NCBI GenBank assembly: GCA_948567375.1
Contig: OX419758.1
Coordinates: forward strand, 36,595,473 to 36,659,472
Reading direction: 5' to 3'
Length of the DNA stretch: 64,000 nucleotides
DNA from: Lunularia cruciata
Taxonomy: Eukaryota > Streptophyta > Marchantiopsida > Lunulariales > Lunulariaceae
A program made the translations under genes and the position numbers. Of the stretch, positions 1 through 64,000 are shown piece by piece. The number at the start of each line of letters is the position of its first letter. Position 1 is the stretch's first letter. The notes under the pieces were generated by a model. That model saw only the letters and a list, made by a program, of their open reading frames with translations, ran no database searches and was not told the DNA's origin.

Positions 1-3000
1 CTTGTTTTGTTTCCGTCTTAGAATACGTCTTTACCACAAAGATGTGAGCAAGGTTTGGATTGCAAATGAAATTTCGAGCTAAGGAGGAAAGGAGACAAAC
101 TCTCCAATTTTTCAAGTATTCACGTTTTATTCACAACATTTTCTCACAGTGCGACTAAAGTGGAGACTAGTTGAAGTCTTCTGTCTTCGTCGTCCCATGG
201 ACTGGACTATTTGTCCTCTCGATGATCAGAATTACAAGGATAAGCATGAGACTTTTACAGAAATAAAATATCATATGTTTTTCCAAAGTAACGCACCTCA
301 AAAGTAATTCACATTACCGATCAGCCATTTCGATGAAACGATATCTTCCTCAGACAACCTATAACAAGTATGGGAGAAGTCCCAAATCTTTCATTTCCTT
401 ATCATCCTGCAAGTGACCTTGTGAAAACTAGATCACAGTATATATAATGAAGAGGAGGTTCCCCATTCGTTCGCAACTGCACGGGCTTCGAGTACGATAG
501 ATGTGCTTTATCCAGATATTCTAAGAGCATTAAATAAGAGATGTCGACCATGCAACTTCTCAACTTGACTAACATTTCGTGTATTCAAGGAAACCTCTCT
601 CGAACAAGCATGAGAATCCTTGTCTTGAATATACTAGTTCAGCTCAAAAGTAACCGACATTTATCATTTCGAGAAATTCAATCTCCTTTGGGTTATCTTT
701 GAGTCTCATTTGGGTAATATATTAAAAATTTCCTCAGTACAAAAGTCCAAGTACTTTAATAAAAGAGCTTCACGTTGCTTGTGCAGCTGAGGAGTTTAGA
801 CCGGGCAGCTTTTTCAGTCCAATGGCGCCGTCTTCATCCTGTTGACACTTATCAGAAAATATCTATATCATGCAAAAGACTCTAGTACTGTCACTCCTAC
901 CGATCGAAGTACTACTACTACCACCACCAGCGTAGCTTGTGATGATACCTCATAGAACCCAATTTTCTACTTGTAGACAGAGCTGCCATGGAGACATTGA
1001 GTTCGTTATGAAAACCACCTGTCCAGCCCCTCATCCTATACGACATTACTTCAGGTTCCGCCAATGGTTTGAAGGAAAGCACCATTGGCAAAATTTTGCT
1101 GGCTGATAGCTAGACTCTCTGCTCTCTCACGAGCTTCTCTTGTTCACACAATGAGACTGTGAACGTAGTCCACAAGTGCAAGCTCACGAGCTCTTCATGA
1201 GCGAGTAGGAGTTGAGGACATGTGTATGATTAGAGAGCTATGTCGACTGGATTGCTTTGATGATTTGCAGTCTTGTCTTGTAGAAAGAAAAGTGAAGCAT
1301 CTTTGTTGAAAAAGTGAGGGGCGAGAAGGCAAATTTGTGACAACAACAGAAGGCTGTTCGAAATAAAAGCAAGGGAATATGAACCCATGCAAGTGGACTA
1401 CTGAAGCATTATGATTGTCCCTTTGTCCGGTTGTTCGGAGCTCACGAAAAGAACTGGAAAGACCAAAGTAGCTGCGATGCAGCATAATCATCGTCAGACT
1501 TCCTTCCCCATAAAAGCGAACGAACGGATTGCAAAATTAATCCAGAAGTACCGAATACTGATGCTGCTGCGTCTAGATCTCAGAGTTTCTATGAGATGAT
1601 GAACTTTAATTTTCTAATTATTTTCCTTTGCTCGACTTCAGTGCGACAAGTAACTCGCTGATGGAAGCCGAGATACTGTTTCTTGGCCTTGTTTGATTCA
1701 TCAAGACAAAGACACTAGACTCGGTTTACTTCTTAGATGACAATAAAGGAGTACAAGCTATGAGTTTAGACTACTAGATGTCATCAAGCGTATGTTTGTA
1801 AAAAAGATATTTGATTTGATTTGAATTTGAGTCATTAGTGTGTATCGTTGCTGTTTCTCAGCCTCAGCTTGAGATATGCTCAAATGCTCCAAAAACTGGT
1901 TGAGACTCTGGTACTGGTAGACTAAACCTTAAAGCTAGTTCGACCTTTTCTTGTAATTACGCGATCATTGAACTGTTCGGCCAGGTGTATGCAGATCAAA
2001 GCAAATTCCACTCTCAGCAAAAAACAAAACGAGAAAGAGAGCTACTCCCACAGACTTTAAAACCAAAGATTTGTCAGGGCAAATGCTGTGCATGTCAACT
2101 CGTCATAACATGAGTCCTCACTCACGATGACCCGAGTTTGTGCTGGGAGGAGGAGTGCGGTTGATGCGTGGAATCTGAGATAGATAGAAAGTCATTAGTG
2201 AGATCCATTGTAAAAATAATGAATATTTTCTGTATCGGGAACGACCACGACGTGGGAAGAGAACAAAGGTAAATGTTATAGATTCAACCGAAACAAACGA
2301 GACTCTCGTAGGAGCAGCCAGCAGCTATGATGGTTTGTAAAGGTGGTCCGTCATTGCATCGCGACAATGCCGCATCTTCATTAGACTACAACACTACGGT
2401 ACTACACTGGAGAGTCGAGTGGAAGGCCTTTCCACTAGAATCGAAACTTCGGGTTTTTACGACTGACAGAGCGGCTCATGTGGGGGTGAAAGTGTCCAGA
2501 AGAAGAGCAGTTCGAGCGTATATACGATGATAAACAAAAAGACAGCTATGGAATATTAGACTGAGATTATATTCTTTCCAAAGAGTGCCGGGCCCTTTGT
2601 TGGATCTCAACCTCTCCAGGAAACAGGTGCGTATACTCCACTAGTACTGGAAGCTGGTGAAGCAGCTTCCAAATTCCGTGGCTTTCTCTCCATTCGTTTA
2701 ACCCTATCATCTTCATGAATGCATCTATAATATAGTAGTATAACACATATAGTGCTAGTACAAGTGTGTTTTATTCATTGAATTGATGGCCAAGCAAACA
2801 GCTCATTAACCTACTTCTTTCTTTTGAGTTATTTTTTCTCCCAATCAATCTCATGATATGCGCCTAGCTACATGTAGAAGTAACATCAGAAAAGATTCAA
2901 CAATAATCTAGATCATCTCTTTAAAACACATGGATTGATGGTGGGTTGGAGAGAAAGAGCAAGAAAACAAGCAAGTAACCTACTCCTCTCTCTTGCTACA

Positions 3001-5550
3001 CAACTCCCAACGGAATATGGACGGCTTTACATGGCAAGTACTTGTCCATAAGAGGACAAACTTGTGATCTTCTTGTACCCAAGTCGAACAGGAAAAGTGA
3101 AATGACTTTGTAGTTTGTAGTTTGTCTATTGCAAGTATCTAACTTGAATTTGAGATCTACCCTTGTGATTTCGGCAAAATTCAATGAATATATCCTCCCA
3201 CCACTTCTCAGGATGCTATTATTTCTTTCGGTGGTCAAATCTGCATCGAGATTACGACCATTTTCTGAAGGTAGTGGACCTTCTACTCATAGGATAATTT
3301 ACTCCACACAAGATCCCAAAAAACGCACACGTACCGAATCTTCATTGTGAGCCTTTTGGAGGTAGCATCTGGAAAGACAGCAAAGATCCATTCCTTTTAT
3401 TCGCAGCAAATCACGAACTCACAACTAACATCCCACAAAGACCTTCCGTTTTTCCCCTCACGAGTCATCAAATCAAATGCTTGACTTGTGAGCAGTCATT
3501 TCGATCTACGGTACTGCTCATAATATCGATCGAGGATGTCCTAGGCTACGAAATATAAAATGGCTTTTTACCATAAGATTCCATAACCCAAGAGAGTGAA
3601 TTTGGCTGGCTATGGATGGAGGTCCACGCTGTGGAGGTTCTTTCTAATTGTCAGGAGTCATTCACAGCAGATTCGTTTGAATATTATTCATTCGATTCCT
3701 GGGGTACACCATGATCCAAAATGGACGTCGATTTCTGTCGTGTACTCAATTGGGGAAGAAAGACGTTGCATATCCAAATGATATCCTCGTAGAAACATAC
3801 GGCTGCAAGCAAGCTCCATTGAAAATTAAAATAATGCAACAGATGCTCGGAATTCGAAAAGCATGTGTAATTGGAACATTTCAGGATAAAAGCGAAACAT
3901 GTACTCTCAGATAGTCAAATTTACTCGACCGTCTTGGGAGAGAAGAGAAAATAGACTTTCTTAAGAAACATAATAATTATGAGTTCGTTCCGAGTTGAGG
4001 TTTTACGAATGGGCTAATGCTTTTCTCATCCGAAACCATTTGACAAGATGGACTCAAGCTTCAAAACTCGAGTGAAAGCACACGTTAGTAGTACCGAGAG
4101 AGTGTCGGAATCCAAGCATCTATGAGCAATTTCAAACGACCAAACAACCACGTATCTTGCACTTTGGGCAGGGAACACTCTCGGCCTCTCATCGGATTTC
4201 GCATAAGCTTTCAAAGTGAACTCAACCACTAGACTAGATCTCGAACCAAGGAGAACACACAGGACCACTACACTCTTATAACTGAGATCATTTTCAGCAA
4301 CTAAAAGAACCTCACAATGAAGTGAGTAGGTCCTAGCCTCTTATCAAATTCATGATCTAACACACTCGATCTTTATGAGCAGATCATAGAGATTGAGATC
4401 ATTGTCACAAAGAGTTCCACCACACAATGTGACGTGTCTTTTACCATTGAGAAAGCGAGCATGCCTAGCCTCTCATCGGATCACAAAAAAAAATTCAAAA
4501 GAAGCAATTCTGCACAACGCAAATAAATCTTCTCGAGATGACTTTAAATGACCAAAGTGACCCTTATTCCACTACTGCCATGTAATCCTCCACCGAGAGA
4601 TTCATCGGATGCCCCTTCACTCATCCAACAAAACGAGTAAGATGTCTGGATCTCCAAGTCAAATTGTTCTTGCTCTCATTAATGTAGTGATTCAGAAAGG
4701 TAAAGTGATACATGTATATGATTCTATGTATCACTGTAGTCGAGTCCAGTAGTACTGTAGTAGACATAGACAACTTACCTTCTCGACCAGGTCAAGCAGG
4801 GGACTGCACTGACTACTTTGACCTTGTTCCGTATCAAAGTCAGGGTCAGAAGTGCCGAGGATACAGGGAAAGAACAAGCTCTAGTATATGACAAGACTGA
4901 AAATCACTCTCACCAACGATGCCGAACAAGATGCTCTCCTCTCCTTCCCATTCTAGAAATGAACAACGTGTGCTCCTGGAGCTCTAACTTGCTTTTTCCT
5001 TTCCTTTCCTTTCAACCCTGTGCTCATTATTGTGGTGGACTTATGCTCTCTCTGCATCCCATCTCTGCGTTTGAGAATTGATTGAGGTGGATTTTCTGCT
5101 CAGATAATCTACCCACCTGATGGAAGTATGACCTGCATAGATTTGAAAGCGATTTGCAAATCAATTCCTAACAACGCATCTATTGTGTGACCAAATATGG
5201 ATAGCGTACTATCTCTGATCATCTATATCTGTCACACGGAAGATTATTCGCCCATATTTCTTTACGCACCAATTTCAAATCATCGAGTGCCTGCAAATCC
5301 TAGTGAGTTTACACATAATGTGGGTAGTTTCACCCCATGCATTCACCCCCTTCTTTTCTTCACTATTGCATCTTTTCATCTTTTCTCTTTACTGATTCCA
5401 GTCCACTGCTCGATTTCACAAACCATCACCATACAGAAATTACTTCGAAAACCTACTAATCCATCCTACTCTGTGTGATTCGATTTGGTTTGTATTATGG
5501 GGTCTTGTGGCTGCTGCATGTAACCAACCGGACATGGATGATTCCTAAAC
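1..5550. other. Intergenic DNA, no gene recognised
   Basis: No reading frame here exceeds about 100 codons with recognisable protein character, and I see no tRNA, rRNA or transposon coding motif on either strand. A phrase like CCTCTCATCGGAT recurs at about 4186 and 4466, suggesting faint old duplication. Composition is near-neutral plant intergenic DNA. It could hold untranslated exons or regulatory DNA of a gene beyond the left edge, but nothing in the sequence shows this. Confidence 0.5.
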
Positions 5551-5553
5551 TGA

Positions 5554-5583
5554 TCCAATCCAGTCCAATCCAATCCAATCCAT
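5554..5583. repeat. CCAAT pentanucleotide microsatellite
   Basis: The unit CCAAT is repeated about six times with one CCAGT variant. Embedded in non-coding DNA. Confidence 0.8.
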
Positions 5584-6345
5584 TCAAGCACTGTGTGCAT
5601 GTGCGGTCTAATTTGAGGACTAACTGAAGAGTAACTTGGGCTTTACTGTTGTCGTCTCCAGGACGAACTTTCTCCTTTTCTTCTTCTCCTCCTAGGTTTG
5701 TGGAATGTGATCGAAAACGAGTTGACTGTTTCAAGTAGAAGAAACGATCTGGGAGGGGATGAATATTACGAGATAGATTAGCTGTGTGTGTGGCATGGGC
5801 GGTGTGGTATGGACTATGTATGAAGGAGTCTAGGGAACAGGTTAGGATTATTCTTCAGTGGAACTTTAAAGGTGAGCCTTTGGCTGGCTCTGAGGAGAAT
5901 AACCACCTCCCATGACCTCGTAATATTACTTCACATTAACACGTTTTCTGTATGCAATACATGAGAGATCGGTAAGAGGTAAAATGATTCATCCTATGGT
6001 CCACTCCTTCCATGCTGATTGTGTCCTTTCTTTTTCTGTATGGAACCGGTAACTGTAAGAATTCACTGGATATGTCTATTTCCCAGATAAACTCCTTGGG
6101 AAAGATTCAAGGGAAGGCAATAGTTCATACTTTGGGGTGATTACATCAGGAAAAATGGCTAGATAGTAAGAAATTCCTGCCTTAGGAAATAACAGAAAAC
6201 GCAAAGTCGTAAAGAGGGGAGGAGAAAGTGGAACGCGGAAATAAGCAGACCTCCGAAAGGAAGGATGGGGTCCAATAAGGACCGTCGTCACGCGTAGATA
6301 CTGTCCCTAAGAAAGTAGTACCGTGTGGAGGAACGAACGGACTGT

Positions 6346-6368
6346 CTGTTCTGTTCTGTTCTGTTCTG
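6346..6368. repeat. TGTTC pentanucleotide microsatellite
   Basis: About four to five uninterrupted TGTTC units. It is followed at 6370-6400 by short palindromic GTAC-rich sequence (repeats of ACCGTAC and its complement). Confidence 0.8.
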
Positions 6369-6527
6369 CAACCGTACCGTACTACTACGGTACTTGTACG
6401 CAGACAAGATAGCAACTCAGAGGAGAGAGAAGCTTGACCGGGGTTAGTTAGTCAGTCAGGCAGGCAGGCAGGACAGAACAATAGTGGGGAAGAGGTGCCT
6501 TTTGTTGACCCTAGTGGTGGAGGGCTT

Positions 6528-6552
6528 TGTTGGTTGGTTGGTTGGTTGGTTG
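6528..6552. repeat. TTGG tetranucleotide microsatellite
   Basis: Six TTGG units in a row. Part of a cluster of simple repeats between 6.3 and 7.3 kb. Confidence 0.85.
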
Positions 6553-7261
6553 CCGCCATAGCCAGCCACGAGGTCTATCTCGAGCAATCCCTAAAGGAAA
6601 ACGACAGACAGAGTGGAGTAGCAACCAATGTAGATTCACATGTGGCTTCCCGCGCGCACATCGTCCATCTCCACTTTAGCGGCATGTCAGCAGCGTTGAC
6701 AGTAAGTGAGAGACGAAGAGCTCCAAATTTTCCTTTCTTTCTTCTCCTTTTCGTGGGATGCACAAGAGGCGGCGTCGCCTTTGACAGTAGATTGCAATCC
6801 CTAGAGTAGAATGGCCTAGAGTGCGCCAGAGATTTGTTTGTTTCGTTATTTACAGTTTACTTTTGAGCTGATCACATTTGTCCGGTTACGTACCGAGGTA
6901 GATCTTCCTTCCTGCTGCCGAAGAATCGGGTCGTCGGTAGTAAAGAAAAAAGGCAAGTTGAACGGAATGCAAGGAGTGAAAGGAAAGAGATTGCTAAGGG
7001 GAACTCGTGTGCCCGCGTATGGAAGGAAAGATGGAGGGATAAACGGGAAGAAGAGGGTTGAATGGCCAGGAGCGAGGGAAAGAAATGGCAGAGGGTACGG
7101 AACGCGTTCCACCAGTCCCGTCAGGCCAGAGAGACAATTTCTGGACATGTACAGAAGTGCGAGTTCAAACTTTATAGACGAAAGCAACGATTCATTAGAG
7201 AATCCGCGGACGACGAAAGTTCGGTTACAGAAGGTGCGACAGGCGAAGTTGACCCATGGTA

Positions 7262-7300
7262 GGACAGACAGACAGGCAGACAGACAGACAGACAGACAGT
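7262..7300. repeat. GACA tetranucleotide microsatellite
   Basis: About nine GACA units with one GGCA variant. A shorter GGCA/GTCA run lies at 6452-6473. Apparent open frames across this stretch on both strands come from the repeat and are not credible genes. Confidence 0.85.
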
Positions 7301-7889
7301 AAGGCAGACAGTGAGAGTTAGGAGTTTGATTACTATCATTCCTGATTATCAATGCCCTAAGCTCACTCTCACTCTCACAGCTGATTAATGCCAGTACACG
7401 ATTGTGCAGCAGCTTTACTTTCTTTTCTTGGTTGATAGTTGAGTTGAGAGTGAGAGCTCTCAACTTGTGTAGATTGCTGCAGCTGTTAACCGCTATCGCC
7501 GTCTTGGTTATCGTACTGCGAAGTCAATGCGCGCATTCAGAATTTCCCTACTATGGTAGCTCTGGAGTTCACTCTTAGCTTGCTTGAACTGGGGTTCAGG
7601 TTTCTTTGATCTACATTTGCCACCAAATTTCTGTGTTTAATCTGCCACCAACTACATAAGCAATGTTTAATATCATGAACTACCCATATTCTTCATAATT
7701 TAGTGGTATACTATCTGCAACGGTAAGAGGTCATCTGAGATTTGTATACATTAGTCTTTGTTAGCAAACCAGCTTTTGTACTGAGAATTCTTCTTCATTC
7801 TTCTCAATCGATTGTCAAAACATTTGTGTATGTGTATAGAAAAGACCAGATTCTGAAGATCACTGTGAATCCATCACAACCTACTTCAA

Positions 7890-8050
7890 CACCAATTCCC
7901 GGTGTGGATTTACCACGGAGACTGCAATACCACATCCTCGGTTACCATGCTTGAGTGAGTATTTTTGGAACACCACTTACGGGTGTGAATTTACCACATA
8001 AAACTCCAACACAACTTCCTCGGTCACCATTGTTGAGTGAGTATTTTCTG
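7890..8050. repeat. Diverged tandem duplication, unit about 81 bp
   Basis: Two adjacent copies, 7890-7970 and 7971-8050, share GGTGTG-ATTTACCAC, an AACACAACTTCCTCGGT-like middle and the end TTGAGTGAGTATTTT. They differ at roughly a quarter of positions. Immediately right, two further related blocks (about 8072-8108 and 8127-8163) share CACTCGAATCCTC / CACGCAAATCCTC followed by ATTAAA. On the minus strand parts read as acidic peptide, but frames are broken. This may be the relic of a duplicated exon or a decayed transposon; I cannot tell which. Confidence 0.6.
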
Positions 8051-9332
8051 TATCTATCAGTGACATCAATCTCAAGGTCACTCGAATCCTCGTCATTAAA
8101 CTTATTGTCAATATATTATTCAATGTCACGCAAATCCTCACTATTAAAATTAGTGTCCTCGTCTTCAGACTTCACTGATAGAGATGCTTCTAAATTCCAT
8201 ATTAGTCATATTTGTTGTATCGGGTGAAATCCGGTAACAAATGTCATCTTTCTTGTTCTCCCCTCAATCGTTCAATTTTAATCAATATATCCATGGTGGA
8301 AAATTCAGATCAAAATTAGTGCATAAAACCTTCTTTAAAACCTTGATTCTACTCGGACCCTAATCGAAACTATAAGATTAAGCAAAGCAGACCATATATT
8401 TTAGATCTTTATACACTAAACAATGAGAACAAACGAGATAATAGTCAATTAAGTTTCAGGAACTAAAAGATCAATTCAGGGATTTGATGTTAAAGATCTA
8501 GATGCGAGTCCAAATTCTCTCGTGGACCAAGATGTAGCAAAGATAGAGAATCGAAATTATAAATTTTCTGATGTATGAGGGAATGGTAAAGATTAGCGAT
8601 TTGTTTGAAGAGGGAATGGTGTTCATCTTATTCATTCTTAGCAGCGAGTAGACTGGGCAGTGCGGTAGTCGAAGAAGTGCTTTCACAACATCATTGCACT
8701 TGGTCGTAACTAGATAGGCGAGGAACGGAGAGAGCGATGTCGATTAAGTGCTGAGAGTGTGCGTTTGAGTGTCCTTTTCTTTCGGGTTGAACGAAACGTC
8801 TCCAGCGGACGGGGTAAGCAGCAGAAGCGGAAGCAGCAGCGTGACTGTAACAGCAAAACTTATGAAAACGGCTCATAGTATCATTATAATGTCCCGTACT
8901 ATAGTAGTTAACTACTGTTCATTCGCGACAAGCTCGGCAGCGGCTCTGGTGAGTACTTACTTCCAAGCGTATCCCGCACTGTTGGAGCCCATTAACTTCT
9001 CGACCTTCGTGCTTTTCCCTCTTCACCAAGGAATATGTCCACGTTTATTCCAGCACTGCGTCTACGTTACGGTCAGCCCCGGCCACCGGGAAGCAGTTTC
9101 AAAAGCCTGTTAGTAGAGGAGAGCATTAACTGTTTGTTCGCTTCGTTTCTTTCATTAACCAACAAGGTTTTCATTTGTAGAGCAGAATCGATCAACTTTT
9201 CACCCCCATGAGATGACGACGACCAAACTGTCGGCAACCCTAAACTGACCTTTAGCGCATGCTGTGAGCCCCCGACCGAGGCACTGTTTCGACTAAAGAG
9301 TAAATCTGAAATCTATTTGCACGTTGGTCGAC

Positions 9333-9358
9333 GTCCAGTCCAGTCCAGTCCAGTCCAG
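9333..9358. repeat. CCAGT pentanucleotide microsatellite
   Basis: Five tandem CCAGT units in non-coding DNA. The unit is one base different from the CCAAT repeat at 5554. Confidence 0.8.
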
Positions 9359-11441
9359 CGTGTCCGGAGCTTTTGTCAACTTCGCCATCACCAAAACGGA
9401 GATGCCCTATCCGAGGCCGAGCGCAAAGGGTGCAAAGGACCGGAGGCACAAAGAAATATATCCCCAAACCATGACACTTGACTGATGGGGACCGAACACG
9501 GAATCATGAGGCACAAGAAGCTTCTTCTCCTCCCACCAGCGTTTACTGTGCAAAGCAATACAACGTTTCTTCACTCGCTTTGAGAAGAATCAGCTCAGGA
9601 AATTGTCTAGCTCGTGCTTGGCTTTGATTCTCTTCTTCTTATAGCGAATGGACGAGTTTATAGACAGGACTCCATTCCACATGTCAACCGACCTCTAATT
9701 AAATTTGTTGCACGGAACAGAACGGCCGGGAACGGACAAGAGGCAAATCTGATGACTACAGTTGCGCTTTCGGTGGGTGCTTCCCCTTTTCTTTCCTACC
9801 TTTCCCTGCTCCTTCGCTCTGCCTTGTGGGGAGTTTCAACAATAACATTGACATATTTGCCACAAGGACCGCCAGCTGTGGCCTGAAAAGAGAGGACAGG
9901 GAAAGGATGCTTGGAGAAAGGAGAAGAACCAAGATGGTCTGGTCGTAACATTGTTCATTTCTCCTGTAAACGAACAACTAATTGCCCTGGAGCTCTGCAC
10001 CAAATGGGGTCGAGGATTGCGGAGTAGACCTCATTGGGTTGCATGTATGTATGACACTTAAACCTCGCTAATCTGTCTGGCTTTGCCTCTCACTGACTCA
10101 CCTAGAGAGGAAGAACAGCGGAGGGTGGATTTGCATGTCAACAGTGGGAGTACAACCACCACTCTGCTCGGAGGAACATTTCTTTCGTCGCGAGAATCTC
10201 AATCTGTAAGGGAGGTACTAAAATAAGGAAGGCATGAACACAACACAGCTGGCCAGCCAGCTCATAAAACTCACTGAGACCAAGTGGTGATGAAACGAGC
10301 GAGAACTAGCGACAATTCCCCGATCAGGGAGGCATAACAAACATGGTCACCCAACGCCAACACGAAGAAGGAAGTCAAACTCGTGTGGGTAACTCAACCC
10401 ACGATTGCATGGGAACTGCGGTAGAGATCCCCGTAATTAGACGAGAGACTAGTAACAACGGTACAATCGGTTCTAGATAGTGCTGCGAGGTAGAATGAAA
10501 ATTATTCACAAAGCTGATACAGCGCTTTACACGGCATGAAAATGGGCAGAGGAGACCCTATTGGTCGCTTTATACCCTGAAGAGAATCGTATCAACAACT
10601 GGTAGAAACTACGAAACGCACTGGGTTGCAATCTCAGACATAATCGAGCGCAGCAGGTACTGTTGTGGAAATTGAGAACAGAAACGAGAAGACGAGCAGT
10701 CAGTTCGATTCAAATTTAGCTCATTCAGATAGACTGATACATTCGTGGAATAAAATCGTGTTGAGAGCTCAAAGATGCGAATGAGTCACAATTTGAATGA
10801 AGTGAAGATCGAGACGAATAAATTAAATTGTGTGCGCACGTAAAAGTGCAGGGTATTACGATTATGAACAAAAAGGTGGGTGTGACATTTACATAGTACT
10901 GGGAAATGGCTGGGGCTGGGTAAGTTTCAATTTGCTCAGATAGCTTTGATATCCTTTCGACATTCTCCGCATGGACACAAGTTTATAGACACTTTTGAGT
11001 ATCAAAGAAAAACTCTCTTGGCAGTGGTGGAATTGGAGACATTGAATCCATGACCTCCGTCTCCTGTAAGAATGGAGTAGTGAGTTTCTGGAGCAACTGA
11101 ACGTTCTTCTACTGGCTGATTGGCTACGTATCTAGACTGAAGAATGACCAAAAGGGTGCTACCTAAACTAATCTGGGCAAAATGTGTTGCTTTGGGATGG
11201 TGAGGTCCTTTTACAGCAACCTTCCAGTCCTGCATCCTGATGAGATTGCTCGCTTGTTCCGTCGCCAAAAAACCCGAGGGTGACACTCCAAGTTGCAGTA
11301 ATCATCGATCATTTTTGGAGCTCCAGGTATGGTGTTGCGACGCAGAGCAGCGGCAGAGGATGAAGATACATGGAAGAAAATCCCGGTGTAACAAAATGGG
11401 ACTGAGGTCCAAACCGAAGCTGTCGCAAATCAATTTCACTG

Positions 11442-14324
11442 TCATGACACACAAGGCTGCTCCCAGATCTGCTGATGCCGTTTCCCCACTCCTTCAGCAC
11501 AAGAGAATGAAGCAGCTGTTGCCATCGGGTAATTTACCATTGCAAGTCTAGAATCAGGGGCATCACCAGAACCATCAGGCCTCTTTCTTGAAGGCCACTG
11601 GAAACGATTAACACTCGTCTGTAACCCCAGGGACGATCCGTCAAAACCCTGACCTGCGGTCACAGATGGTGATGGTGCAAAAGAGTCCTCCAGCTCTCGT
11701 CCCCCTCCGCCTCTTTTGATCATTGATGTTTCATCCTCATCACATTCCGTACGACCAAATTCACTTAGAGATGTGTTTCTGACGCTCCGACTGCGTTGCA
11801 AACTGGAAGTTCTGGAAAGCACTCCGTTGCTGTTGTTATTAATGTTGTTTTCCAGAGGATCCATGGGAATGCAGCAGCGGAAGGCACTTCTGTCCCCGTC
11901 CCTCAATTTCAAACCAGTGGGGTTCCAGAACGGAGATCCTCCTCCTCCCTGACCAGATACGTCAGTACTATCCCTGTGAGAAAACGTTGCTGCTGGCTCC
12001 GGCCATCTACTATTACAATCTGCTACCGCCTCCTCAAGACGAGACGGAGGAGCATGAGAGTATGTAGAGAATAGATCGTGAGGTACCCCTGGGCTCTTTA
12101 GGAGCCCTTGAGACTTGACTTGACAACCATCAGAATCTGACACCAGTTCATATCTACTCTCTGGTATGGCCCTACTGAATGAATTCTTGCGCTTCTCGAA
12201 TTCTTTTGGTATGAATGCTAATCTGAGCCCTGGGTGGGAGGCTTTCGTCGATTGTGGTTGCATGGGTGGTTGGTATTTTCCTTGGAAATCCACTCGCGGT
12301 GAATCTTCAGCCTTGACCACCAGCTCCGCTGCCCTCGAAATAATGGGCTCCAATGCCCCTGCTGAACCCGAAACCAGCTCCTGAGACGCCTGATGAACCT
12401 CATAAACTGGAGACTCGGCAGGAAGACAACATTCGGGATAAATCTTCGGACCCTTGTTGGATTTCTTCACTTTCTCCTTGACAGCAGCCTCTCTTTCGAC
12501 CGCTTCGTGTTCCAGCACTCTAGAAGCAGAACTGGCAGTGGAAGTGGAAGAACTACTCGTTTCTGCATCCTCCTTCACATCTGAGACTTTCAAAGCTTGG
12601 ACTAGAGCCGCCTCCTTGGCCACTGCGTTTGATGATTCGTTGGGGCTGGCGCAACTTTGAGCATTCCTGTAGACTGGTGAAGTATCGCTCTTCCCAGAAT
12701 CCTGACGAATCAGCTGCAGAACTAAGCGTCCTTGCTCCCGGATGGGTTCAAATATCATGGGCTGGGTGACTGCCACTTCTTTCAGCATGAAGCGCCCCTC
12801 GCTGCGAACGGGCTGCATAGTGACCCAAGGCCCGTGATGCAAATCTCTGAGCGAGCCTTGCCTACCGAGAAACCCCAAAGGAGGAGGAAAACTCTGAACC
12901 TTCTGTCTAGAAATTCTCTGTTCGTGAAGATCTCTTCTACTGCTTCTGTATCTCTCCTCAAGATGGACATCCTCCACGTCTTCGTCGTCATACGATTCGG
13001 TGTTCGATTCCTCTAATCTTCCGGCATTGTGAGCCTGCTGAGGATCTCGAATTTGAGAAGAAAGCCCTGAAGCTCCTACTGCCTCTGAGGGGCCACCTGA
13101 TCGCACAGTTTCCTTCGCCTTCGGATGGGAGACAACCTCCTTGACAACTACCTTGACCGAATTCTTCAGTTGCGGGGTTGTTCTTCTCAGCGTGGGAACT
13201 TCGGACGGCTTCAGAGGTCTGTTGTCGAGGGATCGAAGCTTCTCAGGAGAGGCAGGTTGGACTTGAACTTGGGCGGCAGCCTTAGGCTGAGGACCTTCAG
13301 CGGCCTCGTCCTCCTCCGAATCACTTCCAGCCCAGTCGCTGTATCCGGTATTGCTCCAATCTCTCCAGGCATTTCTGTCGGGATTCTTCCTCCTGGTTGG
13401 GAAGACGACTTCCTCCGACTTGACATTGGGGGCCCCGAGATTGGAGAACAGACTCGAGCATTTGCTGGTGGACGGGCTTTTCGTGTATAATTCTGAGAGA
13501 GAGTGCACCCCAGAAGCTGCAGTACATGACGTGCCTGAAGTGGAGTTCTGCTTTGCTGGTGACGATGATGAGGGAGTAGCCACATCTGAACCACCGCTGG
13601 AGTAATCCTGCCAGAATGGATTCTCGTTGCGTTTCTTTCTAGCTGGGAACTCGGGCTCCTCGGTGGAAGGACCCGGGGAGGCCAGATTGGAGAAAATAGA
13701 AGGCACCCGAGAACTGGAGAACAAAGTAGAAGGCTTGGAGGGAGCAACGGGGAAAGTGTTCGTCTTTGAGATGAAATCAGCGACGCTGCTGATCATGGCG
13801 GTGCTTTCTCGAACGCTATTCTCCACTGTCGGGACGCTGGGAATCCAATCCTGCCTGAATCCTCTGCGCTCTCGCCATGACTCATCTTCGCGCTTTCTCC
13901 TCTCCGGGAAGGTGAATTCCTCCGGGATTAAGCTCACATTGGCGGAACCCAAATTGGGGAACAGGTTGGAGCTGGGAGCGCGGAACAATTCAGAGGTGGA
14001 TGACTTGAACATGTCTGAGAGCAACCCGGAGCTCTCTTCACCAGGGCATTCACCGGAGCCCCACTCGTTCCAGATGGAGACTTTCTCCGCAGCACGATCC
14101 TCGCATACTCTATTCTTCCTCTGTGGGAAAGTGACCTCGGCCGGGACGAAGACTGGTGTCCGGATGTTGGAGAACAAGTCGGATTTCCCGTTGGGGTTTT
14201 TGCCAAACAGGTCTGAGAGCGAACTGAATGAAGAACTGGTCCGGCATTTGTCAATGTCTGCCGCTCTGATGGAATCTGATGAATCGTCGAAAAAGGACTG
14301 CGAACTCGGATACGCGCTCTTCAT
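11442..14324 (-). CDS. FANTASTIC FOUR (FAF) domain protein, 960 residues, with four N-terminal repeats
   Basis: An uninterrupted frame encodes a 960-residue hydrophilic, Ser-rich protein. Residues about 478-540 match the plant-specific FAF domain (formerly DUF3049): a SFPPPL start, then GPWVTMQPVRSEGRFMLKEV, then EPIREQGRLVLQLI. An acidic stretch (ESYDDEDVED, about 442-451) lies ahead of it. Arabidopsis FAF proteins modulate shoot meristem size through the WUSCHEL/CLAVATA pathway; a role here is inferred from family only. Typical FAF proteins are a few hundred residues, so this one is two to four times longer. The extra N-terminal part holds four diverged copies (about 35-88, 101-160, 181-241, 275-323) of a module with a short SLSDLF-like start, an LFSNLG core, FP-R-RK, and a final W-x-D-W. 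There is no signal peptide or membrane segment. The start is supported by an in-frame upstream stop and context GCCATGA. Single-exon structure is assumed; introns in the leader are possible. Long open frames on the opposite strand are shadows. Confidence 0.9.
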   Translation of the reverse strand: MKSAYPSSQSFFDDSSDSIRAADIDKCRTSSSFSSLSDLFGKNPNGKSDLFSNIRTPVFVPAEVTFPQRKNRVCEDRAAEKVSIWNEWGSGECPGEESSGLLSDMFKSSTSELFRAPSSNLFPNLGSANVSLIPEEFTFPERRKREDESWRERRGFRQDWIPSVPTVENSVRESTAMISSVADFISKTNTFPVAPSKPSTLFSSSRVPSIFSNLASPGPSTEEPEFPARKKRNENPFWQDYSSGGSDVATPSSSSPAKQNSTSGTSCTAASGVHSLSELYTKSPSTSKCSSLFSNLGAPNVKSEEVVFPTRRKNPDRNAWRDWSNTGYSDWAGSDSEEDEAAEGPQPKAAAQVQVQPASPEKLRSLDNRPLKPSEVPTLRRTTPQLKNSVKVVVKEVVSHPKAKETVRSGGPSEAVGASGLSSQIRDPQQAHNAGRLEESNTESYDDEDVEDVHLEERYRSSRRDLHEQRISRQKVQSFPPPLGFLGRQGSLRDLHHGPWVTMQPVRSEGRFMLKEVAVTQPMIFEPIREQGRLVLQLIRQDSGKSDTSPVYRNAQSCASPNESSNAVAKEAALVQALKVSDVKEDAETSSSSTSTASSASRVLEHEAVEREAAVKEKVKKSNKGPKIYPECCLPAESPVYEVHQASQELVSGSAGALEPIISRAAELVVKAEDSPRVDFQGKYQPPMQPQSTKASHPGLRLAFIPKEFEKRKNSFSRAIPESRYELVSDSDGCQVKSQGLLKSPGVPHDLFSTYSHAPPSRLEEAVADCNSRWPEPAATFSHRDSTDVSGQGGGGSPFWNPTGLKLRDGDRSAFRCCIPMDPLENNINNNSNGVLSRTSSLQRSRSVRNTSLSEFGRTECDEDETSMIKRGGGGRELEDSFAPSPSVTAGQGFDGSSLGLQTSVNRFQWPSRKRPDGSGDAPDSRLAMVNYPMATAASFSCAEGVGKRHQQIWEQPCVS

Positions 14325-15311
14325 GGCTGAGGATGATAATCAGTCAGCACTAGAAGGAGCGAATGATAATTTAGGAAAAGGGTGGTAGACAAACCTTCAG
14401 TGATGATGAAAGGGGGAAGGAAGGAATAAAGTTAAGAGGTGATAAAATCCAGCATTGCAGGTATAGAAGCGTAAGAGGAGACCAGAGGAGGGACGATGGG
14501 GAAAGAGGTGGGGATAAACAAAACTCGCAGAGACTTGCTAGTGGGCACCGAGATAAATCGGCACATCAAAAGAAGAAGCACTACAGAAACTCTGTAGCCG
14601 ACGTCAAGGCTTGTGAAGAGGTGATCCAGGCTCATGGCCAACACTTTGGGGAAGGCGAAGAGGGAATGGGAGGCAAGAATTGAGAGCGGACCCAGGAATC
14701 GGTAGGGGATCCAGGGGTGCTACTCTTCTTCGACAGAGGAGAGTATAGAGTACGAATGGAAAGTACTTGTAGTTTCTCCGTAAATGGGACGTGGAGACGC
14801 TGTAACTGATTGTGAAGGTCCACACGGCAGGCTACAAGCATTCAAGGTTTCCACTTTGGCTGCCAATGAGTCGACTACACTGGCATTCAAACAATCAACT
14901 GGCGATGGTAGAGCGCGGTTTTCTAATTTCAGTGCAGGATTCCTTCTTCAAATCTTCTTCTTCAATTGGGGGATGCCGACGAGTAACTACGCCTCCCGCC
15001 TGCTGAAGGGAGACACGCTTTGCCACAACACTTTCTGCCTCAGATCCTCGCACGACGCAAGCGTCGAACAACTAACAAGGCTACGTTTTCTAATTTAGAT
15101 TCGACGATTGAATCGTGATATTTCTTCTCTCAACACACGCGACAACTGTTCCCTCTGAGAGAATTGATCTCTTTCTCTCTGTGGTGCGGAAGAACCTAAA
15201 CGCCAAACTCCGCGCCCACACACTCTCCCATTTTGGGAAACGAACACTCTCTCCCTTTCTTCTCTCTGTAGTAGAGAATGCAAGGGTCTCGTTCGGTTCC
15301 CTCAAAGACTA

Positions 15312-15338
15312 CCTCTCTCTCTCTCTCTCTCTCTCTCT
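15312..15338. repeat. CT dinucleotide microsatellite
   Basis: About 13 CT units (GA on the strand of the FAF gene), followed by GTGTCTGTG. Confidence 0.9.
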
Positions 15339-15466
15339 GTGTCTGTGCTACTGCTATCTTCTGCTTCGACGAAGGCAATCTCGGGCGATATCTTAACGCA
15401 GACTCTTGCCACCACACGCGCTAAAAATAAATATACGTGTATGCCTCTCTACCGCTCCAGTTGAAT

Positions 15467-15467
<1 letters not shown>

Positions 15468-15505
<38 letters not shown>
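15468..15505. repeat. CT dinucleotide microsatellite
   Basis: About 18 CT units, about 130 bases further from the FAF start than the previous CT tract. Confidence 0.9.
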
Positions 15506-15508
<3 letters not shown>

Positions 15509-15756
15509 ACGTAGAGTAAATAACGCGAACAAGGAAGGACGTCGAAAGCAAAGCCGTCAGCCAGGCAGAGTCGGTCAAGGTAAGTCGACAAATGAAATAC
15601 TGAATAATGTTATCCTGGCGCCGTTCAGCGCTTCCTTTCTCTCGTGTAGTGGCCTCTCGTCTCTCGATCTTCTTCTTCACCCGGAGGATGGAATGGGATG
15701 AGATTCAAATGGTACTTCTTCTTCTAGTAGTAAGTAGTAGTAGTTGTCTGTCCGTG

Positions 15757-15790
15757 AGTAGTAGTAGTAGTAGTAGTGGTGGTGGTGGTA
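15757..15790. repeat. GTA/GTG trinucleotide microsatellite
   Basis: About seven GTA units pass directly into four GTG units, with a short irregular run of the same kind at 15727-15743. Confidence 0.85.
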
Positions 15791-16320
15791 GCAGTAGAGA
15801 GCTCTTCATCTCTGGGTGTGAGAGTCCTGGTCTGTCTGGTCTTCTCTTCTTCTTCTCTTCTGGAGCCAATTGCGCTCGAGAGTAACAAAGGAACGAGAGC
15901 GAATGTGTACAAAGTGCGAAGGGAGTTGACGGTGTCGCAATTCGCTGTGAAGGGCAGCGGAGCGAGCAGGAAGGGCAGAGGGTGGGAAGGAAAGGGGAAG
16001 GCGAGAAGAGCGGGGATCACCGCACACAGAGGGGACCGCAGGCCCGCCTTTGTAGCTCCAACACGCGGGCAGACTCCGGCGTGCCGGTGCTCCCATCCTA
16101 CTCCCGCCGGCAGCCAACCTACCTCTTACCGGCGTCCTAACCGATTTGGAAACCAACCCTAGGAACTTCCTCTCCTTCCTTTCCTTTCCCCTTCTTGCAA
16201 TACTCACTGCTTGGGAAAAGGGTTGGACGACGCGCTCCCCAGATGTGGGATTTACCTCCGCCCGGTCCTTAAAGGTAAAAAGAACTGGGAGGAGATACAC
16301 GTGGCGCAGTGACTAGGCAA

Positions 16321-17062
16321 ACTAGTTGTCAGCGCCGAGAAGCTGAATGTGGTCCGGGAAAGTTGTTACCCGGTCATCTATCCTTTTTAGCTGTTTTATA
16401 TGTGTAACCACCATACTTATAAACGCCTAGTAATGAAAAAGCTGCCCACTACTAAACACATAAACCCTTTAAGAAGTAAAAATACCCAGAAATCTGAATG
16501 TCTAGATCTGAGATCTGAAACACCCTAATAATGAGTTTGAGATTTCATATCGGTAGGATTTCTAAAGAATTTTTAAAGTGATATCTGTAAAATATTTTAA
16601 AGATATTTAAAAATAATAATTTATATTACAATTTTATTTTATTTATTTTATTTTATATTTCATTTTAAATTATAAAATTTTGTACAAATTGATCCCGTAA
16701 TCCATGAAAACCTACAGGTCACGTTATAGATTGTCCATAAATTTTACTACGTTTCTGGACTTTTACCCCCGTAAACGTAATGTTCTCTCGCATAGAATTT
16801 GTACAGGCAACGCATACATTCATGTACTGGTTTCTGTGGATTCATTTACTGATTTCTTTGGTCTGGGAAAAGCTAAATCCACAAAACCCACCCACTCTTA
16901 ATCCCGGAACTGGATCGATCGCAGTAGCTGTTAATTAGTATCCTAACCCACAAACAGTGGGGGTTAGCGGCTTAGGTTTCCAATGACCTAACTTTGACTT
17001 AATCCATATTCAACCGCCGATCATTCTGGTTATTTCGATTCATATCTATCTTCTTCACGAAT
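16321..17062. other. AT-rich intergenic DNA
   Basis: It includes an ATTTT/ATTTA-rich tract at 16600-16680. No gene, RNA or transposon end recognised. Confidence 0.5.
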
Positions 17063-17428
17063 GTGTTTATGCAATCTGAACTATGTATCGCCGGCACATG
17101 TAGGATAACAATAACAAGAACAAGAAGGAAGGGAAGACACTTCAACTCCAAAAGCCTAAACAGTAAAATAAAGTTAAGCTCCAATGGTATCGACATAAGA
17201 GCTCTTTCTTATCTTATCGAACTTAAAATGTCAAAACTATGTAACTTAAGTAATGGCATCGACATAAGGAATCTTTCTTATCTGATCGTACTTAAAATAT
17301 CAAAACTATGTCATTCAAGTAATTTATATATCACCGGAGCACTCAAGGAAGTGTTATTTACTATATCTAGAATGATTGTTTTGTTAGGGTTGCTCTTTAT
17401 AGCAATGGATATCCATTGTCTACCATAA
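17063..17428 (+). pseudogene. Leucine-rich-repeat-like gene relic (121-codon open frame)
   Basis: The frame contains two adjacent direct repeats of exactly 69 bp (17183-17251 and 17252-17320), so the 23-residue peptide unit keeps its frame. Each reads SNGIDIR-LSYLI-LK-SKLC. The spacing and hydrophobic pattern (I--L-YL--LK-SK-C) resemble the 23-24 residue leucine-rich repeats at the C-terminus of plant NB-LRR resistance proteins, which run L--L--L-LS-C-NL--LP--I. No NB-ARC, TIR or coiled-coil part is visible nearby, and the flanks are AT-rich non-coding DNA, so this is at best a short fragment. A chance in-frame duplication is the alternative. Confidence 0.4.
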
Positions 17429-20400
17429 TCTATAAAATAGGAAAATGGAAGTGCTGAACGTTTGTTAGATTTAATATTTATAACAATACCACTCTTATTT
17501 TGAATTATAAATATTTAAATAAATTTAAAAAACCTAAATGAAACCACATCCTTTATTTAGAGTAGGTAGCTAATACAAATTGAAATACTTTACTACCTTA
17601 ACTTCAACCGATCTAAAGGTTTAGGTTCTTCTGCAAGCAAGTGAGACAAAGACCTTTTGCTATTCTATGTTCACTATGCTATATTCTGGTTGGTCTCATT
17701 TGTTTGGTTGGGTGGTTAAACTTAATTAAGGTCGAAAGTCACCAAGCATAGCAACTTCATAGGAATGAAGAGGATGTATTTTTCAAACCAATAGGAAGTG
17801 TATAAACAAGATGTCACCTCCAAGTTGTAATATATCCAAACGCAGGTAAGCGATTAAGCGTCCTATTTTATTCTATGGTTAGCTTGAGTTCATCAGTGCG
17901 AGCCGATGTGTAGGTTAGGATGGAATTCATCCAGACGTAGAGCGAAGAATAATCCCCAGGGTTTCATGAATAATATTGATTTTGACCTTTAGAGATCAAC
18001 TCACGAAGGAGTCTGGAATTGCACATGGGAAATTAATTGCTCTCACCTGGATCAGTCCGAAGTTGATCCACTGATAGAATTATCATCATGAAGATGCGCA
18101 TGTGCAGTAAGAGAGCTTCCCAAGCTTCATCCAGTCATAAATCGTTCGACCGTAGCTTTTTAAGAAGTCGTATCCAAGTTCGTGGGTTCTCTTTACAGTA
18201 TCAAAAAGAATCAGAGAGTGGAGACAGTGAAGAACGTTTGATGTTGAGGTTGAATAGTGAAGGCACCACCGATACAATAACATTAGTGTAGAACGCGTAT
18301 AAGTCAGCTCCTCAGCGCGTAATGTGGAAACGATGTCAATGGCATATGTGTGCGTTTCAAATTGACCAAAAATCAGTCACCAGTCAATTTTCAACTTTCA
18401 CCAGATGTCAATGTCAGACCAGGCCATCAACCAGTATTGTTATGTTTTATTTGCTTCCTGTGTGAGCAATTTTGTAGCCTGTAGACCGAAGGTCTTGAAT
18501 ACTGGTAGAATCTGAAATACATCTCTGGAGTCGTCGATGAACTCGTGCATAGAAATGGAAGTGGAAGAAGGAAATGAAATTGGTCAAAATTGGTCAAAGT
18601 CTTGAAATTCGTAAGACTGATTTTGGCTAGGTTATTGCCGGAACCCTACGGCATTCCACATTCGAATACGATCCTACAAATTATACTTCGCGTCCAATCA
18701 CTTAACGATTTGTGGCATTGCGGAGTAACAGGCTATACCACTTCAAGATCTTTTTAAGTTTCGTACCTTTGTGCACAAACATCACATTGGGCTTAGGTGT
18801 CTTCTCCGTATTCATACTGCTACAGTGTGCTGAGTAAAGTGTATGATAACACGACGTCTTCGACTTGACGAAGAGATGATAGTTAATGTTTACTTGCCTG
18901 CCTTCTAGAAAGCTATGTATTCGTTGTCGCAAAAATTCACAATCACCTTCAACAAGAAAGTGATTGATAGGTGGAGCTTTTCGGCTTAAAATTTGTAAAT
19001 CTCATCCTATCAAAGTCTATCTCTCCTAAAGTCAATTAAGAAGAAGGCCTGCCTATTCACAATCACGATATATACTGGGCACAACTGTAGCTCGTGGCGC
19101 CAAGTCAGTACTGTAGTGACTTGAACTGAAACTTTAGGAGCGGTACCGTCTATCTAATGACTTGGTCATCACTCCATGTGATAGTTGTGTTGTAGGAGAT
19201 TTCATACGCGCTATCTAGCGAGGTCGGATTCACTGATGACTCACAACCACGGTAGTGGTCGACGCAGTTAGTGTGCATCACAATAAAAATCTGGCAACCC
19301 CAATGAGCAAGTTAGAACTCAGTATGCCCCTCAAGTCTTCCCAAAATCCTCGCGCTGGAGGGACGTGCCGATCTACATATGATGTTCATTTTCCTCACTG
19401 CAAGTAGCAAGAGGAGGGTTTTATGCTTTCACTCCAGCTTCGTTACTGTTTAGAAATGTATTGGAATTCCGACCACTCCTGATACGAAGGAATCAGTACA
19501 ATCATTCAAAAGAGTTGCAGTCACTCTACAAAGTAAATCATCTCACTCCAGCTTTGCTACTGTTTGGAATTTCTACCATGGAGGAATCGAGATCTGCGTA
19601 CCGTGGATTCACTGGAGTTGCATGTGCTTTCGATATCAGTCTGTGGCGAATGTGTTTACGCGAATTACTAGCATAGACTAAACCTGAAGTTTGATTCTCT
19701 ACCATGTAACGAGGAGCCAGATATTTCTATCGCAAATTTTTCAACCTTCATTTATTTTCTGTTTTATTTTGTATTTGTTTAGTTAGGGTCCTGAACCACA
19801 TAAAACTGGTCAACATACATTTGGTTTTGGCGATATTTGTTGAGGTATATTCCTTATTCCTGATTGCTACTCTCGTGCCTATCCTGTGGACACAAATATT
19901 TTGATATTGAAGAAGATAGATATTAGCCAAGAGAAAATGTATCTCGGACTATTGTGGTGTGGAGGTGTGTTGATGGTAGAGAGAGAGTCAGAGGCCCCAA
20001 TTGGTAACAAAATCATAAAAGCCTTAATTTGGTGGAGTCACGGTAGTGGCCCAGCCCAGCATTCATTCCTGCTCCAGACAACCAAATTGGCTATTTTGCA
20101 TTCTTCCCGGAGTAAACGAGAAGTGGTTGAGGAGCCAATAGACTTACGCTAGCCAAGAACAGTCAAGCTTCGTTAAAGCTGAGCTAAGCTAGTCCTTTCA
20201 AGTTTCACCTCATGCACTGTAACTTGAGTAAACACTCTTTAGCTCATAGCTCAAGGCCAAGAAAGATCTGCTTGGAGTAAGCCAAAACCTTTGTCTCAAT
20301 GCATTCATTACGAGAATAAAGTGATATTGTAGCTCCTTAGCTTATGGGCTGTGAGAAACTGACTCGCATTTTGAAACTAGAGGTTCATAATATGACTCTT

Positions 20401-23400
20401 AAGAGTTCTACTTTTAGACTTGTCTTAGAGAAAATTTGGACGTATGGGTGACGACATGTTTGTGCTGCAATCTCTTTTTGTCCCCTTTTGCTTCCACTTA
20501 CTATAACGGGCAGCTTCTCCTGAGAAGCTATTTCCTTTCCTTCTGTTAAGACTCTCGGGACTGCAGATTACGTTGTGTAAGTTTTACCTTCTCCACTTCT
20601 CTCTCCTTTGATTTTTCCGATCTCTATGTTCGTGAATGAACCTACGTAAACAAGACCATTCGTCGCGGTCGCCATGTTCAATTCTCCCTCAAAATATAGG
20701 TTAGATTACCTTTCAGACAATGTTGTTTGTCACAATCCAAGTATGAGCCAGACCACTTGACGGGTGCATCATAACCACTTCCTTTCCTAAAAGAATTCTG
20801 CACCGAAGTGCATGTGACACGCCTGGATAGTGTTTTGACATAATTATAGAAGATGAACTTAAAGGTTTCCCTAATGGATTCTCGTAACAGTTGTTAGAAC
20901 GATCTATCACCGAGTGCAACCATCGATTTACTCTAGCTTTGTGCATAGAGCTACTATACCGGTATGGCTCATCGCCATGTCTTTTCTGGGCTTCTTCTGA
21001 GTTGATGTCATTCATTCTTGGAGCGCAAAGGTACATGGGTAAAAGTTACTTGAAACTTAGAAAGTTAAGTGTTGCTGAGTTGCCGGGAGGAGGAGATTGC
21101 ATGAAACTGCAAGAAGCTTGAGGATACGAACCGCTCTTTTCGGGTGGCGATTAATAGAGCAGGTTTGGAGCAACCACCTGTGACCTGCGGGACGCACTGG
21201 TGGATGATGAATATAAAACTTATTAGGGTGATGGCAAATCTAGGCATACAGATGGTACCAAGAAATTTACACATGCTTCTGATGTGGAGGAACATTGGCT
21301 GATGTAAAGGTAAATGAATCAAAAGGCGCAATGTTCAGTAAATAGATTGGGTGACTGGTATGCCATGGCATGGCATCAAGAAGAATCTATAGGGGCCACT
21401 TCTGCCAAAGTAAGTAAGAAATCACGTACTAGACTAAAACAAGGACGTGGAAGTTTTCAAATGCAGCTGCTTCTAGAGAATCTTGGCTAAGTGTTATGGT
21501 GGGCACTTCTTTCCAGGGCACTCGGTCGACTCGTTTTCTGCAAGGAAGCAACCCCACTGGTGCTAACATCCACAAGACACCGAGGAAAGATTCCCATATG
21601 CCTTTGGAAATGCTACAAAGGCCAGAGAGGAAGCCATGGAGAATCTTCAACAAGGGCCAGTTTTTCTCGAGTCACTTGGATGGATCAAAGAAACCCTTAC
21701 AAGTCCTCGCGTACATGTGACTAATGTTAGTCCTTATTTTTTCAGAGTTGGTATTTCTTCTGTTATCCGTTCATCCATCAACTATTCGTTACTCCTTCAT
21801 TACTTAGTTGTTGCGTTACTGTAAAGCGCTGGGTTATTCTATGTTTCCTGTCCTTGCATCGATCAAGCACAGGACAGTATCTTTTTCGTGCTTCACGATT
21901 TCTATTCTTCACGTCTCAGATATTGCTGCTACCGATTTCTTTTACATTTTTTAGTTACGAAAGTTTGAAGCTGTACGTTCGCGAGGAACTTGGAGGCATG
22001 GTTACGCCGATCTTTGTTCCATTTTAGTGCTCAAGTCCTCGGTACACAGAAATCTCATGAGCGTTAGTTCCAAAAATTGACCAATTAATAATTATACTTG
22101 AGTAATTTTAAGGATGAGAGAGGAGCAAGTTTTTGAGTTGTGGTGGAGATATACTGCATGAAGCGATAGGTGCTGCACGGAGTGGACAAGAGTCGAGAGA
22201 GTATCTTCTTCAGAAGACACTCTACTCCAAGTCAAGTGTGGGCCTCCTCATGTGAAGGAAGGTGGAATTTGCTGGGAGACTAATACATATTCTTCGCTGC
22301 TGCTTTACTTATACATGGTCCCGTTCGTTTCACGTACCATGAGCTGGCGTATAGTCACACAAACTCACAGTATCTATCTTTACGTCGATGATCCTTGTGT
22401 GGGCCTTATGTTCAAAAAATTGATTTTTTCTTTTTCATTAGTTCTCTCACATCATGGTTGTCTCCTGATTTCGGTGACATTGTGCCTGTTACTGGACCAT
22501 TATTCGTGGCCACAGCTACCAATTAGAGTACGGCAAAAGATTGCGCGCACTTAAACTAAGTTTATTGCTCGTTCCAAGAGATGTATTTAATTGACAGAAA
22601 CGATTGAAAATTGCCCGACCTCTGCTTGTCTCAGCATATGAGGCTTTATTTGCCGACCTTTGCCTCCGCCTATGAAATGGACTTGGGTACCAGATAATTC
22701 TTGTCTATACGTGGATGCGTTCTCCAGAAGAGGTCATGACTTTATGCTTCTCTCTTGTGTGTGCTTGACTTTCATTAAGTGTTAAAACTTTGAGACAAAC
22801 AGTGGTGTCTCCCTTAACAAGAACCTGAGATCATACCCAAACTTTTATTCACTTCTGTGGAAAGTTTCGCAACGCGAAGGTGAAATCAACCAATTAGAGG
22901 ACTATAATGAGAGAGAATAAACATTTTCGTGTCTCTCAGTGGAAGGCTTGGGTTGCAACCAATAGCTGAAAGCACAACTGACATCCAATTTGTTCCATGA
23001 CATAGTCTAGGACAATTTTCCATCTGAACTTTTCTGTTTGTTTCTAAATTGGGCAAGTTCCAACATAAATCAAGGAGGATTTCTGTTGAGCTATTACAAT
23101 TCCAAAAAGATTCCAACCATACATGGAAAGTATGTGGACTCTTGCATCGAATGAGGTACTGGAGCTGTTGCCCATGTCTCCCATATTAGATTCTCCAGCC
23201 AACCAACTCAATAGAAAATGGCAGAATATTAAGGGGATGACTAGGCGAATAATGAAATAGAGTGTAGAACCGACTATTACAGCTAAGGTCCTGGGTTTAT
23301 TATTCTCATCTATCCTCTTCCTATTCATATGATGTATGTGTTTGTGTATGTATTCCTGTTGTTGTTCACCATCCACGGAATCAACTGATTTCTGTTGGAG

Positions 23401-26400
23401 CTGCAGGAAGAGTCTCCTTCTTCACATGTCAATATTCTTCTCCATATGTCATCAGTTTGTTTCGACGATAGATAGATTTACATCTCGCTTCCACTGATGA
23501 TGTTTCTCACATACATCAGAACCTCAACTCAACCCTCGTTCCCCTCTCGATCATGTGATTTTTCCGATTCTCCTCTATTGCTCAACGTACGCAACCGCAG
23601 TAACGTGATTGACGGCATCTCTTTGGAGTCCGAAGTGTTTTTTCCTATCGAGTATATGTCAAGTTGGAGCTGAAGTATCCGCTGCGTTTCAACAGCGTTC
23701 GGTTTAGATCGCAGGAGCTCTTCCGGAGCTCCAGCGCAGCGGTCCAACTGATATCATACAACGTCTTCTATCTCATGAATCCATGTATCAGATGTTAAAA
23801 CGCACCTAGTTTCCTATCGTTCATGAGTGGATTGATTGGCAATTTTCGTTCTTGTCATACCATAACATGTCTAAATGGAATGAACGGCACTGCCTATTAG
23901 ATCCTGGTCTTGTTCCTATTCCGCGTACTAGAATCGCGGAACTGCAAGAAGGAAACGAGCAGTAAAGAACGATTGATCACAAACTCTCTGAAATCGTTTT
24001 AACTCGAATGCTCAAATATCATTCCGTGACCTATATCTACCTTGTTCTATCCACAATAAAACACAATGCCAAAAAGAGAAGTCATTGTATTCCCCCTCTA
24101 ATGACATTTGATAAACGATCCATTTGTCGCACAATGCTCAGCGATGGCTCAGATTAAGGAAGCAGAATATTGGGTTGGGTACATCTCCCCTCCAAGTCCA
24201 TGTCAAGCCTATGGTAATGGGAGTTTCAATGGTTTCTAATGGGTATCTGCGAAATACATAAAGAAGTGTGTGGACAATATGTAGAACTTTCATGGTAAGT
24301 AAAGAGAGACCTGTGGGGACATAGCCAATGTGTCATAACTTTTATGAATTACGCGAGTTCAAAACATCAGAACACCATGTGATTTAGGTACGTTCAACTG
24401 TTTCCTGCAACCATATAGAGGTACTTATATTTTTGAAACTGACGCTCACCCCATAGTCTTCTGGTAATATATGCCATTGAAACCCCTATTGAGTATTCTA
24501 ATCAACATCTGGATTTGTTAACAGTAAATTCAAATGGTTTATATTTCTTTCTTATAGAGGACAACGTAGGCTAGGGAAAGGAAATGTACAAGTACAGTAC
24601 AGAAAAAACTCGAGCTCCCAATAATACTCAATGTCAAAGTTTTCATTACTGGAAACAACACAGAGCATCTTCGTGCTGTCTTTTCCTTGTACGGCTTGAA
24701 GTGTTTCTTCCCTTCCTTCTTGTTACCTTTCGCGGTCGGTTTTTCTCTTTCTTTCTTTCTTGCTGATGTCAAAATGCGATGTGTAAGAACTCGGTACTCC
24801 TGCTGCTCGGGATAATCATGAGAGAACATAAGAAGAAGCCGTGGACGCTTTATACGGAATTCAGTTGTGGGGTGAGGAACCGAACCAGAAATCTGGTTCT
24901 GGTACTAGTTCAAATGATTTATGGACACCTTTTCCCCATCCACCAAAAGTGACAGAATCCTACATCCCTCAATAGGAACGACGAATAAAGAAGGAGCGGA
25001 AAAGAAAAGATCTAAACCAAAGATATTGCAGATCTTTCCAAACCACCCGACGAAGACGGTTGTACTGAACCAAGTACATATTTGATCTCGTACCTCCTTC
25101 CTCTCTCTATATGCACCACCCAACCCAGTCTTTGATCTCAATCCGGTACGGTAAAGTACTTATTCTGATACTGCAGCACTCTTTTTGCACCCCATTAATC
25201 ATGAGTTTTAGATAGGAATTCATTTGAGAATACTCAAGACTCGGGATGAGATGTCTATAGTATTGATGACAAAAGCCTTATATTTTGGTATGATATTAAG
25301 TGGTCTGAACAAATCCTTTTCTGTAAATTAGCAGTACAAGGACAGGGCATGCGTGTCATGTCGCTTAATCACATGATTTTATGCTCTAACCTTGCTAGAA
25401 GGAAATCAGCCAGGTCGAACATACTGTCATATCTAGGGGACTGATTAACGTGCGAAGGAAGAGATCCAGTATGCAGCGGTGGATGTGCTTTTCCAATCAT
25501 AATTTTGCTGACTACTTATAGTTTGTATGTGACAACAAACACTACAAGGAAGAAAATTTCAAAATAATATGATCCTCCAGAAGTCTTGAAGTCTGCATGA
25601 GTGATGTGCTGGATCTCCGAGTCTGAGATTGATGCTTTTATTCTTCTTTTCTTTTGTATCGGTTCACTCCATCTCTTACCTTTAAACTTTATATTGGAGT
25701 AGAAAAAACTTCATGCACCCGATCAGAACAGAATCGACTATCATTTAAGGATATAGTGAGGTTTCTGAAATGTTTACAATTTACTAAACTGGTATAACAT
25801 CTTGAAAGCAGGTCTCAGGAATTTCTTTGGTTCTTTGGGCTAGAGTAGTGGTAGCACTACTACTCCCATGTATGCACTCTTCTGCAGCCTTCAGGTACAT
25901 AGGGGACATTTAAATAAACCAATTTGCTTATCTGATTCTGGACAACTCCAGCTTTTGGTACCGTGATACTCTCAGATGGTCGGCCTTAACCAGACAGTCT
26001 AGCCCAAGTAGTGGGGAAAGGGGATGTTGTTGGAAGAAGAAAGACTTCCAAAAAAACCATTTAAGTATTTCTCTTGGAATCTTTCCCATTCCCTTCATAT
26101 GGTCCACACATTCCACTATCACACATTTTAAGGCAGCAAGATGGGAAACATATTACTCTTTAATAACTCTTTTCCTCATAATTTTTTCTATAACTACACT
26201 CTTGACCTATAAGCACAGCACAGTAAGTATGATATAACTAGTCCACGATTTCAGTGTCAACTGCACTGCTCAGTCTTAAATCCAAGGCTTAGAAACCCAC
26301 GATCATCCGTATCAAGAATAGAAGTGGACTACAAAGCAGTCACTCTGCACTAGTTGCAGTGATACCTACACCAGATCTCTGAAGAAATTTCACCCTCTTA

Positions 26401-28500
26401 TTAGCACGCCCAATGGGAGCTACAATAGTTACATACACAACCCGGAGGGGCCTGATATGCACGAGTGGAAGGAGAGGTAGACTGTTTGACTTGAGACGAA
26501 AACTCTACAGGCGTGTAGGCTTCTTCATCTTCTTCTTCTTCTTAGAACCGGTGGCTGCTGAGACCGGGCTTTGCATTAAGTCAAAGCCCAAGTTTTCTTC
26601 CTCAGTTCGCAGCTCCTGCCCCGGCTGTTCCTTGTCCTCATTATAGCAAGGTCAAAACGAAACCAAACGGTTCTAGTGCAAGAAGTACTTGGGGATAAAG
26701 TCCCCCTGTGCGCGAGGAGGCGAGCATCTTAATAAGTGGAGGTGGAAGAACAGCGAATAGGTCAAAATGGTAGGGGGTACTTTGGCCGGTCTGCTCGCGC
26801 TGCTCCAAGTCAATGACTCGAAATTTGAGCTCCCTCTGCAATAGAAGGCGGCCAAAATAGCGAGCTCTTTTTGCGAGGAGGCATCTAGGATTTTGGGCCC
26901 CCACTTCCGCGCAGGGGGGGGGGAATCCGCGCCAACCAGGGTTACCTTCGCGGTCGGACGATCCCCACTTGACAGACACACACACCGCATCCAACTCTGG
27001 TCCGCTCCAACAAGACTGTAGTTCACACTTCCACTCTTGTAAGCCGCATGCGCGGTATCGCTACCAACAGTACAACGGTATCGAGAGGGGGAATATAGCA
27101 CTCGCAGTTAAGTACACAGCACAAATCGGTAATTGTAAAATCGGTGGTGAATTCCATTATAACTAATGCCATTTGCCCGGCTCTAGCTTAGTGAGAAAAC
27201 CTCGATTACTGCACAGACTGTGCATATCGCAACCTTGTCATGATAGAGACACTTTTTCCTTGGAAGGTTGCGGAAGCAGAGTATCAGGGTTTAACTCACT
27301 CTCAGCCTGGGGTTAATGATCACGAGCATGAATAATAGAATAGTTGATAGAATGAGAAAGACAAGACAAAAGGAAACGACATCGGGTGGCAGAACGGGCA
27401 GGTCAGATCAGGCTGGCGGGCTGGGTCGTTCTCGAGAATCAGAAATTTGTTGCATCCACACAAAAAAGACAAACGAATCCGTAGGACAGTACAGTGGTGA
27501 GGTCAAACTGGGGGAAGAAATGACCTGATGGTATTGGTGGAGGAGGCGCATGTAATTTCATTGGCTAATAATACTCTATGCAGGTAAATTGAAAAGGGAT
27601 TACCGGAGGTTTAGCAGCAGAGAGAGAAGCATTAAAGGGGGAAAGGTCGAAGAAGTGGGTCCTGGCTGTAATTATATGAACAGTTTATGTGAAAAGATTA
27701 ATGCACAGGAGTCCATTACGTCATGTATTAGCAACTCAGCAGCAAGCAACGTAGACGGCATAAGATTGGCTAAATGGAAAAAGACGTTATTTATCAGACT
27801 TCCCCAATAGTTGGGATACGGCAAAACGGGAGGAATGCTACAACGACGCGTGGCAGCAAGGAATATGATATCATATCACAACAAAGGTTCAGTAGCAGTT
27901 GTTGGTGTTGGACTGGTAACAACAACAACAGTTAGTTATTATTTTTGCAGTTTGATGGTACGTTTGTATTTCTTTTCCCTTTTCCTTCAGGGAAATACCT
28001 TTGGGCCTTTCGGCATTCTCAAAGAAAAATTGCCAAGGCAAGAAAGGAACAAAAGTGCTCTGTTGCTTTGTTGCTTTCTCACAATCTGTAGGTAAAATGA
28101 ATTCGAAAGCTTCCTTGACCAAGAGCATAACTACTGCACCACGGTAGGCTGAATATTTACACGGAACAATGAATGCACCAGGTGTTCTAGCTCGGACTTG
28201 TCATGAACTACAGCTCAGCACCAGCACCAGCAAAAGGGGTAATGTTTTTGATCCTCGTCTGGAGAGCGAAAGCCCCTCCCCTCCATACGAGGCCAGCCCT
28301 TTCCGTGAGCTTGCAAACACCTCTTTCTCTCGTTCTCTTTTTTGTTCTTTCTCGACCGAAACCACCTCAAAAATCTGGTCCTCCCTCAACACCTTTGCGT
28401 TTGTCCTAACCAGTGACTTGGCCGAATGCTTTTACACGGACTTATAGATCAACCTTTTCTTCTTATATTATATTTTCATCTTCGTTCGTATAGCTGCTGC
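17429..28500. other. Long intergenic stretch, no gene recognised
   Basis: I see scattered short open frames without family motifs, a diverged duplication at 19429-19590, a ten-base G run at 26914-26923 in a GC-richer patch (26.4-27.1 kb), and no tRNA or rRNA. Unrecognised exons of an intron-rich gene cannot be excluded. Intact transposon coding regions can be excluded. Confidence 0.45.
19429..19590. repeat. Diverged tandem duplication, period about 112 bp
   Basis: TCACTCCAGCTTCGTTACTGTTT near 19430 recurs at about 19542 with two changes. Both are followed by GGAATT-like sequence and then GAGGAATCGAG / GAAGGAATCAG. Non-coding. Confidence 0.5.
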
Positions 28501-28519
28501 AAATGCTGGCCACACTTTT

Positions 28520-28521
<2 letters not shown>

Positions 28522-28555
<34 letters not shown>
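28522..28555. repeat. CT dinucleotide microsatellite
   Basis: About 17 uninterrupted CT units in intergenic DNA. Confidence 0.9.
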
Positions 28556-28557
<2 letters not shown>

Positions 28558-28701
28558 ATTACATTCTACCGCCGTTCAACTTGAGGTTAAATCTAACTAC
28601 TTCGCTGGTGAGGACAAATGCTTACAACATTTTGGTGGTCGTCGGAAATAAGTTGCTGATGCGCTTTGAAATGACTTCGTCACACTCGTTGATGATATGA
28701 T

Positions 28702-28857
28702 GTCGTAATTATAAACTGTTATGCTATGTTTGTAGGACAGGCGATTTCAATCCTGGGTTTAACAAAAATTGGTTGGCAGGTTCGTAATAATAAACTGTTA
28801 GGCCATGGTTGAAGAATAGGCGATTTCAATTCTGGGTTTAAAAAATTCTGTGGTTCA
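28702..28857. repeat. Tandem duplication, unit 78 bp
   Basis: Copy one 28702-28779 and copy two 28780-28857 share CGTAAT-ATAAACTGTTA and GGCGATTTCAAT-CTGGGTTTAA. The copies are clearly related with scattered changes. Confidence 0.75.
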
Positions 28858-28960
28858 TGGGATCGGATGTACTAGGAGGTATGACGTGCAAAGTATTCTC
28901 CGTCACTTCTTTGTTTATTGATCGGGTTCAACACTATTGAAATTACCCAAATAAAGTTTT

Positions 28961-29215
28961 TTGGACACTGCATTTTTATTTTATTTTTCAATATGACACT
29001 TGCAAATAGATCTAAGGGATGTCCGTCAGATTTATTCGGGTATCTACCTCATTCTCACGACGATATCAACTATTATCAACGATTTTAATTTACGAGGACA
29101 CTGTATTTCATTCCGGTGATTCGAGGGTATCAATGTAACTTTCCTTCTAACCCTTCGGTCCATATACTTTTCTGTGTCTTCTTCAACTTACACCACCATA
29201 TCAACGATCTTTGGA
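28961..29215. repeat. Diverged tandem duplication, period about 133 bp
   Basis: GGACACTG-ATTT at 28963 and again at about 29096 start two similar blocks that end in AC-A-ATATCAAC (about 29058-29070 and 29190-29202). It adjoins the 78-bp duplication. Confidence 0.5.
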
Positions 29216-31600
29216 GATTACTGATCTTCGTTCTCGATACATGTAAAGAATTGTGAAAGTTGCATAAATAAGTATGTATTTGTACTCGCACCCCATTTTG
29301 GAAATTTGTAGATGCACTCTCCAGAGATGTAGATCTAACCTAAAGTCATCTCAGTGAGGGTTTACTTCTCCCTAAGCGCGGGATGCCTAATCTTTTTTAG
29401 ATACGAAATACAGTAGTTATAGTCTCCCACGCCGTCAATTGCACCTTATGTGCATCCAATTGCTCTTCTATCAAATATTGCTCGATATATTCCGACATAT
29501 CCACCACAAATTTATGTTTCTTTTAAATGATTTAGTTAAATTTAAGTTAAATTTTTTGAGTTTTAACTTTTCCGGCCTAGTCCCAGTTTGAACGGAGTGA
29601 TCACATGCTCTAGATCATATACCCAGTTATCAATTTCTCCGTGGGAATAAAACATTTTAACTGAAGTTTAACTAAATCTCATTGAATATCAATCTCAATT
29701 TAAAACTCTTCTATGGTAATTTCTGTTCTGTTGTTCTATTCTTTCCCACAATAATGAAAAAAGGCGACCGTGTAGGAAAAATGAAGGATGGAAAGACCCC
29801 ATCAAACCGTACAAGGGAGAGAAAAAAAGGTAACATGGGGCTAAGCCCCAATAGAGTCTGTATGAGAAATCTGCTCTATTGCACCTAAGATATCCAAGCT
29901 ACACAAGTCATACAATACAATAAAAGAGGGAATGAAAGAATTTTATATGAAAACAGTCACATTCTGAAGTTGTTTTTCCATCCCACGTTAGTAGTAGGCC
30001 CTCTAAATGCCAAAGATGAGACATTAGAGGAATCCGAGGATTGAGGCAGCATACGTACATGAGGCACACTGTGTATTGCATGGCTAGGTTGGGGGTTGGT
30101 GAGCAACTTATCGATTGTCCTTAATACTATTAGGAATCATCCTGTCACTCGAGTAATATCCTTCTTTGATGCTGCAGCAGGCTTTTATTCTATATCTTCG
30201 TTTTTTATTCGCGAAGTAGGGCTGAAATACTTGAAAACATGCTCTATATCCAAATAATCTTTTATTTTTATTTTTATTTGTGTCTATCTCATATCATCCG
30301 AATGGACATGTTCCTTGTTATCTGCAATATGCAATAGTGTGTGTGGATTCTTCTTATCAATCATTAAATTTAAGATGCAGTACATTTAATACTTGTTTGT
30401 CTTATAAAGGAAATTACTTGGGAAAGTACAAAAGCCTGTTAAAGAAACATTTAAAGAAATCTCTAGAGTAGTATAGAGTTGATGACAAATACACGCGTGG
30501 ACTAGATAAAAAAATTTCAATTCTTGGTATATTTGAATTGATGTTTATTTAGATGAAAAATATAAGATAGTGTCAACTTAAACCGCTGGACCTAAAATCT
30601 CTGGGAAAGCTATGCTATACGGCGTTTCAATGTATCTCCTACGAATTTATGCTTTCAGTAAGAATATATTGTACAAGCATACATACAAAAAGTTATCCAA
30701 AGTCGAATGGGTCCTCTTTCTTCTAGAAGAAAGTTATATATCCTTAAATATCATATCTAAAAATGTATCGCGATACTTATATTCATATCCCCCATCCAGA
30801 CTTTGGAAATTCCAAGATTGACTCCATTCTGAAGAGTAAAATTTATTTTCTCGTATTTCTTGACATTACTTGGAAGTCTTCACCGAGCAAAAACCTATGA
30901 AGAGATTACCATCTTCCAATACCAGAAGTATTCGCATACAGAAATAACAATAAGTTCCCAATTGTCTTCCTTTCCTTCTGTTAAAGTATAAAATAAATAA
31001 AATAAAATAAAAGGTGAGAATTGGCTGAATTGTTCAAACTATCTTATATACAGGTAACCCATAGTTTGAGAGCAGCATTATCTTTTTCTACCTGGATTGG
31101 AGTAATGATTTCACTAACAAACATCAAATCTCAACAGAAGTCCCTTTTTAGGTACCTTACCCTTTTGTAGGGTAAAGCATTCAGGCATCCATTCAGCATT
31201 CAATTATTTCAATATTTACCCAAGTAACCAAAGACCATTAGCAACTGTTCAACTTCCTATCTTCTTCTTTTTTTATCAATTTTTGGTACATATAGCGCGT
31301 CAAGTACTTTTCTTCTACTATATGAGCAAGTCATGTTGTACTTCTAGTTTTCTAGTACGTACACAAATTTTTTCCTATAATATATCTTTCCGGTCTGTCT
31401 TTTTGAAATAAATATACAATAGTCAAATGTCGAAAATAACTCTTGCTAAGGCATGTACGGATATTTATTTCGACCAAAATATAAATCCCCTTTATATTGG
31501 ATACTGAGTTTCATCTTGCTAATTGCCCTTATTTAGGTTGTTGCTGTAATTTAATCTTCCTATCCGAAGCTAAAAACATATCTCAAGAATATAATCTTAG
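29216..31600. other. AT-rich intergenic DNA
   Basis: No gene recognised. It contains copy 1 of the dispersed 100-bp module (29757-29855) and a small AAATA-rich run near 30988-31013. Confidence 0.5.
29757..29855 (+). repeat. Dispersed 100-bp module, copy 1
   Basis: Order of conserved blocks: A-rich start, AAGGCGACCG, GAAGGATGGAAAGACCCC, CGTACAAGGGA, GGTAACATG, and a small hairpin GGGGCTAAGCCCC. Four further copies lie between 35.6 and 39.2 kb. I do not recognise the family. Confidence 0.75.
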
Positions 31601-31609
31601 CTCTCTTCT

Positions 31610-32300
31610 AAAATAATTATCTATTTCCCTATCTCCTGTCGTTCTATCAAAACACTATCCCCCGCATTTCGCTCCAGCCTTTGTATATAAAATAAATCAC
31701 TTTGCTTATCTATCCATATGTTCAGAATTTACTCCTATCTCCACTTGTTCGAGGACCGGTAATTAGCAATAAATTCTCTATCATCTCGTACTGTAATTTG
31801 ATTTTTTTACCCAACAGGAAAATTTATATTTTTATATGGATGTCCCTTTTGTAAGATACTAATCTATCTCGCCATACATCAAAACAAAACATTATCTTCC
31901 TCATTTGGCTCAAGCCTTGGTATATGCAATAAACTACTTTGTCTTACCTATCGCTATATTTAGAGTCTATTCCTATCTCCATTTGTTCTTAGCCGAATAA
32001 GTTGTTTATCATCTCATACTATCTCGTACTATTCTTATCCAAAGGGAAAGTCGAAAATATATTTCTACAATCCTTTTTTTGAAAGATATCTCTCTTGTAA
32101 ATTACTCATTCATCCCCCATCTTGTATAGTTCTATCGAAATATTATCTCTATGTGGCTCGAGCATTCGTATGTGAAATTAATTAATTATTTTATGTATCT
32201 TTGTAGCTGAGTATCATTACTATCTTCACTTGATCATGGACGGATAACTAAATACCAAACTCTTCTACCATCTCGGACAATAGAAATATATAAATATTCA
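31610..32300. repeat. Three-copy diverged tandem array, unit about 240 bp
   Basis: Three successive blocks each contain, in order: a TTCTATC-AAA-TATC phrase, a GCTC-AGC-TT-GTAT phrase, the anchor CCTATCTCCACTTGTTC (31734-31750, about 31972-31988, and a weaker TATCTTCACTTGATC at 32221), then TATCATCTCGTACT. The anchors are spaced 238 and about 247 bp. Copies are heavily diverged and AT-rich, with no coding potential. It resembles a short, old satellite-like array. Confidence 0.65.
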
Positions 32301-33000
32301 TGTAAAAAAAAGAAAATAAACTGAAACAAAAACTGCTTGATCCATTTCCCATGTTGGAAATCATTTCTATTCATATGAAACCGTCTGTAACGAATCTATT
32401 CTAACCGGTTGATCAGCGTTTCCAATATAAGTCACCTCAATACACCTCTGGACTCTCCGTATGTGGGGAAAACTCAAACCTTCAAAAGGAATAAACCTAA
32501 ATCATATTAGAAACTGTTCAGTTAGTATTGAATTATTAAAATCTTATCTTTGTTACACAATTTCAATCCCAAAATATATCTGAATTTTGTCACCCTTCTG
32601 GATGTATAAGTCGTTCACCAGTATATCTGTATATATTTAAATAGTTGCAAATTACTTTTGTCAATGTAAAAACTCATTTCCCATAATGCAAAGCGATGGA
32701 TGATAAATCATTGGTGATAGCCCTTGGTAAACTGCTTGTTAAACCCAGGGTGGGCCACATCTAGAGAACGAACGAGTTTATCTACCTATGCAGGACCACA
32801 AGTTCAAAAGCTCGTAATCAACTGGGCTAATCTAATACACATGAAATAAAATTCCTAAAATCTCTCCAACCTAACCCAGACCGTTAAACCTCAGTTCCGG
32901 CGCCTGCGGTCCTGTCAAACAATTTTCAAACTACCTACTAAGAGCCATCTTTACTCGTCTGCAATGATTTATCAGAGGAGGCGTGGCTCTATAGCAGTCG
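32301..33000. other. Intergenic DNA between tandem array and GC-richer island
   Basis: No gene, repeat end or RNA recognised. Composition rises in GC toward 33 kb. Confidence 0.5.
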
Positions 33001-35300
33001 TCGATGAAACCTGGCGTTCGATCAGCCATCGCGCCTCTTCTTTAGCGAGTTACCAATTCTTTCTCGACGGATGGGATTTTCAGGCCCAATTCTTTCCCGA
33101 CGGATGGATTTCAGTTATGCCGGACCCACTCTCATCCAGTACGTCAGATGTCCGGTTCGGCAATATGGATAACGGAAACGGGCACAAAGAGTTCTGCAGG
33201 TGCAGGAGGTGCCAAGTAACAGTGTTGAGCCCCAGAGCTGACGACGGTGAAAGCTGCGGGAGGTGGTTACCGTATCGGAAAATTTATATCTGCTGCAACA
33301 AACTGCGGTAAACTGAGAGTTACATCACCCAGGGAGTCGACGCGAGCACATTAGCTCCATAGAAAGGGCGAGCCCGTGAGCAGTGGGAGGCGGGAGGAAC
33401 CTTTTGGGGGTCATTATAGATGGGGCTCTGCTGTTAAAGTCCCACTCGATGGAGAGGGACCCGCAAGCAGATGGATGGGTTTTAGCCGCTCCTCTAGCGG
33501 CGCCTCGGTAGGAGAGCCTCCCTCCGCTATCCTTTTCTCTATCGGGCATTACCAATGGCATACACCGTCGGTTAGGAAAACGGGCAGCTCTGAAATGGAG
33601 GTACAGACCGGTTGCGTTCATGAGCGAGGATGGAGGGACCCTCCATCTTTGTTCATGTCTCATCTCGCTCATGATGATGCTTTTGCAGTGGGTACCCGAT
33701 CATACGGGCAATATTATGCCGGGAATAGGCGATTATAATAAACTTCCCCGGCATGTGTTTTTCATATACAGAGCATGCGCCGAGAAGGCCCACACACAAG
33801 GTCGCGTCTCTCCCATCAGTTCGAATGTATACAGGCCCGGACCGGATGAGGATGACGGACGTGATTTCTGGAGTTCGTACGTCGATAGTGGCACCGACCG
33901 AGTCAAGGTGCACTATCGTCCTGCAGCGAAGAGCGCGACGGGCAGCCTCGGTCTCGCTCGGATTATCTCGGCTGAAGAAGGCCTGGGACTCTATGTCCCG
34001 CACAGTGGATGCTCTCTCCCGCTTTAGCCTCTCGCAGAACAGCTTTATGCTCTGTGCTTCACTTACTTTGCGGGCTTTGCTTTTGGAAGAGATCAATGGA
34101 AGGCCCCGATAGTGCACACGTGAGGTCTGTGTTACCACTACATTTGTTAAAGTTCAGTACCCCTCATAAGGGTATTTCCCCACCCCCTGGGAAAGGCTCG
34201 TGGGAGACATCACCTCGCCAAACCCAGAGCAAGGTATATACCAGAAATCATACCCTTTATCAATCCACAGGTAGTTAGTTCACCATAAAGAAAAGAAGTT
34301 GCTCTCAAGAGTATGTATATACGTAGAACCCCGAAGGAAAAAGAAGGGCAGATTATATGATGATGGGAAGAAAACAACTTCTCATCCCAATCCACAAAGA
34401 GAAAAGCCGATATTGTAATTCACCAGAAGCTGCTCTGGTCTCCTCTACTTTGTTTTTGATCGTTATAGTTCGTGAACAGCGTTTTAGCATGGTGGTAATC
34501 AACCGAAAATATCTCTAACCTCCAAAGATGCTTATTACAGTAGTATGTCTCTAGTCCGAGCTTTCGCATATATCTAATCTATCTAGTAGAGCTTACGGAT
34601 GTGTTTCCCTTCAAATCAAGAGAGAGTGAGATAACGAGTCACTCGTGGATCTCTGCATGCCAAGCACGCGGCATGACAGGACTCGTATGCATGGCATTAG
34701 GTGCATGCTCCCCATGCATAGGTCTCTTTGAGGCATCATCCCGTGCCGTCGTGATTTATAAAGTTGACACTTCCGTCGCGTCCTTCCCGCCCGGATGACA
34801 GCCGCTACAAAAGCGCAGCCGTATACCACTTCGGTGAAATTGCGCAAACGCACTCCGCTTTCGGATACCAAGGTTATTAGGCAGGGTGCAGGGTTTGCAT
34901 TCTGCGGACAAGATTGGATGGATATTTGACCTTGCGGTCCATTAAAGTTGGATACTGTGTTCCCTACCCTGGATTTGACGCTCGTACGCGGTAGCAGAAT
35001 GCGTATTGAGGAATCCCCATGCGGATACTGCCTCACGGCGTAGGTATTCAACCGGGTGAAGGTACCGTCCACCAATCCAAGTAAGTTTCTCTGTGATGGA
35101 CAGAAAAGAAACGGAGCTGATATGCAGGTACGCGCTGTAAGACCGAGTCCTCTCTGTTCCTTTAGACCCGCGCGATGCAATTCAGCGTAACCAGGGTTAG
35201 TGTAGCCAGGGCAGAGGGTGGACGCGATCACACGAACTAAAGATACTCCTACGGCTTCACCATGGCTGGAAACCCATCGTAACCTACTTCCGTGGAATCC
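33000..35300. other. GC-richer island of unknown origin
   Basis: Sharply GC-richer than the AT-rich DNA on both sides. Several overlapping open frames of 115-206 codons exist on both strands, as expected by chance in GC-rich sequence; none has a convincing family match. The longest is on the minus strand, 34611-35231. The contrast in composition suggests an inserted, now decayed segment. I cannot name the donor. Confidence 0.4.
34611..35231 (-). pseudogene. Unrecognised 206-codon frame, possible decayed PIF/Harbinger-type transposase piece
   Basis: Residues 50-57 read LLGLVDGT, which resembles the first catalytic aspartate region (G-[IL]-D-G-T) of PIF/Harbinger DDE transposases. About 100 bases further, a different frame reads GREHSIQL, which is loosely like the following RKG--S-N-Q motif, but the spacing is longer than usual and the frames disagree. 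No terminal inverted repeats were found. The match may be chance; the frame could also be meaningless. Confidence 0.2.
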
Positions 35301-35629
35301 GTCATATCCTGATCAACTTCCTCAACCCTGAGCTGACTAAACATGCTCTTTCTTTCTCCCTTAATCTCCCTAAGTATGGCTTACTTTCACGGCCCATTAC
35401 GTGAATCTAACTTCCGATACTGCAGACGTAGCAGGTGATAAATCTCCGCAGAAAGGGGTAAGTAGGAAGCAGAACTGGTGATTAAGATAATTGAAGTATG
35501 GGGAAAGGCTGTACACAAATCATTTCCTTTGGACCCTGCATAGTGTGGGGCTATTTCCTGCCTCCTGTATTCCCTAATATTCCTTTCCTCTTGGTTTCAG
35601 ATACCTCAAAGCAAAGCAGGAGAGTTTTA

Positions 35630-35730
35630 GGCGAGACGCACCTAAGATAACAAGAAGGATGGGAAGACCCCCCTCAAGCAGTACAAGGATGCAACTTATG
35701 AGGTAAAATGTGGGTTAAGCCCCCACTTAA
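35630..35730 (+). repeat. Dispersed 100-bp module, copy 2
   Basis: It shares AAGAAGGATGGGAAGACCCC, a GTACAAGGAT phrase, GGTAAAATG and a degenerate hairpin (GGGTTAAGCCCCC) with the other copies. The AAGGCGACCG start is replaced by diverged sequence. Confidence 0.7.
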
Positions 35731-36892
35731 AAAGAACTTATCCTTCAGCATGGTCATTTAATTCCTATCTCAGTTTTTTACTTGCAGCTTAGTAAAATTC
35801 AATACACTATATAAGGAGAAATTTAATAAACTTTCTTGACATGAACCACTGTGGCCTTTAGCGAAACGGTGTTCTGTATAATTTAGGAGAATACACTCCA
35901 AAATTCTGAAATGATACAATGAACGTCTATAAGAACATCAGTAAAGTTAGAAGGTGACATTGATGAGAAGCAACAGCTACGTATTCTCAAGAGCAGTTTT
36001 AAAGGTATGATAGGTGAAGAAAACGAGACCTAATAAATGTGTTGAGTGGGTGTAAAGTCGTTTGACTTTCACCGGATAAGTATCATGAGGATTCCACATA
36101 CATGTCCACAATGCAAATGAACACTCCTTCTACCTGAATATCGGTTCACTTCTATAGCTTCTGCTGCTGAGGGGAATAATATGGTCAATTTCCTCTCACA
36201 AATACAGCTCGGAAGACTCTCAAGATTCCATGGTGAGTCTATTTTTATCGCTTCATGATTTGAAGTATCTCCAAAAGAGTGGTCTCTATCCTTGCCACTG
36301 GTTTCAAAAGCATGTTCAATTCCTTGAATAACATGAAGCACGAGTGTTAATACAATAAAAATAGAAAATAGAAAATAGAATAAAGGAAAAGAGAAAAGAT
36401 ATAAATGATTGAGTGTAATTTAAGCTGTTGACATACATAACCATACCTACAGTATTAATCGTAATGTCAATAAAAGGGAAAAAAAGAAGTAGAAAAAAGT
36501 AGAGAAGATAAATGAGTGAAGGTAACTAAAGCTTGTAGATATAATTAATCACTATCGTAATGTTGGGTGAGGGTAGAATCTTTACAATAGTAAATGAAGA
36601 GAACTTGATGACCGATATTTACTCTATATTGATGTTGAGATCCCTACCTTTGATACGTGAAATAGGTATTAGATGTGATGGTAAATCTACGCAAAATATC
36701 TTAAAAAATCAGAACCATAAATATTGTACCTAACCATAAAAAGGACAGTAAATTCTCAAGCCTAGTTGTGATAAACTTATCTAGTTGGTAGACTTTTTTT
36801 TGGTGAGGTCCAGTAATTATAGTAATTTTATTAGTAAAATATTTTAATTGTATCATTCTTATTTTATTAAGGATAATATTTCTTAAATGAGA

Positions 36893-36894
<2 letters not shown>

Positions 36895-36953
<59 letters not shown>
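36895..36953. repeat. TA dinucleotide microsatellite
   Basis: About 29 uninterrupted TA units. Self-complementary, so it can extrude as a cruciform and is likely length-variable. Confidence 0.95.
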
Positions 36954-36954
<1 letters not shown>

Positions 36955-37854
36955 CCTGGTTATACGGATCAATCAAAGGACATCTATTATGATTTCCTCT
37001 TCATTTGATTTAAATTCTAATATTGGTTTGCACAAATGTCTAGCAATAAATATTACTCTAAGATTGGCAATTTGATATGATGAATTATGACTATAGCTTC
37101 ACCATTTTCTCAAAAAGTTAAATTCATATATTATGTAACTCAGAGCTTAATTATTGAATTTGGTCCACCGTTTTGCAGATTATTAAAATCATCAAATAAT
37201 ATATGATCTTAGAATTATGTCTGTAGGTATTTAATTTTAGTAAATTTATAAAAATAATTTGCTTCAAATATTGTAGCTATTTAGAAAAATCCTGTCTTGT
37301 TATTTTGATAAATATGCATTTCAAGTCTTGAGTTTTTAGATATAATTTACATTACATAATTGAAAGAATGTGGAATATTAAATAATTTAACTTTTTCATA
37401 TAAGAAAATTTAATAGATATTATATCGGATAAGATGCTTAACTCAAATTAGAATTTCTAAAATGTTATATAATTTTTCTAGAAGATAGAGATATGAACTT
37501 GAAATTCTAATCATTTATTGTGCCTTTTGGTAGATTCAGCAGTTCAAGGGGATATAGGTCCAGGTATTCTACTATAACCGAAGTTAGTCATCGATCTCAA
37601 TCACTGTCCATCAAGATACTATCTTCAATATGGTTGACTCGAGGAGGATACAAATGCTAAAGCTAACAGCCTCATTGATTCAATATTTATGTCGTTTTTA
37701 TCAAGGCTAGCTGAAATTATATCATTTTTGAACTAAGTTGAATACATATTTTCATTTAAATGGTAATATATAGAGCCGTAATATTGTATATTTCTAAAAT
37801 TCCCACGAGTATGGTTCAGTATGCGGTTGATTGCGATATACTTCCATTAAGTTC

Positions 37855-37960
37855 TACTGGGGCCTAGCCCCATTTTACCCTTTTCGTCCCTCCCTTGTAC
37901 GGGCTTGACGGGGTCTTCCCATCCTTCGTGTTCTCTACGCGGTCGCCTTCTTTTTCTCTT
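37855..37960 (-). repeat. Dispersed 100-bp module, copy 3 (inverted)
   Basis: Read on the minus strand it runs AAGGCGACCGCGTAG, ACGAAGGATGGGAAGACCCC, CCGTACAAGGGAGG, GGTAAAATG, then hairpin GGGGCTAGGCCCC. It is the best-preserved copy and faces copy 4 head to head. Confidence 0.8.
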
Positions 37961-38543
37961 TTGGTACTAACTTACCTCGAGCGGATATGCCGTTGCATCT
38001 GACCAAAACTTAGTTTATGTAAGTCGATGTAAATTTGTTCTGTAAATTCTCAGCTGAAAAAGCTAGAGAGTGCTGTTTTGATAGTACATCAAATTTAGAC
38101 ATTGATGAAACATGGTGACAATAATATATGGACCTGGAAAATAAAGTTGAAGTTCAAGAGATAATATTCTCTTAGAATTAACTTTAAACAAGGATAAGTC
38201 GCATTTTTCCACATTTTTAAAGTCTCCAACAAACAATATTCAACAGAAAATCTGTAGACAGAAAAATTAGACGAGTACATGGAAGTATTTGGACTCCATC
38301 ACCCCAAAACTGGAAACTGCCTTCTCTCATCTTCTCTTCATTCAACATTAGGGGATTTGACAGCAAGATTGAGATGAAATTATCTTCACCACAGTTAGGA
38401 TCAATCACGCCATTCACGAGGCTTTAGGGTTATGTTTAGTCCTAAACCCTAAATCCCAGGTCTGACAGAAGGCTTCTCGACTACGGTACGTGACCTCACA
38501 TGAGGGTGGATATTCCCAGTCACTTAACGCTCCTCCGTAACCA

Positions 38544-38650
38544 AGAGAAAAAGGCGACGGCGTAGAATACCAAGTAGGATGGGAAGACCCCCGTACAAGG
38601 ATACGACATAAGACATAAGGGGTAAACTTGGGCTAAGGCCCAATAATATG
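38544..38650 (+). repeat. Dispersed 100-bp module, copy 4
   Basis: GAGAAAAAGGCGACGGCGTAG, AGTAGGATGGGAAGACCCCC, GTACAAGGAT, GGTAAAC, and a degraded hairpin GGGCTAAGGCCC. Confidence 0.75.
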
Positions 38651-39080
38651 GGTGTGAGTATCGACTCCCCCATAACCTATGTTTCCTGGTGTTACTATGC
38701 TCATGTTAACATCCGGTGTGGTCCATAAGATGGTCATGAAAGTGCGACAGACACATTCCAAATACCATTTTCGATCCACAAATCCGAAATCTGATTGGTA
38801 GTTGGAAATCTGTCAAGAGAATCGCCAACGGACCGACGATTTTCTGCTTCATGGAGCCCGGATCTTATGCTATGGTCGGCAGGGACGGCATGTCATGTTA
38901 ATGGTGGCGACAGACGTGCATTGTACAAGATGTTACGTCTGTACATCATACATACATACATTCATAACTCTTTACTGTGTCCCGTCACAGAGTCAATTGT
39001 AAGGGATAGGGAGTTCTAACAGATGGGGACAAAAACAGAAGATATAAAGCACGGAAAGACTAAGGAGAAGAAGAACGAAG

Positions 39081-39175
39081 AAAAGGCGACCACAAAGAAC
39101 CCAAGAAGGATGGGAAGACCCCCCATCGAGCCGTACAAGGGAAGGAGATGGAGAAGGTGAGGATGGGGAATAAAA
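39081..39175 (+). repeat. Dispersed 100-bp module, copy 5
   Basis: AAAAGGCGACCACAAAGAAC, AGAAGGATGGGAAGACCCCC, CCGTACAAGGGA, then a diverged end without a clear hairpin. In one plus frame it would read RRMGRPPIEPYKG, an AT-hook-like phrase, but the other copies do not preserve a shared long frame. Confidence 0.7.
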
Positions 39176-39199
39176 TCCATAATAATAATTCGATCGAAG

Positions 39200-42100
39200 A
39201 ATGGAATATCGAGGAAAGATGAAGGCGCGAGAAGACTGCTGCGGTCGAGTTGGGTAAATGCCGGTCCGGATGTGCGACTAGGAGGATGGATAGCATGGAA
39301 GATGGATGAGATATCTGACCGTGAAGGAGAAGCACCGACCGAGATGACGACGTGCCTGAATTCATCCTTCCCATGCAGGAGTAGTATGGTAGTGTTTGAG
39401 TAGGACTCACGGATTCAGGTTCGTCGTAATGTTGAACAACATTACACGGTTTGTTTTGACAGGGAAGTCGCATAGCCGCCGAAGTCGTCCGTCGTCGTCA
39501 TGACCTGCCGGCGTTAGGAAGGGCCCGACACGTGAGAATAACAGTGGACGAGCAGTGCCGGCGTTTACTTGGTCGGGGAATCATATCGGGTAATTGTCGC
39601 CGGGCGCCGCCTCGATGGTGGCGGAGGATGGAGTCTCATGGAGATGGAGATTCGAGGAAGGGAAATAGACACATTAGTCCATTAGTATGCCATATTAGAA
39701 AAGCTCTGTGCCATGTCATCCAACATCTTCTGACGCCATCGATGAATGGATTTTGTGGTCATGCTGTCGGACCGACGGTCCGCTAAAGTCCCCTCCACAC
39801 TAGGGTGAAAAGGCCCGGCCCTCATTTCAATAACCAGTCGTTGTGGCTTGTGGCTACAACCCCGCGTTTCTACTCCACCATTCGGTCCAGAGTGGCACCA
39901 CATCATCCGTTCCACCAATGCCACGCATTCTCATTTCACGGACTTCCCGCTCATGAATGCCACGACAGACTATGCTGTTTCCGTGGCTCAGGACTGAAAA
40001 GCACCCTCAATCCCCACTATTCATAAACTGTTCTATTCCGGACCGAGAAACATCCACTCCACTCCACTCCATTCCTCCAATTCCCCACCATGGGAGTTGA
40101 CTCTTGACGTACACCTTTTCAACAGCCCCACTCTGTACTGTAGCCCTATCTTCCTTCCTTCCTGCCGTACCTCGGAATTAGGGTCCGTCCAGAACCGTAA
40201 CTGACAATTCGAACATGAACGGAGCGGGGCTCGGTCAAAAAGGATTTACATTCTCTACCGAAGGAGCAATCGACGGAGAGAAGGACCGACAGACAGGAGT
40301 AGGTACTAAAGTACAAAACGGGCGGCTTTTTCCGCTCTCCGCGAGCAAATGCGGGACCAGGGTCAGGTAGTAGATGCAAGACGTCAGCCCAAAATCGGAG
40401 ATGGGCCCAGTGAGCACGACATCCATTCCTATTACGCCAACTGGCATTTTGGGCGAACCAATGGAGAGGCTGAGATCGTGCAGTAAGATCTGGCGGTTAG
40501 GTCTCTATGCCGGAGCTGTCTCTAAGAATACGCGTGCCCGACCAACCGGGACGGCCAGGAAAGGAGCTGCCCAGGCTTCCTCGAGCAGGGCACCCGATCC
40601 AGCGTACATGTGGTACAGCAGTGTAAATCAACTAATGCCAGCCCGTTCCACTGATGTGCGCCGAGGTCCCCCAGCTCTGGATCCGAGCCCCAGGTATTCT
40701 CCTTTCCGGCCGGGATAATAGGAAAGAGAAAAGAAGGCAGTCACGTCGGGGAAAAGACTCATTGCCCGTTCCAGTTCCCGGTGTGAATTTTATTCAAAAT
40801 CGATAAGAGTTTCCCAGTTTTGCTACGCCGTCAGCAAACTCAGTCTAAGCACGAAAAATTGTTCTCCTGCAACTATGAGAATATATTCATCTAAGTTGAG
40901 AATCCAGCAGTCTTTTCGACTATTCATGGTATAAGAATCACAGCAGATTTGGAACATGTATGTCAACAGCGTTTCAAATTATGATTGCTGAATTGTCAGC
41001 AAGTATAATCTTCCTCAAAAGTCCCGGTGAAATATTGCTTTTGTTTTGACAACTATGTGAAAATGTATCAAAGAGCCTGATTGGTTGTAGATGAAATCGG
41101 AAAATGAATATGATAAGCTAGTTATAGGCATTACTTTTGGAACAATCCTGAATCCGAATATCCACATTTTTGCTAAAAGAAACTCACATTCCTGAACACC
41201 TGAATGTTTCACGAATGTGGCAATATGGTGTTCTGCTCCCGTGTCACTTGGATTATCAACGAGGAAGACATGTAAATATAACAATTTGTGACGACCCAGT
41301 GTCAGTCACGCTCGGAATCCATACGCGCCGCGCCAAATCGACCGGCAGCCTCCATGGCTTTGCCGTCCAAAGACAAACCGTCGATCGTCCGAACCTGGGG
41401 AAGGGATTTGACACGCCTACTATACTTCCGTCTGTTCCGTAATTATGTTCCCTCGGTTGGACTACGTCTCCAACCGCCAGTTTAGCTCTGCCGGTTGGGG
41501 AGGCAAGCCCGCGTTTCCAAGCACACCAGAGACAAAATATTTAGAGGTGCTGTTAACATCATCCCAGCCGTCTGGCCTTGTCCATGACCTCGACTCCAAC
41601 CGGTTTTTTCTCTCACCCTCCCCTCTCGACCCCAAGTAACCATCGGCAGGCTAGGTTCCGAACCCGTCGAAGGTCGGATGCCGTTGCTTATCACGCGTCA
41701 AATCGAACGAGCAAGAAACGGTAAATGCAGGCCCGATACAAGCAACCCTTGAAAGATCGATGCACGTGAGTCTCCGAAAAACTCCAAGGCGGCGCTGCGC
41801 TAGTGTGGACTAGCGCAGCGCCGCCTTGGAGTTTTTACTCAACCGCGGTTCCGCCAATCGACCGCGGTTTACCTTTGTTTCGTTCCAGGTTAGACTTGAA
41901 TAAGGAGAAGGAAAGAAAGGAATGGAACGGACTAGAAGATGAACATCGGGGATCGTGCGTTCCTTCTTCCGTAGCCTGGTATCCGTCATCCGCAGAGCAG
42001 GGTAGTCAGTCAGTAACGAAATGCCTGGCATAACGGAGACGGACAGACAGCAGTGACCGAGCTGTGCCTTGGTTGGCCACTTACGGTTTAATGCGCAGAC
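39200..42100. other. Second GC-richer island, no gene recognised
   Basis: Several chance-length open frames (70-137 codons) on both strands, none with a family motif. It contains a CCACT-type run at about 40048-40070 and the perfect palindrome at 41777-41836. Like the 33-35.3 kb island, it stands out in composition from its AT-rich neighbourhood. Confidence 0.4.
41777..41836. repeat. Perfect palindrome, 27-bp arms, 6-base loop
   Basis: Left arm 41777-41803 and right arm 41810-41836 are exact reverse complements (arm begins AAAAACTCCAAGGCGGCG and ends CTGCGCTAG). The loop 41804-41809 is TGTGGA. The stem is GC-rich with an A/T end (AAAAA and TTTTT). The absence of any mismatch implies recent origin or selection. 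Confidence 0.95.
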
Positions 42101-43324
42101 AGCCTTTTTGCAGTCCCTTTAATTAGGCGTGGATTACGGTATAGTATTAGTCCTTGAGGGAGACTACAACACCCTTTATTCTCCACTAGGCCTAACTAAC
42201 TCACTAATCAATCACAATATGCAATTCTGACTGAAGGACAGAAAAGATGAGACGAGGAATCAAAGGACTGAGGTGGAGAATGCCATGAGAGTAACGATGG
42301 AGGAGACAAGATGAACAGTGAAGAGGAAATCTATATCATTTCGTGACCATGTTTAACAACATTGTGGTAGAAGCACTTATCTAGATGTATGTGCTATGGA
42401 AGTACTTTCTAGCATATAATGCAGCTCAAGCATCTACTAACTACATCCTTCACCTTAACGTACCCTCATCTAAATGCCTCTCGCTTGTATGGCTTCATAA
42501 ACCTCAAATAAATCACGAATTTAATCTCTTTATGGAGAACCTGACTAACAGAGTGTGGCCAAAGATAACCAGATTCCCATGCGCACATCTAAATTAGAAA
42601 GATTTCCTTCGATGTTACGTGGGATGTTCGATGTCAATCTAAGAGACTGGACCTGAGGAAACATGGCAACAACCTTTAAACTTTTGCCCAGCTCATCATC
42701 ATACCGATAAGTTCGTTTGCGCTTGCTCAGATCATCCAGATGTCTCTCTCTTCATTGTTAACGGTTGTGGTAAAGTATGAGATTAGACCGGCTTCGGCAC
42801 GAGTATAATTTATGTAAATGAAACACACGTGATCTAGATGAAGTTGCTTGATATCGTTGAGGAAAGACGACAGTCGTTTGTGTCTCGTGTCAATCAGTGG
42901 AGTGGACCAAATCAGTCAGAATTGTAGAATCCAATAAGGGTGGAGCAAGTATGGATAGGGGCCTCTCTCTGTATACTGGTGTTGTTTGTGCAAGATTACT
43001 GAGACTGATCGACCACTTTGATTGGATGGAGAATGAGTCTACCTGAACTGGCCCTCATCTGCTGGCAACAGCAGCCACCCTCTACTCTTAACTTCTCTGA
43101 TATCTAAGCGAAAGTAGTTAACATTTCCTGTGATGATGAGGATGCAGAAGGAGAGAGGGTTTGAGAGATATGTAGTTGGGATTGGTAAGACAGGCCGGCA
43201 AACTGACTGAGTAGTTACTGTGACTGCTCCAGCCTCTGAGGACGATACAGAATTTCAGAAACCCAGAAGCAACAGGAGGTGGTATTCAGCAGGAAAACCA
43301 ACCTAGTCATGTATGGGAGTGAAA

Positions 43325-43349
43325 GGAGGAGGAGGAGGAGGAGGAGGGT
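43325..43349. repeat. GGA trinucleotide microsatellite
   Basis: About eight GGA units. Confidence 0.85.
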
Positions 43350-44269
43350 GGTGAAGCTTTGCATTGATGATGCGATGGAGAAGATAACAGTTAAGACGTT
43401 GGAGGTCGGGTTGATAATGCAGAGGAGTGGGCTGAGAATAGCTGTGTGGAGAAGAGTGGAGCTTGCTTTATTTAGTTGCAGACAAGCGATTGGTAAGGAA
43501 ATGAATGAGAGCAGACGGAGGCAGTTGTTAGGCTGAGTTCAGAGAGAGGGAGAGGGAACGAAAGAGTTATTATCGTTATAGGACTTTAGTATGTACGATG
43601 AAGTTGTGGAGACTCGTCAAATGTTATCTTCTGTTTGACCTGCTACTTACCACATGTCCCAGTACGTGCAAGAGGTTCGAATGTGGCTACCTACGATAAG
43701 AGAAGGTAATTGTTTCAAATGATAGTTTAGAGCCCAGCAGTCAGGGAGTTCTGGATCTCGTTCCAAGTGTGTGAAACTCCAGACCTTGAGAATGCTGCTC
43801 GCACACATTTTCGTAAGGAAGTTGTACCTTCTCCCCTTCTCAAAGTGGGAAAAGTGCAAAGCGCTGCGAGGCTCAGGGAGAAACCCTGCACCTCGCAGCC
43901 TCCCCCTCTCTCTTTCTGTCAGCTTGGGCTATTGAACTCAGCCGTGCCGAGCCGATCCATTACCGTGCAGCGTCTGCCTGCATATGTCAGTGAGCCATGT
44001 GGCGGGATCCAATCACTTGGAACCAGCCTTGAAGAACATGGCATGCGTTAATTATTACAGTTAGTTCCCTTCCCACTTGAGGCAGAAAGACGGCTCTTGC
44101 TCGGTCTTTCTTTCTCACCTTCTCGTACAAATTGGTGGGGCTTAAGGTACTCGTCCTCACGATCAACCCAGTTCATGTGCCCTGCAGCAGCAGGTAAGAA
44201 GGGGTTGTGTTAAAACATCGTACCGTAGTACGATGAAGGACAGTCACACCACCGTAGTGGGGCTCTGGA

Positions 44270-44292
44270 GCTGGCTGGCTGGCTGGCTGGCC
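44270..44292. repeat. GGCT tetranucleotide microsatellite
   Basis: Five CTGG/GGCT units. Confidence 0.8.
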
Positions 44293-46674
44293 GGAGTAGA
44301 AGATATGGACCTTCTCATGATGCTCTCTGAGTTGATTCATGATTCTTGTTGGACATCGCGAGCATTTCTCACTTGGGAGAGCGAGGAAATCAACTCAGAG
44401 TTTCACATTATCATTTACCTCGGACTTTTCACCATCGGCGGTTGCGTGATTTCTGCAGACCCAGATCCTTAACGTGTACTCCTAACCATCCGAGTACCAC
44501 CGGGTGCCTGCAATAGAACCCAATTCTTGTTGACTTGGTTGAATTCCTTTCACCTTCTCCACTTTCAACGAGCTGCACACAGAGTGCATGACTCCCTCTC
44601 TGCCTCCATGTGAATGCAACAAGAGAAACATGATATCTACAGGGGCGCTCTCCTCTCGATTAGTTACTGCTACTGGTACCCAGTGTGTACCCAGACCAGA
44701 GTCTCGTCCACCAAACATCCTAGAAAATATATCGCTGGGTTCTGGTAATTGACAAATCAATCTCCATTAACCTCCAATAAGGATCTCTAGTCTGCCTCTT
44801 ATGTACAAATGCACGCAGGAACATCTTCCAGAACTAAGATCAAAGCTTCACACAGACTCTCGGGTCTGAACACACGATTTTTCTTACGGACTCAATCCTA
44901 TACTGAGCTTAAAGCAGATTCTGGACACGAGTTATAAACAATTGAGTACAGGATAACTGCACTTAGCTCGCTTCGAAGGGGGGCTCCTTTTAGAATAGTC
45001 GTACAAACGTTAACTAAATAATAGCATGTCATTTCCAAGTTGCAGAATTACATCCCAGTCTGCTTTGATGTGGATCTGTCCACATCAGTCGTCTTACTGA
45101 TAACCACACACTCTTATACAACATACCCACTCTCTGCGTCTTTGACTAGATAGAGCCATATTTGACCGTGACTTATGGGCATAGCCATGCAATCCGCATA
45201 ACTGGCTCTCAACCAATGGGTGGAATATCCATCCGGTCTTACGAGGAACTCATTCGTTCACGAATACAACGAAGTAGTATTGCTAACGCAGTGGTGTATC
45301 TTGTGTGAACTTACAGTTGTACCAGAAAACGAATATAACATCCTTGCAGGCAGCAAATCCACCAGCAAAAGAATCTACATTCTCGTCACATCAAATCCAC
45401 TAAATTACGGGTGTATGGATCACATTTTGTATACCCTGCAAATAGCTCTGTCTGCCTTCTTCGGAAATTCATGCAGCCTTGAAACTCCAATCCTGTCCCC
45501 ATGTGCGCTCGAACCAGATATGGTAGATCCACGAATGAGTCTCTTGTGCATCGTCTCTTTTCTCTCTGTTTACCCATCGTACTCACTCCTGGGTTCAAAA
45601 TTCAACTCGTGATGGTACCTTCTTCTTTTCACTGTCTCTTTTCACTAAATTGAATGAGCAGAGATTGGTGTACATTTATGCTCCGACCGTGCGCTCTCTC
45701 TGGGACCATGCAAGTTGTCAATTCCTTTGCTGCCAATAGTCAAGTCAAATGCATTTCTTGTGTGTCCGTTGCTCCAACTTCCATGTGTTATTTGCGGACA
45801 GGATCATCACTTTATCTGATCCGTCCAGTCCAGTCCATCTTTTCCTTCGCTCCCACCATCTTTTACAGCAACTTGCCCACGATGATATGGTACCTACAGC
45901 CTACCATTCGAGGGGCTGGCTGGTTTGGTTGTGTGTTGATCAATGAAGATGAAGGACAGACAACAATCTTCATGCACTTCTGAAATTAACAGTTGCAGCA
46001 GCAGCAGCGGTGACTTCTCAACGCTGCCTATGAAAAGGTTCCAATTGTGCAGCATTCACTCATTTCGAATATTGCGAAAAGTCACCACCTTCTATGCCAC
46101 CACAACATGTTGTCTCAAATTTCTCCTTCTTTGTCAGAGGGGTACGTTTGTGTCAACAGTTGGAACATCCTATGGTTCGCAGAAGATTTTCAAGGGATAG
46201 CCTATCTTCCTCCCATACGCATAGAGGAATATTTCCATTACATGTTTACTTTGAACACCGACCACAGAAAGCTAGTTGTTACACTTGAGCTACAATCGAT
46301 CCCAAACGGCTCTCTCCACTCTCTTGTCTTCTCTTCTTACTTACTGGAGGTCAGTTATAACCCTTCTCGTGGGAGTTGGGGTAATTTTACTCTTCGAATC
46401 CTTTTAATCCTTTTCCATAAAGTATGATTGGCTAGAGATAGATTTCATAGGGATCTTTTCGCTGTCTGGCTCTCCCTCTCCCTACACACTCTACGTTTAG
46501 AATCCAATTACATGATTTGACTTCCTCCCTTTCTTTCCATTGCAGTGCAGTACGTAAATCTTATGATCAATCTCACAACTGCTTGTTTTTGATAAGCGCA
46601 ACCTTGTTTTCGTTTCTTTCTTCTTTCCTTCCTTGCTTCCTTCCCCTTTCCTTACAGCTACGGAACTGTACATG

Positions 46675-46693
46675 ACTCTCTCTCTCTCTCTCT
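46675..46693. repeat. CT dinucleotide microsatellite
   Basis: About nine CT units downstream of a C/T-rich tract. Confidence 0.8.
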
Positions 46694-47390
46694 GTGTTTT
46701 CTTTCTACCTCCTCATGTCCAAGGCCAGTACCTCCCATGACTTGGGAATATGTTTAAGTACAACTTCATCATCATCATCAGTCTGGGTTCTCTAGGACAC
46801 CGTAAGAATGGCAAGAAGCCGTACTCATGATCATTCTGTGTTCTCTATGACGAGGTGGGATGAACAGGACTGATATTCCACGGCAATACCTGACGATTCA
46901 ACACCGTTCAGAATACTTATTACATGTCACTCGTGCATTTCCTCGTAGCCTCTTCTTCAAAGTACAGATATATTCCCCTCTCTTCCACTTCCACCTGAGG
47001 TGTGTCTTTCTCAATCTCCCTAGGCCCTCTTCACTCACTCTCACTCTTCTACATAAACGTGTCGTCAATAGAATTTTTAAAGCCCCTTTGTTGGGGGTTT
47101 TCGAAGCCGTGGCAGGTATCAGTGGAAATCCTTGCCTTCCTACGCTCTTCGTTGTTCAGTCGCGACGTGCTTTTGTCCATGATCACCCAAGCGTCAGAGA
47201 TTGCAGTGGGTCGGAATAATAGTGCAGTGGGTCTAAGACTTCGTTGCTTACTGCTGTGGGCGCTGGAAATTAATATATTTTCTCCACTTCTGTCAAAGCA
47301 TCAAACTCTTCTATGATTTAGAAATACACTTGCTCTATACTACGGAGTAGGATATCCTTGATGTTTCCTGATTCAATGTACTACACCGAG

Positions 47391-49616
47391 ATTTTGATGA
47401 GTGGACGGTGCAAGATGAGGTCGACAAAGTTCGTGTTGTACACAGAAGCAAAGATGGCAAGACATACAGCTGCGAAACACAGCCTATGCTATGCAGTGTG
47501 ATTGAATATGAACCGTTAACTGCAGCGTATAAACTGAATTGCTTGAGGTAATGACCACTAAAGCTGTTCTCACTCTGGTTCTGACCGTGAGATTGTAAGG
47601 GTATATATCCCTCTGTTGAAAGCAGACAAAGTTCATGGATCTTGTCAATACACCGAGAAAGGGATCAGATTGTCTGGCGATTTTGTGAATGCAGTCCAAC
47701 CATTTGTCTTTCATTGTTATCAGACTACAGCTTCAGTTTCTAAATTGATTTATCAAAAGTAATATTGGGAAGAACGTCTCAGTCAGTGCGAGGAATTGTT
47801 GACGAACACGCATGGAACATGCAACAAGAGACTACTGTCGTTGTACGCGAGAGGGGGGCTCAAGATGTCGGCCATGACATGGAGAATGGTTACTATACTG
47901 TTTCGATCAGAATTCATGGGGCAGTGTAGACGTAAGTGAGTGGAGAAAATAGTGACAGCTTTTATTGGTTAGTAATATTTAATCTTCGATCGATAACAGA
48001 ATCAGTACCTGTTTCTTTACGAAGAAAATCCGATTTTGGACTCTTTTGTTATTTGTGAAGTTTTGTTTTGGGTTCATTTCTGTTGGGGCACAGTCATCCA
48101 TGCGCCATGACTTTGAGCCATTCTATGTTCCCAGTTTCACTTAATTTTCGCTAGTGCTTGGGCATGCAATAAATTCTAAACTTATCTACCATGTTTAAGC
48201 TAGTTCTGGAACTCCATTATGTTCCTTGTCCCTATATGCTGATCGAACTACAGACAGGACAACATAGAAAAACAATTTTTCACTCTTGTAATGGCGAATA
48301 TCCTGTTAGTTTCTGTACACAATTGGAGCAAGTGCCTTCGTTGCATGAGCTACTGTTTCAGATTTGTAGCAGTTTTTCGCTGAACTCAAAGAACACAGAT
48401 TCTTGGGGCAAATGGTTGGTAAGATTCCAATTGATTGCTACGTTCGACCCCATATGGTGGAGAGAGTTGTCAGTTTGAATATTCTTTTGTGTGAGCCCTC
48501 ATGGGCGTTTGAGTGGCCCTTTGATTATTGAAGAGTGAATTCCAGCTGTTCCACGGGTATCGTCTACCACTGAATATGAGTAGGGCATATGAATAGGGTG
48601 GTGAGAAGACCACTCTTCATCCACAGAAGTTAAGGAAATCACTATGTTAGTCCTCAAACCAACACTTCGTCATGAGAGCAAAATCCATGGCTTATCCATA
48701 GTTGTGTACTCTAACTCGGTCCACTGCTTGTGTATTTTTATTCTTTAGCTAATAATATTCTTCAAGATTGGTATCACGCTCACCTAATACCAAGTTTTCA
48801 CTAGTACGGGAACGGGAACGCTTCACATAATACTTGCAACCAAAGTTTTCTTTCCCTTTTAGTAAAGATGACTTTCAGGATTGTAAATTTTCTGGGGACG
48901 CGTGAAGGGCAGAGCACAAAGTTGGAGCGAGAGAGAAGTGGACAGACCTAACAGGTCAAGAACATCATTCAAAGGGTAATATCATAATCGTGATGTTCCT
49001 AGGTCGAATATGAGGAGTATCTCTAGCAAACAAGTACACATGGTAGCTTCTGTGTCCTGCAGGTTCACCGAGACACCAACCTACTCCTGGCTTCATAAAT
49101 GTCCTCTGGTGTTTGGTTTCCGGAGTGCAACAAACACCGATAAGAACAACATAGGCGAGGGCAAGGGTTCGTACATCTCCTCAAATGCACAAAACAAGCA
49201 GTGGATGTAAGATGAGACATAAAATTTGTAAGTTGGGAGTATCTGCAAGAGACTTCCAGTTCCATGATACATTCAGGGTCGACCGCCTACCGCGTGACGG
49301 CACTCTTTCCGTTCAATCGGAAGTTTCCACCAAGAAATATGAGTTCCGCGCATGGGACTGTCCTGATATGTATGCTGATGGAAGCCTGACTTCACCTTTC
49401 CTGGGGTTTGAACAATCATAATTGACGTACCGATGTGTGATGGTTCGGGATGGGCAAAAGTATAAGCCATGCGTGAATTGTAAAGCTCAGCAATTTACCC
49501 AAGAGACAATCAGTGAACTGATGACATGTATTTATCATAGTTTATTGTATTATAATTTTGCTAGACATTTCTGTGCATTGATCCGATATTCAGTACGCGA
49601 CCAATCCAACGACTAA
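47391..49616 (+). pseudogene. Exon-like blocks of an unrecognised plus-strand gene or pseudogene
   Basis: Several blocks look protein-coding by amino-acid composition but not by family. Block one (47391-47547) contains DEWTVQDEVDKVRVVHRS and ends at a good donor (GAG then GTAATG). Block two starts after an acceptor at 47625 (SSWILSIHRERDQIVW) and, after an in-frame stop, continues in the same frame to about 47926 (VDEHAWNMQQETTVVVRE). Block three is 48191-48475 (YVPCPYMLIELQTGQHRKT). Block four is about 49200-49420 (FRVDRLPRDGTLSVQSEVS), continuing beyond a stop with RDGQKYKPCVNCKAQQF. No methionine-started complete frame links them. It could be a decayed host gene, a decayed DNA transposon (the W-V-Y-V pattern is faintly SWIM-like), or a gene whose true exon borders I cannot see. 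It converges tail-to-tail with COG2. Confidence 0.35.
49541..49546 (-). terminator. Candidate polyadenylation signal for COG2
   Basis: AATAAA on the minus strand, about 380 bases past the COG2 stop, in AT-rich sequence. It is plausible for a plant 3' untranslated region, but plant signals are loose and others may be used. Confidence 0.35.
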
Positions 49617-49923
49617 CGGACCAACCGCACGTCTGTATCATAATCCACGACACAGCTGAGAGGAACAACGACATCGCACGAGAATCTCCGAGCCATGATA
49701 AGACATGGAGGGATTTGCTTTCATTCACCAATTCAGTCTGATGAGAGCAGATGGGGCGTAACAATACCTTCATCCCTATCTGTGATCGATGATGGCTTCA
49801 GATCATGCCCCAACCTGTATATCTGGATATAGAGATGTCTGCAATTTTCCATCTACCCCAAGATGATGTTGCTTCCAACTCAATGGAAGCTCTTACTCTA
49901 TCCTCTAAAGGAACTGATGACTT

Positions 49924-52900
49924 TTAGAATGTGATATCATTTTGCCGGTCAACGGTAGCAGCACACTGCCACAACGAGACATATGCAGGCAGATCTGCTG
50001 CTGTAATCCCAAGAGCAAGTAGCCGTCTCCCGTATTCCTGATGCAAAAACGAGAACCTTGTTATTCAGAGAGTTCAGAGTCTAGATCAACAGAGGAGAGT
50101 CTACTTCTGGATCATTCATTCTGTATGTTAAAGAAGTAACTCATGTTTAAGGTCGTGACATGTGTAAACATGGGTGGAGGATGAGACGATTCAGTAACGT
50201 GTTTGATTCTACTTCATAGAAACAAAAGAAAACTATCCTCCACAGGTAAGAACTAAAAAAACGACCACACCGCAAGTCTTAAGTTTTCCTAGCATAAACC
50301 TTAAAATTGCTTGACGATTCCCATGATCATTACAGCTACAGCAACTAGGAGCTCGTATATCTCGGAATCAAGAAAACGTTGTGCATGGATCTTGTCGGTA
50401 TGATGTTCGCTAAAGGTCGACATGTTTAGACATGAATGGAAAATGAGATAATTCAGTACACATTGGATTTTCTTCATAGAAACATGAACAAAATAGTTTA
50501 CACAGATAAGACTATAGAGATAAGGACTAGACCGGAACTCGTTGCTTTTCTGGTATAAAGCTTGATGTGATTGACGATTCTCATGATCTAGGAGCTGGCA
50601 TACCTGAGCATCAAGAAAAAGTTGTGCACAGATCTTGTCGGTGTGAGATATACTGTGTTCACTAGTGTCTGCTCCCCCTCTTCTTTGTTTAACGTCCTGC
50701 TTAAATCTTTGTAAGGTTGACTCCATTTTCCTCGCCTGCAAACCAGATTTAAGCCTTCCATAAAGACCGCCAAAGATGTATGAAATACAATCCAATTCAT
50801 GATAACACAATTAACGGCTGGAAATTTCAAATTTGATAGGCAAGATGGTTTGAGGAGTACAGTATTGATAATTTCTCGGGCTTGGTCGTTGTATCGAGTA
50901 GTGACTTTCTCTACAACAGTGTCAAGTACCTCCTTTTGAGAATCTTCCGGTAGATAGATGACGCGTTCTCCTTCAAAGAAAGCCTACAACTGACAGCGTA
51001 AGTGCCTCAACAATATAGCAATTGAAAACAGACACCACGTAATAGATCGGATAATACTTGGACTGTTCTATAGGAACTAGCTTGCATTGCCAAAGCCTAA
51101 CTTACTGACGGCAAGGTCTGTTGCTCCTTCTTAACTACTTGCTGCTAAACGTGGTTTGGATGTCATGCAATATACGTATAGCTCATCATGATCGATGCAA
51201 CGCACAAGAGAAACGTAGAAATTGACAAAAGTGGCTTGTAATACCTACATATAGACAGCTTGAATAGGTGTATCATAGACTGTCTCGCGCGCGACCATAA
51301 TAAACTAGTGGACCAATTGGGCCCAACCATGAACATTCAAGACATTGATAATTGCTTAAGGCGTGCGAATAGATACCCAACAAGTGGAGTGACAAGTTTC
51401 AGGCTACAAAGACGACAAATAGTGATAAACCAAATTGTCAACTTTTTAGGGACAGAACCTTCAGAGGCTGCAGTATGCTGGCAACATAGGATGAATGCCG
51501 GGTAGGTAGAGGCTTGTTTGGCAATCGATAATTTGCCGGAATACTCTTTGCTTGCTTCAGTGCCTGCAAGATGTCATTAATATGCTTTTAGAGCTTATAA
51601 CCAGTTGTTGTGAAAGAAGTTGCCTAAATAGCTGGTTATGAGCGAAGTTGAGACTACCGTAGCTCCTCATTCTATTCGAGAGAGACGGTAAAAGCTCGGA
51701 GGCCTGCAAAAAGCTGCAATGTGCCTAAATAGACTTAATTCCGAGTGCATAACATGTATCCGGATGACACATTCACCAAACCCTGTAGAAGCAACTTGTT
51801 TGACTCAACTAAGTCACAAAAGTGGCAGACTCCTTCTCTATTACCAAATGCCCTTGCCGTCTACGTTCCAAAAGGGAAAAGGCAGGTAGAAAGGTACAAT
51901 ACAGTGACCGACTCTCATTCATCACAAACACGCTAGAAGGACAAAATAATGTTTCTCAAACTTAGTGACAAACTCACCTCGGCACATTTGTCAGCTAAAG
52001 CTTCGGTCAAGACATCAGTAAGTGCTGGCACAAGCAGCAGTAGTAAATCAGCTCCCTGGCAGATACTCTGCTTCACTGAGGATATTACTTCTGGCGGACT
52101 TGGTGTTAGAGCATCTTCTACATGCCGAAGGTGTGACCCTTTTATCTTCTGAGCTAGTAATTTCACATCATGGCTCACCTGAAACAAGCAGTAAATTCAT
52201 AATTCAATAAGCAAATTCACTATTCTCTAAGTTTCACCAACGTCCTGAGAAGGATATAACTAAGTTGCAAACTTTTACACGAGACTTTTCAAAATAATGC
52301 ATCCTGCATACATCACTGTTCCAGCATACAGCAACAAAATGTCAGCTATAATATTATTTGACAAGTGGAAACTGATACTTCATACTGCACCAGCAGATCC
52401 TTTGATTGGGTGTGTGGTAGACACATACAAGAATAAAGTCTTCGGGAGCCGCTATCAAGGTAAAATCTCCCCCTTCAGGCTTCTCTGCATTCCCAGCTTT
52501 ACGTGCTGCAAGACCTGCTGATAGCCATGTTGAATACCTGCTTAAGAGCAGGACAATAATTGACATGTAGTCCATGCAACATTCAAGAAATCCTTGACTG
52601 CAAATCCTTACTGATGTCTTCTTAATGCAATCAAATTGAGACCTTTAGGAGTGATGCGTACAACCCATTCATATGCTGGAAAGTAAGGCAGCACTCGATT
52701 GGGACAAGGACTGGAATTTCTTACTCGAGTGAACAGTCATGACGTCTCCAGTGCTCATACCCATCTAAATGAGCTTCAAGACCATCATTCTAACCCGCAC
52801 AAAGACTTTGTATATTGAGTCAAAAGTAAAGCACATAAGTCTCTCCGCAGGGAAGGACAAACCTTGAAAGGAGCTGTAATGTCAGCTTCAAGAATTTGTC

Positions 52901-55900
52901 AGACACCGCTTTTATAAAAACATCTTCTTGCCAGCAGCGTTGAAGGCAATCCCAGAGAACTGAACTTGGCTGAAGTGCCAAGCCTAATGAACCATCTTCT
53001 TCACGATAAATGGCACCCTGAGCTGGGGTTGCTACAGTAGTGGTTACAGCAGTATCTAATGCGCCCGCTATTTCCTGAAATCTGCACAAAGTACTTCAGG
53101 AGTCAGCTCAGGTTCGTAGAGAGCTCTTTCTCGGAAAAGCATCACAAGAAGCATAAATTGGTGGAGTCTCATCAATCCTGTTGTAAAATGGAGAGGATAA
53201 TCTGCGAGAGCGTAACCTCCTCACAGCCGCCCGTGGGGCTTTACTCTTCACTAGAATACTAACCATCTACGGGTCGGTTTCATGCTAGTGTATCACCATA
53301 TATTTGAGCAAAGGGAGCATAAGCCGTTCGAAGAACCTATCCAGAACCCACTTAGTAGGGAACATGCATATGGAAGGGATGAAATGCAAGGATGAACGGA
53401 TGCAAATTGACTCGAAGGTACCCACCTGAAATACACAGCGCAAGATAAGCGGAATGGATAGAAAGCAGGAACGTAAATCACCATGTATGTATCACAAATG
53501 TATCACCATATAGTTGAGCAATGGGAGCAGACGCCGTTCAAAGAACGGTGGGAACCACTTAGAAGGGAACCGAGAACGTGCATATGAAATGCAAGTATGA
53601 ACGTATGCAAAATGAATTAAAGTTGATCTAGGAAGTACATAATGAACGACAAGCATAAGTGATAGAAAGCAGGATAGAAATTGATACAAGTAGCACCTGC
53701 AGTGACCTAGTAGTACACGTCATGTGAGAGAAAATAGACAACCCCTTAGAACAGCAACAGAGGAAGCATCCTGAAATATTGTGTATCAGCATATAGTTGA
53801 GAAATGGGAGCAGAATCCATATATTGTGTAATGGATGGAATAAAGAACCCATTGTATACACATCGTGTATCACCCTATATGAGCAAATGTTGGGCCAACA
53901 TGACATGGGATCCACTTTTGCAGCTTCTTGTTCCCAAACGAAATATCCTCGTGGCTGTCATGCTAGCCCGTGACAAGATCGATCTTGTGCATTCATAAAC
54001 AGTAAGCATGCGCTAAGGTGGAAATGTTATTAGGGATAAAGCACTAGCTTACCGCAGTGTATAATAAACACCCAGATTCCACTGCTTCATGAAGTCAGTG
54101 TATGCACTCTGTGACCGGAATTTTTCCACAGCTGCCTGTGATTGACAGTAGCCTGCATCATGAGCACTGAAACTATCAACATATATTCATCAAACATCAA
54201 GAAGCAGCGTGCATAACAAACAAAATTTTCCTTTTCCTTTTCCTTGTATTAGTCTGGGAAAACAACTTTGAATACAACGAGACATTCTCTATACAGGAAC
54301 AAGTTGAGACCCAGGAGAAAATCTCCAGACTCGAGTACATTTATAAAGTTCGTTTTAACTACTTATTGATCAGGACGTTTGTTCGTCATATGTACAACCT
54401 TCCAGAAAGTCCACAAACTTCAAGCTGGCCTTGTAGTTGGCCAGAAACTCAGCTGGTTTGCCAGGTGAAAAGGCTCCAGGCTTGCTCTTTTGAATAGCTG
54501 AATGTAATTCCTTCAGGATGGAGTTGCTCAGAAAGTCAAAAACATGAAGGCCCGCATTTGCTGAAGGTAAACAATAGACATAGAGTTAGCTCGAACAAAA
54601 GATGAGCTAACAACTGAAATAGCAATTCATCAGTGCAGAAGTACCAGCATAAATGCTACGCAAAATCCCACCAACGGTAGTAGCAGTATATCTGGAAAAG
54701 AATATTACTAGGATATAACATTTGTGCGTCCATGATGCAAACCTTGCGATGAACACCATAACGGTTCTGAGTGATATGGACAACGAAACTGGTGGCACAG
54801 CTGTATGGCGTAATACCTGCTGCTGAAATGTCAAGGAGAAACTTGCAATCTGTCTGTATGTGTGCTTCTATATCTCTAAAAATGTCGGACAGCTGATCAC
54901 TACTACCACCACCAACCCTCCTTTCAGGATTCGTGGGAATAATCTCCTGCACAAATGGGGAAACCACAGCAGAGCGGAACGCTTCTTCTGCACCAGCGGT
55001 GTTGTCAATTGCAGCATACGCTCGAAGACAGTGATCTATTACTGAATCATCACGACGCTCCAAACCGCCTTTGAAGGATCGGCGCAAGCTTGCATTCAGC
55101 GAAATATCAGCATTTTGTATTCTCTTTTCCATATTCTGAATGAATGGCAAGTCCTGGCCAAAAAAGAAATGTCATATCAGTGACTGGAACCATAAGCCTC
55201 CAGTTGTCGAGCAAGTACTGACACCACACTTAAGGCCTGTTTCCATACAAGTGGTTCATCCGCTAGCAGGAGAGACAAAAATGGGAGGAAGTATAACATA
55301 CAACTTTGTCAACCGTCGAAGCAATAAAAAAGGGCCTATTACCACCATCTGGTTTAGTAATAATTATCCGTTTGGCTGGTTTTTTGTTTGCCTGCCTTCT
55401 CGACTCGAACTCTGATGATATACGTAAATACCACAGATATTGCTTCGAAGCCTAGCTATTTCATCGCCACATATTTCATGCAGAAACAAAGGAGGAGAAA
55501 AGCAACCTGTGCACGAGCTACGTAAAATTTGAGTCTGTTCATTTCACTCGCAATTCTCTCCAAAAGACGACTGCGAGACTCCTCCAAACTTGCTCCATGC
55601 TCCACATGCTCGGCTCCAATTTTACCATCCTTTGGCAGATCCCTCCCACTACTTGCCTCGTCTGAAACATGGGCACCATCCTCTGGCATACTCTGAAGCT
55701 CCAGAAGTAGCTTCTCAACCTATGCAGTGGCAACATTTGAAACTTTACTCAGTCACAAGGCAGACGGGGCTCCCAGGAACCTATTGAAACCAACTACATG
55801 ATATAACGATCCTTCAACCATTAGTCCGAAATCAGTTTGTAGACATAGTGCTCTACATGGATGCGTATCTTCTAGTTCCAGCAGCACTTAAAGACAGCGA

Positions 55901-58529
55901 TCACATGAGATGAGAATTCTGGCTCAAGATAACCACGAGAACCGAAAGGAAAGACTTCGTACTCCTAGAATTTAGCGAGAGTAGGCATGAGAAACAAATA
56001 TTATCAGTCCGGAAAGGTCCCAAGTAAATTCACTGTTGTAGTATGTTTCCAAATTGCATACACAGACATCACAACATAAACACAGGATTCTCACCACGTG
56101 CTCACCTTATTTACAGAACTTCCTTCTGGAAAGTGGTTATTAGTTAGCACTGTATTTGTACCAGGAGAAACAACATCGAGTGAGCAAACCGATGCAACAA
56201 GAAACCCATTACATGGCAGCAAAAGGAGTGCCAGGGCAGAAGTTTGACAAAATTTTACTCTCCATAAGCATATGGGAATTGAGAGCAGAGGCGGTTCGAA
56301 GAACGGGGTTTCAGAACCGACGAAGTGCATATGAAGTGCAGATGAAATATAAGCATGAAAGTGTGCAAACCGAAATGAATAGCAACTCAGTAAATGGAAA
56401 TTAAGTGAAACTAACAAAACGAAGGTGAGCCAAAGTAAAGACATAATTGACAAAATCTCATGAGTAACACCTGCATAGAACTAGTATACATCATGTAACC
56501 ACGAGCAAGATGCGACCAATTAAGCATCTGAAATAGAAAGTCGGGTAGGAGCCATGAAACAGAGAACCATCGACCTAAGACACTAAGACACTGAAGGAAG
56601 CAGAAAGGTTAGTCTCCACAAAAGCACAAACGACTTCATCAGTGCCTAACACAGTGACGAAGTAGCTACCAGTACCTCCTGTACCGAGTTTCTGTTCAAA
56701 AAGCTCATGAGTGCAAAGGCAAACACGGTTGCTTCCCTAAGTGCCGCTCAAAATTGTAGCAGTGCAAAGTAAGGAAGCGCTGTATTCTATGCGAAAACCA
56801 GCGAAGGTCATGTAGGAGTTTCTATAAAGCCGATCATAATTTGGTGGAAATTGGAAGGAATGGGCACAGTGTATTAAAGCATAAAGCATAGTTTATTATA
56901 AGACTACGGTTTAAATGAGGACTCAGGGGATTAACCAGACATCAGCTTTTACATGTGGAAGGTAAAGATAATGGTTTCTCAAGCTCCTTGTTCTTCATAC
57001 TTTCCTGGCCTCATTTCATGGAACGATGTTAATCCTAGTGAGATTCACTAGAATTATTTATTTCTCAATTAGTATTAATTTATATTAATTCACGGAATTC
57101 ACTACAGCTACACACCACCACTACGCTAAGATGTACGGTGGTGTCCTCTACCTACATATGTGGTTGTTCATAAGACAGATCGATAGAGAGACGACTCTAT
57201 ACAATATTAAATGCACAATGTGTGTGAAGTATATGTCCTACTTTGGTGCAGAAACTTCAGATATTTGCATCACTATTTACAATCTCAAAAGGGCTGCTAA
57301 TCCTGCAGGATCCACGCTGGAGAAAGAAATCCAGATTGTCTAATATCTTAATTCAATTGTCTAGATATATATCTGACACTAGACGGAGAGCAACCTAAAA
57401 TGAAGTTAAGATGTGCTATCCGAAGGCGCTTGGCAAGCTCCAGCGGATTGGAAACCTAGTTGTAGAGACGACGGGTGGGGAGGGGAAGTGTACTCTACGG
57501 AAGTGGTAACTTGAAGACACAAATCACAACTCACTTCGATTCCGTAAAGACTACTCTGTCTCATCTTCTGCTCGTTACCAAGACATTCACAGTCTAAGCT
57601 ACTGTGATGATCCTCAACTGCTGTAACCATACCAAAGCAGGCCGCTACACTCTGGATCTTATATGTGGAAAACCTGGTAAACTTGTATTAGTTCTTGAGT
57701 TTTAAGCTCAGATTTGTCGGGGTTTTGTCTAGATGTAATGATTCCGATCCGGCTATAACCTGGAGGCTCTTTGTTTACTTTATCCCTCTCTATTGAATTT
57801 CGACTTGCAAATTTACTTCTGAAGCAAAGCTGCTCATCAACTAGTAGCACCCAAGTAATCCTCCCCTAACACAACAGCCTCAACGGGGTGATTTACGGAC
57901 GCCCAGTTTTGTTAGAAGGAATACTCCCTCTATGTCCTAGGCATTGCTTTCTTGACAGTCTGAGATTCAAACGAAGTCCAATGTGTAATACAGAATGGCT
58001 AAGAAAACATAGGTTTATCCTTCAGTGTGAACCTTGAGATAGGACAGAACGTAACCTTTGAAACAACATGCGAAGTGTCCAGAAGGAGCTCCAAAATCTC
58101 TCTTGAAGCTGATGATTCGGCCCTGCGCTTCAGGCCGTCTTGTAATGAAGCAAGGGATCCACTAACACTCTCTCTGACGGTCAGCAGCTTTGCTCTCAGC
58201 TCATTCAAGGGCATCCGCATTCGAAGTACCGCTCCATCAACATCGACTAGCTTAGTACTTAAATTGACGAAGTCGGTATAGTCCCTGTTGATAAGCTCCA
58301 CGAGCTCGTGCTTCAACACTGCTTGATGGCTACGAAGCTCCGCCCTCAACGTATCAAATGGAACAAATCTTCTAAGATCTGAAATGTATGCTTCTGTATC
58401 AAAATTTGGCTCTCCAAAGGCATCTTTCTTGAACCACAGAGGCTGAGAATCCGTATCGTCCCCGAACAATGCAGCGACCGACTTGTGGTGAGACCCTGAG
58501 TAGGTAGGCTGTAATTCAGTAGGAGCCAT
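49924..58529 (-). CDS. COG2: Conserved oligomeric Golgi complex subunit 2 (12 coding exons, 762 residues)
   Basis: COG2 is a lobe-A subunit of the eight-part COG tether that captures vesicles in retrograde intra-Golgi transport; it is a peripheral protein on the cytosolic face. Exons on the minus strand, in order: 58529-58056, 55719-55507, 55153-54817, 54560-54399, 54152-54053, 53081-52863, 52537-52429, 52178-51978, 51563-51459, 50983-50861, 50735-50604, 50037-49924. All introns are GT-AG, phases agree throughout, and the total is 2289 nt including the stop, close to the plant protein length (Arabidopsis about 756). Diagnostic segments: PLWFKKDAFGEPNFD, FVPFDTLRAELRSH and INRDYTDFVNLSTKLVDVD (N-terminal COG2 region, residues about 30-98); LLERIASEMNRLKFY; LRAYAAID; FQEIAGALD; NKPLPTRHSSYV; and the end YVSLWQC. 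The methionine at 58529 (context AGGATGGCT) is preferred over one 15 codons upstream because it fits the family start. Intron 1 is 2.3 kb. The gene looks intact. Confidence 0.95.
50148..50660 (-). repeat. Head-to-tail duplication including part of COG2 exon 11
   Basis: Copy A (50411-50660) contains the last 57 bases of exon 11 and the start of intron 11. Copy B (50148-50410) lies directly downstream inside intron 11. Copy A encodes HTDKICAQLFLDAQ followed by the donor GTATGCC. Copy B still reads HTDKIHAQRFLDSE, but the donor position is now ATATAC, and the upstream half of the exon with its acceptor was not included. Later parts match too: TTTCTATGAAG, a TGAAT-TCTCAT phrase and the CATGT-ACATGTC end. 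Copy B is therefore a non-functional pseudo-exon. Confidence 0.85.
53289..53890. repeat. Intronic repeat family in COG2 intron 5, two long and two short copies
   Basis: Units start with TGTATCACCATATA-TTGAGCAA and continue GGGAGCA-A-GCCGTTC-AAGAAC, GGGAAC, TGCATATG and ATGCAAG-ATGAACG-ATGCAAA. Copies: 53289-53498, 53499-53735, and partial starts at 53782-53821 and 53866-53890. Another copy lies in intron 1 (56262-56502). Confidence 0.75.
56262..56502. repeat. Intronic repeat family, copy in COG2 intron 1
   Basis: It shares GAGCAGA-GC-GTTC-AAGAACGG, GTGCATATGAA-TGCA, ATGAA-GT-TGCAAA--GAATGAAT and the ACCTGCA---CTAGTA-ACATCATGT end with the second copy at 53499-53735. About 2.7 kb separates them, so the family spread between introns and not only in tandem. 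Confidence 0.65.
56503..58055. other. Remaining part of COG2 intron 1
   Basis: No embedded gene, RNA or transposon coding motif seen. AT-rich patch at 57040-57100. Confidence 0.5.
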
Positions 58530-60099
58530 CCTGATCAAGGTAATACAAGTTTTGGAGACTCGATCAGATATCAAGGTTTTGTCAATAAGCGGTCAAAACC
58601 TTTTCCACTACCATGTATTGCTCATTCTTCTCCTATCCCCTGAAACTTCAAACGCAAGTCAATACCGTTGTGCTCTCCAACCAACATTTTCAATAGATCT
58701 CTCGCGTTTCATCCTCCTCTTGTAGAAAATTCTTCGTCCTATCCATTCCAGATTTAATTCCCCTTCCGTTCTTCATTCCCCGATTTCCACCGATCTACAA
58801 ATATTTATCTTCAACTCCCGCGACAAAACTTGCTCGCAATGGAATAGCCGGTCTGAGGAGCGCTCTTCACGCCTTCTCCTCCACTGCCTCTCAGCATCCA
58901 ATCTTAGCCTAAGGCCCTCTCTGCTCTTAGCTCCGCAAGTCACAAATCAATCATTACCAAAAGCATTTCTATCCGGCACCTGCAGGCTCCGCACTTGACC
59001 GTAATCTCCCGAAAGAAGAGCGTCTGTAGAATTATACCAATTCCATCTTGAGCTATCCACACCAATTCATTCTGATGAGCTCATGCCACTTCCACTATTC
59101 CTAGCAGAGCGACACATCTGTGCATCTGCATCTCGTACTGATTAATTGATGCAGTGCACTAGAGCTCTAGCCTGGAGCGTGTTCTGCCGTCGTATCTCTG
59201 TACACCTTCATCGAGCAAAGTGAGTAGTACACTCGTCACAAGGAGGCGCCCTGTACTAGGTAGTACTTTCACTGTAACGAGAACTGGTTCCTTCGAGGAG
59301 AACAATACTTCTAAGGAAAACGTTTTATAGAGTGAGGTTCTCGTGACGTGCGGTCTTGTACACGGCTACAACTGTGCAGTAGGAAATGTTCTTCACTGGG
59401 GTCTTCCTACATTCTAGCGGTTCGCACAGAACAGTACTTGATGCAGACGCTCGTGGCAAATAAATTACTCCGAAGTATCAGAAGAAGTGGAACAAACAAC
59501 AATAACACTTATGTTTACTCTTTCCGGTGGCCATTTTCACATTGTGAAAATTGCTACATAAGCCTTGAAGGAAAAAGAAAAACCTCTTTTTGGATTTTTT
59601 TCAGTCCTAACTGAAAGACGAAAATCTGATGCGTCTATATTGAATCAGAAAGGAAGAAGTCCGACAATAAAAAGTCCCAAGGGTGCTCCTCTACGATGTC
59701 AGTCGATCTAAGCTTTCGTAGAACAACTACGGTAAACTTCGAAACTAAAATAGATCTTGATAATTGATTTCCTTAGGGCTCTGCACACTGCCCGCTTATG
59801 TCTCTTATTGCATAACTTCATACAGATTCAATAATAAAAGAACTCCTTCCACTTGTCGGTTCTAGAGTTTTAGGGTTGAGAAGATCTTAAATATAAGAAT
59901 TTTTAAATTTTTAAATAAACTTGATAAATCTTAAATAAAATCATTTAAAATGTTAAATATTCTCTTGAAGGCTGTCTTAAAATTTTTTTAATGCATTCAG
60001 GACAATATGCTCCTCGTTTGTAGGGAATTTGGAAAAGCATATTTGTATAAATTAGTAAATCCACCTTTGCACAATAAGACCACTCTATCCTTATAGAGC
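58530..60099. other. COG2 upstream region and intergenic DNA
   Basis: The first several hundred bases upstream of the COG2 start are C/T-rich and presumably contain its leader and promoter. No clear TATA box or initiator can be assigned. From about 59880 the sequence becomes very AT-rich (many TTTAAAT runs) and leads into the retroelement fossil. Confidence 0.45.
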
Positions 60100-60237
60100 T
60101 AGGATTTTTTGCTTGTGGAGGGTAAAGATTTGGTGCTTAGCTTCACCTTCTCCTCTAATTGAGGACTTTAGGTTCACTCTAGGTGAATTTACCGCGGTCC
60201 TTCACCTAACTAGGATTACTATATCAAATCAGTGCAC

Positions 60238-60319
60238 GGTGCAACATAAAATATGGACACCATGTGTGACGTATGTATATACATGCGACACACATGGTAT
60301 CCATATTTTATGTTGCACC
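60238..60319. repeat. Inverted repeat, 31-bp arms with one mismatch, 20-base loop
   Basis: Left arm 60238-60268 (begins GGTGCAACATAAAATATGGA) and right arm 60289-60319 pair along 31 positions with a single mismatch. The loop itself contains the palindrome ATGTATATACAT, so the hairpin can extend. It lies near the left end of the retroelement fossil. Confidence 0.95.
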
Positions 60320-63300
60320 ATAGGAGGAGAACACACCTTAGTTCATAACCATATGAGGTACAATAGTTCAAATCTTATGCTCCACTTGTTCCCAAGTTTA
60401 CATTGAGCAATAGTTAACCTTATTGGTTACCTCTTTTTGGAGGGTGAGAGCAAACATAATCTCATTCATGGACAGCTAACATATCCTCTTTGATGTGGTC
60501 GTCATGTTATACTAGAGTTCTTGGTTGAGCAAGCACATAAGCACGGGTTGCAGAGACCATTGCAACTAGGAGGAAAGAAGACTATTATGCACCATGACTC
60601 ATCTCCAATGCCTTCATCCCATTGGTCATGGAGATCTTTGGCCATCTCCATCACCACTTTAATAATCTCCTTTGTGATGCAACACGGGCTCCCTATAGAT
60701 GAAAGGAGTACTAGCTATCTTGCCAGCTATGTTCACTTCTTACTTTTGCTATTGGGTATTCGTCACCCTACAACAATCACAAGTATTGGATCTTCATTGA
60801 CGAGCAACAGTAGTAGGAGCTCTTGATATCTCTAGGCTCCTCCTTCCTCATCTACCAGACATATGTACCTTTGGAATACATATATCATACCATTTAGAAG
60901 TAGGTTACATTATAAGTTATTTTGTTTATTTTTCTATATAGGGCATGGGTAGTTGTTTCTCCTTGGCTTTTGGGACCCTTTGGCTTGAGCCTTGGGCTCA
61001 GTATCTCCTTTTACCATTTGTGTATCAACCTGTATCCAAGGTCCTAATGAGGGGGAAGATTGAATCTAATTTGGAGTTTGATACATGAGATGATTTAGTT
61101 GAGTGTGCACTTGGTGTGTTTGTACCATTGTTGTGGGATATGGATGAGAAAGCCACATGCACTAATCTAGTACAATGGGTACCATTGAGTTGGATGACTT
61201 CATCTAGGAGTTTGATAGTTGGTGTGATTTGCAATAGATGCAAAACCCAACTTTGTTCACATCCTTCATGGCATGGAAGAAGTTGGTTTAGTACTTGGAG
61301 GGTCCATCAATGGATAACTATCATGAGTTAAGAGAGCTCACTTGGAGGAGATTGAGCTATGGAGACAATATTGGTCTCCAAACTACATCTCCATCACCTC
61401 AAGCTTGGTTGCTAGGGGTAGATTGGAAGTACTTGTGAGTTCTAGCTCTAATATCATTGGTGTATCTAGTAGAAGTGCACTAGTTGGAGATGATGCTACT
61501 ACAAGTTGTGGTACCTCTATAGGAGGTGGTGCAATATTGGGTTTTAACCCATGGTGGAGTTCTTCTAGTGTTTGAGGCAAAACTACCAAGGAGTGCAGAT
61601 TGACAAGCTAAGGAGCTTGTAGGAGCTCTAGTGGAAGGCTAAAAAGAGCTTGTGCAAGGAAAGCATACACTTGCATGAGATGGTTGATCAGTTTCACTTA
61701 GGGACTTGTTGAGATCCAAACAGTCCAATTTTGGTATAGGATCCTAGACAAGAATTTGCAACATAGATTACATGATGCCACATTGTTAAAGGCTACCTCA
61801 CTTGCTTTGGAAGTGGTCTTTAGTTTGGCTGAGCACATTGAGGTCAACATGGTAAAGGAGAGACAAGTGACATCTGGATTTGGTAGGGAAATCTCATCCA
61901 TAAACTATTACTTCTTCTAGAGTGCAATAGAGTGCATTACACCATGTTGGCTTTTGAGGGTGGAATGGATAGCTTAGATCTTATGAAGCGAGTGGAGGGC
62001 ATAGTGTAGCTAGACCCTTACCTTCATTTTTGGGTCAACAATAGCCAATGAGTGGTGGTCTTACTTGTTGGACTTGTGGTGGACCTCACCTTAAGAGAGA
62101 GTGCACTCAAGGTAATGGACATGATATCTTTGGTGCATAACAACCAGCACAAAGACAATGTGACCATTGCCATAGATTTGGTCACACTAGTGATCTATGC
62201 TTTGAACTTCACCTAGAGTTATGGAGTGGTAGGTGGTAGGTGGTTACTATGGTAGGTGGTAGAGAAGCTCTAGGTCATGGAGAACTTGGTGGTAAAGGAC
62301 CCACACCTAATAGGAGCACAATACCTATCCTTGCTTATGATAGAACAATAACTACTTGGATTAAGTAGTTGGAGCAAAGATTGGCTGGCATGGCCATAAC
62401 TTAAAGGAGATCAAATTTAGGTGTTGAGGCTTCCATCTCTTATGTTGGTATTAGAGACGTCTTGGACTTTATGTGGAGAGTAGCACAAGTAGATTCATCT
62501 ATAGCAATAACTAGGAGTGCAGTATGTGCTTCAGAGCCTAGAGGAGCATCAATGGAGTTGGATCCACAAAGAGGAGAGGTTGGTAGATAGGTCAAACTTC
62601 CCCAATCTTTCACACTCTTTGAGGCACTACAAACAATATCCCTAGCTCCAAGATGTCCTAATGCAAGTGTAGTAGGTGCTAATGGATTGCATGATGGATT
62701 AGATGCTAGTCAACCACCTACTACTACACAAATTGAGTCTTGCACAATGTTGGGAGTGGCTTAGTTGATTATGCACTTCCTTTTGTTCTCAACTAGTGAC
62801 ATGCTACATTGGAAGGTGACCCAACTCCATTGTTCTGATTAGTTGCCATACTTTGTGAAAGTAAGGATGATGTGGTTCCTACTTTGAGGGCAAAGGTGGT
62901 AGATAGTGGAGCTAACTTGGTTAAGGAGCATGGGATTGCTCAATGACCAATAGTTTATGGTAGGCAATAGTAGCTATGTTGGAGGAGTTATGAGCTAGAT
63001 TTGCCTTTGAGTGAGCGCAATTCACACCTAGAGTTGTCCTATTGGATAACTAAAGGGGGATTTCTATTTTGGTTGGTCTTGAGCTACATAAGATTGATAT
63101 AGAGAGGTATTCATTTCAAATCTCGACATCTTTAGAGGTGGTTCTTTACAATAAATCACATGTGGAGAGCTCATTGTCCAAATTCAGCTTAGTCATCCAA
63201 TTGATAGCTCTGTGGTGAGAGCTCAAGCTATTATAACAATAGCAAAGTTATATGATGTGCTAATTGGTGGAGTAGTATTACCATGGGTTTTAGTATTGAT

Positions 63301-63724
63301 TATTGGGAGGAGATACCTCTTATAGACCAAGTTGGTAGTTAGGTGAGGAATGGGTATGTTGCCTACTAGTGCACTTTAGTAGTGGTAGTCTTGGCTCACT
63401 ACAATCAGGGACTATGGTATCATTTTTAACTTTAAGTGGTTCCATTATTTGACCTATAGAAGTATTGAAGGGGAATGCTCATGTAGAGAATACTTCAATA
63501 TCAAAGGAGATCACTTTTGGAGTACAAGTGAGATCATTCCATCCACCTTGGATGTTCCATTGTGGAGTTCTAAGGAGGCATTGCAACATCATGCGGATCA
63601 ATTAATGCAAAAGGCTTGCATTCAAACCTTTGTATCACCATGAGATTGATGTGAGGATGAGCCTTTGAAGTCTATTACCTTGTCACCTTTGTGCACCACA
63701 CTCATTTCTTGGTAGTATCCAATA

Positions 63725-63841
63725 GAGAAAGTATATCTATTGGAGTTGTTTGGTGGGATTAGCACTGGACTAGCTATGGTATTATATGCAAGTATACGAG
63801 TACATACGTACTTGTATGTGGAGAGAGATGAGATTTTTAAG
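63725..63841 (+). other. Cytosine-methyltransferase-like domain start within the LTR element fossil
   Basis: A 39-codon stretch includes LLELFGGISTGLA followed about 15 residues later by YLYVERDE. This matches the shape of motif I of DNA cytosine-5 methyltransferases (a [FL]-x-G-[IL]-G-T-G-L loop that binds S-adenosylmethionine) and the acidic strand that follows. LTR elements carrying such a domain have been reported from the charophyte Klebsormidium and from dinoflagellates. The remaining motifs, including the catalytic Pro-Cys, would lie beyond the window. It is part of a fossil and not an active enzyme gene. Confidence 0.6.
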
Positions 63842-64000
63842 TGAGTCTCTCTACATCATGTGGCACATTTGGCTTATCAGTATCTTGAGTTATTATCAAT
63901 GTTAATAGTCAAGGGTTACGAAAAGACCACTACCAACAAAAAATTTCTTGTTGGGAGCATAGTATTTGGAGAAACATGATCCCATTCATTTGGTGATTTT

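Follow-up and report, generated by a model that had tools for sequence, protein, structure and literature searches.

A CG- and CHG-depleted relic in Lunularia cruciata belongs to a large Ty3/Gypsy-type retroelement family carrying a C5-cytosine methyltransferase

The locus and its relic

The stretch of Lunularia cruciata DNA analyzed here (the window, 64,000 nucleotides, C7:36595473-36659472) carries two genes on its minus strand and, at its 3' end, the beginning of a decayed retroelement. An open frame of 965 codons (11445-14339, minus strand) contains a Fantastic Four (FAF) domain (E 4e-15), and a COG2 gene extends over ~8 kb (50304-58592, minus strand; COG2_N, E 1.5e-26; COG2_C, E 1e-7). 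The dirigent and Fantastic Four families are land-plant families, and gene content, i.e., 35 dirigent-domain matches in the genome together with the Fantastic Four gene of the window, thus identifies the host as a land plant. Directly upstream of the relic, a near-perfect palindrome (60238-60319) made of two 41-nt arms (93%) without spacer resembles what remains of a fold-back or MITE-type element.

The in-window part of the relic occupies 61022-64000 on the plus strand, as delimited by blastn against three copies from the same genome (78-82% identity) and by tblastn with the two open reading frames of the family, ORF1 and ORF2 (see below). The relic extends past the window end to window coordinate ~68350, with an insert of ~0.75 kb at 64866-65613, and its DNA identity to family copies is 78-83% in three pieces. 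At the protein level, residues 60 to 1428 of ORF1 and 1 to 871 of the 1037 residues of ORF2 can be followed through several of its frames, with 40-82% identity. The gag and post-gag region (61023-62803, plus strand; ORF1 residues ~60-658 by tblastn) is frameshifted over several frames and includes two CCHC zinc knuckles read directly from the sequence on the same strand, CWTCGGPHLKREC at 62066-62104 (Pfam zf-CCHC, E 0.15, below cut-off) and CDHCHRFGHTSDLC at 62159-62200. It is followed by the protease (PR) region (62806-63515, plus strand; ORF1 residues ~660-928 by tblastn). The initial annotation of this DNA had reported a gag knuckle and a protease-like region here, and both stand, with a second knuckle added. 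The 'DSGA' readable near 62900 is nevertheless ruled out as the protease active site: the active-site stretch of the family, LLDSGAQPLMLGKA, sits further on and is absent from the relic owing to an 87-bp in-frame deletion at ~63072.

Next comes the N-terminal part of a C5-cytosine methyltransferase (MTase) domain (63737-64000, plus strand), which runs beyond the window. Its motif I, LLELFGGISTGLA (63737-63775), lies within an open frame (63716-63841) that is followed by an in-frame TGA (63842-63844), past which the same MTase frame resumes with VSLHHVAHLAYQYLELLSM. By itself, this fragment is too decayed to score, and sequence searches of Pfam, NCBIfam, and the PDB gave no match for it. Set against better kept copies of the same genome, the motif-I-like stretch first recognized in the initial annotation and its continuation are unambiguous, and ORF1 residues 931-1304 match window coordinates 63518-64633 with 48% identity over 390 columns (tblastn). 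Downstream lie the rest of the MTase, a stop codon in a TAG-CAR-YYA context and a Gypsy-type reverse transcriptase (RT; 60% identity over 234 aa), which supports the earlier proposal of an MTase inside a Gypsy-like fossil; ORF2 as a whole matches the relic in three stretches at 61-70% identity. Terminal repeats of the relic's own were sought and none was found, so that it cannot be dated by its repeats.

Architecture, ends, and abundance of the family

A search of the genome (566 Mb, 74 contigs) with the PF00145 profile scored 123 matches among 2,161 candidates, ~110 of the matches without an internal stop by hand count. Among eight loci retrieved, L005-L008 show post-gag/PR, MTase, and RT regions by eye and were taken to be retroelement copies. 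Fifteen copies, taken from the PF00145 matches at 10 kb each with 5-kb 3' extensions, were picked mainly for long frames and are therefore better than average; the aligned set comprises 13 of them, L017 and L022 being left out as incomplete. The order along the copies is gag (two CCHC knuckles), protease region, MTase, TAG-CAR-YYA, RT, RNase H, integrase, and PHD finger, and all 13 aligned copies, which come from seven contigs, show the succession gag-PR-MTase-stop-RT.

ORF1 encodes gag, the protease region, and the MTase, and in L011 and L012 it runs uninterrupted over 1,428 codons; stop-free frames of at least this length were counted by hand around 12 of 150 MTase matches (the best 150 of 10,503 candidates). 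ORF2, 1,037 codons long in L015 and L020, encodes RVT_1, RNase H, H2C2, rve, and, at its extreme end, a PHD finger. A Pfam scan of L012 ORF1 and L015 ORF2, divided into six pieces, gave matches to RVT_1 (E 5e-32), RNaseH (6e-36), H2C2 (5e-19), rve (3e-13), and PHD (2e-10, over its cut-off), the best PDB match of the PHD finger being CHD4 (E 1e-16). This is the Ty3/Gypsy (Metaviridae) arrangement of a CCHC-bearing gag followed by PR, RT, RNase H, and integrase, with the qualification that Retrotrans_gag remains below cut-off in a relative (E 0.015) and that the protease, for which no Pfam match was obtained even in the better kept copies, is called by its motif. ORF1 and ORF2 share one frame, and the TAG between them is followed by CAG-CCA or CAG-CTA in all 13 alignable copies. 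UAG-CAR-YYA is a type-I leaky stop context; the random odds of the six bases after TAG are 1/512, and the copies count as one event since they share descent.

The termini depart from the two identical flanking LTRs that are typical of Ty3/Gypsy elements. The 5' end is formed by a repeat, A1, of ~454 bp, and the 3' end by B1 (~107 bp), A2, and B2, so that the outermost sequences are A1 and B2 and the repeats are split as A1...B1-A2-B2; an interpretation as plain LTRs was dropped once the 3' extensions revealed B2. All four repeats are present in 12 of the 15 copies, the exceptions being L012 (A1 internally deleted), L017 (without A repeats), and L022 (without a 3' end). DIRS, PAT, and Ngaro elements have the repeat order A1-body-B1-A2-B2, and split direct repeats with an internal complementary region, a DIRS trait, are thus found here as well. 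The outer ends read TGTC...GACA, and the inner B1|A2 junction, GACAGCTGTC, reads GACA-GC-TGTC, i.e., both outer ends joined across two bases. In contrast to DIRS/PAT/Ngaro elements, the Lunularia family has H2C2 and rve domains as well as 4-bp target duplications, and no tyrosine recombinase was found among Pfam matches at E up to 1 in the six scanned ORF1 and ORF2 pieces. The target duplications are exact in 9 of the 12 copies having both ends (8 by script, plus L018 when its own end is used) and not seen in L021 and L024, while in L025 three of the four bases agree; short duplications of this kind, together with the rve match, are what is expected from the DDE integrase of Ty3/Gypsy elements. 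In L018, a second A-B tail (~9991-10741) lies ~190 bp past the point where the copy itself ends, on its downstream side, and is perhaps a nested or recombined remnant. Directly after A1, the copies carry CATCAGAGAAG, whose ATCAGAG is a possible half primer-binding site and, we presume, fits an initiator-tRNA primer.

A whole-genome search for related copies, as proposed in the initial annotation, revealed a large family. At up to 3 mismatches, a 43-nt MTase stretch occurs at 2,496 places in the genome, an RT stretch at 3,473, and an A-repeat stretch at 1,886, with 0 places for reversed-pattern controls. Were each RT place to represent a full-length copy, the family would, as a rough estimate, make up ~6% of the genome. 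In a protein search, the best 150 of 10,503 candidates, top scorers that are unrepresentative of the remainder, are all at least 96% identical over 185 aa, and 117 of these 150 lack an internal stop (hand count). Of 12 copies, nine have A1 and A2 repeats that are 97.3-99.8% identical; identity falls to 94.8% in L024, 89.4% in L020, and 88.7% in L025. The family is thus abundant and includes some young copies; the initial annotation had rightly seen an old copy in a plant genome, but only that one. The lower number of MTase than of RT places prompted a search for an MTase-less sub-family, and none appeared in six RT matches on C1, a sample too small to exclude one: these six were chosen for lacking an exact MTase match nearby, and all of them carry the MTase, with 3, 3, 3, 4, 4, and 6 pattern mismatches.

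Relatives of and selection on the methyltransferase

The profile check suggested for the MTase succeeds with a better kept relative, which matches PF00145 over the cut-off (E 7.3e-8) and contains, in order, stretches that we take to be motifs I, IV (PCQ), VI (ENV), VIII, and X of C5-MTases. Across the 13 copies, GWPCQG is kept in 12, ENV in 13, RLR of motif VIII in 10, and LGQAMDLN of motif X in 12, while the complete 13-residue motif I is unchanged in nine. The best PDB match is DNMT3A (E 1.1e-9), followed by DNMT3B, HaeIII (8e-4), and DRM2 (0.015), and the motif order is that of DNMT3A and DNMT3B, without the DRM-type rearrangement. The element enzyme differs from these two by its low identity (28% over 197 aa for animal DNMT3A), by an insert of ~17 residues after the SAM-binding part, and by its surroundings, since no ADD or PWWP domain is seen in the element, although its Pol terminates in a PHD finger.

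Phage C5-MTases align at 34% identity over 217 aa, and the DNMT3 of the host at 29% over 143 aa. L001 is a host DNMT3 gene (PDB match DNMT3, 3e-16), L004 resembles a second host DNMT3 and L002 a re-arranged DRM, both by eye. A horizontal, phage, or bacterial origin, as opposed to descent from a eukaryotic DNMT3, is somewhat unlikely but has to be taken seriously in view of the low phage E-values, both in tblastn (447 records, down to 1e-15) and in BLASTP against one small set (1e-21 for phage Epa40 versus 4e-14 for DNMT3A). However, the L001 DNMT3 itself matches flavobacterial phage MTases with 44% identity, and the phage likeness is therefore general to the DNMT3 kind. Plasmid matches are weaker (51 records; lowest E 2e-5 among the five matches listed), and no close relative was confirmed among IMG/VR and GTDB contigs, where 1 and 76 pattern matches, respectively, were obtained. 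In a tree of 18 rows, from which a second host DNMT3 piece, one element copy, and one phage were left out, the element MTase sits on a long branch with no firm place; the data do not reject a clade uniting it with both host DNMT3 and DNMT3A (p-AU 0.5), one with only DNMT3A (0.156), or one that joins it to DNMT3 and DRM (0.233). DNMT3A thus provides the nearest solved structure, phage enzymes are at least as close, and the domain may derive from either the DNMT3 or the phage kind.

Whether the MTase contributes to the element can be approached through selection. Whole-copy dN/dS is 0.37 for RT, 0.36 for RNaseH, 0.45 for the MTase, 0.455 for the integrase, 0.52 for the C-terminus with the PHD finger, 0.55 for PR, 0.63 for a 58-codon tail after the MTase, and 0.69 for gag. 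That the MTase lies above RT and RNaseH would suit a functionless passenger in an element whose other parts are selected, but its value is just moderately low because post-insertion decay is mixed into whole-copy figures. Variants were therefore split into singletons and those shared by at least two of the 13 copies, which separates such decay from evolution of the source lineage, a split that was chosen after the dN/dS values. MTase singletons are near neutral (N60:S23, 1.16 of expected), as a passenger would predict, whereas shared variants are depleted in nonsynonymous changes (N22:S20, 0.49 of expected; Fisher p 0.03; p 0.017 for shared variants against the expected N:S). The same test with seven domains combined gives p 0.006, for 13 copies that are not independent. 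By this measure the MTase is as constrained as RT (0.49), RNaseH (0.42), and integrase (0.39), while shared PR variants are barely constrained (0.84) and RT singletons look constrained too (0.53). Two stop-making MTase variants, again in line with a passenger, are shared by at least two copies, so that some shared variants derive from dead copies. Since motifs IV, VI, and X are almost invariant and the relic bore the same domain at the same place, a mere passenger is improbable; shared MTase variants look constrained, although the test is modest with 13 non-independent copies, and the enzyme was probably catalytically active in the source copies. Recent capture from this host's own DNMT3 gene is very improbable. 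The host does possess such a gene and the best PDB match is DNMT3A, but phage enzymes and animal DNMT3A both score above the host protein in the alignments given above, and the long, unplaced branch does not favor so close a source.

Decay, proposed replication, and known relatives

The relic lies in a stretch depleted in CpG and CHG (60001-64000, no strand assigned), part of an island reaching window-equivalent ~76000. Observed/expected CpG is 0.02-0.27 per kb across 60-68 kb, versus 0.51-0.98 in 2-kb bins of window positions 1-60000, and the corresponding CHG values are 0.16-0.37 versus 0.78-1.30. The extreme CpG loss pointed out in the initial annotation was thus correct but incomplete, since CHG sites are depleted too. 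As the entire island beside the COG2 gene, whose 5' end is ~1.5 kb away from it, is depleted, several old elements must lie there rather than the relic alone; a second Gypsy-type RT relic is found within it, at ~4000-5400 of L010, which with L009 makes up the sequence read past the window end.

Compared with copy L015, the relic shows transitions at 177 of 368 CG (48%), 292 of 719 CHG (41%), 324 of 2259 CHH (14%), and 155 of 3177 A/T (5%) positions; the opposite change, with L015 showing T where the relic has C, amounts to 5/48 at CG, 4/100 at CHG, and 146/2442 at CHH. Among 12 other copies, out of 20 available and comparable, transitions form a gradient from 2.3 to 31.8% at CG and from 1.9 to 26.4% at CHG, and the window copy, at the extreme, is the most decayed of the copies compared. 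Such depletion could in principle stem from a single burst of RIP-like or APOBEC-like hypermutation rather than from slow deamination of host-methylated sites, but the stepwise rise over the other copies and the similar effect on both strands at CG (C>T 50.5%, G>A 45.7%) make this highly unlikely. Slow deamination remains the preferred reading: the loss agrees with CG and CHG methylation as plants place it on silenced copies, and the host would so mark old insertions, which would then decay by deamination. Old copies of this land plant appear to carry traces of methylation at CG and CHG, and copies of graded age may provide a clean record of deamination at both contexts.

By identity and architecture, the feature is almost certainly a dead copy from a large Ty3/Gypsy-type retroelement family carrying a C5-cytosine MTase, and it was probably eroded through methylation. 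That a host MTase gene or pseudogene lies by chance beside an unrelated Gypsy relic, an idea left room by a window that ends within the MTase and by the failure of single-fragment searches, is refuted for all practical purposes by the 13 co-linear copies on seven contigs, the single gag-to-MTase frame of L011 and L012, and the target duplications that copies carry of their own.

A complete explanation, joining this identity and architecture to inferred steps of expression, packaging, replication, and decay, is considered highly probable as a whole. The MTase would be made within the abundant Gag-level polyprotein, and readthrough of the TAG, which the conserved TAG-CAR-YYA context makes very likely, would yield a minor Gag-MTase-Pol product with RT, integrase, and PHD finger. 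Packaged in the particle, the MTase might methylate the cDNA of its own element or a newly made insertion; that cDNA self-methylation is its actual job is a tentative assignment, somewhat less likely than its opposite. The same reserve applies to PHD-guided insertion, in which the finger carried on the integrase would read the histone H3 tail and steer integration. The GACA-GC-TGTC junction may serve as the template that rebuilds both outer ends (TGTC... and ...GACA) during reverse transcription, a role equivalent to that of the internal complementary region of DIRS elements, after which the DDE integrase would insert the linear DNA; joint action of split repeats and a DDE integrase is proposed by inference only. 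The most far-reaching version is a doubtful one: a land-plant retroelement of thousands of copies that would write its own DNA methylation, with a Gag-level de novo MTase expressed via readthrough and packaged, a PHD finger reading H3, split repeats working with a DDE integrase, and perhaps an influence on host CG methylation. If true, MTase and PHD finger would form a selfish equivalent of DNMT3 paired with ADD.

Elements of this kind are already known. KnitGypsy-Dnmt3 of the charophyte Klebsormidium nitens is an MTase-bearing Gypsy-type element and has a Gypsy-type domain set, a C5-MTase of DNMT3 likeness, and a DIRS-type repeat layout on Gypsy domains (Fig. 4 legend), with purifying selection on the MTase and CHG and CHH methylation on its copies (de Mendoza et al., 2018, PMC5890265). 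The Lunularia family shares the combination of Gypsy domains, DNMT3-like MTase in a polyprotein, and DIRS-like repeats, a comparison made by description only. It differs in that its MTase lies on the gag-PR side, ahead of the leaky-looking TAG, in 13 of 13 copies, whereas that of KnitGypsy-Dnmt3 is described in the Pol polyprotein ORF; in that its Pol ends in a PHD finger and its host is a land plant; and in its thousands of copies, KnitGypsy-Dnmt3 being given as having fewer copies than are found in Symbiodinium (PMC5890265). SymbioDIRS-Dnmt3 and SymbioLINE-Dnmt of the dinoflagellate Symbiodinium likewise carry C5-MTases, but on DIRS (tyrosine recombinase) or LINE backbones that are, per the authors, unrelated to the Gypsy one (PMC5890265).

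A later opinion paper builds an argument on the absence of MTase-bearing retroelements from land plants (PMC6338049). No land-plant case was found among the titles and opening abstract lines listed from the open PMC literature, a scope that cannot show absence from print. As far as can be seen from these sources, the land-plant host and the thousands of copies appear new, as do an MTase placed with Gag, ahead of a leaky-type stop, and the PHD finger on Pol. That a second streptophyte lineage also combines DIRS-like split repeats with a DDE integrase may point to a single ancient lineage of elements rather than an oddity. With 3,473 RT places and some copies whose repeats are near-identical, the question of why a parasite carries its host's silencing enzyme becomes testable in a land plant.
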